Assembly: GCA_020847515.1 (NCBI GenBank)
Contig: JADLBW010000069.1
Location: 1-64,000 of the forward strand
Reading direction: 5' to 3'
Source of the DNA: Pirellulales bacterium
GTDB taxonomy: Bacteria; Planctomycetota; Planctomycetia; Pirellulales; Lacipirellulaceae
Length of the DNA stretch: 64,000 bases
Made by a program: the position numbers and the translations under genes. Position 1 is the stretch's first letter. Each line of letters begins with the position of its first letter. This document shows, piece by piece, positions 1 through 64,000 of this stretch. The notes beneath the pieces are model-generated. The model had not been told where the DNA came from. It saw only the letters and a program-made list of their open reading frames with translations, and did not search any database.

Positions 1-68
1 GGAATCAATAATAAACTCCGGCTCGTTTTCGTCAGCCGTAATCCGCTTACCAAGGGCAAAGCATTTCG

Positions 69-2522
69 ATGGCCACTGATCCTGTCTGCGGCATGACGGT
101 CGACGAGCAGAACGCCGCCGACCAGGTCGAGCACCAGGGCGTCGCCTACTACTTTTGCAGCAAGCACTGCGCCGCACGCTTCCGGGCAAATGCGGAGGCC
201 TTTATTAGGCCAGCCCGCGGCGCGACCGCTGCCGAAAGCTGTTGCGCCGGCGTAGCCAAACGGCAACCAATCGCGGCTTCACGGTCAACGGGGCAGGCCG
301 CTGCAGCGTACACCTGTCCCATGCACCCAGAGGTGATCCAGAAGGGTCCGGGCGCCTGCCCCAAGTGCGGCATGGCCCTCGAACCGGTCGAGCCATCGGC
401 GCCGGCGGAGCGGGTTGAGTACATCTGTCCGATGCACCCCCAGGTCGTGCGCCCTGAGCAAGGGACGTGCCCGATCTGCGGCATGGCGCTGGAGCGACGG
501 ACCGTTGTCGTCGAGGAGAGCAACCCCGAATTGGAGGACATGCAACGTCGTTTCTGGATCAGCGCTGCGCTAAGCCTGCCGCTGGTGATACTGGCCATGT
601 CGCGCATGTTCGTCGAAGCGCAGCTCCAAGCCTTTCTGCCGGGCCGCACGCTTTCGATTATCGAGTTCGCGCTAGCTACGCCTGTGGTGTTGTGGGGCGG
701 CTGGCCGTTCTTCGTTCGGCTGTGGCAGTCCATTGTGAACCGTTCGCCCAACATGTTTACCCTGATTGGCGTCGGCGCCGGCGCCGCTTACGTCCATAGC
801 ACCCTGGCAACCTTTTTTCCGGAGGTGTTTCCAGAGGCTTTTCGGTCGCATGGCAAGGTCGATCTGTACTTTGAAGCCGCCGCCGTGATAGTGACCTTGG
901 TGCTCGCGGGGCAGGTCCTGGAGCTGCGCGCCCGCTCACAGACGGGAGCCGCTATTCGTTCGCTGCTGGGGCTGGCGCCTAAGACGGCGCGCCGCGTTGC
1001 TTCACAGGGGCATGATGAGGAGATTCCGCTATCCGAGGTGAATGTCGGAGATTTGCTGCGGGTTCGTCCTGGAGAAAAAGTCCCCGTGGACGGCGTAGTC
1101 AGCGATGGCGGCAGCTTTGTGGACGAGTCGATGATCAGCGGAGAGCCGATGCCCGTTCAGAAACAACCAGGCGAGACGGTCATCGGCGGCACGCTCAACG
1201 GCGCCGGCTCCTTCGTCATGCGCGCTGAACGAGTCGGCAGGGAAACGATGTTGTCGCAGATTGTTCACATGGTCGCTCAGGCGCAACGAAGTCGGGCGCC
1301 GATCCAGCGGCTCGCAGATCGCGCGGCCGGGCACTTCGTGCCATTGGTGCTGGCCGTCGCGGTGTTGACTTTCATTATCTGGGCGGTCGCAGGCCCCGAG
1401 CCGAGGTTCGCCTACGCGCTGGTAAACAGCGTGGCGGTGCTGATCATCGCCTGTCCGTGCGCTCTGGGACTCGCCGCACCCATGTCGATTATGGTCGCCG
1501 TCGGCAAAGGAGCGTCGATGGGGGTCTTGGTCAAGAACGCCGAAGCCCTCGAACTCATGGAAAAAGTAGATACGCTCGTGGCGGACAAGACTGGCACGCT
1601 GACCGAGGGAAAGCCGCAATTGACCTCGATTACAGCCTTCGCATCGTGGACCGAAACCGAGCTTCTCCGACTTGCCGCTAGCCTCGAGCACATGAGCGAA
1701 CACCCGCTGGCGGCTGCCATCGTACGAGGGGCCCGGGATCGCGGCGTCGCGCTCGTAGAAGCAAACGACTTCCATTCCGCGACGGGCCAGGGAGTGCGCG
1801 GAATCGTGGAGGGCCGGACAGTCGCCGTCGGCAATCCTGGTCTCAGCGTCAAGCGAGATCAGCCGTCGGCCGCGGCCCTCGCGCAGGCCGACGAACTTCG
1901 CCGCAGCGGCCAGACTACGGTGTTCGTGTACGTGGATGGCCAATGCGCGGGACTGCTGGGCGTAGCTGATCCGATCAAACAGTCCACCCGCCAGGCGCTC
2001 CATGATCTGCGGCAGGAAGGGGTCGAAATCGTCATGCTCACCGGCGACAGCCGCGCCACGGCGGAAGCGGTCGCGGGAAACCTCGGCATCCAACGAGTTG
2101 AAGCGGAGCGACTGCCCGCCCAGAAGGTCGAAGTCGTCCAGCAATTGAAAGCGGAGGGACGCACCATTGCAATGGCCGGAGACGGCGTCAACGACGCTCC
2201 TGCGTTAGCCGAAGCCCAGGTCGGCATCGCCATGGGGGCGGGCACAGACGTCGCCTTGGAGAGCGCCGGCATAACCTTGGTGAAGGGCGATCTCAACGGC
2301 ATCGTTCGCAGCCGCCGGCTGAGCGAAGCCGCACTGCGCAATATCAGGCAGAACTTGTTCTTTGCCTTTGTCTACAATGCGTTGGGCGTCCCGATCGCCG
2401 CGGGGGCGTTGTATCCGGCGTTCGGCCTGCTGCTCAACCCAATGATCGCCGCGGCGGCGATGAGCTTTAGCTCGGTTTCGGTAATAGCCAACGCCCTGCG
2501 ACTGCGCCATGCGGAGCTGTAG
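69..2522 (+). CDS. copA: Cu+-exporting P1B-type ATPase with YHS and two HMBD metal domains
   Basis: Integral membrane P-type ATPase that pumps monovalent copper (or silver) out of the cytoplasm at the cost of ATP. Residues 4-48 are a YHS domain (DPVCGM ... FCSKHC). Residues 81-108 and 118-145 are two copies of the short heavy-metal-binding module (CPMHP ... CPxCGMAL). The transport core has the CPC metal site (ACPCALG, about residue 461), the phosphorylated Asp (DKTGTLTEG, about residue 506), the SEHPLA His-Pro motif and [11 protein letters not shown]-terminal helices carry YN and MxxSS signatures typical of the Cu+ subgroup. There is no classical CxxC HMA domain; YHS plus HMBD replace it. 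At 817 residues it is complete. No clear Shine-Dalgarno is visible before the ATG. The gene is convergent with the sialidase and no copper regulator or chaperone lies next to it in the window. Confidence 0.95.
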
Positions 2523-2592
2523 CTTCAACGCGCCGGTTCGCGAAGCCCAATTTGCAAACTCGATCGACGTGGGCGGCGATTGGGCGCTTGAT

Positions 2593-3783
2593 TTAGCGCT
2601 CCAACGGCAAGTCGCTCAGTTCAAACGACGCGAATATGATCTCGCTATAAAGCGGGACCCCGGCTTCGTAGAGTACGCCGGTCCGTCGCGCGTCGATTCT
2701 CGTCAGGTCCGAGTACGCGGCAGGGCCGGGGTGGAGTAGGCCGACTTTGGTCCAGGCGCCGCCTTCCTGGCTGCTGACGAGCACGGTCAAATCGCGACGG
2801 GCGGCCATGGCGCCGGGCGCGGAATACATGAGGATGTTCTGCCGATCGCCTTGGTCTGTAGCGGCCAGTCGCAGAACCGAATTCTGAACGACCGGCGCTA
2901 CGATGTCTTCCTCGGGAGAGAATGGCGCGGAGAACGTCAGCCCACCATCCTCGCTATAGGCAATTAGCCGCGTTCCGGGCGACGAGCCGTTCTGATCCCG
3001 GGCGTTAAAATACACGCGGCCGTCGATCAACTCCACGGCCGTGGTCTCATTGGGATGAATGGGACTGCCGGCCAGATGCGTGTCGACCCCGCCGATTTTC
3101 CAAGTGACGCCATGATCGTCGCTCAGCAGCACGTGCGCTCCCCAACTATCTTCGCCGGCGAGCCGGTGATCGGCGGGGATGATGATTCGCCCGGCGTGCG
3201 TTCCGCGCTGTAGTTGAATGCCGTGGCCTGGACCCGTGGCATACCAGCCCCACCGTGGTTGCTTCGCCGCCGCGGTGATCTCCACACGCGGCAGCCAAGA
3301 GGCCCCGTGGTCGTCGCTGCAGGTGACGAACACCCGATCATTGTTGCGGGTGAAGGGCAACCAGATTCGCCCTGGATGCTCCGGATCCGCCAGGTCTACC
3401 ACGGGCGACGGATTGCCGATAGTGACGTCCGCCGCCGGATCGGACCACTCGTCTTGAACGATCGACATGCCGCTCCAATGGCGACCGCCATCGCTGCTCC
3501 GCTTCATGACGATGTCGATGTCCCCGTCGTCGCCGCTGCCCCGCTTGCGCCCTTCAGCGAAGGCGAGCAGGTCGCCGTTATGGGCTGTGACAATCGCCGG
3601 AATGCGGTACGTGTGGTAGCCGTCGGCGCCGGAACGGAAAACCAGAGTCTTGATGACGTTACTGAGTTGTTGGCCGTGGAGGTCCTTGTCCGCCCCGCTA
3701 AGGGCTCCCCACGCCGCCGCCAGCCAAAGGACCCGTACCGCGGCCGATTGGAACTGCAATACCTTCTTCGATGGCACGGACAT
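2593..3783 (-). CDS. secreted exo-alpha-sialidase (GH33-like, BNR/Asp-box repeats)
   Basis: Glycoside hydrolase predicted to release terminal sialic acid or a related sugar from glycans. An N-terminal hydrophobic stretch (about residues 15-35) looks like a signal peptide. The diagnostic YRIP arginine motif follows at about residue 58. Four Asp-box repeats are visible (SSDGGRHW, SDDHGASW, SDDHGVTW, SEDGGLTF), which make up the six-bladed propeller. The C-terminus has the usual LYE ... I.FA.F pattern carrying the catalytic Tyr/Glu region. At 396 residues it has the usual length for a single-domain bacterial sialidase. It is transcribed alone, convergent with copA and divergent from the ROK kinase. 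The substrate could be another nonulosonic acid; the fold call is strong, the substrate is inferred. Confidence 0.9.
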   Translation of the reverse strand: MSVPSKKVLQFQSAAVRVLWLAAAWGALSGADKDLHGQQLSNVIKTLVFRSGADGYHTYRIPAIVTAHNGDLLAFAEGRKRGSGDDGDIDIVMKRSSDGGRHWSGMSIVQDEWSDPAADVTIGNPSPVVDLADPEHPGRIWLPFTRNNDRVFVTCSDDHGASWLPRVEITAAAKQPRWGWYATGPGHGIQLQRGTHAGRIIIPADHRLAGEDSWGAHVLLSDDHGVTWKIGGVDTHLAGSPIHPNETTAVELIDGRVYFNARDQNGSSPGTRLIAYSEDGGLTFSAPFSPEEDIVAPVVQNSVLRLAATDQGDRQNILMYSAPGAMAARRDLTVLVSSQEGGAWTKVGLLHPGPAAYSDLTRIDARRTGVLYEAGVPLYSEIIFASFELSDLPLER

Positions 3784-4164
3784 CGCCTACTTGTTCTCCA
3801 GCAAGGGCGGCCTGCAGCGCGCCAAACCAAGGAGAGCCTTTCATTCGATCAGCGGATCTAAGGAACGAACATACCCGAAGCGCCGCCATTGGCGCATGTA
3901 TGGCCCGAGCTGCGCTGGCGCAGAATTTATTGAAAACGGCGCGGCTAAGGAACCGTGCCCCACTGTCGGCGGGCGGCGGTCGCCCGACGGCAAGAGAGGA
4001 AAATGCTCATCCTTCCACCCACTAACCGATGGCCGAGAGTCGACGGCCCAAAAGCGGTAACGGGTTCATAGCGGCGCGGCAATCAATCGAACAGTTTTGG
4101 CACGACGCTTGCTAGGCATGCCTCGCGGTGATGTGAGCAGCAAAACTCCACTCGCGGCTGTGCG
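3784..4164. other. divergent intergenic region, sialidase / ROK kinase
   Basis: This 381-bp spacer between two divergent genes holds no convincing gene; the ORF-track entries here are overlapping short frames in low-information sequence. Its one clear element is the sigma-54 type promoter at 4098-4113. Upstream of it, near 3975-4000, is a GC-rich imperfect inverted repeat (GGGCG gcggt CGCCC core) that could be an activator site, but this is weak. I found no convincing promoter for the sialidase. Confidence 0.6.
4098..4113 (+). promoter_or_regulatory. sigma-54 (RpoN) -24/-12 promoter
   Basis: The sequence reads TTGGCACG-N4-TTGCT, with GG at 4099-4100 and GC at 4111-4112, exactly 12 bases apart. 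It matches every position of the consensus YTGGCACG-N4-TTGCW. The predicted start is near 4123, giving a leader of about 42 nt before the ROK kinase ATG. Location in a promoter region and correct orientation support function. No enhancer-binding protein gene is in the window. Confidence 0.8.
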
Positions 4165-4875
4165 ATGAACATCCTCGTGATCGACGTGGGCGGCACCAAC
4201 GTCAAGGTGTGGAAGACCGAAGAGGCCGAAAAAGTCAAATTTCCCTCCGGCAGGGACCTCACGCCCCAAACGCTTCTCGAAGGCGTCCGCGAGGCGACCG
4301 AAGGCTGGCCCGTGGAACGGGTGTCGATCGGCTATCCGGGCGACGTCCGAAACGGCAGACCCATCGCTGAACCCTATAACTTGGGCGACGGGTGGGTAGA
4401 CTTCGACTTCGTCCATGCCTTCGACTGTCCGGTTCGAATCATGAACGACGCCTGCCTGCAGGCCTTGGGAAGCTACGACGGGGGGCGGATGCTATACCTA
4501 GGACTGGGAACCAGCATCGGAACTGCGTTTATCACCGACGGCGTGATCGTCCCCCTAGCGCTCGGACACCCGAAACTGTGGGAAGGCGAAACCTTCGAGC
4601 ACTATTTGGGTCGCGCCGCGTTGACGCTACACGGCAAAAAACGGTGGCGGCAAGCCGTCGCTGAAACTGCCGCCATTCTCAAGCCGGCTTTTCTAGCGGA
4701 TTACATCGTGCTTGGCGGCGGCAATGCGGACGAGCTCAAGGAAATGCCCCCAGGATGTCGGCGGGGCGGCAATCACAATGCTTACTTCGGCGGGCTGCGG
4801 ATGTGGGAGGATATTGCCGACTCCGCACCGTCGCACCTGGCCGTTCTTCCCAAAGTCGCTGCTGAAACGGCATAA
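4165..4875 (+). CDS. ROK-family sugar kinase, polyphosphate-glucokinase-like
   Basis: Cytoplasmic kinase expected to phosphorylate glucose or a related hexose with ATP or polyphosphate. Residues 4-12 form the ASKHA phosphate-binding loop (VIDVGGTNVK). YPGDV and NDACLQALG give the sugar site and the ND catalytic Asp region. LGLGTSIGTAF is the second phosphate loop and IVLGGGNA the adenosine loop. The 236-residue length fits the short polyphosphate-glucokinase group better than ordinary ROK repressor/kinases of about 300. It has no helix-turn-helix. No Shine-Dalgarno precedes the ATG. It stands alone, 75 bp before the DUF2231-Rieske gene, and appears to be driven by the sigma-54 promoter just upstream, which would make its expression conditional. 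Phosphoryl donor and sugar are not decided by sequence. Confidence 0.8.
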   Translation: MNILVIDVGGTNVKVWKTEEAEKVKFPSGRDLTPQTLLEGVREATEGWPVERVSIGYPGDVRNGRPIAEPYNLGDGWVDFDFVHAFDCPVRIMNDACLQALGSYDGGRMLYLGLGTSIGTAFITDGVIVPLALGHPKLWEGETFEHYLGRAALTLHGKKRWRQAVAETAAILKPAFLADYIVLGGGNADELKEMPPGCRRGGNHNAYFGGLRMWEDIADSAPSHLAVLPKVAAETA

Positions 4876-4950
4876 GCGCCGCTACTGCCGCTTGCGTAGC
4901 GTGGTTATACAAGGCCCCCGCATCGCCGCACTACGCACGAGGATTCTGTC

Positions 4951-5754
4951 ATGCGAAGCAAGGCGCGGATAAAGAACCATCCGCTCCATCCAATGCTCAT
5001 TGCCTTTCCGATTGCATTCGTCACGACTGCCCCGATAGCGGACCTTGTGGGAATATGGGGCGGATGGCGCGAGGCGTGGCTAATCGGGGCATATTCCAGT
5101 CTAGCTGCGGTGGTTACGGGTCTGTTCGCCGCCGCGCCAGGATTGGTTGATTACTTCCTCGTCGTGCCCCCGCAAAGCTCGGGTAAACGCCGGGCCACCT
5201 GGCATATGGCGATCAATGCAACAGCCCTAGTCGCTTTTGCGGCCGGGTGGGCGTTTCGCGACTGGCATACGTTACAGCCGCAGGCCCTAGCGGTAGCGCT
5301 GGAAATTGCCGGCTGGGCGCTGATCAGCGTCGGCGGTTGGCTCGGCGGCACGTTGGTGTACCGCAATCAAATCGGAATCGACCATCGCTACGCTGAAGCG
5401 GGAAAATGGCGAGAAGTCTCCATCCAAGCGGCGCCGGGCGAGCCTGTGGCCGTGCCGGGGGCCGACCAGCTAAAACCTGGGCAGATGATGCTCATTCACG
5501 TCGGCGGCCGACGAATCGTCCTGGCCAGAACCGAATCAGCTTTTCGCGCCTTCGACGACCGCTGCACCCATCGCGGAGGCTCACTGGCCGCCGGAGTTCT
5601 GGCGTGCGACGTCGTCGCCTGCCCCTGGCACGGCTCTCAATTCAGTGTCGTTGACGGCAAAGTCCAGGCCGGACCAGCGACAGAACCGTTATCTACCTAC
5701 CCAGTCCTAGAGTCTCACGGCGAGATCAGGATCGAACTGGCCAGTTCCAGTTAA
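4951..5754 (+). CDS. DUF2231 membrane protein fused to a Rieske [2Fe-2S] domain
   Basis: Two-part protein. Residues 1-150 are a DUF2231 membrane domain that begins with the family's NHPLHP motif and shows four hydrophobic helices. Residues 175-260 are a Rieske ferredoxin fold with both cluster-ligand pairs: C205-T-H207 and C224-P-W-H227. This arrangement suggests a membrane-bound electron-transfer protein, possibly handing electrons to or from a haem or quinone partner. The partner is unknown and no cytochrome lies next to it. Similar fusions of DUF2231 with Rieske modules are known in bacteria without an assigned pathway. The 267-residue ORF is complete. Confidence 0.85.
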   Translation: MRSKARIKNHPLHPMLIAFPIAFVTTAPIADLVGIWGGWREAWLIGAYSSLAAVVTGLFAAAPGLVDYFLVVPPQSSGKRRATWHMAINATALVAFAAGWAFRDWHTLQPQALAVALEIAGWALISVGGWLGGTLVYRNQIGIDHRYAEAGKWREVSIQAAPGEPVAVPGADQLKPGQMMLIHVGGRRIVLARTESAFRAFDDRCTHRGGSLAAGVLACDVVACPWHGSQFSVVDGKVQAGPATEPLSTYPVLESHGEIRIELASSS

Positions 5755-5858
5755 TGAACTCGGTTCCGCCCCGCGGCCCGCCTTCGGGGCGTTTGGCGCG
5801 CGCCTTGCCCCTACGAAGCCCTGTTATTCCACACTTTCGACGACAGGAGGAACTACCT

Positions 5859-6293
5859 ATGGCGACCAGCAGCAAAGCAAGCCGCAGCCGGACAAAAGGG
5901 CAATCCGTGAAGGCGGCCGGCGGCAAGTCGGGTCGCACTTCAGCGAAGACCAATGGCGCGGCGAAGCGCGGCGGCGAAGGGAAGGCGCCCAGCACTCGAT
6001 CGGCCAGCAGCAAGCGGACGACCAGCCACGCGGTCATTCGCAAGTGGGTCGAAGCTCGCGGCGGTAAACCGTCGATCGTAGGCGCCACGAAGGGACGGGG
6101 AAAATCCGCCGGCTTATTGCGGATCGATTTCCCTGGATATCGCGGGGAAGGAAGTCTGCAGGAACTCTCGTGGGACCAATTCTTTGAGACCTTTGATGCA
6201 AATGATCTGGTCTTTCTCTACCAGGAGAAAACGGCGACGGGACGCCCGAGCCGCTTCTCGAAATTCGTAAGTAAGTCGTCCGCTCGGAAGTGA
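5859..6293 (+). CDS. small protein with Lys/Ala/Ser-rich tail and conserved C-terminal domain
   Basis: The ATG at 5859 is chosen over the longer ORF because GACAGGAGG lies 7 nt upstream, giving 144 residues. Residues 1-55 are rich in Lys, Arg, Ala, Ser and Gly and should be disordered and highly basic, like the tails of bacterial histone-H1-type proteins. Residues 56-144 are a compact conserved-looking domain with HAVIRKWVEARGGKP, RIDFPGY, LSWDQFFE and FLYQEKT. Short proteins with this C-terminal domain are widespread and usually unannotated; I recognise the pattern but not a function. The basic tail makes nucleic acid binding a reasonable guess only. Confidence 0.75.
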   Translation: MATSSKASRSRTKGQSVKAAGGKSGRTSAKTNGAAKRGGEGKAPSTRSASSKRTTSHAVIRKWVEARGGKPSIVGATKGRGKSAGLLRIDFPGYRGEGSLQELSWDQFFETFDANDLVFLYQEKTATGRPSRFSKFVSKSSARK

Positions 6294-6406
6294 CCGGCGT
6301 CCGTTGGGCTACCGCGGAAGTCGCCCGAAGCGAGGGGTCGTCGGAGTTGCGAAGCGCACAATGGCGCTATTTGAGCAGCGCCCCATTTGGCTCGGAGGAT
6401 CTGCCA

Positions 6407-6790
6407 GTGCCCTCGTTGCAGCAGACAATTGATAAGCATTTGCGGGCGATCTGCGAGCGAGATCTTGCCGCCCTGCAGGAGACTGTGGCGATGGGCGACA
6501 TCGTCCTGATCACAGCCGAGGGGAGACTTGTCCGCGACCCGGCCGTCTTTTTCGAGATGCATCGTCAGTGGTTTGCCTCAGACGCATGGCAACTAGGGAC
6601 GGAGCCTGTTTGCCAGTGGGAGTCTCAGAGCCTGGGCGTGGTGGTTCTCAAACTCGACTACTGCGAGTCGCCGCCCGGCAAGCCGCAACTGCACGCCGAG
6701 AGTTTTCTGACGCTGGTGTTCCAGCGGCAAGCAGATCGCTGGCTTTTGGTGCAGGACCAGAACACGCCGTGTAAGGGTACAAGTTCCTAG
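6407..6790 (+). CDS. NTF2-like / SnoaL-type small protein
   Basis: The GTG at 6407 is preferred to the ORF-track start because GGAGGA ends 7 nt before it and because the extra upstream residues overlap the previous gene and look unconserved. The 127-residue product has the alternating helix-strand pattern of the NTF2-like cone fold (IDKHLRAICERDLAAL, ITAEGRLVRDP, WLLVQDQNTP). Proteins of this type act as small enzymes, ligand binders or stress proteins. The family matches the ketosteroid-isomerase/SnoaL/DUF4440 group, where substrate cannot be told from sequence. No signal peptide is present. Confidence 0.7.
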   Translation: MPSLQQTIDKHLRAICERDLAALQETVAMGDIVLITAEGRLVRDPAVFFEMHRQWFASDAWQLGTEPVCQWESQSLGVVVLKLDYCESPPGKPQLHAESFLTLVFQRQADRWLLVQDQNTPCKGTSS

Positions 6791-6832
6791 CGGCGGCGCT
6801 CAGTCGTTATTACCCCTTGATGGAAGGCTTCC

Positions 6833-6841
6833 TGTAATAAT
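6833..6841 (+). promoter_or_regulatory. possible extended -10 promoter of SDR gene
   Basis: TG-T-AATAAT gives an extended -10 with five of six matches to TATAAT. It lies 18 nt before the SDR start, in the first AT-rich patch of the spacer. A -35-like TTGATG at 6817-6822 is too close to pair with it but would pair with TATTTA at 6841-6846 over 18 bp. The exact hexamers are therefore uncertain. Confidence 0.35.
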
Positions 6842-6858
6842 ATTTAGTCGGAGCCATG

Positions 6859-7578
6859 ATGAGCATGTTGGACGGCAAGGTGTGCTTGGTCACCGGTGCA
6901 GGGCAAGGCTTAGGGCAGGCGACCTGCAAAGTCCTGTCCGAAGCCGGCGCAACGGTCGTCGCCGCAGATATCCGAGGCGAGGCGGCCCAGCGAACCGCGC
7001 AGTTGTTGGAACGGCCAGGGGGGCGCGCGGTGACGCTCGATGTTTCGCAAGACCGCCAGGCGGCACAAGTCATTGATGAGATCGTCGCCGACCTAGGCGG
7101 CATCGACGTACTGGTGAACAACGCCGGCGTTGACAAGACGGTTCCCGTGGAAGAGCTATCGTTTGAGGACTGGGACCGCATCATGGCCGTCAATTTGCGC
7201 GGACCGTTCGTTATGTCGAAGCTGGCGCTGCGGCAGATGAAATCGCAAGGCGGCGGGCATATCGTCAACATCGTATCCACTGCCGCTAAGCGAGCATGGG
7301 CTAACGCGGCCGCCTACCACGCCAGCAAATGGGGACTGCTGGGCCTAAGTCATGCCTTGCACGTTGAGGGTCGTCCGCACAAGGTGAAAGTGACCGCGGT
7401 AATCGCCGGCGGCATGCGTACGCCCTTTCTCTTAGACAGGTTTCCTGATTTGGATCCGAATGTACTGCAGGATCCGAAGAACGTCGCTGATACCGTGCGC
7501 TTTGTGCTTACCCAACCAGCCGAGACGGTCGTCCCCGAAGTGATGGTTCTGCCGATGCGCGAAAGCTCATGGCCCTAG
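6859..7578 (+). CDS. short-chain dehydrogenase/reductase (classical SDR)
   Basis: NAD(P)-dependent oxidoreductase with a Rossmann fold. The cofactor loop is TGAGQGLG near the N-terminus, the structural motif is NNAG, and the catalytic triad is Ser (NIVSTAA), Tyr and Lys (YHASK). D in VVAADI after beta-2 favours NAD over NADP. The 239-residue length is normal. ATG at 6859 is preferred over 6856 because GGAG is then 5 nt upstream. It is followed after 18 bp by the macrodomain gene on the same strand, so the two may be cotranscribed. The substrate cannot be named; the family includes 3-oxoacyl-ACP reductases and sugar or steroid dehydrogenases. Confidence 0.88.
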   Translation: MSMLDGKVCLVTGAGQGLGQATCKVLSEAGATVVAADIRGEAAQRTAQLLERPGGRAVTLDVSQDRQAAQVIDEIVADLGGIDVLVNNAGVDKTVPVEELSFEDWDRIMAVNLRGPFVMSKLALRQMKSQGGGHIVNIVSTAAKRAWANAAAYHASKWGLLGLSHALHVEGRPHKVKVTAVIAGGMRTPFLLDRFPDLDPNVLQDPKNVADTVRFVLTQPAETVVPEVMVLPMRESSWP

Positions 7579-7596
7579 CGAAGGCGCAAACGAGCG

Positions 7597-8136
7597 ATGG
7601 ATGAGGCGATCGCTTCACGACTGCGGACCGTCCAGGGCGATATCACGCAGTTGGCGGTCGATGCGATCGTTAGTGCGGCCAACAGCGCCCTGCTGGGAGG
7701 CGGCGGAGTGGACGGCGCGATCCACCGGGCGGCTGGACCGGGGTTGCTGGAGGAATGCCGCCGCGTGGGAGGATGTCCCGCCGGCGAGGCCCGCCTCACG
7801 GGCGGTTATTGCTTGCCGGCGCGGTACGTAATTCACGCGGTCGGGCCGGTGTGGCACGGCGGCCGGTGCGGCGAGGCGGCGCTGCTGAAGTCGTGTTACA
7901 GAAGCGCATTGACGCTGGCGCGAGACGTAGCGGCCCGGACCATTGCTTTTCCTTGCATCTCTACCGGCGCCTACCGCTATCCGAAGCAGCGGGCGTGTGA
8001 GACGGCTGTGGCGTCGGTTGTCCGGTGGCTTGCAGAGAATCGACTTCCGGAGACGGTTACCTTTTGCTTGTTTGACTACGAGAATGCGGAGCTTTACCGC
8101 AATCGCCTCGCGCAGGAGCAACCGCCGAACGGATAG
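7597..8136 (+). CDS. macrodomain protein, O-acetyl-ADP-ribose deacetylase type (YmdB-like)
   Basis: Single macrodomain of 179 residues. It binds ADP-ribose and is expected to hydrolyse O-acetyl-ADP-ribose or remove ADP-ribose from proteins. The MacroD/YmdB hallmark is complete: VDAIVSAANSALLGGGGVDGAIHRAAGP, read as the Asn-containing loop and the GGGGVDGAIH diphosphate loop, followed by ISTGAYRYP, the second phosphate loop. It lies 18 bp downstream of the SDR gene on the same strand. No sirtuin or ADP-ribosyltransferase gene is present in the window. Confidence 0.92.
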   Translation: MDEAIASRLRTVQGDITQLAVDAIVSAANSALLGGGGVDGAIHRAAGPGLLEECRRVGGCPAGEARLTGGYCLPARYVIHAVGPVWHGGRCGEAALLKSCYRSALTLARDVAARTIAFPCISTGAYRYPKQRACETAVASVVRWLAENRLPETVTFCLFDYENAELYRNRLAQEQPPNG

Positions 8137-8253
8137 GCAACCGCTGCGTACAGCCAGCCGCGACGCTGGCCCTCGACCATCGGTGACGTAGAGGGCAACG
8201 CGCAGCGGCGTGGGCGGCATATCCTTCGAGGAGGTCACCCCTTGGCGGGCGGG

Positions 8254-8282
8254 TTTCTGCGAAAAGGCCGAGGCGTCATAAT
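8254..8282 (+). promoter_or_regulatory. candidate sigma-70 promoter of rpiB
   Basis: TTTCTG (8254-8259), 17 bp, CATAAT (8277-8282). The -10 has five of six matches and the -35 is weak. The expected start near 8289 leaves a leader of about 45 nt before the rpiB ATG. Confidence 0.4.
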
Positions 8283-8333
8283 AGACCCGGGATGCTGGCG
8301 TTTCACCTGGCCGGCCGATTATGCGGTGATGTT

Positions 8334-8768
8334 ATGAAAATTGCCCTCGGCTCGGACCACGCCGGATATCGCTACAAGGAACTGCTCAAGCGGCGGCTGG
8401 AAGAGTTGGGGCATGAGGCGTATGACTTCGGCGCTCATTCCACGGAGCCGGTCGACTATCCGGTGTTCGTCCGCCCGGCGGCTGAGGCGGTTGCCAGGGG
8501 CGAGTTCGACCGGGGCATCGTGCTGGGAGGCTCGGGCAACGGCGAGGCGATGGTCGCCAATCGCGTCCGCGGCGTCCGATGTGCGCTTTGCTGGAATGCC
8601 GAGTCGGCGCGGCTGGCACGGGCCCATAACGATGCCAACTTGCTCTCGCTGGGCGAACGGATGATCGACGAAGCGACCGCGCTGCGAATCCTTGAAACCT
8701 GGTTGAATGCGCCATTCGAGGGCGGACGGCATCAGAAGCGGATCGAAATGATCGACGCCGCCGATTGA
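8334..8768 (+). CDS. rpiB: ribose-5-phosphate isomerase B (RpiB/LacAB family)
   Basis: Converts ribose 5-phosphate to ribulose 5-phosphate in the pentose phosphate pathway. The start at 8334 begins MKIALGSDHAG, the canonical N-terminus; the 14 extra residues in the ORF track are dropped. The active-site loop reads LGGSGNGEA instead of the E. coli type Cys-containing loop. This is the actinobacterial variant, in which a Glu replaces the catalytic Cys. HND and LGER near the C-terminus complete the phosphate site. Length 144 residues is typical. LacA/LacB sugar-isomerase activity on other phosphates cannot be excluded. Confidence 0.92.
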   Translation: MKIALGSDHAGYRYKELLKRRLEELGHEAYDFGAHSTEPVDYPVFVRPAAEAVARGEFDRGIVLGGSGNGEAMVANRVRGVRCALCWNAESARLARAHNDANLLSLGERMIDEATALRILETWLNAPFEGGRHQKRIEMIDAAD

Positions 8769-8844
8769 CGGCCGCGCAGCGCCCGATGCGCGCCTTGGCG
8801 AGTTCGCGAAACCGGGGGCCGCTTGCGTCTCAGCACATGTCCAC

Positions 8845-9420
8845 TCAGTACCCGGGGCCTTGAAGATCAATGACGCCGGGCGGCCATTCCCCTCCAGCAG
8901 GATAGCGGAGCACGAGATCGTCCCAAAACGCGCTCGCCGTCGGATCGTCGGCCAGCGAATTGACGACGCGGTTCAGGACGCCGACGGCGCCAAGCTTCTC
9001 ATAGAATGCTTGCACGCGCTGGCTCGCTTGAAACAACAAAAACGGAAACGCGCCCCGATCGACTAACTCGAAAGCGGCTCGAACCACCGCTTCGCCGAGA
9101 CCCGCTCCACGCCGGTCCGCGGCCGTGCAGACGCGGGCCAAGCCCCCGACCGTCATTTTGCCACGCTGGGTGCGGAGCGTGCGCGGTTGGACCGAGGCGT
9201 GGGCCACTACACGGCCCTGTTCCACAATGACCATCGCCAAGGGCCCGTGCTCTGCCGCCTCGGAATACTGCCGACCCAGCGCCAATTGCTGCGCGGCGCG
9301 ATCGTCGGCCGTCAGATGCGGCTTGAGCCACGTCTGATGGATCAGTTCGCCGATGCTCCGGGCTTGCTCCGTCGTAAAGTAACGGGCGTCCCAAATCTCC
9401 AAGGGCATGGCGGCAATCAT
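8845..9420 (-). CDS. GNAT-family N-acetyltransferase
   Basis: Predicted acetyl-CoA dependent N-acetyltransferase. The core GNAT motif A is seen as LARVCTAADRRGAGLGEAVVRAA, with the R/Q-x-x-G-x-G/A acetyl-CoA loop (RRGAGLG), followed by FLLFQAS and a FYEKLGA motif B near the end. The start at 9420 is preferred to the ORF-track ATG at 9519 because GAGGA lies 9 nt upstream and the family N-terminus (MPLEIWDARYFT) begins here; this gives 191 residues. The upstream 100 bases contain a long inverted repeat that would bury this Shine-Dalgarno. Substrate unknown. Confidence 0.82.
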   Translation of the reverse strand: MIAAMPLEIWDARYFTTEQARSIGELIHQTWLKPHLTADDRAAQQLALGRQYSEAAEHGPLAMVIVEQGRVVAHASVQPRTLRTQRGKMTVGGLARVCTAADRRGAGLGEAVVRAAFELVDRGAFPFLLFQASQRVQAFYEKLGAVGVLNRVVNSLADDPTASAFWDDLVLRYPAGGEWPPGVIDLQGPGY

Positions 9421-9431
9421 GACGAGGGTTC

Positions 9432-9480
9432 CTCGGCTTTTTGCGACGTAGTTATTTAACCGTACGTCGCAAACGCCGAG
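9432..9480 (-). promoter_or_regulatory. long inverted repeat in GNAT leader
   Basis: Arms TTTGCGACGTA (9440-9450) and TACGTCGCAAA (9463-9473) pair perfectly over 11 bp around a 12-nt AT-rich loop. After a small bulge a further 6 bp pair (CTCGGC 9432-9437 with GCCGAG 9475-9480). Read on the minus strand, the distal arm contains most of the GAGGA Shine-Dalgarno of the GNAT gene. It is not followed by a T-run and no gene ends here, so it is not a terminator. It could be an RNA switch or a protein-binding operator. Confidence 0.65.
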
Positions 9481-9635
9481 TCGAGAAATGCCAAGCCGGC
9501 GCTGCTTCGGCCCGACCAATCCGCCTAGGTCTCATGATCCGTCCAAGCGACCGCCTCCCTTTGCGGCCTCCGAGTCGATAAGCTTGGTAATGGGCATTGT
9601 ATCGTCGCTGGAGCGACCTGGAGAGCAGATTTGAC

Positions 9636-10391
9636 ATGGCAACGTTCGCTGTCATCATCGCCGCCGCCGGGCAGAGCAGCCGCTTTCGCGATCAGAATTA
9701 CAAGAAACCCTTCGCTCCCTTGGCGGGACGGGCCGTCTGGCTGCATTCAGCCGAGCGGTTTCTAAACCGTCGCGACGTCAAGCAGGTGGTGGTCGTCGTT
9801 GCAGCAAGCGATCTTGAGGAGTTTACGCGACGATTCGGCGCGAACATGGCGATTATGGGCGTCGAGGTCTGCGAGGGCGGAGCCGAACGGGCCGATTCGA
9901 TTCAAAACGCCCTAGCGCGCGTGCGAGACGACGTTGACTTCGTGGCGGTGCACGACGCGGCCCGACCCTGCCTGGCCGACAAGTGGATCGACCAGGTGTT
10001 CGCCGCGGCAGAAGCGACGGGTGCCGCGGTGCTGGCCATACCGGTGGCCTCCACGCTCAAGCGGTCGGGCGTCGCCCCGGCGGCGGGATTGCCGCTCATT
10101 GCAGAGACCGTTGACCGCAGCCGTTTGTGGGAAGCGCAGACGCCGCAGGTGTTTCGCCGCGAATTAATCACTCGTGCGTTCGCCGCCCGCGGCGACGCGG
10201 CGGCCACGGACGACGCCCAGTTGGTCGAGCGTTTAGGCGCGCCGGTCGCCCTGGTGGCCGGATCGGCGATGAACGTCAAGATTACGACCAAAGACGACCT
10301 GCGGCTGGCAGAGCAAATCTTGAAAGTGCTGCCCCGGCCGAAGCCCGACGGAATGTCGCATCCGTTCGCCGACGACGATCTTTGGAGATGA
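9636..10391 (+). CDS. ispD: 2-C-methyl-D-erythritol 4-phosphate cytidylyltransferase
   Basis: Third enzyme of the MEP isoprenoid pathway: joins CTP and MEP to give CDP-ME. The start at 9636 gives MATFAVIIAAAGQSSRF, the usual N-terminal nucleotide-binding motif with its Gly-rich loop. Further family signatures are KPF..L.GR, GGAERADSIQNAL, VHDAARPC, ETVDRS..WEAQTPQVF and TDDAQLVE, with KITTKDDL near the end. The 251-residue form is a single domain with no IspF fusion. A clear difference is SSRF followed by DQNYKKPF, a slightly longer loop than in E. coli. It is 125 bp upstream of tyrS on the same strand. Confidence 0.93.
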   Translation: MATFAVIIAAAGQSSRFRDQNYKKPFAPLAGRAVWLHSAERFLNRRDVKQVVVVVAASDLEEFTRRFGANMAIMGVEVCEGGAERADSIQNALARVRDDVDFVAVHDAARPCLADKWIDQVFAAAEATGAAVLAIPVASTLKRSGVAPAAGLPLIAETVDRSRLWEAQTPQVFRRELITRAFAARGDAAATDDAQLVERLGAPVALVAGSAMNVKITTKDDLRLAEQILKVLPRPKPDGMSHPFADDDLWR

Positions 10392-10515
10392 GCGGACTGC
10401 CGAACTCCGCCTACCGCTTTACCGCAGAGCGCCGCGCGGCATCCATGGATCAGCAGGCGGCGATCGGCCAGAATCGTTGATCAGTAAACGGCAGACACAC
10501 GGTGGCGGAGTGGCG

Positions 10516-11808
<1,293 letters not shown>

Positions 11809-11928
11809 TCCGTCGGCGGGCGATGCGGCTCACTGCCCCCTGCGGCTTCAGACCCGACTAAGCTTGGCTGGGGCAGCGCTTGGTCGGAGCCGCCTGAAGT
11901 ACCAGATTTTCCGCCGGAAGCGACGGCA

Positions 11929-12939
11929 TTAGAATTCGGTGGCTGGCTCTTCGCCCGCGCGGGTCGCCAGGGCCCGCCACACCGGTAACGCAATCCCGTC
12001 GGCTACGCCGCGGACCGAGCCGTCCAGCAGCGACACGTTCACAATGCCGGAATGGTAGCTGCGCGCCGTAACCGCGGCGTAAGTAATGGCATTGCTGTTG
12101 CCCTCGCGGGCGCTGTTGAAGTCCACGTCGTAGACATTGCCGTCCTTCGAATACTCCACCACGGTGTTCGGCGCGAAGACGGCGGTCATGCCCGTTTGGT
12201 GAGCGCGGGCGTCGGTCCACTCGGTGTGTCCGCTATCGGGCTTGAAGTCGCCGCCAAAGCCGGCAACTTCCGCAGCGGTTGCCGGGATGGGGGCGTTGAA
12301 CTGGCTCGGATTTTTGCCCTCTCGCAAATAGGCCTGGAAGGTCTTGACCTCGCCAAAGCATAGCGTGTTGCTCGTGCCGTCGGTAACGCCGTCGAACCCG
12401 TGCCGACCATTGGCGGCAAAGGCGCCGTCGCCGGCTTCCTTGGTGGCTGGGTCGAAAATGAACCACTGTCCGAGGTTTGCTCCGTAATTGATGGGAAACC
12501 AATTGATAGCTCCGTCTTCTCGCTGCTCCGGGCCCATTTCCGACGGGCAGCGATACACGGGCACGCGGAGCGAAGAAATGTGCGTCCCGCCGACGGCTTG
12601 GCTGGGATCCTTGTAGCTCAAGTTGAAATTGATGCCGCGGTAGATGGCGCCCTGCTCCATGTACGGCAGCAACCGGGCCTGCACGCACCAGCTATCATGG
12701 GGCGTCGCAGCCTGCGATATAAAGCTCGGCGGAAGTTGCCCATGGGTGTCGTGATACTGATGCGTGGCCAGGCCGATCTGTTTGAGATTGTTTTGGCATT
12801 GGCCTCGTCGGGCAGCTTCTCGAGCGGCCTGGACTGCCGGCAACAACAGCGCAATTAGCACGCCGATGATCGCGATAACGACAAGTAGCTCAACTAGGGT
12901 AAAGCCGCGCGGCGGCAGGTTAATTCGGGGACGCGACAT
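11929..12939 (-). CDS. DUF1559 pseudopilin-like protein with prepilin-type N-terminus
   Basis: Planctomycete-type secreted or surface protein of the DUF1559 family. Residues 12-35 are a type IV prepilin signal ([26 protein letters not shown]), which would be cut by prepilin peptidase after Gly and then N-methylated. The rest is the DUF1559 domain ([16 protein letters not shown] start). It ends with the H-x9-DG motif, here [12 protein letters not shown]. The family is massively expanded in planctomycetes, but the role of individual members is unknown. A GGAG lies 6 nt before the ATG. The gene has a strong promoter and a palindromic operator-like site upstream, unusual clarity for this window, suggesting regulated expression. 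Confidence 0.93.
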
Positions 12940-12988
12940 CGCTGCTCCGGATTTGGGAAGATGCGTCGAAAATGCCGTTAATGGTATT

Positions 12989-13001
12989 GAGACTCAGTCT
13001 C
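12989..13001 (-). promoter_or_regulatory. Fur-box-like palindrome in DUF1559 leader
   Basis: GAGACT-C-AGTCTC is a perfect 6-1-6 palindrome. In the wider frame TGAGACTcAGTCTCg it resembles the 7-1-7 pattern of Fur-type sites. It sits about 8-20 nt downstream of the predicted transcription start, a position suited to repression. Assignment to Fur rather than another dimeric regulator is inference. Confidence 0.55.
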
Positions 13002-13015
13002 GTTTTATGGGCGTA

Positions 13016-13043
13016 ATTATGAGCTGCCGCGATTATCTGTCAA
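13016..13043 (-). promoter_or_regulatory. sigma-70 promoter of DUF1559 gene
   Basis: On the minus strand: perfect -35 TTGACA (13043-13038), 16-bp spacer, -10 CATAAT (13021-13016; five of six). Transcription should begin near 13009, giving a leader of about 70 nt. This is one of the two best sigma-70 matches in the window. Confidence 0.7.
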
Positions 13044-13142
13044 CGGGGCATTTCCCCAAATAATCCAGTCGCTAAATCAGCTCGCTCGGGGGGGACCTCC
13101 GCGAGCGAAAAGCCACCCACTCCGCCAATCGAACGGCCCCCA

Positions 13143-14552
13143 GTGAATCGTCCTGCGGATAAGCTGCGGCAAGACGCTCTGCGCATTTGGTCGGCCGGTC
13201 TGAGGGCCGTGCGGTCTGCACGTCTTATTTTCCAGGCCGTAGAGGTTGATGGCCGCTGGCTGCGGCTCGGAGACGATCTGCTCGACCTCGGCACGATCGA
13301 CCGCATCATTGTCGTAGGCGGCGGCAAGGCCGCGGCCGGCATGACGCTCGCCTTGGAACAGGCCCTAGGGCCGGCCCTATTGAGAGACAAGCGAGTGTGC
13401 GGGCTGGTCAATGTCCCGGCCGACTGCCTGTTGGCGACCGATGCGGTCGCCCTCAGCGCTGGCCGCCCCGCCGCAATCAATGAGCCAACTTCGGCCGGAG
13501 TTGCCAGCGCCCGCGAGATGCTTCGCCAGGCGGGCAAGCTCGGACAGCATGACTTATGCATCGCTCTGATCTCGGGAGGAGGCTCCGCACTGCTTCCTGC
13601 TCCGGTCGACGGCATCACACTCGCCGAGAAGCGAGAATTGACCCGCGCTATGGCCGCCGCCGGGGCGACCATCGATCAACTCAATACGGTGCGGCGCGAA
13701 CTTAGCCTGATCAAGGGAGGCGGACTGGCCCGGGCGTGTCGCGCGCGGCGACTAATTGGGCTCGTCTTGTCGGATGTTCTCGGCGACGACCTCAGCCTGA
13801 TCGCGTCGGGCCCGACCGTGCTCCGTCGGCCGACGCCCGACGCGGCGGCCGATGCTCTGCAATCGCTCGGCCTGGGCGACCATCCGGCCGCGGCGCCCGC
13901 GATACGCCTGCTCGGGCGGCGCCTACAGTGCTCGAGGGAGCCGTTTGCGGGCACTGCCTATCCGGGCCACGATGGGTTCACGAAAAACGAGTATGGCTGC
14001 CAGATTACGAATGTGCTGATCGGCAATAACGCAATGGCCGTCGACGCCGCGGGCGTTGAAGCCGAACGTCTCGGATACAGCCATGCCATGGTCTCGGCCA
14101 ACGCCTCGGAAGGGGCGGCTGAAGCCGTAGGCCGCCGGCTGGTGGAAATGGCGCAACGGATGAGAGTCGACGAAGGCCCCGACTGCCTCATCTCTGGCGG
14201 CGAACCGACGGTGCGACTGGCGCCCCCGACGATTCGCGGCCGAGGGGGGCGCAACCAGCAGCTTTGCCTGGCCGCGCTCGGGCAGATGGCTGATTGGCGG
14301 GGAGTGGCGCTAGTCGCCGGCGGGACTGATGGTGAGGACGGCCCAACGGACGCCGCGGGCGCCTGCGTTGACGAGTCGGTCGCCGCGGCGGGTGCACGGC
14401 TGGGATTGGCCGACAACGGTTACTTGGACCGAAACGACGCCTATTCGTTCTTCGAGAAGGCGGGCGGCTTATTGATTACCGGACCGACGCATACCAACGT
14501 TTGCGATCTGCGCGTAGTAACCGTCAGCCGCGGGCATTTAGAGAGTCGGTAG
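13143..14552 (+). CDS. glycerate 2-kinase (DUF4147/MOFRL family)
   Basis: Phosphorylates D-glycerate to 2-phosphoglycerate using ATP, linking glycerate or hydroxypyruvate metabolism to glycolysis. The N-terminal DUF4147 domain shows VVGGGKAAAGM, the invariant Lys-containing glycine loop, then ISGGGSALLPAP and LSDVLGDDLSLIASGPT. The C-terminal MOFRL domain shows SGGEPTV, GRGGRNQ and AGGTDGEDGPTDAAGA near the end. Length 469 residues is normal for GckA/TtuD-like enzymes. Translation seems to start at GTG 13143 without a clear Shine-Dalgarno; the family domain begins within ten residues of it, so no longer start is needed. It is divergent from DUF1559. Confidence 0.93.
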   Translation: MNRPADKLRQDALRIWSAGLRAVRSARLIFQAVEVDGRWLRLGDDLLDLGTIDRIIVVGGGKAAAGMTLALEQALGPALLRDKRVCGLVNVPADCLLATDAVALSAGRPAAINEPTSAGVASAREMLRQAGKLGQHDLCIALISGGGSALLPAPVDGITLAEKRELTRAMAAAGATIDQLNTVRRELSLIKGGGLARACRARRLIGLVLSDVLGDDLSLIASGPTVLRRPTPDAAADALQSLGLGDHPAAAPAIRLLGRRLQCSREPFAGTAYPGHDGFTKNEYGCQITNVLIGNNAMAVDAAGVEAERLGYSHAMVSANASEGAAEAVGRRLVEMAQRMRVDEGPDCLISGGEPTVRLAPPTIRGRGGRNQQLCLAALGQMADWRGVALVAGGTDGEDGPTDAAGACVDESVAAAGARLGLADNGYLDRNDAYSFFEKAGGLLITGPTHTNVCDLRVVTVSRGHLESR

Positions 14553-14583
14553 GCGCACCTTGGACAGCCGTAGCAACCGCGAC

Positions 14584-16026
14584 TTAGTCCCACCACCAGC
14601 GCTCAACCGGCAGGGACGAGATGTCGATCCCTTGGCGGGCTTGGGCGACGGCGCCGTCGTCGGCAAGGGTATTTTCCGCGGCGACCGCTTTGCTCGCGCG
14701 AATTTCAACGCCCCCGCCAACCGGCGTCATCAGCCGGCGACCTTTCCACATGCTGCTCACCGCAGTCGCGACCTGCTTCGGCGCGTTATAGGTTTCAATC
14801 GGATACGCCGATTCATCGCCCAGGGCGCCCAGATCGACGCCCGCCTGGGCGTATAAATCATGTTGCTGGATGTACGCCGCCGCGACGAGCATATCGATGC
14901 AATTGCGAAGCTGCCCGTACACGGGAGCCCGTTCGGCCAGTTCGCCGTACTTCTCTGTGAAGCTGCGGGTAAACTTGCGGCTGGCAGGGCTTTGTGCGGC
15001 CGTGGCTTGCCGGCCGCCATGTTCGGAGACGACCTCGTCTTCGCCCACCAGCTTCACCCCGGGGCCGACGAACTCAGCGGCCAGGCCGTCGTCGCTGACC
15101 TTAATGCGCTTGTAATCGGGGACGAAATACCAGCGCTGCAGAGCATTGCGGGCCACCTGAGCAGGATTGGCCAAAGCAACGAAGCTAAGGATATTCACCG
15201 GCGGCTGCTCCAGCCCGATGCCGATGAGTTTCATCCGGTAGTCGGCTTCAACCATCACCTGCGCGAAATGAGTGCCCGCCGGGACGCCGCCTACCGTGAT
15301 CGTCTGCAGGCCCAAACTCTCTCGCAGCCCTTCGACGATGAACTGTTCGTCGCCGGGAACGATCTGCCGGCCCATCTGACTGAGGAACTGCTGCATCCGG
15401 GCCAGTCCGTCTTGCGTCGGATCGATCGAGCAGTAGACGAGCGGGTTCTTCTTGCCGCTGGGGGCGAAGGTCCGCAGCGCGGCAGCCAGATCTTCTAGCA
15501 ACATGACGGGCCGGCCCGTTTCAAAGCCGACGACCCGACCGTCGGGCGTTTCCACCCAGCCCTCGGCGGGACCGGCGATGACGATGTCCTTAGTTTCGGG
15601 GTAATAAAAAACGTATTGAATGCGAGTGAGCCCCGCGAGATGAACCATCACTTCATCCGGACCGTGGCTTTCCTTAATCGCCTTGGTGGCGGCCGCGATG
15701 AGCCGGGTCAACGAAATCTTGCGGAGCTTGCTCGATTGGGCCACGTCGCCGAGCGTGGCCTGGGCCTGCTCAATGCGGGTACGAATCAGCTCGCCAGTCG
15801 GATCCGTTACCTCGCGGCGCTTGAGCACGCCGTCGGCGTCGACCGCTACGCCGGCAAATTGGCTAGCGCCGATTGTGCTGCCCGTTCCGCCGCCGGTGCC
15901 GCCGGTCCCGCCGCCCGTACCGCCGCCGAACTGAGCCCGCGCATCGCGGGCCAACGCCAAGGCGGTTACAAGGCACAGGGTGTAAACCAGCGGTCGATTG
16001 AACGACGGCGACAAGGTTCGCGACAT
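14584..16026 (-). CDS. DUF1598 secreted protein with Gly/Thr-rich linker
   Basis: Planctomycete-specific family of unknown role. An N-terminal signal peptide (about residues 10-30, cleavage near ARA-QF) is followed by a short low-complexity Gly-Gly-Gly-Thr linker. The DUF1598 domain then runs from about residue 60 to 330 and includes YVFYYPETKDIVIAGPAEGW, followed by FKP-like PDGRVVG and CSIDPTQDGL. The C-terminal part (residues 330-480) resembles regions that in related proteins continue the same fold. GAGG is 5 nt before the start. The product is probably periplasmic or extracellular. Function cannot be stated. Confidence 0.88.
   Translation of the reverse strand: MSRTLSPSFNRPLVYTLCLVTALALARDARAQFGGGTGGGTGGTGGGTGSTIGASQFAGVAVDADGVLKRREVTDPTGELIRTRIEQAQATLGDVAQSSKLRKISLTRLIAAATKAIKESHGPDEVMVHLAGLTRIQYVFYYPETKDIVIAGPAEGWVETPDGRVVGFETGRPVMLLEDLAAALRTFAPSGKKNPLVYCSIDPTQDGLARMQQFLSQMGRQIVPGDEQFIVEGLRESLGLQTITVGGVPAGTHFAQVMVEADYRMKLIGIGLEQPPVNILSFVALANPAQVARNALQRWYFVPDYKRIKVSDDGLAAEFVGPGVKLVGEDEVVSEHGGRQATAAQSPASRKFTRSFTEKYGELAERAPVYGQLRNCIDMLVAAAYIQQHDLYAQAGVDLGALGDESAYPIETYNAPKQVATAVSSMWKGRRLMTPVGGGVEIRASKAVAAENTLADDGAVAQARQGIDISSLPVERWWWD
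15881..15929. repeat. short GC-rich tandem repeat encoding a Gly/Thr linker
   Basis: Imperfect tandem units of about 9-12 bp (CCGCCGGTGCCG, CCGGTCCCGCCG and variants) lie inside the DUF1598 gene and encode GGGTGGGTGGTGGGTG just after the signal peptide. It looks like a linker that can change length by slippage. Confidence 0.7.
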
Positions 16027-16548
16027 GACGACCTCGGTAAATCGATAGGGTAAGCGGCCGCGCGACGCCGTCTAAAGCTCAATGCCGCCGTCGCAGTCGG
16101 CCCGTTTTCTCTGTTCCGCGGAAATGGCGCCGTCATAGCGCACTTCCGGCGATGTCGCCGGTTCCGAAGTTCGCCCTGGGAGATCGGCGCAAACTAGGTA
16201 AGGATCGGCATTTCTGATCATAATTCCCAGCCTTGCGGGAAGCAAGAAATCGTCGAACTCTCGCCTCACGTGTATCAGGCTGCAAAAACATCCAATCGGG
16301 TGGCCAGCGCCAATAGCGGGCCCCCGGCGGCCTCAGTCGCCGTGCCGGCCATTCCCGTCACAACCGGCAAAACACGATCCCCAACCGGCGCCCCCGTGGC
16401 AAAAACGCCGCGTCGCGGTGCGTTTCAGGCAACACCCGCTTATCCAGGCGCTACATTTTATCAACCGCGGCAGGTCCGGCGTTCTGATCGCCGGTGCGCG
16501 CGGCGGCAAACACGCTCTGCCGGCAGCCGCGGCGGAGATTGGGCGTTC
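16027..16548. other. divergent intergenic region, DUF1598 / DUF11 lipoprotein
   Basis: The ORF track extends the downstream gene into this spacer from a GTG at 16270, but residues from there to the lipoprotein signal look non-coding: biased toward Pro/Ala/Arg, no domain, no Shine-Dalgarno. No RNA gene, terminator or consensus promoter is evident. A CATAAT hexamer at 16218-16223 and an AT-rich patch near 16450 are the only promoter-like elements. Confidence 0.5.
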
Positions 16549-18852
16549 ATGTCCTGCAGTGCCCGCCATGGACGACTCGCAGTAGCCCCTTGGAAGGCGG
16601 TCGTTGCTGCGCTTGTCGCGGGGATCGTCGGGTGCGCGGGTTTGCGTTGCCCGCGAATTGATCCGACAGGCGAGCGATGCCTGATCTGGCCGAAGGACGA
16701 GCCGGCGGTCGCCGCGGTCGCTCCGCCGACCAACCCGTTAGCGCCGCCGGCGACGACCGACCCATACTATCCGCAGATTCCTGCCGCGGCCCCGACGATG
16801 TCCGCGGTCACGCCGGCCGCGGCGACTGTCGTTCAACGGCCCCAGGATCAGCTTTCAGTTACTCCCGCCCGAGTGCTGGCGCCCGTGGGTAGCGAAGTCG
16901 TCCTCAAGGCCAGCATCTGCACGAGCGACGGCTATACGCTCGCCGATCAAAAGATCGAGTGGATGCTCGGTCGCAGCGGCGTCGGCCAGTTCGTGGAGGT
17001 CGGCGGCAAAGGCGTCTTTCACCCCCCCTTATTCCCTTGGAACGGCGGCAAGAAGGTCGACAACTACCTGGCTACCGGCTACACCGCCAACGGGCCGCTG
17101 TGCATCGATCGGGGCACGGCCGACCCGACCGACGACGTTAACGTACATCGCGGCGACGGATGGATCAGCGTGACATCCCCCAACGAGGGGACGAGTCACG
17201 TGACGGTCTATGCGCCCGCCGTCCAGTCGTGGGACCAGCGGAAGGCGGCCGCAACGATCTACTGGGTGGATGTACAGTGGAGCTTCCCCCCGCCGGTCGT
17301 TGTCAGCGCCGGGCAAGGCGAGACGCTGACAACGGTGGTCACCCGCCAGAGCGACGGTACGCCGCTAGCAGGTTGGGTTGTGAGGTACGAGGTGGCCGAT
17401 GCTGCCGGTAGCGAGTCCGGCGTGCGGGAAGTCGTCACCGAGGCCGACGGCCGTGCCGCCGCGCAGGTTACGCCCACCGCCTCGGGCGCAGCAAGCTCGC
17501 AGATCAATATGCAACTCATTCGACCGGCCGGCCTGGGAGGCAGCGATGCTCCGCGACTGGTAGTTGCCAGCGGCTCGACCACCGTGAATTGGAGCGGCGG
17601 TTCGACATACCTGCCGCCGGAAACGGCCCCGTCCGTCCCAGCGGCCCCCCCGGCTCTGCCGTCGACTCCGCAGAATCCGTCCACGCCGCAGCCGCAGTTG
17701 CCCTCCGCCATTGGCGCACGGCTGGAGCTACAGCTCGAAGGCCCGACCGAGGCCGTGGTGGGCGCCAACGCCCCGCTACGGATCGTCCTTCGCAACGCGG
17801 GCGACGCCCCGGCGTCGAACGTCGTGCTTCGCGACGATTTCGATCCGGCGTTTTATTTCCCGTTTGATCCGGCGTCAAAAGGAATCGCCAAACGGATCGG
17901 TACGCTGCAACCGGGTCAGCTTTACGATGAGACGCTCCCGTTTCAGGTGAATAAGGCGGGCCGGTTGTGCCACCAGATCGTCGCTCAAGCTGACGGGGCT
18001 GCGCCCGTAAATCGGTCGCACTGCGTCAACGTCGCCGAGCCGCCGCCGCAGCGCGAAGCGCTGCTGGACGTTCGACTGGACGGCGAGCGACAGCGCGTCG
18101 TCGGTGAGACGGCCACGTTCGTGATTACCGTCAAGAACGCTGGGCAAGTCCCGCTCGTAAACGTCGAAACGGTCGAGGAATATCTGCCGGCGTCGGTCTT
18201 GCAGCCGATAGCCGAGCCAGGCGTCGAGGTAGTCAGTAATACGGTAAGTCGTCGCATTCCGCGGCTCGACGTAGGCCAGCAACAGCGGTTTGAGACGCGC
18301 GTCCTTTGTCTGCGTCCGGCAGCGACGGTCGGCCCGATTGTGCGGGCCAGCGCCCAGACCGATCCGCCGTCGCATGTGCTGCAGAAGCACGACGATCACT
18401 ACCTTGAAATCATCGCCCGAGACGGCGCCCGGCCCGGCGGCCCCGCGGGGCCAACGCCCCCGCCCGCCGGCAGCGCTCCGCTGGGCGTGGCCGTCGCCTT
18501 CTTGCCAACGCCAGCCCGCGTCGGCGCTAGCGCGACGTGCGAAGTGACAGTGAGCAATCGCTCGTCGGACGTACAGGAACAAGTGGCTGTGAAGGCGGCC
18601 TTTCCGCCCGAATTGGCCGTAGACGCCGCTCGTATTCAAGGTCCGCCGAACATACAGTGGCGGCTCGACGGAAATGCCGTGACCTTTACGCCGCTAGCCG
18701 CGCTGCGACCAACGGAGGTGATTCGCTTTGTCATTGGGATCAATCCCCAGCAATCGGGGGTGGTCTCGGTGACGGCCGGCGCAATCAGCAGTGCGTTCCG
18801 ACAGGGGGTGTCGCGGACCGAGCAGCTAGAGGTCATCGGCAACACGCGATGA
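16549..18852 (+). CDS. DUF11-repeat lipoprotein, cell-surface structural protein
   Basis: Predicted lipoprotein of 767 residues. The start at 16549 replaces the ORF-track GTG because a classical lipoprotein signal follows it: basic residues, then VVAALVAGIVGC, where IVGC is the lipobox. GGAG lies 11 nt upstream. After a Pro/Ala-rich linker come several Ig-like domains: a region with KIEWMLGRSGVGQFVEV and VTSPNEGTSHVTVYAP (residues about 95-290), then at least three DUF11-type repeats. The repeats are marked by IVLRNAGDAPASNVVLRD, ITVKNAGQVPLVNVE and VTVSNRSSDVQEQVAV. Such proteins occur at the surface of planctomycetes and may contribute to the envelope. No enzyme motif is present. Confidence 0.82.
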   Translation: MSCSARHGRLAVAPWKAVVAALVAGIVGCAGLRCPRIDPTGERCLIWPKDEPAVAAVAPPTNPLAPPATTDPYYPQIPAAAPTMSAVTPAAATVVQRPQDQLSVTPARVLAPVGSEVVLKASICTSDGYTLADQKIEWMLGRSGVGQFVEVGGKGVFHPPLFPWNGGKKVDNYLATGYTANGPLCIDRGTADPTDDVNVHRGDGWISVTSPNEGTSHVTVYAPAVQSWDQRKAAATIYWVDVQWSFPPPVVVSAGQGETLTTVVTRQSDGTPLAGWVVRYEVADAAGSESGVREVVTEADGRAAAQVTPTASGAASSQINMQLIRPAGLGGSDAPRLVVASGSTTVNWSGGSTYLPPETAPSVPAAPPALPSTPQNPSTPQPQLPSAIGARLELQLEGPTEAVVGANAPLRIVLRNAGDAPASNVVLRDDFDPAFYFPFDPASKGIAKRIGTLQPGQLYDETLPFQVNKAGRLCHQIVAQADGAAPVNRSHCVNVAEPPPQREALLDVRLDGERQRVVGETATFVITVKNAGQVPLVNVETVEEYLPASVLQPIAEPGVEVVSNTVSRRIPRLDVGQQQRFETRVLCLRPAATVGPIVRASAQTDPPSHVLQKHDDHYLEIIARDGARPGGPAGPTPPPAGSAPLGVAVAFLPTPARVGASATCEVTVSNRSSDVQEQVAVKAAFPPELAVDAARIQGPPNIQWRLDGNAVTFTPLAALRPTEVIRFVIGINPQQSGVVSVTAGAISSAFRQGVSRTEQLEVIGNTR

Positions 18853-18907
18853 GCCGCCCTGAAGCCAATCGCATGGCCTATAGCTAGCGGTCGCCGATTG
18901 TGGCACG

Positions 18908-19336
18908 ATGGCTGGGATGCCGCGATTCGTCCTATTACGCCACGAGTGCCCGCCGAATTACGGCAAGCCAAGTCACTGGGATCTGATGCTGGAGCGCGCC
19001 GGCGTCCTGATGACCTGGAGCTTGGAAGAGCTGCCGATCGCCTGGCAGCAGGCCATTGGGCAAGAGCCGGCGGGTCGCCCTGCGGCGACGCTCGTTGCCC
19101 GCAAGTTGCCGGACCATCGGCTGGCATACTTGGAGTATGAAGGCCCGCTGAGCGCCGGCCGCGGCCATGTCACACGCTGCGCTGCCGGAGAGTATTGTGT
19201 AATGCAGGCGTCGCGCGAGCGGTGGTGCATTGACTTAACCAGCGACACGCTCGTCGGGGCCGTAGTGCTTAGTCAAGATGATGGCGCCATCTGGCGCCTG
19301 GCGGTCGATGCGCAGCCGCAACGCAGCGGGGAATGA
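18908..19336 (+). CDS. stand-alone LigD-type 3'-phosphoesterase (PE) domain protein
   Basis: 142-residue protein corresponding to the phosphoesterase domain that normally forms the N-terminus of the repair ligase LigD, which trims 3'-phosphate and ribonucleotide ends. All four metal/catalytic positions can be matched: H12 and H23-x-D25 in RHECPP ... SHWDLMLE, and H70 in PDHRLAYLEYEG. Spacing between the first two histidines is 11 rather than 6, so a short loop is inserted. No ligase, polymerase or Ku gene lies nearby. The gene is 55 bp downstream of the DUF11 lipoprotein and convergent with the next gene. ATG at 18917 is an alternative start. Fold assignment is by motif, not alignment. Confidence 0.72.
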   Translation: MAGMPRFVLLRHECPPNYGKPSHWDLMLERAGVLMTWSLEELPIAWQQAIGQEPAGRPAATLVARKLPDHRLAYLEYEGPLSAGRGHVTRCAAGEYCVMQASRERWCIDLTSDTLVGAVVLSQDDGAIWRLAVDAQPQRSGE

Positions 19337-19378
19337 TGCGACGCCACTACGCCGTCTCGACGCCGGAAATGTCGCACA

Positions 19379-20161
19379 TCACGGCAGAGGTGTTGATGCG
19401 CTGGCGTACGTTGCTTGCCGATTGCCGCTGCGCCACGCCGGCAGACGTATGTCACTCATCGCGGTGCTGCCCTTAGCGGCCGCCGCGGTCTCCCGGGGTT
19501 CGACGCTGCCAGCCAGTAGCAACTCGCCGTCGCGGAGCTCGATCCGTTGCAATGTGCGGCGTTCATTGTCGGTCGATAAGGCGTCGGCGACCGAAACCAG
19601 CAGCACCGGGTCGCCTTGTTCTTCAGCCCATCGAATGGGAATGCCCAGTTTCTCTGCGCCCAACGCCACCTCCTGCACGACGCGGGACATCGGCAGCGGC
19701 AGCAACCCGGCAAACGCCTTCCGTAACCGAACGGCCGCGAGATCGTCTTCCGGCAACGACGCCGCGCCTTCGATGGAAATGACCGTTTCCAGCGTCTTGC
19801 CGCGGTAACGATAGCCCAGCATGCACCGGTTCTCGCGGAAGGCGACGCGCGGGTCGGCGACCTGCGGCGGCAGAAAGGTGGGATACTTCTCCTGCAGAAT
19901 CGTCACCAGCCAGCCGTTGACCTCCTCGTCGCTAAAGACCATTTCCCAAGCGCCCACGGGCGCAGGTTCGCTGACCAGGTCCTCTACCCGGTCTTCCATT
20001 CGCTGGGCGGCCGTTTGCAACTGCTCCGGCGGCGCTTGGACGGCCTCAGCGTAGAATGGCCTCACCCGATGCATCGCCTGCAGGGCATACCCTCCCAGGC
20101 CCGCTGCCGCTAGCAGCAAGCATCCCAGCGCAAGCATGAGGGTTCTACGTCGGGCTGTCAT
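19379..20161 (-). CDS. membrane-anchored protein of unknown function
   Basis: 260 residues. One N-terminal transmembrane segment (LMLALGCLLLAAAGLGGYAL, residues 8-27) after an Arg-rich start, with no Cys for lipidation, indicates an anchored extracytoplasmic protein. The soluble part has a predicted mixed alpha/beta pattern: FSDEEVNGWLVTIL, VAFRENRCMLGYRYRG, TVISIEGAA. FSDEEVNGWL resembles the opening of lipid-binding or LolA-like beta-sheet proteins, but not well enough to assign. The final 20 residues are Ala/Thr-rich. I do not recognise the family. It is convergent with the PE-domain gene and divergent from lysS. Confidence 0.7.
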   Translation of the reverse strand: MTARRRTLMLALGCLLLAAAGLGGYALQAMHRVRPFYAEAVQAPPEQLQTAAQRMEDRVEDLVSEPAPVGAWEMVFSDEEVNGWLVTILQEKYPTFLPPQVADPRVAFRENRCMLGYRYRGKTLETVISIEGAASLPEDDLAAVRLRKAFAGLLPLPMSRVVQEVALGAEKLGIPIRWAEEQGDPVLLVSVADALSTDNERRTLQRIELRDGELLLAGSVEPRETAAAAKGSTAMSDIRLPAWRSGNRQATYASASTPLP

Positions 20162-20497
20162 GCGGGAGTGTCGAACGATCTACTGCGAAGAACGGCGGGC
20201 GCTTAGCGGCAGGAATCCTAGTAAGGGTACGTATTGGGGTCAATTGATCGGCGGATTCGCCGCGGCGGAGGGAGGCGTGGATATCGGGTGCTATAGGCGC
20301 GTTGCAGCGGCAGTTGACCCGGAGCCAGTAACTAGCAATTGACGGGGCGAGACGGTCCGGGCCGCTCGTGGAGTGCCGTTGACCCCCGGTAGGTCTTCAC
20401 TAAAATCTTTCCACTCTTGACCTTAGTTCGATAACTCGCGCGTACGGCAGCCGCTGCGGCTCTACGACCGCGTGCCATGACACGCGCTGGAACGGTA
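20162..20497. other. divergent intergenic region upstream of lysS
   Basis: 336 bp without a gene. It contains the lysS promoter (20379-20406). There is no T-box stem or lysine-riboswitch core, so no RNA control of lysS is visible. Two more TTGACC/TTGACG hexamers (about 20308 and 20337) lack a correctly spaced -10. Confidence 0.55.
20379..20406 (+). promoter_or_regulatory. sigma-70 promoter of lysS
   Basis: TTGACC (20379-20384), 16-bp spacer, TAAAAT (20401-20406): each hexamer has five of six consensus bases. Start expected near 20413, giving an 85-nt leader to the ATG at 20498. Confidence 0.68.
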
Positions 20498-22165
20498 ATG
20501 ACCGACGAACCCAACCCCACGGCCCCCGCCGTCGATGAATCGTTTCTTACCGCCGCCCGCCGCGCCAAACTGGCTCGCATCATCGAATTGGGCCATGACC
20601 CTTGGGGCAGCCGGTTCGACGATCGGCAGTCGATTGGCGAAATCCGCGCCCGGGCCGGGGAGATCCTTTTTCGCCGGTCGTCGGGAATCGACCTGGAGCT
20701 GCCATCGCTGGACACCGAGGAGCAGCGGGCCGCTTTCCGCGGCTGGCTGGCCGAGCAAGGCGCCGGCGAAATGGCAGGCCCGCGGGTGCGGGCCGCCGGC
20801 CGGATCGTGTTGTCGCGCGACGCAGGCAAGCTGAAGTTCATCGATATTCGCGACATGACCGGCCAGATACAGCTTTTCGTCGGCAAGGCTCAAGTGAGCG
20901 ACGATTGGGAGCTGGCCGAAAACTTCGATCTGGGCGACATCATTGGCGTCGATGGATCGCTTCGCCGCACCAAGACCGGCGAACTTTCGATTTTCGCCGA
21001 AAGCCTGTACATTCTCGCAAAATCGCTCGAAACCCCGCCGGAGAAACATAGCGGCCTGCAGGATGCCGAGTTGCGCCAGCGGCAGCGATACCTCGACCTG
21101 ATTTACAACGAGGGGTCGCTCGACCGCTTTCTCCAGCGGACGCAAATCGTCGCCGCCATTCGCAAGACCCTCGGCGATCGCGGCTTTGTCGAAGTCGAGG
21201 GGCCGACGCTGCACGCCATCGCCGGCGGCGCCGCCGCCCGGCCGTTCACGACCCATCACAACGCGCTGGACATCGACCTGTACATGCGGATCGCATTAGA
21301 GCTGCACCTCAAGCGGCTCTTGGTGGGCGGCATCGAACGGGTGTACGAACTCGGGCGAGTCTACCGTAACGAGGGGATCAGTCCCCGGCATAACCCCGAA
21401 TTCACAATGCTCGAGGCGTACCAGGCCTATGGCGATTACCGCACGATGATGGACCTCACCGAGGAGTGCATTTGCGAGGCCATCCAGGCGATTGGCGGGT
21501 CGCGGGACGTTGGTTGCGAGCCGCGGGTGATCGACGCCAGCGATCGGCCCGCCTCGCTGGCCATGTCGCGATCGCCCGTCGCGACCTGCTATGAGCTTCC
21601 TTGGGGCGACAAGAAGATCAATTTCTGCCGGCCGTTCGCCCGCAAAACTTACGCGGAGCTGTTCCAGCAACATACGCGCGTAAGCGCCCAAGACGAAGTC
21701 GCCGTCGCCAAGCTTGCGAAGTCCCTGGGTCTTGAAACCGCTGGCCGCCATCCCGACGTGATCAAGAACGACGTGTTCGAAGCGAAGGTCGAAGACCAGC
21801 TCGTGGGCCCGATCTTCGTATTGGATTACCCGGCAAGCATTTGCCCGCTCACCAAGCGGAAGGCCGACGACCCGGCCGTTGCCGAGCGGTTCGAACTGTT
21901 CGTCGGCGGGATGGAGATCGCCAACGCCTACACGGAATTAAACGACCCGGACCTGCAGGAAGAGCTGTTCCGCAGCCAGCTCGCCGGCCTGAGCGAAGAG
22001 GACTCCATGGCGAAAATGGATCAGGACTTCATCCGCGCCCTTCGCCACGGCATGCCGCCCGCCGGGGGGCTCGGCATCGGCATCGACCGGCTGGTAATGC
22101 TGCTCACGAATTCCGCCTCCATTAGGGACATTATCCTGTTTCCGCTGTTGCGACCGGAGAAGTAA
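20498..22165 (+). CDS. lysS: lysyl-tRNA synthetase, class II
   Basis: Charges tRNA-Lys. An N-terminal OB-fold anticodon-binding domain (residues about 65-180, including VRAAGRIVLSRDAGKLKFIDIRD) is followed by the class II catalytic core. Motif 1 is at GFVEVEGPTLH, motif 2 at RVYRNEGISPRHNPEFTMLE, and motif 3 at GLGIGIDRLVMLL. The KADDPAVAERFELFVGGMEIANAYTELNDP stretch is the Lys-binding pocket of the LysRS type. ATG at 20498 (MTDEPN) is preferred over 20477 because GGAA lies 6 nt before it. About 555 residues, slightly longer than E. coli LysRS because of the middle of the core. Confidence 0.95.
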   Translation: MTDEPNPTAPAVDESFLTAARRAKLARIIELGHDPWGSRFDDRQSIGEIRARAGEILFRRSSGIDLELPSLDTEEQRAAFRGWLAEQGAGEMAGPRVRAAGRIVLSRDAGKLKFIDIRDMTGQIQLFVGKAQVSDDWELAENFDLGDIIGVDGSLRRTKTGELSIFAESLYILAKSLETPPEKHSGLQDAELRQRQRYLDLIYNEGSLDRFLQRTQIVAAIRKTLGDRGFVEVEGPTLHAIAGGAAARPFTTHHNALDIDLYMRIALELHLKRLLVGGIERVYELGRVYRNEGISPRHNPEFTMLEAYQAYGDYRTMMDLTEECICEAIQAIGGSRDVGCEPRVIDASDRPASLAMSRSPVATCYELPWGDKKINFCRPFARKTYAELFQQHTRVSAQDEVAVAKLAKSLGLETAGRHPDVIKNDVFEAKVEDQLVGPIFVLDYPASICPLTKRKADDPAVAERFELFVGGMEIANAYTELNDPDLQEELFRSQLAGLSEEDSMAKMDQDFIRALRHGMPPAGGLGIGIDRLVMLLTNSASIRDIILFPLLRPEK

Positions 22166-22211
22166 AAGAGCTGTCAGTTGTCAGCCCCCAGCGGTCAGCC
22201 AGAAAACTCTT

Positions 22212-22239
22212 GCTGATAGCTGAAAGCTGATCGCTGATC
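22212..22239. repeat. heptamer repeat between lysS and the lol-type permease
   Basis: Four tandem copies of the heptamer GCTGATN (GCTGATA, GCTGAAA, GCTGATC, GCTGATC) lie in a 95-bp spacer, preceded by several GTCAG(C/T) units. The spacer reads like low-complexity slippage sequence, not a structured RNA. Confidence 0.7.
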
Positions 22240-22260
22240 GCTCGCCATGGAAGGCGAACT

Positions 22261-23820
22261 ATGTACAAGCTTCTGCTCTGCTGGCGTTACCTGCGGACCC
22301 GGTATATCGCGCTGGTGTGCATCATCAGCGTCACGCTCGGCGTGGCGACGATGATCGTCGTCAACAGCGTCATGGCCGGCTTCACGCACGAGATGCAGGA
22401 CCGGCTCAACGGCATGCTGGGCGACTTGATCTTCCGCAGCCGGAGCCTGGACGGAGTGCTCGACGCCGACGCCCATATGGCCAAAATACGCGAGGTGGCG
22501 GGCGATGCCGTCGCCGGCATGTCGCCCACGGTGCACGTCCCGGCCCTGATGTATCTCACCGTGGGCGGAGAACTGATGCCGCGGCAAATCACCCTCGTCG
22601 GCATCGACGAGAAGACCTACGCCTCGGTCAGCTCGTTCGGAAAATATCTGCAGCATCCAGAAAACCGGCGTCAGCTCGACTTCTCGCTGCGCGACGGCGG
22701 ATATGACGTCGTCGACCACCAGGCCGATGCCGCCGCCGCAAAGCCGCGGTCGGTCATGAAGAATGCCGGCTGGCCCTGGCGGCGCTATAAAGCAATGCTC
22801 AACCGCGAGCGCGCCGAACAAGAACGATTGAGTCAGCGCAGCGTCGCGGCCGATGCCCAGCCGCCGGTCGAGCAGACCGTCCACACGCAGAACCCCTTTC
22901 AATCCATCGCCGCCGCCGGAAGCGAGAGAGAGCCCGAGGGCCGCGAATTCGACCCCGCCTCCGAGCAGCATCCGGGTATCGTGCTTGGCATCGGGATTTG
23001 CGGCTTCCGCATGCCGGACGGAACGGACCAGTTCCTTGGTCTGCCTGGCGACGACGTGAAGATCAGCTACCCGCTCTCGGTCTTGCCGGTGAAGATCGCC
23101 AGCCACGACTACACGGTAGTCGATTTTTACGAGAGCAAGATGAGCGAATACGACAGCAATTTCGCCTTCGTGCCCCTCAAGGTGCTGCAGCAGAATCGCG
23201 GCTTGATCGATCCCGAGACCGGCGTCGGCAAGTTCACGTCGATTCAGATCAAACTCAAGCCAGGCGCCAGCGCCGAGGCCGTGCGCGACCGGCTGCAAAA
23301 CGCCTTTCCTGCGCAATTCTATCAGGTGAACACCTGGCGCGACGAGCAAGGTCCGCTGTTGGCGGCCGTACACATGGAGACAATGGTCCTGAACGTTCTG
23401 CTGTTCATGATCATCGCCGTAGCGGGCTTCGGCATCCTGGCGATCTTCTACATGATCGTCGTTGAGAAGACCCGCGATATTGGCATTCTAAAATCGCTTG
23501 GCGCCTCGGGGGGCGGCGTAATGGGCATCTTCCTCGGGTACGGCCTGAGTCTCGGCATGGTCGGCGCCGGCGCAGGCGCCGGGCTGGGGCTGTTGTTCGT
23601 AGCGAAAATCAATGAAATCGCCGACCTGCTCGCACGAGCGACCGGCCAACCGGTGTTCGATCCCTCGGTGTACTACTTCTACAGGATCCCGACGATCGTC
23701 GAGCCGTTCACGGTGGCCTGGATTGCCGCTGGCGCCGTCGCCATTGCGGTGCTTGCCAGCGTGCTGCCGGCGCGGCGCGCGGCCCGACTTCACCCCGTGC
23801 GAGCCTTGCGCTATGAGTAA
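22261..23820 (+). CDS. LolC/LolE-type ABC transporter permease
   Basis: Inner-membrane permease of the MacB/FtsX-LolCE superfamily, likely moving lipoproteins or other envelope cargo. Residues 10-40 are the first membrane helix in LCWRYLRTRYIALVCIISVTLG, then a periplasmic domain of about 330 residues. The FtsX domain with three more helices follows (VLNVLLFMIIAVAGFGILAIFYMIVVEKTRDIGILKSLGAS onward). An unusual insert of about 90 residues (roughly 150-240) is rich in Ala, Glu and Gln and probably unstructured. It overlaps the ATP-binding gene by 8 nt (ATGAGTAA), so the two are translated together. GGAAGG sits 6 nt before the ATG. Confidence 0.88.
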   Translation: MYKLLLCWRYLRTRYIALVCIISVTLGVATMIVVNSVMAGFTHEMQDRLNGMLGDLIFRSRSLDGVLDADAHMAKIREVAGDAVAGMSPTVHVPALMYLTVGGELMPRQITLVGIDEKTYASVSSFGKYLQHPENRRQLDFSLRDGGYDVVDHQADAAAAKPRSVMKNAGWPWRRYKAMLNRERAEQERLSQRSVAADAQPPVEQTVHTQNPFQSIAAAGSEREPEGREFDPASEQHPGIVLGIGICGFRMPDGTDQFLGLPGDDVKISYPLSVLPVKIASHDYTVVDFYESKMSEYDSNFAFVPLKVLQQNRGLIDPETGVGKFTSIQIKLKPGASAEAVRDRLQNAFPAQFYQVNTWRDEQGPLLAAVHMETMVLNVLLFMIIAVAGFGILAIFYMIVVEKTRDIGILKSLGASGGGVMGIFLGYGLSLGMVGAGAGAGLGLLFVAKINEIADLLARATGQPVFDPSVYYFYRIPTIVEPFTVAWIAAGAVAIAVLASVLPARRAARLHPVRALRYE

Positions 23821-24697
23821 TCTGCCCCTGGACGCATCGGCTACTGTCACTGCGCCCGTCTGCCTGCGACCGAGGCGCGCCAGCGATTTGCCCGGCGACG
23901 ACGCCGACGCCGGCGAAACGGCAGCGGCGGCGGTCGCTCCGCGCAAGTTGGCAGAACGCTACAGCTCGGCGACGGCGCCAGGCGCAGTCCCGACGCGAAC
24001 TTATGCCGTTCACCTGGCTTGCCGCAACTTGTTCAAGAGCTATCGCAAGGGCGCCATCGGCATTCCCGTACTGCAGGGCATCGATCTGGACGTTCACAAG
24101 GGCGAATTCCTGGCCATTGTCGGACAGAGCGGCTGCGGCAAAAGCACGTTGTTGCATCTGCTGGGGACGCTCGATCAGCCTGACGCCGGGGCCGTCTCGT
24201 TCGAAGGGCATCGTATCGACGACCTGCCGGCCACAGCCCGCGATCTGCTGCGCAATCGGCATTTCGGCATGATCTTCCAGTTCTATCACCTGCTGCCAGA
24301 GCTTTCGACCCTCGAGAACGTACTGGCGCCGGCCCTGATCGCCGAAGGCGCGCTGGGATATTGGCTCCGACGTTCGCAGCACCGCCGGCGGGCGCTCGAT
24401 TTGCTTAACCTCGTCGGCCTTTCCCACCGCGCCAAACATAAACCGCGCGAGCTATCCGGGGGCGAGATGCAGCGCGCCGCCATCGCACGAGCGCTGCTGT
24501 CCCGTCCCAAGGTGCTGCTGGCCGACGAGCCGACCGGCAACCTCGATCGATCTACCGGCGAGCAGATCATGCATATTCTGGGCGAGCTGAACCGTCGCGA
24601 CGGGCTCACCATCGTCATGGTGACGCACGATCCATGGATTGCCGGCCAGGCGGATCGTACGGTGCACTTGGTCGAAGGTCGAATCCAGCGGACGTAG
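23813..24697 (+). CDS. lolD: LolD-type ABC transporter ATP-binding protein
   Basis: Cytoplasmic ATPase partner of the preceding permease. The real start is ATG 23813, inside the upstream ORF, giving 294 residues. Residues 1-65 are a poorly ordered extension not usual in LolD. The ABC domain then has Walker A GQSGCGKST, the Q-loop MIFQFYHLLPELS, signature LSGGEMQR, Walker B VLLADEPTG and H-loop VTHD. FQFYHLLPELSTLENV is the LolD/MacB-specific stretch. Only one permease gene accompanies it; in E. coli two different permeases (LolC and LolE) are used, so a homodimer is likely here. Confidence 0.9.
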   Translation: MSNLPLDASATVTAPVCLRPRRASDLPGDDADAGETAAAAVAPRKLAERYSSATAPGAVPTRTYAVHLACRNLFKSYRKGAIGIPVLQGIDLDVHKGEFLAIVGQSGCGKSTLLHLLGTLDQPDAGAVSFEGHRIDDLPATARDLLRNRHFGMIFQFYHLLPELSTLENVLAPALIAEGALGYWLRRSQHRRRALDLLNLVGLSHRAKHKPRELSGGEMQRAAIARALLSRPKVLLADEPTGNLDRSTGEQIMHILGELNRRDGLTIVMVTHDPWIAGQADRTVHLVEGRIQRT

Positions 24698-24928
24698 GCG
24701 ATAATCGGCCGCCTGGCACGCCCGATAAGCGACCGTGCACCGCTTCGTCCAGCGGCTTCTCAGCGGCTGCGAACCTCGATGATCCAGCAAGGCTCCTGAT
24801 AACCGCGCAGGATAGGCCCCGGCGCCTGCAGAGGGAACGCTGCCGCCGGTCGCCGCCCGCGCCCATTCATGGTATTCTCAGGCTATCCTCTACGATCCTT
24901 CGGGCCCGCAGCAGCGCAACGAACGGCT

Positions 24929-25786
24929 ATGACGCGACAAGTGTATATTAATGGCGATTTAGTGCCGGCTGAACAGGCGACCGTGAGCGTATTCGACCAC
25001 GGCTTGCTGTACGGCGACGGAGTCTTTGAGGGGCTCCGCAGTTACGCCGGCAAGGTATTTCGGCTCGCCGAGCACGTCGAGCGACTGTACGACTCGGCCC
25101 GCGCGATCCGCCTGGAAATTCCGCTCTCCCAGGACGCGATGCGTAAGGCGATTAACCAAACGGTGCAGGCCAATGGCATCGTCGACGGTTACATTCGGAC
25201 GGTCGTCACCCGCGGCGCCGGTACGCTCGGGCTCGACCCCAACCGCTGTAAGACGCCGCAGATCATCATCATCGCCGACACGATCCAGCTCTACCCGCGC
25301 GAGTTCTATGAGAACGGCCTGGAGCTCATCACCTCGAGCGTCATCCGCAATCATCCCGCGGCGTTGAGCCCGCGAATTAAGTCCTTGAACTACTTGAACA
25401 ACATCCTGGCCAAAATCGAAGGCCAAAAGGCCGGCTGCGTCGAAGCCCTGATGCTCAATCACAAAGGCGAAGTGGCCGAATGCACCGGCGACAATATCTT
25501 CCTGGTGAAACACGGCCAGCTTTCGACGCCGCCGCTGGACGCTGGCATTCTCGAAGGCGTCACCCGTAACGCCGTGCTCGAGCTAGCACTACAGGCGAGC
25601 ATCCCGACGGCTGAGCGACCGCTGACCAAGCACGACGTCTACGTCGCCGACGAGTGCTTCTTAACCGGCACCGCCGCCGAGGTGGTGCCGGTCGTCAAGG
25701 TCGACGACCGCATCATTGGCAACGGTAAGCCGGGGCCCGTCACCAAGCAGCTCACCGAGCAATTTCACCAGCTCGTGCGGGCATAG
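24929..25786 (+). CDS. ilvE: branched-chain amino-acid aminotransferase (class IV PLP)
   Basis: Final step of Val, Leu and Ile biosynthesis: transamination of the 2-oxo acid with glutamate. ATG 24929 is chosen (MTRQVYINGDLVP, the usual start); the ORF-track extension is dropped. Fold type IV PLP features are seen: VFDHGLLYGDGVFEGLRSY near the N-terminus, the Schiff-base Lys in IKSLNYLNNILAK, ECTGDNIFLVK (cofactor phosphate), GVTRNAVLELA and the C-terminal FLTGTAAEVVPV. 285 residues. An extended -10-like TGG-TATTCT at 24870-24878 could drive it with a leader of about 45 nt. D-amino-acid transaminase is an alternative but less likely. Confidence 0.92.
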   Translation: MTRQVYINGDLVPAEQATVSVFDHGLLYGDGVFEGLRSYAGKVFRLAEHVERLYDSARAIRLEIPLSQDAMRKAINQTVQANGIVDGYIRTVVTRGAGTLGLDPNRCKTPQIIIIADTIQLYPREFYENGLELITSSVIRNHPAALSPRIKSLNYLNNILAKIEGQKAGCVEALMLNHKGEVAECTGDNIFLVKHGQLSTPPLDAGILEGVTRNAVLELALQASIPTAERPLTKHDVYVADECFLTGTAAEVVPVVKVDDRIIGNGKPGPVTKQLTEQFHQLVRA

Positions 25787-25903
25787 CCGTCTGGGCAACG
25801 CGACAGGAGGCAACGAAGCCCGCAGCGCCAGGGCCCCCTGCACCTCGCCGATAGCCGACAGCCCATAGCCGAAGCGCCGCCCCCGTCGCCTGCTGCGAAG
25901 CTA

Positions 25904-26725
25904 TCAATCGTCAGTGGACTGCCCCCGAACGATCGACTGCGCCTGTTTCGCGCGGGCGGACATGAACTGTTCATTATCCACCTTGTCGAAGCTGGCGAGA
26001 AAGGCCTGCGCCTCGTCCAGCCTGGCCCGATCTTCGCGCGACAATCGCCAAGAGAATATGTGCGTTGCCCGGACGGCGTTCTTATTCTCGCCGCCGGTGG
26101 TGCGCTGGATTTCTACGGGCGCCAGGCGATGTTTAGCCAGGGCTGCGTTCAGAGCCAGCCGGGGGCCCGGCGGCGGACCGTTTTGAAGCATCGTCGAAAG
26201 CTTCGTATAGCGATCGATGAAATCCTGATAACGCTCCAGGCAGGCAGCGTCTTGGGCCTCGATCGTGGCGACTTTGTACGTCCACTTCGGGCTGCTGAGC
26301 GATAGCGCGCCGGATTGCTGGTCGAACGATTCCTCGAACGTCGGCTCGGCTGAGAACCGGATCAACGGATCTTGATGGTTGGCCGCCCATTGGGACAGCT
26401 TTTCAATCAACCGCTCGACGCGATCGACTTCCACGTCAGTCCGGCGTTGGGAGGCGACGTCCAGGAGAATGAACTGCGCATTGCGGCCTTCGCTCGCCTT
26501 GCGATATACGATGATTTCGTTGGGATTCTCGTTGAATTCGTAAACCGCCGACTTTTCGAAGAGCGTAATCGAGTGGCTGGCGGGCGTTTCCTCTTCGCCG
26601 ACGATGACGTCGGTCTCAATGCGGAATTCTTGGGCGGCAGCCGGCAGCGAGGGGAGGGCGGCCAGGACCATCGTTATCGGCATGACGACAAAGGCGGCGG
26701 CAATCGTGAAACGGAATCGTGCCAT
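25904..26725 (-). CDS. secreted protein of unknown function
   Basis: The start at 26725 is used because GGAG lies 8 nt upstream and MARFRFTIAAAFVVMPITMVLAALPSLPAAA follows as a clear signal peptide with a Sec-type AAA cleavage site; the ORF-track N-terminus is dropped. The mature part (about 240 residues) begins QEFRIETDVIVGEEETPASHS. It appears mostly beta at first (ITLFEKSAVYEF) and helical later (VDRVERLIEKLSQWA). No catalytic motif, lipobox or membrane anchor is visible. Comparable secreted proteins of this size occur in planctomycetes without assigned function. It is 185 bp downstream of recJ on the same strand. Confidence 0.72.
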   Translation of the reverse strand: MARFRFTIAAAFVVMPITMVLAALPSLPAAAQEFRIETDVIVGEEETPASHSITLFEKSAVYEFNENPNEIIVYRKASEGRNAQFILLDVASQRRTDVEVDRVERLIEKLSQWAANHQDPLIRFSAEPTFEESFDQQSGALSLSSPKWTYKVATIEAQDAACLERYQDFIDRYTKLSTMLQNGPPPGPRLALNAALAKHRLAPVEIQRTTGGENKNAVRATHIFSWRLSREDRARLDEAQAFLASFDKVDNEQFMSARAKQAQSIVRGQSTDD

Positions 26726-26909
26726 GGTCGGTGCTCCAGGTCGGCAGGCGCGAGCAAAAGCGCCGCCAAGCATAGGCCATGGCCCTGGCGGCGTAAACGC
26801 CGATCGAATTTCGACGCGCAGCAAGAGCTAGCGTGAGCGAAAGGCCGGGCCGCCAGCGGCCCATGCGTGGAGCCCGTGCGCCGGCGGCAAGGTCGCCCCC
26901 GCGCCGTGC

Positions 26910-28649
26910 TCAATCGAAACGCCAGTCTACCAGGTGGATCTCCACCGAGGATTGTCCGCGGTAACGATTGATCACCGGGCGGAACGCGATCGAAAACTCG
27001 CCGTCGATGGCTGCTAGCTCTTGTTCCCAATCGCCGCCGCCAAACGCCACGGCCCGCATTCGCACCCCGTGCTGTTCGAACATCATTGAAAGGTGCCGGC
27101 CGTCGCTGCCCATGCGCTTGGGCTTGGCGATTAACCGCACCTGGCTGGTGCACAAGATCGGTCGGCTGTTGCCGTGGCCGAACGGGGCGAGGTTTTCAAT
27201 CTGCTGGACGATCGGTCGCGTAAGGCAGTGCAGCGCTGTTTCGGCGTCCACATGGAGTCCCCCCGAACGGGCGTCGGCAGTCAGTTCGCGGGCCGCCACC
27301 TCGCAGAACCGCCGGCGGAAGACCGGTATGTTCGCTTCGGCGACTTTCAGTCCAGCGGCTGCCGCGTGCCCGCCGCAGCTTTCCAGGACGTCTCCGCATT
27401 CCGACAGCGCAGCGTGCAAATCGAACCCGGGAATACTCCGCGCGGAACCAATGCCCGGACGTACGCCCAGCTTATCTAAGGCGATGACGACCGACGGAAG
27501 CCGGTACTTATCCGTGAGCCGTCCGGCCACAATCCCGACGATGCCGGGGTGCCAATCGGCGTCGGCTACCACGAGGGCCGCGTCCCGGCGGGGATCATAC
27601 TTTTCGCGCGCCTGCCGGTCTGCCTTCTGTCCAATGCTTCGCTCGAGCGACTGGCGTTCGACGTTCAGTTCGTCGATGTATTGGGCCAGCTTCTCGGCGC
27701 GGGCCTCGCTGTCGGTGGTGAGCAGCTCGATCCCTAATTCCGCCTGCCCCAGCCGCCCGGCGGCATTCAACCTCGGCGCCAGGCTAAAGGCGAGGTCCTC
27801 GCATTCTAGCGCCGCTTTCTGATGCAGTTTGGCCTGTCGCATTAAGGCCGCCCCGCCAATCGTCGGATAGGCCAGCAAGCTGCTGAGTCCGCTCCGCACA
27901 ATGATGCGATTTTCGTCGACCAGCGGCACTACGTCGCCTACCGTTCCGATGGCGGCCAATCCTACGGCCTGCAGCAGAAACTGCCGCATACGCTCGCCAA
28001 CGCGCTTGTTTTGCGAGGCGCGCTGGCAGAGGAGCCACGCCAACTTGAACGCCACCGCCGCGCCGCATAGCCCGGTGAACGGGTAGTCGCCGCCGGGCAA
28101 TCTCGGATGAACAACGGCTGCGGCCGCCGGCAAGCGATCGCACATCTGATGATGGTCGGTGACGATGAGCGTCAGCCCCAGCTCGGCCGCCAGGGCCGCT
28201 TCGTGCAGACTGCTAATCCCGCAATCGACGGTTACGACTACGTCGCCTCCCCTGCCAGCGAGCTTTCGCAGTGCTTCGCCATTAAGCCCGTACCCCTCGT
28301 CGAGCCGATGAGGTACGTAGAAGTCGACCGGCGCGTCCAGCAATTTCAAACAGCGGACGAGGATCGCCGTAGCGGTCATGCCGTCGGCATCGTAGTCGCC
28401 ATAGACGGTGATGCGCCGTTTCGCTCGCAGGGCCTCATAGAGCAAGTCAGCAGCCTGGGCGGCGCCGGGCAACGCTTCCGGGTCACGAAGGCCCGATAGC
28501 TTCGGCTCGAGAAACTGGCGCGCTTCCGCCTGATCGTGGATGCCTCGCGCGATCAGCAGTTGGGCCACTACCGACGGCACGCCGACCGCCCGCTCGAGGC
28601 GGCCGATAGTGTCTGAATCGTGCGGGGCAATGCGCCACGATTTGGGCAT
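26910..28649 (-). CDS. recJ: single-stranded-DNA-specific exonuclease RecJ
   Basis: 5'-3' exonuclease for recombination and repair. The DHH phosphoesterase motifs are all seen: VYGDYDADGMTA, VTVDCGIS, IVTDHHQM and a late VADADWHPGIVG. The DHHA1 C-terminal signature CGGHAAAAGL is present and an OB-fold (residues about 470-579) completes the core. 579 residues is a normal length. GGAG lies 9 nt before the ATG. The gene runs toward the secreted unknown. It is about 125 bp downstream of rpmG on the same strand. Confidence 0.95.
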   Translation of the reverse strand: MPKSWRIAPHDSDTIGRLERAVGVPSVVAQLLIARGIHDQAEARQFLEPKLSGLRDPEALPGAAQAADLLYEALRAKRRITVYGDYDADGMTATAILVRCLKLLDAPVDFYVPHRLDEGYGLNGEALRKLAGRGGDVVVTVDCGISSLHEAALAAELGLTLIVTDHHQMCDRLPAAAAVVHPRLPGGDYPFTGLCGAAVAFKLAWLLCQRASQNKRVGERMRQFLLQAVGLAAIGTVGDVVPLVDENRIIVRSGLSSLLAYPTIGGAALMRQAKLHQKAALECEDLAFSLAPRLNAAGRLGQAELGIELLTTDSEARAEKLAQYIDELNVERQSLERSIGQKADRQAREKYDPRRDAALVVADADWHPGIVGIVAGRLTDKYRLPSVVIALDKLGVRPGIGSARSIPGFDLHAALSECGDVLESCGGHAAAAGLKVAEANIPVFRRRFCEVAARELTADARSGGLHVDAETALHCLTRPIVQQIENLAPFGHGNSRPILCTSQVRLIAKPKRMGSDGRHLSMMFEQHGVRMRAVAFGGGDWEQELAAIDGEFSIAFRPVINRYRGQSSVEIHLVDWRFD

Positions 28650-28775
28650 GAGGAGAGGCTCCGCCGTCTTCCTGTCGATGGCCGCGTCGAGCCGGCCGGG
28701 GAGCCGCTGGGGCCCCTTCAGCGATGCACGCCCCCCGGGCCTGCATGCGCCCTATGGCCAGCGCAGTGCTAAAGG

Positions 28776-28955
28776 CTACTTCTTCTTCTCGACGTGCATC
28801 GTATGCTTACGCAGCCGCGGGCAGAACTTCGATAGCTTAAGCTTTTCGCCGCCCATCTTGCGGCGGATGGTGTAGTTATAATCGCCCGTCTCCTCGCAGA
28901 CGAGAAACACGGTTTCGACCTTCTTTTTCTTCTTGCCGCCGCTCTTCTTGGCCAT
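28776..28955 (-). CDS. rpmG: 50S ribosomal protein bL33
   Basis: Missed by the ORF track because it is only 59 residues long. The reading frame from ATG at 28955 to TAG at 28776 encodes a protein beginning MAKKSGGKKKKVETVFLV, with CEETGDYNYTIRRK and KLKLSKFCPRLRKHT following. Its single N-terminal Cys and late Cys do not form the CxxC pair of the zinc-binding bL33 paralogue, so this is the zinc-free type. The product belongs to the large subunit E site. It stands away from the usual rpmG-secE-nusG cluster. Confidence 0.9.
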   Translation of the reverse strand: MAKKSGGKKKKKVETVFLVCEETGDYNYTIRRKMGGEKLKLSKFCPRLRKHTMHVEKKK

Positions 28956-29193
28956 GGCTCTGAATTCCGTCCTGATCGCTCTGCAGAAAATTCGCCCCGT
29001 CCACGCAGCCGATCGAGCGTCGGCGGCGGGAAATAGCCCGTCATTTTAGAGGCGGCGGCCTCGTTCATCCAGGGGCGCCGGCGAGCGGTAGCGAGCACCG
29101 CCGCGGCAAGGCCCCCGCGCGACCGCCGATTCACTCCGCCGCCGCACTGCGGGCCGTCCCTCGGCACAATGCCGACGGCAATTCGCGCGTCGG

Positions 29194-29202
29194 TGGTATA
29201 AT
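29194..29202 (+). promoter_or_regulatory. extended -10 promoter (TGG-TATAAT)
   Basis: Perfect TATAAT with the upstream TG of an extended -10. No good -35 is present (best is GACGGC at 17 bp). The predicted start is around 29209, at or one or two bases before the GTG start of the next gene, implying a leaderless or nearly leaderless mRNA. Confidence 0.6.
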
Positions 29203-29210
29203 GCCCTTAA

Positions 29211-31004
29211 GTGTGGCGCCGTACAGAATTTGTGGAACAGAGCTTGTCCGCTCCGCCGCTCCATCCCCCGCTGCCCTTATTGGAACCGCCGCTCGCGCCG
29301 ATGGCGCCCGAGCAAGCCGCTCTGCGCCCCGGCGTCGCGAATGGGCCGCGGCTTGAATCCTCGGGTTCTGGCGGGAATTCGCCGCTTGCGCCACCTTCGG
29401 CCCTCGAAAACCTGCCATATGGCCCTTCGTCGCCAACCTGGATCAGCCGATTCGCCGACTGGCTCGCCGGAGGGCAAGCGTGGGCCTGGTTCTCCAGTGC
29501 CATTGTCCATTGTTTGGCGCTGATCATCCTGTCACTCGTCATCTTGGCGACGCCCAGCAGCGAACCGCTGTGGGTAAGCGGCGGCTTCGAGACGGCGTCG
29601 ACCGACGATGTCAGCGTCGATCTTAGCGAGATTCCAAGCGAGGCGATCGGGGAACCATCGCTGGGGCCGGTTGAAATCGGCAATTCATATTCCCTTCTAG
29701 GCCCGCGCGACGCCGCCTTGGGTTCGCCCGCCGGGGTCTCCCCCATCCCCGCAATCGGGGGCCGCGCAGCCGCCAACCTGGCCGCTGAGGCGCTGGCGCC
29801 CACCGGGGAAGTGGCCGCCGGGCAGCTCGAGGCGTTCGCTAACCCGCTCGCATCTCGCGGCGGGGGACTGGACGGCCGCCGCCTGGAGAATCGCCGTGCT
29901 GCGGCACTGTCAGGCGGCGGAACGGCCGCGAGCGAGGACGCCGTCGAACGGGCGCTGGCCTGGTTCGCCGAGCATCAGTATCCCGATGGCGGATGGCGAT
30001 TCGATTTAGAGAAGTGCCCGGGATGCCAAGGCGCTTGCCGCAACGCTGGCAGTCACACCTCCAGCACGGCCGCCACGGGACTGGCGCTGCTCAGCTTTCT
30101 GGGCGCCGGCTACACCCATCAGGAGGGCAAGTACGATCATGTGGTGTCCAAGGGACTGTATTACCTTCGCGAACACATGACGATCACCTCGCAGGGAGGC
30201 GATCTGCGGGACAAGTCGGCGGAGCTCGAACTGACGCTGCCGGCGGGTAAACTTCTCAGCGCCATCGATCTGGCTGCCAACGCCCGCCGCGACTCGATGT
30301 ATTCCCATGGCATCGCGAGCCTGGCGCTTACTGAAGCGTATGCGATGACGCGCGACGCCGGGCTTCGCGAACCGGCCGAACAAACTGTGAAATTCATCAT
30401 TAATGCCCAATACAGCGATGGCGGCTGGCGCTACGAGCCTCGCTGGGAGGGGCCTGCCCGGGGGGACATGACCGTTAGCGGGTGGCAAATCGCCGTGCTC
30501 AAAAGCGCCAGCCTGGCTGGCATCGACGTGCCGTACGACGTCTGGATGAAAATCAACGATTTTCTTGACGGCATCCAGTCGGACGGCGGAGCGACCTATC
30601 TTTACCTGCCCGGCGAGCGCGGTACGAAGGCCACGACCGCCATCGGGCTGCTCTGCCGCATGGTGACCGGATGGCCGCGCGAGCATCAGCCGCTGCAGCG
30701 CGGCGCCGTAAAGCTGGGCGGGCAATCGCCGCAGCGCAATAACATGTATTTCAACTACTATGCCTCGCAGGTCCTGCACCACGTCGGCGGACCGAACTGG
30801 CAGAAGTGGAATCCCAAGATGCGCGACTATCTTGTGGAGTCGCAGTCGCGAGACGGACACGAAGCAGGCAGTTGGTACTTCGCTGAACAGCACAGTACGC
30901 CAGGGGGCCGGCTCTACACCACCGCGATGGCCGCCATGACGCTGGAAGTCTACTATCGGTACATGCCGTTGTATCAGGAGTCGTTTGTTGACCGCGGGCG
31001 GTGA
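29211..31004 (+). CDS. squalene/prenyltransferase-repeat protein with N-terminal membrane anchor
   Basis: 597 residues. A Pro-rich cytoplasmic stretch (1-75) is followed by one membrane helix (AWAWFSSAIVHCLALIILSLVIL, residues about 87-110), then a Gly/Ala-rich linker and an alpha/alpha toroid. The toroid has repeated DGGW motifs: YPDGGWRF and YSDGGWRYEP, with NAVxR-like ALAWFAEHQ and YAASQ-like elements. It lacks the DxDD acid motif of cyclases, so it is probably not a hopene or squalene cyclase. A Cys cluster (CPGCQGAC) near residue 270 may bind metal. Planctomycetes have many such proteins, of unknown role. GTG at 29211 is the ORF start; GTG 29232 or ATG 29301 are alternatives. Confidence 0.82.
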   Translation: MWRRTEFVEQSLSAPPLHPPLPLLEPPLAPMAPEQAALRPGVANGPRLESSGSGGNSPLAPPSALENLPYGPSSPTWISRFADWLAGGQAWAWFSSAIVHCLALIILSLVILATPSSEPLWVSGGFETASTDDVSVDLSEIPSEAIGEPSLGPVEIGNSYSLLGPRDAALGSPAGVSPIPAIGGRAAANLAAEALAPTGEVAAGQLEAFANPLASRGGGLDGRRLENRRAAALSGGGTAASEDAVERALAWFAEHQYPDGGWRFDLEKCPGCQGACRNAGSHTSSTAATGLALLSFLGAGYTHQEGKYDHVVSKGLYYLREHMTITSQGGDLRDKSAELELTLPAGKLLSAIDLAANARRDSMYSHGIASLALTEAYAMTRDAGLREPAEQTVKFIINAQYSDGGWRYEPRWEGPARGDMTVSGWQIAVLKSASLAGIDVPYDVWMKINDFLDGIQSDGGATYLYLPGERGTKATTAIGLLCRMVTGWPREHQPLQRGAVKLGGQSPQRNNMYFNYYASQVLHHVGGPNWQKWNPKMRDYLVESQSRDGHEAGSWYFAEQHSTPGGRLYTTAMAAMTLEVYYRYMPLYQESFVDRGR

Positions 31005-31087
31005 ACGCCTTGATAGGGCGAAGAGGGTCGAAGGGTCTTTGGCGACGCGAGCCGTCGCTTAGCCAAGCACGCCAGCCGCAAAAGCCC

Positions 31088-31117
31088 CGATCTGTCAGTA
31101 CAGAAGCTGACAGATCG
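31088..31117 (+). other. 11-bp perfect hairpin downstream of squalene-repeat gene
   Basis: CGATCTGTCAG and CTGACAGATCG pair perfectly with an 8-nt loop (TACAGAAG), 84 nt after the stop codon of the upstream gene. There is no T-run on either side, so it is not a Rho-independent terminator. It could be a 3'-end stabiliser or a protein-binding site. Confidence 0.55.
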
Positions 31118-31256
31118 TTGGCGGGGGCGTCACTGGCGCCGATTCCGTTTCCATGGCAAGTCGTTATCCGCCTCGAAGGGCGTCTCCCAACAGCGTTTTC
31201 CTTCGCACAACTACGGGCCCATCCCAAGCATTCCTTTCGTGCAGTGAAAGAAAAGG

Positions 31257-31307
31257 AAAGCCCGGCCCGAGGCAAGGGCGTCGATCGCCGAAGCGGGCCG
31301 GGCTTTT
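31257..31307 (+). terminator. Rho-independent terminator of squalene-repeat gene
   Basis: A 13-bp perfect stem (AAAGCCCGGCCCG with CGGGCCGGGCTTT), a 24-nt loop that itself folds as GGCG/CGCC, then TTTT. AT-rich runs on the other side (AAAAGGAAA) mean it can also work on the opposite strand. Confidence 0.8.
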
Positions 31308-31345
31308 CCCATTGGGGTGCGCGGGTGCGGTGTTCCAATCGGGCG

Positions 31346-31383
31346 AAAACCCCGCCGAGGACTGCCGTAGCGGCACTCGGCGG
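31346..31383 (-). terminator. Rho-independent terminator of the atuA-ech unit
   Basis: On the minus strand, an 8-bp stem (CCGCCGAG/CTCGGCGG) continues, after a 3-nt bulge, as a 5-bp stem (TGCCG/CGGCA) closed by a 3-nt loop, followed by GGTTTT. It lies about 270 nt downstream of the ech stop. Confidence 0.72.
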
Positions 31384-31655
31384 ACGTCGGCCTGCCGGCG
31401 GCGTGCGCTTTCGCGGCAGCGTGGGGTAAACCGCGCGCACGCCGACGGCAGACCTGACAGGATGCAAGGCCGCTGGATCGGCGGCAGGCGTGCAGCCCGA
31501 CCGCAACGGTCGAACGAAACGTATGAGGCGAGGATGAGGCGGTAGCGATTCGTCGACGCGTATCGTTCGCCGCGGCGGCCCGGCGAAACGTCGAAGTTCG
31601 CCGGCAACTCAAACGTAGGTCGAAAGGGACGAGAGTCAAATCAAAAACCGACGAA

Positions 31656-32447
31656 CTATTGCCACTTGGGCAGTCGACCCGCCAGCGTCGCAGAGATCCC
31701 TTCTTGCGCCGCTTCCGTCGTGCGGGCCGTGGCAACCATGATGGCGCCGGCCGATAACTGCGTACTGAGATTCTCGCCCAGCGTTTCATTAAGCAGCCGC
31801 TTGGTCAACTGAACGGCCTCCGGCGCCCCGGCGGCACAGTCGTTGGCCAACTGCATCGCCCGGGCCCATACGGTGTCAGGGGCTGTCAGCTCGTGAAACA
31901 CGCCCAGCCGATGGGCTTCAGCCGCGCCGATCGTTTGTCCCGTCAGCAGCAGCCGCGCGCCCTGGCCGGCCCCGATCCGAAAGCAGAGTAGCGGCGCCGC
32001 CAGCCCGGCGACCATGCCTTGGCGCGCATCCGGCACTCCAAAGGCGGCCGAATTGCTCGCGACAACAATGTCTGCCGCGGCGACCAGCGCAGCCCCAGCG
32101 GCCAGCGCCGCGCCATTGACGGCGGCGATGATCGGCTTGGTGATCTCGAGCATCCGTACCAGCAGTTCGCGAAAATCGGCCGCGTCCTCGCCCCACTGCT
32201 CTTCGGCGTCGTTGTTTTCGCAGTCGCCTTGCATCTCGTGAAGATCGGCGCCGACGCAAAAATCGTTCCCCGCGCCCGTGATGATGATCGAGCGGGCCCG
32301 CTTCTCCAGGTACAAGTCGTCGAGCGCCTCGACGATCTGCGGCACCATGGATCGAGTCAGCGCATTACCGAAGTCCGGGCGGTTGAGGATAATGGTTCCG
32401 GCTCTGTCGACGACTCTTACTTCAATGGCGCTGCTGGACATGTACAT
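31656..32447 (-). CDS. enoyl-CoA hydratase/isomerase family protein
   Basis: Crotonase-fold enzyme acting on acyl-CoA. Oxyanion-hole elements are visible: FCVGADLHEM, and NGAALAAGAALVAAADI with the usual NG-A-G pattern. The two Glu residues used by classical hydratases seem changed: the Glu of GGxCEL is replaced by Ala and the Glu of QPE by Asp (FGVPDAR). A hydratase role is therefore doubtful; isomerase, hydrolase or another crotonase reaction is possible. The start at 32447 (ATG-TAC-ATG) fits the family; GTG 32489 is the ORF-track start. It follows the AtuA-like gene by about 50 bp on the same strand, suggesting joint function in degrading a branched or unusual carbon skeleton. Confidence 0.85.
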   Translation of the reverse strand: MYMSSSAIEVRVVDRAGTIILNRPDFGNALTRSMVPQIVEALDDLYLEKRARSIIITGAGNDFCVGADLHEMQGDCENNDAEEQWGEDAADFRELLVRMLEITKPIIAAVNGAALAAGAALVAAADIVVASNSAAFGVPDARQGMVAGLAAPLLCFRIGAGQGARLLLTGQTIGAAEAHRLGVFHELTAPDTVWARAMQLANDCAAGAPEAVQLTKRLLNETLGENLSTQLSAGAIMVATARTTEAAQEGISATLAGRLPKWQ

Positions 32448-32496
32448 TGTGGTATCGATTGCGGGTAACGGGCTGTCGTCAACGGCCACCGGGCGG

Positions 32497-33807
32497 CTAC
32501 GTCCACTCCTTGGCCAGGCGGGTCTCTACGGCGATATCTACGGCGTCGCGCGGTACGCGGGCGGGCCAGACCCCGCAGTTGACCATGACCGCGGGCGCAC
32601 CGCTTGCCAGTCGCAGCCAAGGTCGAAACGCTGACGTTAATTCTAGCGTCAGTTCGGCGAAGCGGCGGCAGGCCTGGTGCGATTTGGAATGATAAGCCAA
32701 ATGGATCCAACTCGGGCCGACGCCATCGCCTGCAGGGTGAAGCTCTTTGATGGTTGCGGCGCCGCCGTCGCCGGGCGGATGAAGCTGCTTCTTGGCCACC
32801 TTGACGATGTGCTTGCGGAGCTGCGGGTGGGCTCCTGCATCGAGTTCAATAAGCGCCTCGGCCGTAAAGCCGGTTTGATAGAGAACCTCAAGCAGCCACG
32901 AACGGTCGCTCGCTCGGCCGATCGCCCCCTCCAAGGCAAGTGATTGCGACCCCGCAACCCCGGCGCGAAGTTGTGCGGTCTCGACATGGACGTCGGCGTA
33001 CTCGACGGCGGTCTTCTGACGGCTTGCCGTCAACCATGCCAGCAACCTTGCAGCGGCCGCCGGACTGGCCTGCTGCGCCAGTTGTACCGAGATTTCGCCC
33101 TTCGCCGACAGCTCGATCGCGCGCACATGGGCAGTGGCGGCTGCGATCCCGTTGGCGGCTGCCTCGCTGGGGCCTTCCCAATCGAACCACGATGCGCAGT
33201 TGGCGGCGACCGCGGCAGCCGCCAGGCGATCGTAGTCGATCCACGTCCAGCCCAGTTCATGGACGGCCATCGCGATCGACGGCGCGGTCGCATCATACCA
33301 GCCGGCGACGATGACGCGCGCTTCCTCCGCTAAGGCCGTCGCAATCGGTCCGGCGCCGAGCTGCAGATCTGCCGCCAACAGCGGTTCCTTGAGATCGCGC
33401 CATCGAGCGCCTGTCTCCACATTTCGCAGGTCGACGCCGTCCGCCACGAGCATGTCGAGAATCGGCAACACGTTGCTGCCTCGGACCGCCGACACCGGCA
33501 CGTCGCCGCAGCCCGAGCCTACCAGCGCTCCAGCAGCCTGCTCTACGCACGCATAGGCGTCGGCCCAGCCTGCCGATGCAATTACCCGGAAGTTCGGTTC
33601 CAGGAAGAGCGCTGGGCCGAGTCCCCTTAAGGCGTCGGCAAATCCGTGCGGCCAAGCAGGCAATTCCGGGCGGACCCCCGGCTCGACGGCGATCGAGGAA
33701 ACGCGCGGGTAATCGAGCTGCAGCCAGTCGACGTCGGGGCCGTGAAGCAGCTCTTCCATCCCCAGGGGAGCGGCATCGCTATCGCACTGTAGTCGAGCAA
33801 ATCGCAT
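32497..33807 (-). CDS. AtuA-family (DUF1446) acyl-CoA pathway protein
   Basis: Related to AtuA, a protein essential for acyclic terpene (citronellol/geraniol) utilisation in pseudomonads, whose biochemical role is unsettled. The AtuA/DUF1446 core is visible: VDWLQLDYP, PLILEPNFRVIASAGWADAYACVEQAA, LPILDMLVADGVDLRNVETG, LQLGAGPIATALAEEARVIVAGWYDATAPSIAMAVHELGW. The core ends near residue 435 with a GPSWIHL ... RPWLRLASGAPAV stretch. The C-terminal ferredoxin-fold domain with the GDKG motif seen in many family members is absent. The start at 33807 (MRFARLQ) aligns with the family N-terminus; the ORF-track start lies 22 residues upstream. Its partner gene ech follows directly. Confidence 0.7.
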   Translation of the reverse strand: MRFARLQCDSDAAPLGMEELLHGPDVDWLQLDYPRVSSIAVEPGVRPELPAWPHGFADALRGLGPALFLEPNFRVIASAGWADAYACVEQAAGALVGSGCGDVPVSAVRGSNVLPILDMLVADGVDLRNVETGARWRDLKEPLLAADLQLGAGPIATALAEEARVIVAGWYDATAPSIAMAVHELGWTWIDYDRLAAAAVAANCASWFDWEGPSEAAANGIAAATAHVRAIELSAKGEISVQLAQQASPAAAARLLAWLTASRQKTAVEYADVHVETAQLRAGVAGSQSLALEGAIGRASDRSWLLEVLYQTGFTAEALIELDAGAHPQLRKHIVKVAKKQLHPPGDGGAATIKELHPAGDGVGPSWIHLAYHSKSHQACRRFAELTLELTSAFRPWLRLASGAPAVMVNCGVWPARVPRDAVDIAVETRLAKEWT

Positions 33808-34047
33808 GGCTCTGTGGCGGTCCAAAACGGCCGCGCTGCGGCGGTGTTTCTCGGCAACACGCACCCACCCCATCGTCGACGTTTTTCAACATCGTGCGCT
33901 TGGTGGCACGCCGGAACGGGCCTCTCTCTCGAAGCCAAAGTCCTCATGCACCAACACTTTACGCTGTATTAGCCAGGCTCGCAACGGCGACGCGGCGCAC
34001 CGGGTGCAACGGTCGGCGACACGATCGCTCGTCGACCTCTGCCCTTC

Positions 34048-35661
34048 ATGAGGAAGCCCGCTGTGCCAATGAAGCCTCACCGCCGCGCCGCCAATGGACA
34101 ATCGCCTAACGTACGCCAGGCCCCAGGCGGCGACGAGACCCCGCCGCGATTGAAGAAGCAGAAGCCCGTCGCCCAGGCAAGCGATGTTGAACCCCTCCAT
34201 AGCGACGAGCCGTTTGAAGAGGGTGCCGCCGACGATTACGAGTCGTTTGAGGGCGAAGAAGAGACCGCCATTGACGACCCCGTCCGCATGTATCTCATGC
34301 AGATGGGGGAGATCCCCATGCTCAGCCGGGATAACGAGGTGGCCGCCGCCCGGCAGATCGAAGCCACGCGGCAACGGTTCCGCCGCACCATGATGTGCAG
34401 CGATTATATGTTGCACGCCGCCGTCGAATTACTGCAGAAGGTGGCCGACGGCACGCTACGCCTTGATCGGACGATCGAAATCTCCGTTACGAACACGTCG
34501 GAAAAGAAAAGAATCCTCAAGCGGATCGCGCCCAATGTCGCCACGGCTCGCCGATTGATGGATCAAAACCGCGCCGATTTCCGCCTCGCAGTCAGCAAAC
34601 GCCTTTCCAGCGGCGAAAAGCACGCCGCCTGGCGGCGACTCATAGTTCGCCGTAACAAGATCGTGCGGCTGGTCGAAGAGCTGAACCTCCGCTTGCAGCG
34701 GCTCATGCCGCTGCTGGGGCAATTGCAGGAAATCTCCGGCCGCATGCTCTCCCTTAAGGCGCAACTGGCGGATTCTGAACGCCTGCTCCACCGCGGCAAC
34801 GAGCACGAATTGCGGGCCGAGCTTCGATATCTCATGCGGATCACCCAGGAGACGCCCTCGACGCTCGCCCGGCTGATGTCGCGCACCTTCTGCCGCAAGC
34901 AGGCGTACGATGCGGCCAAGCGCGATCTGTCAGCGGCAAATTTGCGGCTCGTCGTCTCCATCGCGAAGCGGTACCGCAACCGCGGCATGAGTTTTCTCGA
35001 TCTGATTCAGGAAGGAAACACCGGCCTCATGCGGGCGGTGGACAAGTTCGAACACGCCCGCGGTTTCAAGTTTTCAACCTATGCCACGTGGTGGATACGC
35101 CAGGCGATCACCCGCGCCATAGCAGACCAGAGCCGCACGATCCGACTCCCCGTGCACATGATCGATACGATGAGCAAGATTCGCGCGGTGACCACTGACT
35201 TCGTCCAGTCGCACGGTCGCGAGCCGAACCCCGAGGAGATCGCGGAGTTGGCTGGACTGTCTCTGGAAGACGCCCGCTGCGTTCACAAGATGACGCGCCA
35301 GCCGCTCTCGTTGGACCAGCCCGTAGGCGACCACGAGGACAACTACTTCGGCGAATTCCTCGAGGAGCAGCGCGACGAAGACCCCCTCTACGACACGCAT
35401 CTCGAGGCCCTCAAGGCGCGCCTGGAAGAAGTGATGACCGAACTGACCTACCGCGAACGAGAAATTCTCAGGCTGCGGTACGGTCTGGCCGACGGCTACA
35501 CGTATACGCTCGAAGAGGTGGGCAAGATCTTTTCCGTCACTCGCGAGCGCGTCCGGCAGATCGAGTCCAAGGCGGTCCGTAAACTGCAAAGCCCCTATCG
35601 CGCTCGCGCCTTAACGGGGTTTCTCGACGGCATCGAGCCGATGCCCCTCGACGTTCCCTGA
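34048..35661 (+). CDS. RNA polymerase sigma factor, primary (RpoD/SigA) type
   Basis: Sigma-70 factor with regions 1.2 to 4.2. Region 1.2 is [23 protein letters not shown] non-conserved region of about 150 residues follows, and region 2 is [62 protein letters not shown]. Region 3 is [16 protein letters not shown], and region 4 with the -35 recognition helix is [28 protein letters not shown]. The extended -10-contacting helix is intact. The N-terminus lacks the acidic region 1.1 of E. coli and starts with a basic stretch. I would call it a primary-like factor; planctomycetes often have more than one. Start could be 34069, where GAGGA sits 13 nt upstream. Confidence 0.93.
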
Positions 35662-35713
35662 GGCGCCCAAGCCCGCCGCGGCGCCGCAGCGACCTGGTCG
35701 ATCGACGAAACGC

Positions 35714-36637
35714 CTAGGCCGCGGCCGACGCAAAACTCTCGATTTCCAGTCGTACCAACTCTTCGGCCACGGCCGCGGCGGTCTCGGGGCGGCGCAGCGG
35801 ATCCTTCGCCAACATGCGATGGACGAGCGACGCCACGCCCTTAGGCGTGTCCGGCCGACGGGCGCGAACGCACTCCGGCTTCGCCTCCCGATGGAGGCGC
35901 AACAGGTGTTCGGCGTCGCGACCGACGAAAGGCAGCGCGCCGCAAAGCACTTCATACAACGTCACGCCGAGGCTGTAGACGTCGCTCTGCGGCGAGGCCG
36001 CCAGCGCCGAGGTAAGCGTTTCCGGCGCCAGGTAGTTAAGCGTGCCGTATACCGGTCGCTGCGACCAATGTCGGCTTTCACCAGGCGTGTGCACGAAGCC
36101 GAGGTCCACGAGCGTTGCATGCCCGTCGGGGCCGACGACGATATTCGCCGGCTTTACGTCCGAATGGATCATCCGCGCCGTAGTGTGCAGGGCGTCGAGC
36201 GCTTCGGCCACCTGTCGGGCGATCCATAGCGTAAGCGCCAGCGGCAGGCTTCGCTGCTGCTCCAAAATCCGGGCCAGCGATCGCCCTTCAAGCTTGGGGC
36301 TGACCGTATAAAACGGCGGCTGCTCAACGCCAGCCGAAAGTACGGGAAGGAGGTGCGGATGGGAGACCTTGCGACCCACCCACGCCGCGCGGCGTTGCAT
36401 CTCGATCGCGTGCGGGTCGCGCCACCATTCCTTGCGGAGCACCTTTAGCACATAGGAGTCGGGGGCGTCGTCCGCGCCCTCCGCCGGGCGCGCCAGGTAA
36501 ACCCGGGCCAATTCGCTCTCGTTGATCAGCCGCACAAGCTGCCAGGGGCCGATGCGGCCTATGAGCCGGGACGCGCTGCCTTCGGCGGTAGGGGCGGCGG
36601 GAGGTTTGGCGGCAAACGATTTCTCGACGGTGGCCAT
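35714..36637 (-). CDS. Ser/Thr protein kinase, non-RD type with degenerate P-loop
   Basis: Eukaryotic-like kinase domain (residues about 30-300). The catalytic loop is HSDVKPANIVV (HRD has become HSD, so non-RD), the DFG motif is DLG, the ATP Lys lies in YVLKVLRKE, and the APE-like motif is APETL. The glycine-rich loop is degenerate (RLINESELARVYLA), which may weaken or alter ATP binding. There is no transmembrane segment or sensor. ATG 36637 is used; the longer ORF would overlap the ThiF gene's end. It is the last gene of the leftward uvrA-GH2-thiF-kinase group, 211 bp downstream of thiF. Confidence 0.86.
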   Translation of the reverse strand: MATVEKSFAAKPPAAPTAEGSASRLIGRIGPWQLVRLINESELARVYLARPAEGADDAPDSYVLKVLRKEWWRDPHAIEMQRRAAWVGRKVSHPHLLPVLSAGVEQPPFYTVSPKLEGRSLARILEQQRSLPLALTLWIARQVAEALDALHTTARMIHSDVKPANIVVGPDGHATLVDLGFVHTPGESRHWSQRPVYGTLNYLAPETLTSALAASPQSDVYSLGVTLYEVLCGALPFVGRDAEHLLRLHREAKPECVRARRPDTPKGVASLVHRMLAKDPLRRPETAAAVAEELVRLEIESFASAAA

Positions 36638-36848
36638 TCGTGCTCTTTGCAGCTTCCTGTTCCGGGTCAGATAGCGCACGGCATGCCGGGCGACGGCGCT
36701 GCTGCCTGCGCGAAGTCGGCGGCGGGAACAGCCGACCCCAGCACAGCAAATCGGCCAAATCCCGGCTCGCGCTCGATGCGAAGAAACCGATTTTTCCGGT
36801 CGCCGCATCCGCGCCGGTGAAGCTGGGGAAGCAGCGAGGTCTTTGCCG

Positions 36849-37886
36849 TCAGCCGCCCACGTAGCGTGCATGCACTGCGCGAGCTTCGGCCGGATCGCCC
36901 GTGCCTCCGACGATGGTCCGACCGTCGGCGAACACCGTAATGCGGTACTTTTCGACCTCGACGCGCAGCAGAAAATCGTTGAGGTTTACGCGACCGACTT
37001 CGCTCAGCTTCTTTGCCAGATTCGGTAAAGAAATCCGTTCGCCCGAGGAGGCGAGTTGTACGGCATTGCGCCCGCAAAGCGAAACAGCCGCAGCGCCGCG
37101 GCGCCCGTCGAGCCACGGAAAATCCCGCTCTCCGCAGGCCCGGCAGCGGTTGTCCCGAAGGCGAGAAACGCCGATGCTGCGAATTTGATTGCTCCACAGA
37201 TCAACCAGCGTGAGCCGGCGATTCACGGCGGCGAGGTTGCCGCTCAAAATCTTCAGCGCTTCGGCCGACTGTAGCGCTGCGATTACGCTGACGACCGGCC
37301 CGATCACTCCGGCCGTCTCGCACGTCGGCTGGGTTTCAGCCGGCGGCGGATCAGCAATGAGGCAGCTCAAGCAGGCCGTCTCCCCCGGCAGCACGGGCAG
37401 AACTTGTCCCTCGGCGCCCACGCAGCCGCCAAATATCCACGGCGTTCCCCGAGAAATCGCGAAGTCGTTGAGCAGATAGCGAACCTCGAAATTATCCGTG
37501 CCGTCGACGATCAGATCGACGTCTCCGGCCAGCGCCGCAATATTCGCCGCCGAGACGTCCGCTACAACCGGTTCTACGACGATCGCCGAATTGATGTGCG
37601 ACAGCCGCCGGGCGCCAGCCACCGCCTTTGGCAACTCTGCGGCAACGTCCTGCTCGTCAAACAGCACTTGCCGGTGCAGATTGTCGGCTTCCAGGAAATC
37701 GCGATCGACGACGCGCACCAAGCCCACTCCGGCCCGCACCAGCAGGTCGGCGGCGACGCTGCCCAGCGCGCCGCAACCGCATACCAGGACCCGCCCTCGC
37801 AGTAGCCGCCGTTGGCCTTCGGGTCCGAGGGGCGCGAATCGCATCTGACGGCGATAGCGATCGAGGTCTGCGTCTGATGCGCTCAT
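36849..37886 (-). CDS. ThiF/MoeB/HesA-type E1-like activating enzyme
   Basis: Adenylates the C-terminal glycine of a ubiquitin-like sulfur carrier protein, as in thiamine or molybdopterin synthesis. The N-terminal Rossmann ATP-binding part has VLVCGCGALGSVAADLLVRAG and an Arg (RYRRQMRF) near the start; the D-x-x-N/D motif is DGTDNFEVRYLLND. The putative catalytic Cys is in TCETAGVIGPV. Two CxxC pairs (CLSC and CRAC) form the structural zinc site. The last 75 residues form an extra C-terminal domain, not rhodanese, that ends GRTIVGGTGDPAEARAVHARYVGG. No ThiS or MoaD gene lies beside it, so the pathway is open. Confidence 0.9.
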   Translation of the reverse strand: MSASDADLDRYRRQMRFAPLGPEGQRRLLRGRVLVCGCGALGSVAADLLVRAGVGLVRVVDRDFLEADNLHRQVLFDEQDVAAELPKAVAGARRLSHINSAIVVEPVVADVSAANIAALAGDVDLIVDGTDNFEVRYLLNDFAISRGTPWIFGGCVGAEGQVLPVLPGETACLSCLIADPPPAETQPTCETAGVIGPVVSVIAALQSAEALKILSGNLAAVNRRLTLVDLWSNQIRSIGVSRLRDNRCRACGERDFPWLDGRRGAAAVSLCGRNAVQLASSGERISLPNLAKKLSEVGRVNLNDFLLRVEVEKYRITVFADGRTIVGGTGDPAEARAVHARYVGG

Positions 37887-37962
37887 GATCTACGTGTGTA
37901 GGCAAGCCGCGGCCCCCTGCGGCGGCAGCCTGCACGCTCGACCCACCCGTCCAAGTTGCGAT

Positions 37963-38909
37963 TTATCGAGTGCCTGGCCCGGCGAAGTATCCTGCAAGAT
38001 CGAACTCCGGGGCTAGTTCCGCCTGCAAGCTGTCGGCAGCTTCGCGGGCCGATGCAACATCAACGTAAGCGTCATCGTACCGGATCGCAATGACTGGCTT
38101 GTCGATCGCGTGCACCGTAGCCGGCGGGCGTTGCCCCGAAATAACTACGGCGACGACGAAGTCGCCATTGTCCACGCTGTTTCCGTCAACAACATCCAAG
38201 TCGCTGACGGCGACCCCCGCCAGCGGGCCCCCTGGGTCAGTCCGCTGAAGTTCTTCGCGGCTAAGCAGCACGGCATGGACGCTGGGATGCCAGTAAAACG
38301 CAGCCAATTCATTTACCGCGCCGCCAGACCCTTCGCGCAGATCGATCAGCAGCCGCACTCCAATTGTATCGGCCTGCCGCAGCACATCCGCCCCTGGGTG
38401 CGGCGCCAGCAGGGCAGCCTGGCAGTCGCGGGCCTGTCGCAGGATCGACTCGTCGACGCCCCGGCTCGCCAATCCCCGCAGCACGGTCCGGCGGCGCTCC
38501 ATTCGCAAGTGGCGTCCATGAACCTCCAGCCGCCGCAGGCCAAACGTGTGCGACCATTCGCGCTGCACTCCGCTGGCGTAGCGCACCGTCAACCGCGCCT
38601 CATACAGAAACGGCAATTCCTCCGTCCAGTAGCAAGGCTCCGGAATAATGCCTGACGCCGCCGCGGGAGCCCCGGGCGCTAGTTCGCCCGACAAGGTGAA
38701 GCACGTCGGCAGCGTGCGGGCATAGAGGCACTTCGGACCGTAGAGGACGCCGGACACTGCGCTTATTCGGTCGGCAGGGTCTCCTTCATCGGGATCGCGC
38801 TGGGGCGCGACCGCGACGAACGCAAGCCGAGCCGCGTTTTCCGTGGCTTCCTCAAGACGCAACCGTATCCGATGCTGCAAATCGTTCGTAAGGTAGTCCT
38901 GGTTGAATT

Positions 38910-38913
<4 letters not shown>
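37963..38913 (-). CDS. GH2-like beta-sandwich/partial barrel protein
   Basis: Not a standard family in full, but residues about 85-160 read like the immunoglobulin-like domain and start of the barrel of GH2 beta-galactosidases: WTEELPFLYEARLTV, HTFGLRRLEVHG, TVLRGLASRGVDE. The barrel continues to about residue 250 (ADTIGVRLLIDLREG) without clear NE or E nucleophile motifs, so catalysis is unlikely. GTG start overlaps the uvrA stop (GTGA), with GGAGGA 6 nt upstream, so the two are translationally coupled. It is 76 bp upstream of thiF. It could be a degenerate glycosidase or a non-catalytic sugar-binding relative. Confidence 0.6.
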
Positions 38914-41855
<2,942 letters not shown>

Positions 41856-41970
41856 AGCAACGGCCTCTAGCGACGCTGGCGAGCGCTCGATAAACCAATC
41901 AGTCTACCGCGCCGCGGCGGCCCCGTGCCACTAGCCGAAACTACCCCTAGCAGAAGCAAAGCCGTCGATC

Positions 41971-41979
41971 TGCTATAAT
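41971..41979 (+). promoter_or_regulatory. extended -10 promoter (TGC-TATAAT)
   Basis: Perfect TATAAT with an upstream TG extension, no good -35. Start expected near 41986, giving a leader of about 29 nt and then AGGGGAA, 9 nt before the ATG at 42015. Same architecture as the 29194 promoter. Confidence 0.62.
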
Positions 41980-42014
41980 CGCCCGGTCATACTCACTTAG
42001 GGGAATGCTTGCGA

Positions 42015-42320
42015 ATGTCTGCGAAGAAGCGTCGAAATCCGTTCTACATCCTGCTTATCCCTGTCGGCATCGTGTTCGTCGTCACAGCGTTCGCCTACGG
42101 GTTTATGGCCTTCCAAGCCGTAAACGCCGTGCGGGCCGAAGCGGGCCGGCATGCGGGGCATCCGTTATTTCAGTGGCTGCGGCTGCACGGCGATCTGGCG
42201 TTGCTGGTGGAATTGGCCGCGCTGGCGGCGCTGACCGTCGGCGCCATTGGCACGGACCGGTGGTGGGACCAGGTGCAGCGCGAGCAAGACCAATTCGATG
42301 CGATCGCCGGTCGGCGATGA
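42015..42320 (+). CDS. small two-helix membrane protein, unknown
   Basis: 101 residues starting from ATG 42015; the ORF-track TTG two codons earlier is not needed. Helix 1 (FYILLIPVGIVFVVTAFAYGFMAF) and helix 2 (LALLVELAALAALTVGAIG) are separated by a short RAEAGRHAGHPLFQWLRLHGD loop. Similar small proteins of two or three helices are common in planctomycetes and have no known function. Has its own strong extended -10 promoter and lies 36 bp upstream of the cupin gene. Confidence 0.75.
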   Translation: MSAKKRRNPFYILLIPVGIVFVVTAFAYGFMAFQAVNAVRAEAGRHAGHPLFQWLRLHGDLALLVELAALAALTVGAIGTDRWWDQVQREQDQFDAIAGRR

Positions 42321-42356
42321 GTCGGCCCGGGGACCCATAGGCCTCAGGAGGCGTGC

Positions 42357-42752
42357 ATGCGTATCAAGCACAGTGCAGAAGTTCCGCAGTCGGAGGTTGC
42401 GATGGAGGGCGCCGCCGGCTGTAAGGTCCGCTGGCTGATGGGCGAAGCCGACCACGCCCCTAACTTCGCCATGCGCCAGTTCGAGCTTGAGCCAGGCGGC
42501 CATACGCCGTACCACTTCCATCCCTACGAGCACGAAATCTACGTGCTCGAAGGGGAGGGATGCATCGTCGACGGCGCCCATGAGCGCCCGCTACGGCCCG
42601 GCGACGTCGTGCTCGTATCGCCCGACGATCCTCATCAGTTCAAGAACACCGGCGACGTGCCGTTCAAGATGCTCTGCCTGATTCCCAACTCTGCGGCGGG
42701 TAAAACGGTGACCGTCGTGCCCGAATGCGGCCTGGAACCAGTCCGGCCGTAA
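42357..42752 (+). CDS. single-domain cupin protein
   Basis: 131-residue cupin_2 type protein. Motif 1 is GGHTPYHFHPYEHEIYVLEGEG: the His-x-His and Glu metal ligands are HFH, E and the Tyr-neighbouring position. Motif 2 is PGDVVLVSPDDPHQF with the last His. Metal-binding cupins act as isomerases, oxygenases or ligand-binding proteins; nothing here tells which. AGGAGG lies 5 nt before the ATG. It lies between the small membrane protein and ligA on the same strand. Confidence 0.85.
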   Translation: MRIKHSAEVPQSEVAMEGAAGCKVRWLMGEADHAPNFAMRQFELEPGGHTPYHFHPYEHEIYVLEGEGCIVDGAHERPLRPGDVVLVSPDDPHQFKNTGDVPFKMLCLIPNSAAGKTVTVVPECGLEPVRP

Positions 42753-42826
42753 CCGCGGTCCGTTGACTTTCAGAGCATTTGTTGACGCCGCACTCGGCGC
42801 ACGGCAGCCCCCCCTTCTCTTCGTGA

Positions 42827-44959
<2,133 letters not shown>

Positions 44960-44988
44960 GTGATCGCTCCATAGTAGGAGACGTGTCA

Positions 44989-46350
44989 ATGGTCAACTTC
45001 TGGATGTCGGCGGTCGCAGCGTTGGCTTTGCTCGGCGCAGCCGCCAGCGCCGACGACTTCAGGCCCGTGTTCGACCCGTTCGTGCAGCCGTTGATCGACG
45101 ACGGACTTGTCGTTGGTCTGGTCGTTGGCGTCTCTAAGGCGGGCGAGCATCAGACCATCGGGTACGGCGAAACAAGCAAGCAGTCCGGCATTAGCCCGGA
45201 CGCTGATACGGTCTTTGAAATCGGATCGGTCAGCAAAGTCTTTACCGGATCGCTTTTGGCCGACATGGTTCAGTCCGGCGCGGTGCGGCTAGAAGACCCC
45301 GTACAAACGTACCTGCCAGATTCGGTACGGATGCCCGCCGCCAAGGACCGTCCCATCACCCTTGAGCACCTCGCTACGCATACCTCCGGGCTGCCGCGAT
45401 TGCCCGATAATTTTGCACCCGCGGACCCGGCCAACCCTTACGCTGACTATTCGACCGACAATCTCTACGCGTTTCTGAATGCCCATAAGCCTGTTCGGCC
45501 GCCGGGCAAGTCCGAGTATTCAAATCTTGGCATGGGTCTGCTGGGCCACGTGCTTGCGCTGAGCCAAGGCAAGTCTTATGAGCAGTTGCTCGAAGAACGA
45601 ATCGCTCGACCCCTGGGCATGGGGGACACGACCATCGTGCTTCGCGACGACCAGCGGCTGCGCCTCGCGCCAGGGCACGACGGCTCGCTCAAGCCGGTGA
45701 AAAACTGGGATATCCCTACATTGGCCGGCGCCGGCGGCATCCGGTCGACCGCGGCCGATTTGCTGCGATTTCTCGACGCGAATATGTCCGAAGACGACCG
45801 GCCCATCACCAGGTCGCTGCCGCTGGCCCATGCCAAGCGACACGACATGGAGAACGGTTTGGCGATCGGGCTCGGCTGGCACATCGCCCGCGACGGCGTA
45901 ACCCGATGGCATAACGGCATGACCGGCGGCTACGCCTCCTGGATTGCCTTCGTGCCCGAGAAACGGATCGGCGTCGTCGTACTGGCGAACACGGCGACGA
46001 TGAAAATCACCGAACGGGGCGAGCTGATCACCCGCGCTGTCTGCGGCGACGTGGTCGAACCGCCCCGGCGCCGCCCTACGGTCCCCGTCGATGCGACAAT
46101 CCTCCAGCGCTACGTCGGCACGTATTACATCTTGCCCTGGTTCTCCTTGACCGTAACCCTTGAGCAGCAACAGCTCATGGTCCAAGCCAGCGGGCAGGAA
46201 AGGTTTCCGGTGTTCGCGGAATCAGAAAGCAAATTCTTCTACAAAGTCGTCGATGCCGATCTGACCTTCGTCCAGGACGAACACGGCAAGGTCGCCCACC
46301 TGGTCCTCCACCAGAACGGCCGAGACCTGAAGGCGTTTCGCCTGAAGTGA
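44989..46350 (+). CDS. secreted serine beta-lactamase-fold hydrolase with DUF3471-like tail
   Basis: Class C beta-lactamase/esterase family. ATG 44989 is chosen: TAGGAG is 8 nt upstream and a signal peptide (MVNFWMSAVAALALLGAAASA) follows. The catalytic S80-V-S-K83 is in EIGSVSK, Y-S-N in EYSNLG, and the KTG-like HNG in WHNGMTGG. The last 100 residues (ILQRYVGTYYI onward) are the beta-barrel tail of the DUF3471 type. 453 residues. Such enzymes are mostly esterases or peptidases acting on D-amino-acid or cell-wall substrates; antibiotic resistance is possible but not implied. Confidence 0.88.
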   Translation: MVNFWMSAVAALALLGAAASADDFRPVFDPFVQPLIDDGLVVGLVVGVSKAGEHQTIGYGETSKQSGISPDADTVFEIGSVSKVFTGSLLADMVQSGAVRLEDPVQTYLPDSVRMPAAKDRPITLEHLATHTSGLPRLPDNFAPADPANPYADYSTDNLYAFLNAHKPVRPPGKSEYSNLGMGLLGHVLALSQGKSYEQLLEERIARPLGMGDTTIVLRDDQRLRLAPGHDGSLKPVKNWDIPTLAGAGGIRSTAADLLRFLDANMSEDDRPITRSLPLAHAKRHDMENGLAIGLGWHIARDGVTRWHNGMTGGYASWIAFVPEKRIGVVVLANTATMKITERGELITRAVCGDVVEPPRRRPTVPVDATILQRYVGTYYILPWFSLTVTLEQQQLMVQASGQERFPVFAESESKFFYKVVDADLTFVQDEHGKVAHLVLHQNGRDLKAFRLK

Positions 46351-46489
46351 GCGACGCGAACGGCAGTGTCGCCGCAGATATGCGCAAAGCGTCAACCAGC
46401 ATGCGCATACGCGGCGACACGATCCTGCCGAATCGATCTATTCTGTCTGCGCTGTGCTCTTCCGATGGATTCTCGCGGAGGTTTCCGAC

Positions 46490-48409
46490 ATGGCCCGTCG
46501 ACGCAGGGGAATCGACCCGTGGTTACCTTGGATCCTCATCGCCTGTTCGGCCCCGACCGGTCGCGCACACGAGGGGCCCGATCCAATCTCCCATTGGTTC
46601 TTCGCTAAGTCGACCGTCAGAAATGGGGAAGTTGAAGCACGGCTCGGTCCGAACGCCAAGGTGATGGGCGACCCCAAGCTGGTTGAGGATCGCCTCGGCT
46701 CGGCGCTGCGCTTCGATGGCGTACAGGACCGCTTGCTGATCGCCCCGACGTACGCTGATGCCCGCGACTACCTGCCGGCAAGATTCATCACTGTCGCCGC
46801 GTGGGTCGTGGTCGAAGCCGGCAAGCCGCAGGGCGCGATTGTCAGTACGTTCGAAAAAGACGGCCCGGCCGAGCGCGGCTGGCTGCTCGGATACGACGAC
46901 AAGGTATTTCGCTTCGCCGTCTCGACGGTCGACGCCAGCGACGGCGACGGCCGCGCCGCCATCCTGAAGGGAAAGACCGAATTTGAGCCCGGTAAGTACT
47001 ACCACGTTGTTGGAGTCTACGACGGCGCTGAGATGCGGCTTTACGTCAACGGCCAATTGGAGGCCGCGAGCGACGAGCAGCATGGGCCCATTTATCCTTC
47101 CCGCTACGCAGGTTACGTAATTGGCGCCTTCGCGGACCATGACGATTTATCCTGCCATCAAGGCTTGATCCGCGACGTAGCTGTCTACGACCTGGCCGCC
47201 ACGGAAAAATGGGTCAAGCACGACTTCGACCATGGCAGCGACCTGCTCGAACTCGATAAGGTCGACGTCGCCGATGAATTGACCTTCGTCGTCCCGCCAT
47301 ACTTGCAGTTTGTGACGACCGACGGCATCACCGTCATGTGCGAGACCTCGCGACCTGCCAAGGTCACCGTGCGGTATGGCGCCTTCGGGGAGGAGCCGGT
47401 CGCATTGGCGGCGGAGAAGGACGATCAAATCCACGAAATTCGGCTCAAGGATCTTAAAGCCCAAACTCCGCACCACTACCAGGTGGAAGCGACCGACGAC
47501 CGCGGCCGCACGAGTCGCAGTCCGCTGCTCACCTTGCAGACGGCCAATCATGCCGATACGCCCTTCGCCTTCGGCATTCTCTCCGACACGCAGGAGAATC
47601 CGCACGTCTGCAAGGTCCTCAGCGACATGCTGTGGATGCAGCGTCCCAACTTCGTGATCATCCCGGGCGATCTGGTAGATAGTGGACCGAACAAGCGGCA
47701 ATGGGTCGAAGAGTTCTTTCCCGGCATGCAGCCGCTCGCCTCGCGGGTGGCCTTCTTTCCGGTGCTCGGCAATCACGAGCAGAACACGGCCCATTACTAC
47801 AACTACATGTCGCTGCCCGAGCCGGAGTATTACTACGCGTTCCGCTACGGCAACGCCCAGTTTTTCATGCTCGACTCGAACAAGCGAGTCGATCCCGACA
47901 GCGAACAGTACAAATGGCTGGAGAGCCAGTTGACCGAGTCGACCGCGACATGGAAGTTCGTCTCCTACCATCATCCGGCCTACTCATCCGACGAGGACGA
48001 CTATGGCGACATGTGGAAAGGAGAGTCGTCGACGCACGGCGACCTGCGCCTTCGTCCCCTGGTTACGCTCTACGATCGCTATGGGGTGGACATCGTTTGG
48101 AACGGTCATATCCATTCGTATGAGCGAACCTGGCCCCTCAAGGCCGACAAGCCGGCGGAAGCGGGCGGTACGATCTATATGGTTACCGGCGGCGCCGGCG
48201 GGCGATTGGAAACTGCCGGTCCCGTCAAGCCATGGTTTCAGAACAACGTTAAGCACGGCCATCACTACTGTCTGGTCAGCGTAAATGGCCGACGCCTCGA
48301 ATTTAAGGCGTTCGATCTGGAGGGGCGCGCCTTCGATTTCATGACGATCGACAAGCAGTCGCCCAGTGAGCCTCTGGATCGACGGCAGGCGGCAAGCGAA
48401 CAGCCGTAG
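46490..48409 (+). CDS. LamG-purple acid phosphatase-like metallophosphoesterase, secreted
   Basis: ATG 46490 with GGAGG 8 nt upstream is preferred over the ORF-track GTG. A signal peptide (about residues 1-28) is followed by a concanavalin/LamG-like beta-sandwich (residues about 40-230, VAAWVVVEAGKPQGAIVS and LYVNGQLEAAS). Next come a fibronectin-III-like domain like the N-terminal domain of purple acid phosphatases (VTVRYGAF) and the metallophosphoesterase domain. Its motifs are FGILSDTQ, GDLVDSG, GNHE, YHHPAYSS and GHIHSYERT. The dinuclear metal ligands are therefore largely intact. Purple-acid phosphatases have a Tyr ligand in GDxxY; here GDLVD, so the metal pair may differ. The product probably works outside the cytoplasm on phosphoesters. 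Confidence 0.88.
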   Translation: MARRRRGIDPWLPWILIACSAPTGRAHEGPDPISHWFFAKSTVRNGEVEARLGPNAKVMGDPKLVEDRLGSALRFDGVQDRLLIAPTYADARDYLPARFITVAAWVVVEAGKPQGAIVSTFEKDGPAERGWLLGYDDKVFRFAVSTVDASDGDGRAAILKGKTEFEPGKYYHVVGVYDGAEMRLYVNGQLEAASDEQHGPIYPSRYAGYVIGAFADHDDLSCHQGLIRDVAVYDLAATEKWVKHDFDHGSDLLELDKVDVADELTFVVPPYLQFVTTDGITVMCETSRPAKVTVRYGAFGEEPVALAAEKDDQIHEIRLKDLKAQTPHHYQVEATDDRGRTSRSPLLTLQTANHADTPFAFGILSDTQENPHVCKVLSDMLWMQRPNFVIIPGDLVDSGPNKRQWVEEFFPGMQPLASRVAFFPVLGNHEQNTAHYYNYMSLPEPEYYYAFRYGNAQFFMLDSNKRVDPDSEQYKWLESQLTESTATWKFVSYHHPAYSSDEDDYGDMWKGESSTHGDLRLRPLVTLYDRYGVDIVWNGHIHSYERTWPLKADKPAEAGGTIYMVTGGAGGRLETAGPVKPWFQNNVKHGHHYCLVSVNGRRLEFKAFDLEGRAFDFMTIDKQSPSEPLDRRQAASEQP

Positions 48410-48528
48410 CGGCGCCGTAGTTGCGCGCCGTAAGCGCCGGCGGCGGTTCTCGCGCTTCGAGGCGGCTGTTGCCGGCCGCTCGCCACGGCATCGGCGCACT
48501 TCCGGAGGGGGCAGGGCAAATTGCGCGA

Positions 48529-49599
48529 TCAACGCGCCCCGCCGTCGGCCGGCCGTCCGGTCGACTTGCGCACGATCAATTCCGCCCCCAGTCGAATGGT
48601 CGTCGGCGGGCTGTCAGCCATGTCGCCGTCGAGGCGGTCCAAGATAAGCTGCGCAGCCCGACGCCCATACTCTCGGGGGCGCTGCCGCATGGTCGTCAGC
48701 GGCGGCCGCATCGTGGCCGCGAAGTCGAGATCGGCAAACCCGGCGATCGACACGTCTTGCGGTATGCGCAACCCAAGTTCAGCGGCGGCATCGTACAGAA
48801 AGCGGGCCTCGTGGTCCGTAACGGCGAAGACCGCCGTGGGCCTCGGCGACTGGGTTAGAATCTCGCGGGCCACTTCGGGCCCGTCGGTGCCCCACGGATT
48901 AAGTCGCCAGCTTTTGACTTCGCCGCCGAGATCCTCGACTGCCTGGACGAAACATTCGCGACGGCGAACGCTCCAGGCCTGCCACGCCGCTTCCCGGGCC
49001 GAAAGGCAGGCCATCCGCTCGTGCCCCAGGTTAATCAGATGTTCGGCGACGGCCCGCGCGCTGGCCTCCTCGTCGGTTTCAATCGAATCGGCGATCTGGT
49101 CTTCAGAATATTCGTGATCGATGACCACCACCGGGACGCGGCGCTCCAATAGTTCCCGAAAGTGATCGTAATAGGCGACGGCGAACGAGGGCCACAGGAT
49201 CAACCCGTCGACGCGGCGATCGAGCAGCCGGCTAATCTGCTTGAAGCCCTCGTCTTCGTCTTTCTCGAAGTGGGGCATCTCCTGGCAGTCGCCGACCCAC
49301 ACCGTAATGGGCAGGTAGTCGGCCTGGGCAAGCACCAGGTGGATCCCGGCCAGCACGTCGACCCAAAACGAGTCGAACGGCGGACTCATCACGCCCACCG
49401 TCCGAGTTCGCCCGGTTTGCATGCCGTTGACCAGCAAGTTCCGCCGCCAACCAAGCTCGCGCGCCGCTTCCAAGACCCGCTCGCAAGTCTCCGTCCCAAA
49501 TCGCTCGCGCTCGCCGCGCAGAATTCGCGAGGCGGCGCTCAGCGACACGTTGGCCTTTGCCGCGACGTCTTTGAGCCGCGGGACTTGAGCACTAGCCAT
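48529..49599 (-). CDS. LacI-family transcription regulator of the mannan locus
   Basis: N-terminal HTH (PRLKDVAAKANVSLSAASRILRGERERFG, residues 7-30) and a type 1 periplasmic-binding-fold effector domain (TVGVMSPPFDSFWVDVLAGIHLVL to IPQDVSIAGFADLDFAATMRPPLTT). The effector is probably a sugar. ATG 49599 is the start used; the ORF-track start 18 residues upstream gives an N-terminus with no match to the HTH family. It is divergent from GH130 across a 259-bp spacer containing operator-like and promoter sequences. This is the usual layout for a regulator of the adjoining operon. Confidence 0.9.
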   Translation of the reverse strand: MASAQVPRLKDVAAKANVSLSAASRILRGERERFGTETCERVLEAARELGWRRNLLVNGMQTGRTRTVGVMSPPFDSFWVDVLAGIHLVLAQADYLPITVWVGDCQEMPHFEKDEDEGFKQISRLLDRRVDGLILWPSFAVAYYDHFRELLERRVPVVVIDHEYSEDQIADSIETDEEASARAVAEHLINLGHERMACLSAREAAWQAWSVRRRECFVQAVEDLGGEVKSWRLNPWGTDGPEVAREILTQSPRPTAVFAVTDHEARFLYDAAAELGLRIPQDVSIAGFADLDFAATMRPPLTTMRQRPREYGRRAAQLILDRLDGDMADSPPTTIRLGAELIVRKSTGRPADGGAR

Positions 49600-49640
49600 G
49601 GCGGTGAGGCCCTGGGGTTGAGATGGCGCCAGCTTACTGT

Positions 49641-49669
49641 AGTATCTCGGCACTCCAGCCTACCAGCAA
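49641..49669 (-). promoter_or_regulatory. candidate promoter of the LacI gene
   Basis: On the minus strand: TTGCTG (49669-49664), 17-bp spacer, GATACT (49646-49641). Both hexamers have four of six consensus bases. The start would be about 30-40 nt before the ATG at 49599. Confidence 0.4.
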
Positions 49670-49703
49670 TTGAGGGCACTCGCCGCAGCACTGGCGAAGA
49701 CTC

Positions 49704-49723
49704 CTGTTAAACTACTTGAACAG
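49704..49723. promoter_or_regulatory. candidate LacI-type operator
   Basis: CTGTT (49704-49708) and AACAG (49719-49723) are perfect inverted arms over a 10-bp centre, with AA/TT extending the symmetry one base out of step. It overlaps the -35 of the GH130 promoter. TAAACTAC occurs here (49708-49715) and again at 49739-49746. Confidence 0.45.
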
Positions 49724-49744
49724 ACGCGGCTTCCCAAATAAACT
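49716..49744 (+). promoter_or_regulatory. candidate promoter of the GH130-SSS-GH5 operon
   Basis: TTGAAC (49716-49721), 17-bp spacer, TAAACT (49739-49744). Four of six matches each. The predicted start is near 49751 with a leader of roughly 105 nt. Confidence 0.45.
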
Positions 49745-49857
49745 ACACCACGCCAGCACCTACGGCCGCCAGCGGCGGGCCGGCCGGTCGCCCACTGCGG
49801 CCGCCGTCGGCCGACATGGGCTCCTTTAGCCTTCGACCATGCGAAAGAGACCACCGG

Positions 49858-50922
49858 ATGAGCAGCAAGCTTAACACGCTCGACAGCGGCAATGCCGTCG
49901 TCGGCGGACTGAATCGCGGTTCCGGGCGCGGGCGGGCCTCGTCGACGGCGCCCATGCCGTGGCAGGAACGACCCGCAGGCGTACGCGACGTGGTGTGGCG
50001 CCACACGGGCAATCCCGTGATTGGCCGTCGTCCGCTACCGGACGTCCTGGGCATTTACAACAGCGCCGTTATTCCGTTCGGCGACGGGTTCGCCGCGGTG
50101 TTTCGATTGGAGGACCGTACGCGCTTCCCCCGGCTCCATATGGGCTGGAGCGATGACGGGCTGCACTGGCATATCGAGCCAAAGCCGATAGTGTTCGCCA
50201 ATCGCTCCGACGAACTGATCGGCGCCAGCGACTACGCCTACGATCCGCGCGTGGTCAAGATCGACGATGTCTACTACATCACCTGGTGCGGCGGCCACAA
50301 CGGTCCGACGATCAGTATCGCCAGCACTGCGGACTTTCAGCAGTTCACGCGCCTCGAAAGCGCCTTCTTGCCCCACAATCGCAACGGCGTCTTATTCCCG
50401 CGCCGGATTGGCGGCAAGTTCTACATGCTGAGTCGTCCCAGCGATAACGGCCACACCCCCTTTGGCGACATCTACGTCAGCCAGAGCCCGGATATGATCC
50501 ATTGGGGCATGCATCGCAAGGTGATGGGCCGCGGCGGCGACGAGCACGGGCTCTGGTGGCAGCGGACGAAGATCGGCGCCGGACCAATCCCGATCGAAAC
50601 CGCCGATGGCTGGCTGTTGATCTACCACGGCGTTTTGGACACGTGCAACGGTTTCGTCTACCATATGGGCGCTGCCCTGCTCGACCGCGACGAGCCCTGG
50701 CGCGTCGCCTATCGCTGCAAGAACATCCTTCTGGCGCCGGAGGCCGATTATGAAGTGTTCGGCCACGTGCCGAACGTAGTATTCCCCGTCGCCGCACTGT
50801 GCGAGCCCGAAACCGATCGCTTGGCAATTTACTATGGCGCGGCCGATACGGTTACCTGCTTATGCTACGCCAGGCTCAGCGAGTTGACCGCCTATATCAA
50901 AGAGAACTCGCTCCTCTTTTAG
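49858..50922 (+). CDS. GH130 beta-mannoside phosphorylase
   Basis: Cytoplasmic phosphorylase expected to split beta-1,4-mannosyl linkages (mannosyl-glucose or mannooligosaccharides) with phosphate to give mannose 1-phosphate. Five-bladed propeller features are visible: GIYNSAVIPFGDGFAAVFRLEDRTRF, MGWSDDGLHW, YDPRVVKIDDVYYITWCG, LFPRRIGGKFYMLSRPSD, LIYHGV and VPNVVFPVA. The catalytic acid is expected among these Asp residues. 354 residues from ATG 49858; ATG 49816 is possible but has no Shine-Dalgarno. Neighbours (symporter, secreted mannanase) support a mannan role. GH130 subfamilies also include hydrolases, so specificity is inferred. Confidence 0.9.
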   Translation: MSSKLNTLDSGNAVVGGLNRGSGRGRASSTAPMPWQERPAGVRDVVWRHTGNPVIGRRPLPDVLGIYNSAVIPFGDGFAAVFRLEDRTRFPRLHMGWSDDGLHWHIEPKPIVFANRSDELIGASDYAYDPRVVKIDDVYYITWCGGHNGPTISIASTADFQQFTRLESAFLPHNRNGVLFPRRIGGKFYMLSRPSDNGHTPFGDIYVSQSPDMIHWGMHRKVMGRGGDEHGLWWQRTKIGAGPIPIETADGWLLIYHGVLDTCNGFVYHMGAALLDRDEPWRVAYRCKNILLAPEADYEVFGHVPNVVFPVAALCEPETDRLAIYYGAADTVTCLCYARLSELTAYIKENSLLF

Positions 50923-51083
50923 CGCGGACGGTGTCCCGCTGTAGCATCGTCCAGTCGCCGACGATCGCCCTTATCATGCATCTTGCAAGCGTGCAGCCCA
51001 GCCGTTAAAGCCAACGCCAACGCCAACGGCTGACGAAGACCACCACTCGCCGTTCCCCTCCGAGGGCCGGACTACCGCCAGCC

Positions 51084-53012
51084 ATGCAACTGCCGGCATC
51101 CCAGGCCGCCGCATCTGCCGTCGACGTCGCTGCGTCGTTTGACGTCGTCGACGGAATGATCATTGCCGCCTATGCGCTCATCGTGCTCGTCTCGGGGCTG
51201 TGGCTCAGCCGCCGCGCGAGCAAGAACCTCGAGAGCTATTTTCTCGGCGGTCGCGCGTTGCCTTGGTACATGCTGGGCGTGTCGAACGCCTCGGGCATGT
51301 TCGACATCAGCGGGACGATGCTGATGGTTTATTGGCTCTTCGTCTACGGGCTGAAGAGCATTTGGATCCCCTGGTTGTGGCCGGTGTTCAATCAGGTCTT
51401 CCTGATGGCGTACCTGTCGGTCTGGATGCGGCGTTCAGGCGTCATGACCGGCGCCGAATGGATACGATTCCGCTTTGGCGACAGCCGGGGCGCTCAACTT
51501 GCCCACGTGATCGTCGTCGTGTTCGCGATCGTGAACGTCATCGGGTTTCTCGCCTACGGCTTTATCGGCATCGGCAAGTTCGCAGCGACGTTTCTCCCTT
51601 GGCAGCTTTCAGCCGATCCCCTCTGGAACGTCAATCTGTACGGCCTGTTGATTACCGCTCTCACCACCCTCTATGTCGTGAAGGGAGGCATGTTCAGCGT
51701 CGTCTTCACCGAGGTGTTTCAGTTCATCGTCATGACGATCGGCTGCCTGTGGGTCGGCGCCATTGCCATGCAGCGCGTTTCGCCGGAAATGCTCCATGCC
51801 GTCCTCCCGGCAGGATGGGACGACCCCTGGCCTGCCTGGCGGCTCAATATCGACTGGTCCGAAGCCATGCCCGCGGCCAACGAGAAGATCGCCAACGACG
51901 GGTGGCAGCTCTTCGGCGCCCTGTGGGGATTGATGTTCGCCAAGGGAATCCTGCAGTCGATGGCCGGGCCGGCGCCCAACTACGACATGCAGCGGATCCT
52001 CTCGGCGCGAACGCCGCGCGAAGCCGCGCTGATGAGCTGGTTCGTCAACGTGGTCCTCCTGGTGCCCCGCTACATGTTGATTACCGGCCTGACCGTCTTG
52101 GCCCTGGCATTCTTCACCGACGATCTCAGTGCGATGGGCGATCAGGTGGATTTCGAGCTGATCCTGCCGCTGGCGATGAAGAACTTCGTGCCGACCGGGC
52201 TGTTCGGCGTGCTAATCGCCGCTCTGCTCGCGGCGTTCATGTCCACCTACGCGGCGACCGTGAACGCCGCCCCGGCTTATCTGGTCAACGACATTTACAA
52301 GCGTTACGTCAATCCTCATGCGTCGCAGCAGACCTACGTATGGATGAGCTACGTCGCTTCCCTGGCAGTCGTCGTGGTCGGAACCGCCTTCGGTTTCATG
52401 ACCGACGCCCTCAATGACGTCGTAAAGTGGATCGCCTTCGCCCTGGGCGGCGGCTATACCGCCGCAAACGTCCTGAAGTGGCATTGGTGGCGGTTTAATA
52501 GCTACGGCTATTTCTGGGGTATGCTGTCAGGCATGGGCGCGGCCGGGGCTGTGCCGCTGCTGTTGCCCGATCAGGCGACCATCTGGGGGCTTCCGACCGA
52601 GGTCGTCAGCTTTCCCGCTATACTTGCCGTAGCGCTAGTAGGGTGCGTCGTCGGGAGTTTCGCCTCGCCGCCGGACGACGCAGAGACGTTGAAGAATTTT
52701 TACCGAAAGGTCCGCCCCTGGGGCCTCTGGGGCCCCGTGCACGCCATGGTTCAATTGGAAACGCCCCACATACAGGCCAATCGCGACTGTCCCCGGGACA
52801 TGCTCAACATCGCCGTCGGCATTTGCTGGCAGACGGCCCTGACGGCGGTTGGCATTTACCTCGTGCTCGAGCGGTGGACGGCCCTCGCAATAGCCGCCGC
52901 GGTCATCGCTGCTGCTTCGCTCTTCCTGAAGTTCAATTGGTACGACAAGCTGCGCGATTACCCGGAAGATCTCGCCGCAGGCGACGTTGAACAAGCGATG
53001 GCCGGCCGATGA
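51084..53012 (+). CDS. sodium:solute symporter (SSS family)
   Basis: Inner-membrane Na+-coupled importer with 13-14 predicted helices. SSS-family pattern begins IAAYALIVLVSGLWLSRRASKNLESYFLGGRALPWYMLGVSNASGMFDISG and continues RNRRSGVMTGAEWIRFRFG-like WMRRSGVMTGAEWIRFRFG. The C-terminus extends 40 residues beyond the usual core with a helix and a cytoplasmic tail (KLRDYPEDLAAG). In this operon it most likely imports mannose-containing oligosaccharides or their products. It overlaps the GH5 gene by 4 nt (ATGA). A repeat of three GCCAAC units precedes it at 51010-51027, with no other feature in the 161-bp spacer. Confidence 0.9.
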   Translation: MQLPASQAAASAVDVAASFDVVDGMIIAAYALIVLVSGLWLSRRASKNLESYFLGGRALPWYMLGVSNASGMFDISGTMLMVYWLFVYGLKSIWIPWLWPVFNQVFLMAYLSVWMRRSGVMTGAEWIRFRFGDSRGAQLAHVIVVVFAIVNVIGFLAYGFIGIGKFAATFLPWQLSADPLWNVNLYGLLITALTTLYVVKGGMFSVVFTEVFQFIVMTIGCLWVGAIAMQRVSPEMLHAVLPAGWDDPWPAWRLNIDWSEAMPAANEKIANDGWQLFGALWGLMFAKGILQSMAGPAPNYDMQRILSARTPREAALMSWFVNVVLLVPRYMLITGLTVLALAFFTDDLSAMGDQVDFELILPLAMKNFVPTGLFGVLIAALLAAFMSTYAATVNAAPAYLVNDIYKRYVNPHASQQTYVWMSYVASLAVVVVGTAFGFMTDALNDVVKWIAFALGGGYTAANVLKWHWWRFNSYGYFWGMLSGMGAAGAVPLLLPDQATIWGLPTEVVSFPAILAVALVGCVVGSFASPPDDAETLKNFYRKVRPWGLWGPVHAMVQLETPHIQANRDCPRDMLNIAVGICWQTALTAVGIYLVLERWTALAIAAAVIAAASLFLKFNWYDKLRDYPEDLAAGDVEQAMAGR

Positions 53013-54868
53013 ACGTTCGCTTGTTTACCGCCGTCGGCATGGCGATTGTCATGATTCTCGGCGGCCGCGCGAATGCCGACGGTCCGCTGGCGCAGTTCGT
53101 CGTTCGTCGCGGCGATCAGCTATTCGAGGGCGACAAGCCGTTCCGGTTCATCTCGGTCAACATCCCCAATCTCCAGGTTGTTGAAGACGACTTTAACCCT
53201 AGCGCCGCGAGCCCTTGGGCATGGCCCGCCGAATTCGAATTGACCGACGCCCTGGAGGCAGTCCGGCACATGGGTGGCGCCGTGGCGCGGACGTATGTCC
53301 TGGGCGTCCGCCGCCAGAATTCTGACATGGGCGATTTTGTCTATGTCCGCGGGCCCGGCCAGTTCAATGAAGAGGCCTTCCGGACGCTCGATCTGGCGAT
53401 CGAGATCGCGGGACAAAAGGGGGTGCGGCTCATCATTCCGCTGGTTGACAATTGGCAGTGGCACGGCGGCCGCGCCGAGTACGCGGCCTTCCGTGGCAAG
53501 CAGGCGAAAGATTTTTGGAGCGACGAGCAGCTTATCGCCGACTTTGAAGCGACAGTGCGTCACGTGCTGACGCGAGTGAACTCCCGCACCGGCGTGCCGT
53601 ACCGCGACGACCCGGCCATTTTAGGTTGGGAAACCGGCAACGAACTCGACTGCCCGCCGTCGTGGACGGCGCGTATTGCCGCGCTTATGAAGCAGCTTGA
53701 TCCCAATCATTTGGTCATCGACGGAAATTCCCTGCACGGAGTTCCCCTGACCTCATTGGACGATCCTCATGTCGACGTAATTACCACCCATCATTACCCG
53801 GATCGAGGAGTGAGCCATTTTGTTCCGCCAATTCTGCAGGCGCGAGCCCAAACTCGCGGCAAAAAGCCCTATGTCGTAGGCGAATTCGGCTTCGCCGCGG
53901 CCGACGAGATCGAGCGAGTCTACGACGCCGTCATCGACCAAGGCATCAGCGGGGCGCTGATCTGGAGCCTGCGATATCGTCGCCAAATGGGGGGCTTCTA
54001 TTGGCACTCAGAACCGGCGGGCGGACGGCTGTACAAGGCCTATCACTGGCCGGGGTTTGCTTCGGGCGAGGCCTACCAGGAGCGTCGGGTCATGCAGCTT
54101 ACGCGGACCAAGGCCTTTGCCATCCGCGGCCTTGCAGAGCCAGTTCCAGCGCCCGCGGCTGCCCCGATCCTGCTCGCCATTGACGATCCCGCGGCCATTT
54201 CATGGCAGGGGAGCGTCGGCGCTGAGGACTACGTCGTCGAAAGATCGCTAACGGCCAGCGGACCGTGGCGCGTCGTCGCCCGCGGGGTCGATGAAGCCGC
54301 CCTGCAGTATAGACCGTTATTCAGCGACGAAACGGCGACGCCTGAGAAGTCGTATTACTACCGGATCATTGCACGAAATGGCGCAGGGGCCTCGCCGCCT
54401 TCGAATGTGGTGGGGCCCGTCGTCGCGGCATACTACGCCCTGGTTGACGAGTGCCGCGACCTCGCTCGACTTGCCGCCCACTCAGGAAACGTGCAATTCG
54501 TCAGCGAGGATGCCCGCCAGCGGCGCGAAGATGCCGGCCGGTTGGCCCTGCCCGCGGGCGGTTCAGTGACCTACAAGCTGCCGGAGCAGATCCGCCAGTG
54601 GGCGGCGACCGTCTACCGGCCCGACGATTCCCTGAAGATCGAGGCCGAAGCGTCCGCCGACGGCGAGTCGTTTCAACCTATTGCCTATCGGCAATCGTCG
54701 AGTGAGACGACATCGGGCGATTACGGTTACCTGCAACAGCTCGCGCTGCGCAGCCTCGAAATCCCTGCCGGCAGTCAATTCCTGCGGCTAAAGGTGGTTG
54801 GCCGAGACAGTCAGCCGGCCCGCGGTGCAGTTGAGCTTTCGTGGATTAAGATCCTCTACTTGGAATGA
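53009..54868 (+). CDS. secreted GH5 beta-mannanase/cellulase with FnIII and C-terminal domain
   Basis: Endo-acting glycoside hydrolase. Signal peptide about residues 1-23 (MNVRLFTAVGMAIVMILGGRANA). The GH5 TIM barrel has N-terminal GDKPFRFISVNIPN, the acid/base Glu in ETGNE (E212) and the nucleophile in VGEFGF (E292), with the typical RTYVLG and DNWQWHGG. A fibronectin-III-like module (residues about 375-465) and a C-terminal beta-sandwich with KLPEQI and ETTSGDYGYLQQLALRSLEI follow. The substrate is mannan by gene context; the barrel alone does not separate mannanase from cellulase. Translation is coupled to the symporter (4-nt overlap). Confidence 0.88.
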   Translation: MNVRLFTAVGMAIVMILGGRANADGPLAQFVVRRGDQLFEGDKPFRFISVNIPNLQVVEDDFNPSAASPWAWPAEFELTDALEAVRHMGGAVARTYVLGVRRQNSDMGDFVYVRGPGQFNEEAFRTLDLAIEIAGQKGVRLIIPLVDNWQWHGGRAEYAAFRGKQAKDFWSDEQLIADFEATVRHVLTRVNSRTGVPYRDDPAILGWETGNELDCPPSWTARIAALMKQLDPNHLVIDGNSLHGVPLTSLDDPHVDVITTHHYPDRGVSHFVPPILQARAQTRGKKPYVVGEFGFAAADEIERVYDAVIDQGISGALIWSLRYRRQMGGFYWHSEPAGGRLYKAYHWPGFASGEAYQERRVMQLTRTKAFAIRGLAEPVPAPAAAPILLAIDDPAAISWQGSVGAEDYVVERSLTASGPWRVVARGVDEAALQYRPLFSDETATPEKSYYYRIIARNGAGASPPSNVVGPVVAAYYALVDECRDLARLAAHSGNVQFVSEDARQRREDAGRLALPAGGSVTYKLPEQIRQWAATVYRPDDSLKIEAEASADGESFQPIAYRQSSSETTSGDYGYLQQLALRSLEIPAGSQFLRLKVVGRDSQPARGAVELSWIKILYLE

Positions 54869-55443
54869 CCGAACTACGTCGCTTGCCCCGGACCGACTGC
54901 GCCGTCCCAGGCCTTCCGTAGTAGCATTCCTGTGAAGATCCAGTCAGTCACGGCTCGGCATCGGTACCCGAAATGCGGCGGCGTGATGACTGCTGCAAAT
55001 TCAATTTCGCAAAGCGTTGCTCAAGTACTTTAATACAGCCCGTTACGAACCATCGACATCAGTCGCGGCGCATCCCCAGGCTGAAGCGCTGGTTTCCAGT
55101 GGTTCTGGCGATCCCCTTACGCAAACGTCGGCGGCGACGCCGCTTCGTTAACGCATCCCTGTCCAAACCTCAAGACGGAGCACGTCGACGCCCCCCATCC
55201 GGCGCATTTCCCATCGCTCTGACCACGCGGCATGGCGCCCGATGCCTGCGCGGGCCGCTACCCTATGCCTGCCGAGGCACATTGGCGGCGCCAGCGCGAA
55301 AGGCGATTCGCTCATTAGCCGATTGCCGATTTCGGGCGGCTTGTGGGGCGCCGTAAGTTAGGTCTACAATGTCGATTCCGCCTGCCGCGGCCCCCGCGTA
55401 GCAGCCCCCGCCTTGGCCGCGCTCGATTCTCCCGATCAGTTTC
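54869..55443. other. 575-bp intergenic region before nuoA
   Basis: No protein, RNA gene or strong terminator is evident. A 127-residue ORF here is Arg-rich and has no recognisable start context, so it is taken as chance. The only firm element is the nuoA promoter. A small AT-rich patch near 55010-55035 has no paired hexamers. Confidence 0.5.
55341..55370 (+). promoter_or_regulatory. candidate promoter of the nuo operon
   Basis: TTGTGG (55341-55346), 18-bp spacer, TACAAT (55365-55370). The -10 has five of six matches and the -35 three of six. The predicted start near 55377 leaves about 67 nt to nuoA. Confidence 0.5.
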
Positions 55444-55833
55444 ATGCCGTCGTTCCATCCATTGTTCGTCTATGCCGTCCTGCTGGTCGGCTTCGTAGTG
55501 ACGACCCTGGTCCTCACGCACATAATCGGTCCCCGCAAGCGGACCGCCGTCAAGGAAATGCCCTACGAATCGGGCATGGATCCGGTCGGCAGCGCCCGCC
55601 AGCCCTTTAACGTCCGGTTCTGCCTGGTAGCCATCTTGTACCTGGTGTTCGACGTAGAGCTGTTGTTCCTGTACCCGTGGGCGGTTAGCGCCTTCGAGGA
55701 CGGCGGCGCCTCCGGGGCGGGCATCCCTACAGAGCTCCGCGGCGCCGTGTTCGGCGTAATGCTTGCATTCGTTGCCACGCTGGTCGTCGCCTATGTCTAC
55801 GCCTGGCGAAAGGGGGTCTTCAAGTGGCGGTAG
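55444..55833 (+). CDS. nuoA: NADH-quinone oxidoreductase subunit A
   Basis: Small membrane subunit of respiratory complex I with three helices. [55 protein letters not shown] contains the universal YExG and FDVE elements that lie in the membrane arm near the quinone site. 129 residues, normal. It overlaps nuoB by 10 nt. Confidence 0.96.
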
Positions 55834-56417
55834 GGCTCCCCGAAAACGTGTTCCTCACCCGGCTGGACGCCGCTGCCAACTGGGCCCGCAAGAACAGCCT
55901 CTGGCCCATGCCGTTTGCCACGGCCTGTTGCGGCATCGAGTTGATGGCGACCGCCTCCTCCCGGCACGACATTGCACGTTTCGGCGCCGAGGTGATGCGG
56001 TTCAGCCCCCGGCAGTGCGACCTGCTGATCGTCGCCGGGCGGGTAGTAATGAAAATGCTGCCGGTGCTTCAACGGATCTGGCTGCAAATGCCGGAGCCGA
56101 AGTGGTGCATTTCAATGGGCGCCTGCGCGTGTACCGGCGGGGTATTCGAGACCTACGCCGTAGTCCAGGGGGTCGACCGCTTCATCCCCGTGGATATGTA
56201 CGTCCCGGGATGCCCGCCGCGACCCGAGCAACTTATTGCCGCCGTTATCGACATGCAGGAGAAGATCGAAAGGACCGGCACGCTCAGCGGGCGTGAATTT
56301 GGAGGACGCACCGCGCCCGCCGGTCCCCCGCCGTTTGACATCGACGAATTGCGCCGTCGCCGCGAAGCCGTGCCGGTGGACGGGCTGGAGATTTATGATC
56401 CGCCGCGAATCGACTAA
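55824..56417 (+). CDS. nuoB: NADH-quinone oxidoreductase subunit B
   Basis: Carries the N2 [4Fe-4S] cluster that passes electrons to quinone. GTG at 55824 starts translation. All four Cys ligands are present: FATACCGIE (two adjacent Cys), CACTGG (second Cys used) and PGCPPRPEQ. 197 residues, with an extra 30-residue C-terminal tail ([13 protein letters not shown]) compared with many NuoB. Confidence 0.96.
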
Positions 56418-56528
56418 GCGCACATCGGCGCCGTTGTCAACGTGGCGACCATGAATCGTCCCCCCCAGCAGCGGCACTTGCCCTCGGCAGGCGTTGAGCT
56501 GCGCCGGCAACACACGAAACCACCGACT

Positions 56529-57020
56529 ATGTTAGCGATCGGCGAAGTCCAATCTGAATTCGGGCCGGAGGTCGCTGAATCGACGTTTCGGGACAATCGC
56601 CGCCTCTATGTTCCAGCAGACAAGGCATATGCCCTGCTTGCCTGGCTCAAGCAAGCCCGCGGCTTCGATATGCTGGTCGACGTCACGGCGGTCGACTATC
56701 TGGATTATCCCGACGCGTCAGATCGTTTCCACGTCGTGTACCTGCTGCTGAATATGGCGACTAAAGAGCGGCTGGTTGTCAAAACCGCCCTGAATCCGCC
56801 CGACCCCGAATTGCCCACCGTCGTCCCCTTGTGGAAAGGCGCCGACTGGATGGAGCGCGAGGTATTTGACATGTTCGGCATTCGGTTTGCCGGCCATCCG
56901 GACCATCGCCGTATCCTGATGCCGGACGAGTTTACGGCCTTTCCGCTGCGAAAGGATTACCCCTGCAAGGGGCTCGGCGAGCGGCACAATTTTCCGGTGA
57001 TTACTCGTTCCGAATCTTAG
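56529..57020 (+). CDS. nuoC: NADH-quinone oxidoreductase subunit C
   Basis: 30-kDa-type peripheral-arm subunit. ATG 56529 ([12 protein letters not shown]) is used because the family begins there; ATG 56451 or GTG 56442 would add unmatched residues. Signature [39 protein letters not shown] is complete. No Shine-Dalgarno is evident for any start. About 163 residues; not fused to NuoD. Confidence 0.93.
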
Positions 57021-57114
57021 ATCAGCCCCTATCCGGGGCTGCATCGCCACATTCATCAGCAACAGCAGAATTACGCCAAACGCCGCCCGGCGATAACCGC
57101 CTGAGCGCCAATAA

Positions 57115-58335
57115 ATGCCCCTCGAGCTAGCCGAAACATCCGATCCCGGCGCCGCCGATCAGGAATACCTGTGGACGCTGAACTTCGGTCCGCAGCATCC
57201 GGCCACGCACACCACGCTGCGCCTGGTGCTGACGCTCGACGGCGAAAACGTCGTCGATGCGGCGCCGCACATCGGTTATCTCCACAGCGGTTTCGAGAAG
57301 TTAGGCGAGTATCTCGATTTCAATCAGTACGTGACGATCGTCGATCGGATGAATTACATCTCGCCGATCGCCAACGAATTGTCGTGGCATCACACGGTCG
57401 AAAAGCTGCTGGGCATCGAAATTACGCCCCGGTGTAAATACGTCCGCACGATTCTCGGCGAATTGATGCGGATTCACGATCATCTGCTGAACGTCGGCGC
57501 TGTCGCGCTGGACCTCGGTGCGTTTACCGCGTTCCTGTACGCCTTTACGCAGCGAGAGCGGATCTACGACATCGCCGAATACGCCTCGGGTCAGCGGTTC
57601 CACTCGAGTTACACCCGCGTCGGCGGCGTATTGTTCGACGTGAACAACGACTGGGCGGAAAAAGTCCGCCAGTTCGTCGAAGGCTTCAAGCCCGTGCATG
57701 CCGAGCTGCATCGCCTGCTCACGCGGAATCGAATCTTCATCGATCGCACCAAGGGCATCGGCGTGCTTACGGCCGAGGACGCGATCAACATGAGCGTCAC
57801 CGGGCCGCTGGCGCGGGCCAGCGGGGTGGTTCGCGACCTCCGTAAGGACGAGCCGTACCTGGCGTATCCGGACCTCGACTTCAAGATCGTCTGCGCCCGC
57901 GGCGGCGACTGCTACTCCCGCTACGTCGTCCGCATGCAGGAGATGCAGGAAAGCCTGAAGATCATCGAGCAGGCCGTGGAGAATATCCCCGCCGGGCCGA
58001 TCAACGTCGACGCCGTGACCGACATTACCTTGCCGGCCAAGCCCGCTGTGTATCGCAGCATCGAGGGATTAATCCAACACTTTGAAGTGCTTATGCCCAA
58101 CCGCGGCTATCCCGTGCCGCTGGACGAGGGGTACGGCGCCACGGAATCCCCCAACGGCGAGCTCGGCTTTTACATCGTCGGCGACGGCACGACGCGGGCC
58201 TATCGCGCCCGGACGCGGCCGCCGTCGTTCATTCACTTTGCGATTTTTCCGCATTTGATACGCGGACACACGCTTAGCGACGTGGTCGCCGTGCTGGGCA
58301 GCCTGAACATCATCGCGGCGGAGCTCGATCGCTGA
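57115..58335 (+). CDS. nuoD: NADH-quinone oxidoreductase subunit D
   Basis: 49-kDa-type subunit that forms the quinone chamber. Family motifs: FGPQHPATHTTLRLVLTLDGENV, HIGYLHSGFEKLGEYLDFNQYVTIVDRMNYISP, RIHDHLLNVGAVALDLGAFTAF and ESPNGELGFYIVGDGTTRAYRARTRPPSFIH. His and Tyr quinone-site residues fall in those stretches. 406 residues, ordinary. Spacing to nuoC is 95 bp and to nuoE about 145 bp, both without promoter-like sequence. Confidence 0.97.
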   Translation: MPLELAETSDPGAADQEYLWTLNFGPQHPATHTTLRLVLTLDGENVVDAAPHIGYLHSGFEKLGEYLDFNQYVTIVDRMNYISPIANELSWHHTVEKLLGIEITPRCKYVRTILGELMRIHDHLLNVGAVALDLGAFTAFLYAFTQRERIYDIAEYASGQRFHSSYTRVGGVLFDVNNDWAEKVRQFVEGFKPVHAELHRLLTRNRIFIDRTKGIGVLTAEDAINMSVTGPLARASGVVRDLRKDEPYLAYPDLDFKIVCARGGDCYSRYVVRMQEMQESLKIIEQAVENIPAGPINVDAVTDITLPAKPAVYRSIEGLIQHFEVLMPNRGYPVPLDEGYGATESPNGELGFYIVGDGTTRAYRARTRPPSFIHFAIFPHLIRGHTLSDVVAVLGSLNIIAAELDR

Positions 58336-58478
58336 AGTAGTAGGACGGCCGCCCTGGGTGGGACTACGGATTACAGAACAAGGAAAAAACGAAGAAACGC
58401 CAATCGCCGCTGATCTGTGCAAGCCACCTGTTGCCGATCCTTAGCGACGCCAAGCGTTCCAATTGCCTGTTGCGACAG

Positions 58479-58946
58479 ATGGTCTTAACTGAACAGATAC
58501 GCCAGCGGATTCGGGCGGAGTTTCCCAAGTACCCGGACAAGCGCGCGGTCGTTTTGCCGGCGCTGCACATCGTGCATGACGAACTTCGCTCTGTATCCTC
58601 CGCGGCCCTTGAGGAAATTGCCGAGCTGCTTGAGATCCACCCCGCCGAGATTCACGATGCGATGTCGTTCTACCAGTTCTTCCGCGAGGAGGACCGGCCG
58701 CTCGGCAAGCGTCGCGTGTGGGTATGTCGCAGCATCTCGTGCGCCTTGCGCGGCGGCGAGGAGCTGCTCGAGTCGCTCAGCCGCAAGTGGCATGTCGGTC
58801 CCGGCGGCACTACCGCCGATGGCAGCGTGTCGCTCGAGTACGCCGAGTGTCTCGGGGCCTGCGAAGGCGCGCCCTGCATATTGGTGAATGATGAATGCCA
58901 TACGAACGTAACTGCGGAGGAGGTGGAGCGGATCGTCGAGCAGTGA
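58479..58946 (+). CDS. nuoE: NADH-quinone oxidoreductase subunit E
   Basis: 24-kDa-type subunit with the N1a [2Fe-2S] cluster. Thioredoxin-like fold with ligands CRSISC and ECLGACEGAP. ATG 58479 (MVLTEQIRQ) is chosen; the ORF-track TTG adds 16 unmatched residues. FYQFFREEDRPLGKRRVWVCRS is the usual helix-strand lead-in. About 155 residues. Confidence 0.94.
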   Translation: MVLTEQIRQRIRAEFPKYPDKRAVVLPALHIVHDELRSVSSAALEEIAELLEIHPAEIHDAMSFYQFFREEDRPLGKRRVWVCRSISCALRGGEELLESLSRKWHVGPGGTTADGSVSLEYAECLGACEGAPCILVNDECHTNVTAEEVERIVEQ

Positions 58947-59033
58947 GCCCTTCGGCCTCCGATTCAAGCGGCGCGTTGAGCCGCGGCCAGCGCCCGCTGA
59001 CCCCTGACGCCTCGTTCCTGCCCCGTGCACCTA

Positions 59034-60371
59034 ATGCCTGCTTTCGAACCAGTCCTGCTGGCCCGCATCAATAAGCCGAACAGCGCCTCGCTCGAAACCT
59101 ATCGGGCCGACGGCGGTTATGCTGCGCTGCAAAAAGCGCTAACCATGGCGCCGGCCGACATCGTCGCCATGGTGAAAGACGCCGTCCTTCGCGGCCGCGG
59201 GGGCGCGGGTTTTCCAGCGGGGCTAAAATGGACCTTTCTGCCGAAGGACCATCCCGGCCCCATTTATCTGTGCGTCAACGCCGACGAGAGCGAGCCCGGC
59301 ACCTTCAACAACCGCATCCTGATGGAACAGGATCCCCATCAGCTTATCGAGGGGATCGCCGTCGCCTGCCATGCCATTCGCTCGAACACCGCCTATCTAT
59401 ACATCCGCTACGAGTATGGCCGCAGTTATCGGGTCCTCGATGCGGCGATCAAGGAGTGCTACGCCGCGGGGCTTTTGGGCAAGAACATCCAAGGTTCGGG
59501 CTTCGACCTCGACGTTCACCTGCATCGCGGCGCGGCCGCCTACATCTGCGGCGAAGAAACGGGCCTAATCGAAAGCCTGGAGGGCAAGCGGGCATGGCCC
59601 CGGATCAAGCCCCCCTTCCCCGCGATTGAAGGGCTCTTCCGCAAGCCCACGATCGTCAACAACGTCGAGACGCTATGCTGCGTGCCGCACATCCTCAATC
59701 GGGGCGTCGAGTGGTTTAAATCCCTGGGCGTGCCGCCCGATCCGAGCAACCCCCGCGACCTCGGCAGCTTCGGTCCGAAGCTGTACTGCATCAGCGGCCA
59801 CGTGAACAAGCCGGGCTGCGTCGAGCTGCCGCTGGGCGTCACCGCGCGCGAGCTGATCGAGGAACACGCCGGCGGCGTTTGGAAAGGCCGACAGGCCAAG
59901 GCCGTCGTTCCCGGCGGCATCAGCATGGGCTTTCTGTCCGCCGACGAACTGGACACGCCGCTGGATTTCAACGGCCCCATCAAAGCCGGCTGCCTGGGCC
60001 TCGGCACGGCCGCCGTCATCGTCGTCGACGACCAGACCAGCATGGTCGACGTCCTCTACAACTGCTGTCGCTTCATGTCCCATGAATCGTGCGGCCAGTG
60101 CACGCCCTGCCGCGAAGGAACGAAGTGGATGACGCGCATCCTGGAGCGGATTCGCGTCGGCCATGGCAAACTCGAAGATCTCGACACGCTGGTCGAGGTC
60201 GCCGGGTCAATGGGCATCATTCCCGGCACGACGATTTGCGGGCTTGCCGACGGCGCCGCCTGGCCGGTGAAGAATGCCATCAAGAAATTCCGTTCAGAGT
60301 TTGAGGAATATATCAATAGCGGCCGGCGCACAATGACGCCTGCTCAGGAGTTAATGGCGGGCGCCCACTGA
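59034..60371 (+). CDS. nuoF: NADH-quinone oxidoreductase subunit F
   Basis: 51-kDa-type subunit that oxidises NADH. NADH and FMN sites are seen in GRGGAGFPAGLKW and NADESEPGTFNNRI. The N3 [4Fe-4S] ligands are in ESCGQCTPCREG plus the later Cys in TTICGLADG. ATG 59034 gives the usual N-terminus; GTG 59025 is the ORF-track start. 445 residues. Confidence 0.97.
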   Translation: MPAFEPVLLARINKPNSASLETYRADGGYAALQKALTMAPADIVAMVKDAVLRGRGGAGFPAGLKWTFLPKDHPGPIYLCVNADESEPGTFNNRILMEQDPHQLIEGIAVACHAIRSNTAYLYIRYEYGRSYRVLDAAIKECYAAGLLGKNIQGSGFDLDVHLHRGAAAYICGEETGLIESLEGKRAWPRIKPPFPAIEGLFRKPTIVNNVETLCCVPHILNRGVEWFKSLGVPPDPSNPRDLGSFGPKLYCISGHVNKPGCVELPLGVTARELIEEHAGGVWKGRQAKAVVPGGISMGFLSADELDTPLDFNGPIKAGCLGLGTAAVIVVDDQTSMVDVLYNCCRFMSHESCGQCTPCREGTKWMTRILERIRVGHGKLEDLDTLVEVAGSMGIIPGTTICGLADGAAWPVKNAIKKFRSEFEEYINSGRRTMTPAQELMAGAH

Positions 60372-60477
60372 ACACGCGTCTGCACGCCGCCCGGAATCTG
60401 CGTTGGCCCTGGTCGTGGAAGCGACCCGTCCAATTTCAGCGGCCAGCGGTAATCGGGCGCATCCCCTCAAGAACCAT

Positions 60478-62154
60478 ATGCCAACGGCAATCATCAATAA
60501 CCAACAGATCGAGCTGAAAGAGGGCGAGCGGCTCAACTGCATTCAGGCCGCGCAGCGCATCGGCTTCGAAATTCCCCATTACTGCTGGCATCCGGCGTTG
60601 TCGGTCGTGGCTAGCTGCCGCATGTGCCTGGTGGAAGTCGGCGAGAAAAAGCCCGACGGCTCCGTCGTCATGCAGCCTAAGCTGGTCCCCGGTTGCCAAA
60701 CGCCCGTGAAGGACGGCACGGTTGTCGTCGCCGACAGCCCGAAAGTGAAGGCGGCGCAGCAGGCGACCCTCGAATACCTGCTGCTTAACCATCCGCTCGA
60801 CTGCCCCACCTGCGACCAGGCGGGTGAATGCGGCCTGCAGGACTATAGCTACAAATACGGTCGCGGCTACAGCCGCCTGCAAGAGCCGAAGAACATCAAG
60901 CCCGACAAGGACTACATCGGCGACCACATTACCTTGTTTACTGATCGGTGCATCATGTGCACCCGCTGCGTGCGTTTTACGCGGGAGTATAGCGGCACCA
61001 GCGAGCTGCAGGTCGTCGCCCGCGGCTCGGACGAAGAGATCGACGTCTTTCCCGGCCGGCCGTGCAACAACGAGCTCGCCGGCAATGTGGTCGATCTGTG
61101 CCCCGTCGGCGCCCTCTGCAGCAAGGACTTCCTCTACCAGCAGCGGGTCTGGTGGCTCAAAGAGACCAGCAGCGTGTGCCCCAACTGCAGCACCGGGTGC
61201 AGCATCCAGGTCGATCAGAACGACGACTGCGTCTACCGCCTGACGCCGCGGACCAATCCGCTGTCGCAGGGGCACTTCATGTGCGACCAGGGGCGGTTCG
61301 GCTGGAAATACATCCATGCGGAGAATCGGCTCACGTTCCCGATCCGCCGCAAGAACGGTCAAATACGCACCCGCGACTGGGACGATATCATTCCCTCGCT
61401 CCAGAAGGCCCTGACCAAGGCCGCCGCCCGGGCGCCCGAAAAGTGCGCCGCGATCTTCTCCCCTTGGATGGCCTGCGAGGAAGCCTTCATTCTGGCTAGC
61501 TATTTGCGAAGCCTCTCGCCGAAGTTCCGGCTGGCGCTCGGCCCGGTCCGCGTCGCCGGCGAGGACGATACCTATCCCAAGGACTTTTACGGCCGCCCGT
61601 TGGAGCCGGTGCGATTTACCATTCGCGCCGAGAAATGCCCCAACCGCCGCGGCGTGAGCATGGTGCTGGAGCATTTCGGCAGCGTGGCGACGATGGGGGA
61701 CGTCGTCGCCCAGGCGTCCGAACTGGAGGCCCTCTACGCCGTCGGCGGCGATCCATGGGGCTGGCTCGAACCCGTGCAAGCCGAAGCGCTCAGCCGCGCC
61801 GCGCTGACCGTAGTGCAAGACATTTTCCCGTCGGCGCTCAGCGAACAAGCCGATTACGTCCTCTCGGGCGGATCGTTCGCCGAGCGCGATGGCAGCTTTG
61901 TTAACTATAAGGGCTTGGCGCAGGAGATACGCCGAGCGATTCGAGCGCCCGACGGCGCTCGGCCCGACGGGCGCATCTTGTGGGAATTGTCCGGTCGCCG
62001 CGGGTTATTTAGCGCGGCGGCAATTCGCCGGGAAATGGCCGAAGCGATTCCTGCGTTCGCCGCGTTCGCCGCCGGGTCGCTCGGCGAGTCGGGCGTCATA
62101 CTGAACGAACACGGAGCGCCCCAGGCGAAGGTTGTCGCCGCTGTCGAGAAATAA
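60478..62154 (+). CDS. nuoG: NADH-quinone oxidoreductase subunit G, compact form
   Basis: Electron-relay subunit. ATG 60478 starts MPTAIINNQQIEL. N-terminal [2Fe-2S] ligands: HYCWHP, SCRMC and PGCQ. Then the His-Cys3 cluster in NHPLDCPTCDQAGEC, the C-x2-C-x2-C cluster in CIMCTRC with CPVGAL, and a further C-x2-C-x3-C (CPNCSTGC) with a Cys in FMCDQGRF that could bind a fourth [4Fe-4S] centre. The molybdopterin-like C-terminal region is much shortened: about 558 residues in total versus 700-900 in most NuoG. The region after residue 375 jumps straight to FAERDGSFVNYKG. The ends are intact, so it is an internal compaction, not a truncation. Confidence 0.93.
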   Translation: MPTAIINNQQIELKEGERLNCIQAAQRIGFEIPHYCWHPALSVVASCRMCLVEVGEKKPDGSVVMQPKLVPGCQTPVKDGTVVVADSPKVKAAQQATLEYLLLNHPLDCPTCDQAGECGLQDYSYKYGRGYSRLQEPKNIKPDKDYIGDHITLFTDRCIMCTRCVRFTREYSGTSELQVVARGSDEEIDVFPGRPCNNELAGNVVDLCPVGALCSKDFLYQQRVWWLKETSSVCPNCSTGCSIQVDQNDDCVYRLTPRTNPLSQGHFMCDQGRFGWKYIHAENRLTFPIRRKNGQIRTRDWDDIIPSLQKALTKAAARAPEKCAAIFSPWMACEEAFILASYLRSLSPKFRLALGPVRVAGEDDTYPKDFYGRPLEPVRFTIRAEKCPNRRGVSMVLEHFGSVATMGDVVAQASELEALYAVGGDPWGWLEPVQAEALSRAALTVVQDIFPSALSEQADYVLSGGSFAERDGSFVNYKGLAQEIRRAIRAPDGARPDGRILWELSGRRGLFSAAAIRREMAEAIPAFAAFAAGSLGESGVILNEHGAPQAKVVAAVEK

Positions 62155-62275
62155 TCCCCGCCGTCCCGGAAAGCGCGCAGCAGCATTACCGGCTTTCCCC
62201 TGCCAGACCAGACGCCAGAACCCGGAAAACAGCGCCCGCCCGACGCCACTGCTGACGCGGCGCGGCTAATTGACG

Positions 62276-63448
62276 ATGGCCGATTTAATCACCACCCTCC
62301 TGACAATCGCCGTTGCCGTGGGAGCGATCCTCACGACGGTCGCCTACCTGATCCTGCTGGAGCGCAAACTATCCGCCTGGATGCAGGATCGCCGCGGCCC
62401 CAATCGCGTCGGCCCCTTCGGCGTATTCCAACCCCTGGCCGACGGGCTGAAGTTCTTGATCAAGGAGGACGTCATTCCGGCCCGTGCCGACAAGGTGATG
62501 TTCCTGGCGGCCCCCTGCATCGGCCTGCTGACCACGCTGCTGGCCTTCGCGGTGGTCCCGTTCGGTCCGGTGAACGACCAGCCGGCGTATTTGCGATTTA
62601 TCATCGCCCCGCATGTCGATATCGGCATCGTCTTTATCTTTGCGGTGACCAGCCTGGCGGTGTACGGCGTCATTCTGGGGGGCTGGGCGTCCAATAACAA
62701 ATACAGCGCCTTAGGCTCGCTTCGAGCCAGCGCGCAGGTCATTAGCTACGAAATTCCGCTGGGCATGTCAGTGCTCGGCGTGGCGCTGTTGGGCGGCACG
62801 TTGAATCTCGAAAACGTGGTTGCCGCGCAAGCCCAAGGCGGCTTCTGGCAGTGGTATATCTGGACCCAGCCCCTGGCGGCCCTGATCTTCTTTACCAGTG
62901 CGCTGGCTGAAGCCAACCGTTTGCCGTTCGACCTCTCCGAATGCGAGCAGGAACTTGTGGGCGGCTACCACACCGAGTACAGCGCCATGAAGTTCGCGCT
63001 GTTCTTCCTCGGCGAATACACGCATGTCATCACGATGAGTTTCCTGACGGTCATCTTGTTCTTCGGCGGCTGGCATTTTCCCTGGATCGCCACGCCTGGG
63101 TCCGCCTACGTCGGGGCCTGGCTCGTCAAGGTGCTGGTACTGTTGTCCAAAGTATTCAGCGTCATCGTGTTCATCATGTTGATTCGGTGGACGATTCCGC
63201 GATTCCGGTTCGATCAGCTTATGAACCTGTCCTGGAAAGCGCTAATTCCCCTCTCGCTGGCGAACATGATCGCCGTCATGACGGTACGCCAATTCGGATG
63301 GAACCGCTGGTGGCTGCTGCCGATTTCAATTGGCCTGTTTTGCTTCGTCGGAATCATCGGCGTCAGCGCCAAACGGGCCGAAATCCGCCATCGGCACGGC
63401 GCCTCGCAGGGGGCGGGCCTTCATCCATTGGGAGGAGCGGGGATTTAG
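62276..63448 (+). CDS. nuoH: NADH-quinone oxidoreductase subunit H
   Basis: Membrane subunit next to the quinone channel. ATG 62276 is used; the ORF-track TTG is not needed. Eight helices. Conserved ERKLSAWMQDRRGPNRVGPFGVFQPLADGLKFLIKED and LAEANRLPFDLSECEQELVGGYHTEYSAM match the family core. 390 residues. C-terminus ends in a hydrophilic tail rich in His/Ala/Gly. Confidence 0.97.
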   Translation: MADLITTLLTIAVAVGAILTTVAYLILLERKLSAWMQDRRGPNRVGPFGVFQPLADGLKFLIKEDVIPARADKVMFLAAPCIGLLTTLLAFAVVPFGPVNDQPAYLRFIIAPHVDIGIVFIFAVTSLAVYGVILGGWASNNKYSALGSLRASAQVISYEIPLGMSVLGVALLGGTLNLENVVAAQAQGGFWQWYIWTQPLAALIFFTSALAEANRLPFDLSECEQELVGGYHTEYSAMKFALFFLGEYTHVITMSFLTVILFFGGWHFPWIATPGSAYVGAWLVKVLVLLSKVFSVIVFIMLIRWTIPRFRFDQLMNLSWKALIPLSLANMIAVMTVRQFGWNRWWLLPISIGLFCFVGIIGVSAKRAEIRHRHGASQGAGLHPLGGAGI

Positions 63449-63590
63449 AAGACGTGCCGTTGCACCCCCGGTGGCCGGGGCCATAGGCGATCCCAGTGGC
63501 TGGCGCCATGCGCCCTCGGGATTCAAAAATCAGCCGAGTTGTCCCGCGCCGCTTCCGCTGCGAACCGCCAATATCTAGACTGCTGATTCC

Positions 63591-64000
63591 ATGACTGCTG
63601 CTGCCGATAATCAGGACGTCATCTGGGTCGAGGAGCCCGAAATTGGCTTTTGGGAGGCTACGTTCCTTCCGGCAATTGTCGAGGGTCTGAAGACCACGAT
63701 CCGCCACGTCACCAATTACCAGCCGGTGACGCAGCAGTATCCTGAGGAAAAGCCCATTTTGCCGCTCCACTACCGCGGCGTACATCGGCTCAATCGGGAC
63801 GAACAGGGCCGCGTCAAGTGCGTGGCGTGCATGCTCTGCGCCACCGCCTGTCCGGCGAACTGCATCGACATCCTGGCCGCGGCGGCCCCCCCGCAGTGGC
63901 CCGATCGCGACAAATACCCCGCGTCTTTCGTGCTGGACGAGCTTCGCTGTATCTACTGCGGCATGTGCGAGGAAGCCTGTCCCGTGGACGCGATCGAATT
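63591..64000 (+). CDS. nuoI: NADH-quinone oxidoreductase subunit I (partial, runs off window)
   Basis: Ferredoxin-like subunit carrying the N6a and N6b [4Fe-4S] clusters. ATG 63591; 136 codons are in the window and the frame is open at the end. The first cluster motif is CVACMLCATACPANC and the second is CIYCGMCEEACPVDAI, both complete. The leading stretch (WEATFLPAIVEGLKTTIRHV) is the usual membrane-facing amphipathic helix. The 142-bp spacer after nuoH has no clear element. Confidence 0.95.
   Translation, partial: MTAAADNQDVIWVEEPEIGFWEATFLPAIVEGLKTTIRHVTNYQPVTQQYPEEKPILPLHYRGVHRLNRDEQGRVKCVACMLCATACPANCIDILAAAAPPQWPDRDKYPASFVLDELRCIYCGMCEEACPVDAIE

Follow-up and report, generated by a model that had tools for sequence, protein, structure and literature searches.

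A predicted sigma-54 promoter upstream of a ROK-family kinase gene in a Pirellulales bacterium recurs at orthologues of the gene

Results

The kinase gene, its neighbours and an exact sigma-54 consensus site

The window, by which we mean the whole 64-kb stretch of DNA analysed here, encodes a ROK-family kinase-like protein of 236 amino acids at positions 4165 to 4875 on the plus strand. A spacer of 381 nt separates its ATG at position 4165 from a divergent sialidase-like gene with BNR repeats (2593 to 3783, minus strand; Pfam BNR_2), which bounds the spacer and probably lies outside the transcription unit. On the other side, after a gap of 75 nt, lies a plus-strand gene (4951 to 5754) whose 267-residue product joins a DUF2231 membrane domain to a C-terminal Rieske [2Fe-2S] domain. 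It is followed on the same strand by an open reading frame of 179 amino acids with no Pfam match (5754 to 6293), which is putatively coding and a possible operon member, and by genes that Pfam assigns to a SnoaL-like protein (6290 to 6790) and an SDR oxidoreductase (6856 to 7578). Judging from strand and spacing, the genes from 4951 to 7578 are possibly carried on the kinase transcript, the fusion gene as its second member. In a genome of the same genus (G001), the SnoaL-like homologue directly follows the ROK gene and has a sigma-54-like site of its own with a score of 15.7, and a homologue of the SDR gene likewise lies downstream of the ROK gene.

Within the spacer, we observed an exact sigma-54 core, TGGCACGACGCTTGCT, at positions 4098 to 4113 on the plus strand, matching the consensus at every scored position. 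A T at position 4097 lengthens the match, such that TTGGCACG-ACGC-TTGCT spans 4097 to 4113, with the -24 GG and -12 GC elements in the correct spacing, strand and consensus context. Relative to consensus sigma-54 promoters of the form TGGCACG-N4-TTGCW, the site shares all scored positions, the GG-to-GC spacing, and the position and strand with respect to the gene; it differs from them in no feature of its sequence, from which its promoter role here is predicted. Sigma-54 transcripts usually begin about 12 nt beyond the -12 GC, which predicts a start at 4123 to 4125. The ROK ATG lies 51 nt past the end of the site, and a start near 4124 would give a leader of about 41 nt. These values bear out an earlier note on this DNA, which had claimed a near-perfect match at 4098 to 4113 in a 381-nt spacer and a leader of about 42 nt.

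The site is the sole zero-mismatch match within the window. Sites with up to two mismatches number 9, against a mean of 11.2 in shuffled sequence, which is chance level, so only the exactness of the match at 4098 to 4113 is notable. A scan of positions 3700 to 7700 for sigma-70-like patterns, a scan poorly suited to Planctomycetota, found none. Taken alone, the site is moderate evidence for a promoter.

Matches in the genome and in the family

This organism's genome, a draft of 4.18 Mb that is 68.6% complete, was searched by pattern and by family. The exact core occurs twice in it, as does a mirrored control. On genome counts alone chance is thus a fair rival, and we rejected such counts as sole proof because real and mirrored matches are equally frequent here. 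With the added 5' T, the genome holds 2 real matches and 0 mirrored ones, and a search of the family's 44 genomes with this 17-mer yielded 84 real matches and 20 mirrored ones. The second exact copy of the core in the genome precedes a frame identified by eye as an AmtB ammonium transporter, and the same contig carries a P-II gene on that strand; amtB is a classical sigma-54 nitrogen target.

Recurrence of the site at orthologues

Orthologues of the kinase were drawn from the order and the class, the named relatives being Planctomycetota metagenome-assembled genomes. Upstream regions were scored with a manually built matrix reflecting general knowledge of the sigma-54 consensus, and a strong site was defined as one with a log-odds score of at least 14 no more than 250 nt upstream of the gene. 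We settled on 14 as the cut-off once the scores had been inspected a first time, and applied the identical matrix and cut-off to all controls. We observed strong sites at 9 of the 19 members of the subfamily to which the window's kinase belongs, against a mean of 0.05 and a maximum of 1 for 300 column-permuted matrices. A comparison free of the cut-off gave a mean best score of 12.1 in the subfamily and 1.3 for the permuted matrices (sd 0.9, maximum 4.0), and a score of 14 or more occurs in 1.7% of random 250-nt windows from the fetched loci. Examples are TTGGCGCGTTAGTTGCT (G001), CTGGCATGCCATTTGCT (G098) and TTGGCATGCCCTTTGCC (G029), together with TTGGCATTGGGATTGCA (G501) from the same class but outside the order. 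In seven of the 19 members, the best site inside 250 nt scores below 11. The strong-site rate of the subfamily exceeds that of the P-II genes used as a positive control (6/30).

Among 20 comparison ROK proteins, a single one (L011) is preceded by a site. The sister clade is supported (99/98) and excludes this protein, which forms a long branch, so sites occur at 0 of 18 sister-clade genes. The upstream DNA of the window did not align as a block with that of its same-genus orthologue, and when eight site-bearing upstream regions were compared pairwise no pair passed a simple similarity screen. The motif has therefore persisted, or been regained, amid changing surroundings. Such recurrence at orthologous genes counts as strong sequence-level evidence that the site is a promoter.

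RpoN and its activators

A profile search identified one RpoN in the genome (G000:C271; Sigma54_DBD, 213.7 bits). The same genome gave ten strong or partial matches to PF00158, and seven readable activator proteins carry a GAFTGA loop or the variant GSFTGA. Their sensor domains, read by eye, are receiver, GAF, FHA-GAF or none, and NtrC-type activators are among those encoded. The genome thus likely encodes at least seven activators. The earlier note had proposed looking for RpoN and its activators and had named the lack of an rpoN gene as fatal to its claim; both rpoN and GAFTGA activators are present.

In three further genomes of the genus (G002, G003 and G004), an exact sigma-54 site, TTGGCACGCCGATTGCA, lies 85 to 88 nt before rpoN itself (L160, L163 and L168), and the present genome has a weaker counterpart at L001, ATGGCGCCGATTTTGCT, with a score of 12.3. 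These sites suggest sigma-54 autoregulation in this genus.

Candidate activator-binding motifs

We found no activator-binding dyad shared by the ROK promoters and none common to the nitrogen sites. Screening did reveal, post hoc, the palindrome TGCCA-N3-TGGCA, exact at 7 of 24 stress-type sites where shuffled sequence gives an expectation of 0.04. It lies 70 to 98 nt upstream of exact sigma-54 sites at GroEL and Hsp20 genes (L054, L073, L081, L104, L134, L138 and L158) and is absent at the flagellar, nitrogen, rpoN and ROK sites. The palindrome is a candidate binding site for a heat-shock sigma-54 activator. Because it is missing at the ROK sites, more than one activator probably acts on the stress set considered below.

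Genes that accompany sigma-54 sites in the order

Across the order, exact TTGGCACG-N4-TTGCW sites precede the expected targets, namely flagellar rod, nif, P-II and amtB-like genes. They also precede genes for GroEL, Hsp20, CsbD, DUF892, BON, hemerythrin-like, csrA and HAD products. The gene names were mostly read by eye from translations, several being confirmed with Pfam, and some of the listed exact matches, located within long open frames, are unlikely to be promoters. Neighbours of the ROK orthologues that have sites of their own include genes for DUF4142, DJ-1/PfpI, ferritin-like, topoisomerase IB and SnoaL-like proteins, and in G098 near-perfect sites stand both at the ROK gene and, on a different contig, at a HAD phosphatase gene.

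When gene families were tested as such, strong sites were found at 9/29 DUF892, 5/30 DUF4142 and 4/30 HAD genes, compared with the 6/30 of the P-II positive control and 0/30 for ribosomal L14, the negative control. The DUF892 gene of the present genome (L211) has an upstream site scoring 14.6. Sigma-54 control of the HAD gene in every genome was considered and rejected, the HAD sites being patchy. Given the annotation of these gene families, we favour, with some reserve, the existence in this order of a sigma-54 stress gene set to which the ROK kinase belongs.

Two further observations concern gene order. A protein of about 570 to 625 amino acids, in which a HAD phosphatase domain precedes an ATPase-like second half with a P-loop (this half read by eye), is encoded next to the ROK gene in several families (L094, L092, L090 and L091), and in other families the HAD domain occurs alone (L253, L254 and L255). 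At L098 (G069), sigma-54-like sites precede ROK, DUF4142 and DJ-1/PfpI genes, with what looks like an ATP-dependent DNA ligase (LigD-like) close by, and the cluster resembles the general-stress islands of other phyla.

The kinase

The 236-residue protein matches PF00480 with 29.7 bits, above the curated cut-off of 22.9, and thus belongs to the ROK family. Its nearest solved structure is 3LM2 (E 2.4e-58), an uncharacterised "putative kinase" similar to it over the full length and of similar size. The polyphosphate/ATP glucomannokinase 1WOQ is only remotely similar (E 3.8e-7), and the best NCBIfam model, PPGK (NF045942), scores 41.2 bits, well below its equivalog cut-off of 250. The protein shares ROK family membership and the DxGGT and LGT motifs with these polyphosphate-linked enzymes; with the DxGGT, ND pair and LGT motifs all intact, catalysis is plausible.

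It differs from them, in addition to its remoteness, at the E-x-G-H motif, whose Glu is a sugar-contacting residue in characterised ROK glucokinases. Here the motif reads ALGH, with Ala in place of Glu, and the aligned motif of 3LM2 is EIAH. The first position is Ala or Ser in 19/19 subfamily members, compared with mostly Glu in the sister clade. Since the sugar-contacting Glu has been replaced, the substrate of the subfamily may differ from that of characterised ROK glucokinases. In the sister clade (L023, L021, L186 and the rest), sigma-54 sites are absent and the Glu is mostly kept. The sigma-54 linkage and the loss of this Glu, likely an active-site change, thus go together.

Discussion

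We conclude that positions 4097 to 4113 very probably constitute a functional sigma-54 promoter of the ROK gene. Sigma-54 promoters depend on an activator for expression, and by this established biology the kinase would be expressed only conditionally, as the earlier note had proposed. The presence of RpoN and of GAFTGA activators, the lack of a nearby sigma-70-like pattern and the recurrence at orthologues all support that proposal. RNA polymerase carrying RpoN would be held closed at 4097 to 4113 until an ATP-hydrolysing activator opens the promoter, so the ROK gene would be off or low before a signal arrives. The same promoter may also drive the co-directional genes that follow. The kinase would act in a stress set with DUF892, DUF4142, CsbD, hemerythrin-like, small heat-shock and GroEL proteins and an often-neighbouring HAD phosphatase. 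The sigma-54 signal seems to place the kinase among stress-induced genes and not in basic sugar metabolism.

The strongest competing explanation accepts the promoter and has it respond, through an NtrC-like activator, to nitrogen or carbon starvation only, with no stress set. The exact site at the amtB-like gene and the NtrC-type activators of this genome fit such a response, but stress-type genes account for most of the neighbours and co-occurring sigma-54 sites, and no common dyad emerged at ROK or nitrogen sites; we consider this explanation unlikely. The starvation link drawn in the earlier note survives as one possibility inside a broader stress-gene context. That the site is a chance match, with transcription of the gene coming from a housekeeping or ECF promoter that went unrecognised, agrees with the equal counts of exact and mirrored-control matches in this genome and gains from the poor fit of the sigma-70 scan to the phylum, but is improbable given sites at 9/19 subfamily genes against 0/18 in the sister clade and at most 1 with permuted matrices. 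Least probable of all is a polyphosphate glucokinase under sigma-54 that ties starvation to polyphosphate, since PPGK, although the best NCBIfam model and accompanied by the remote 1WOQ similarity, falls at 41 bits against 250, 3LM2 is far closer, and Ala or Ser replaces the E-x-G-H Glu throughout the subfamily. The descriptions "polyphosphate-glucokinase-like" and "basic sugar kinase" in the earlier note are consequently not supported, and its polyphosphate link finds no support in this analysis; a small set of papers searched for RpoN together with glucokinase and polyphosphate yielded nothing relevant.

Sigma-54 is usually discussed in connection with nitrogen, flagella and specialised metabolism. 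The stress-type sites described here also have a precedent within the phylum. A 2025 comparative study (PMC12316311) predicted that in Planctomycetia sigma-54 controls chaperones, csrA and universal stress proteins, and its regulon shares with ours chaperones, a small heat-shock protein, csrA and signalling genes with predicted sigma-54 promoters. The main text of that study, whose references include Studholme and Dixon 2004 on Pirellula, makes no mention of ROK, COG1940, CsbD, DUF892 or hemerythrin. The ROK promoter would thus be new within a regulon that had been partly predicted before, though it may be listed in the supplements or in the 2004 Pirellula study.

Returning to the reading of the site as a promoter of a stress-set kinase, it provides a functional clue, the first in this analysis, to an uncharacterised ROK subfamily. 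We offer more tentatively the idea that sigma-54 is a general stress regulator across the order, and that the Ala-variant ROK protein is a dedicated stress kinase with a non-glucose substrate, often paired with a HAD phosphatase. General stress regulators elsewhere are RpoS, SigB and EcfG; if this idea were true, sigma-54 would fill the role of one of these in this order. The statistically well-supported promoter specific to the ROK subfamily and the sites at several stress-protein families together make a testable case for broader sigma-54 stress control in Planctomycetota.
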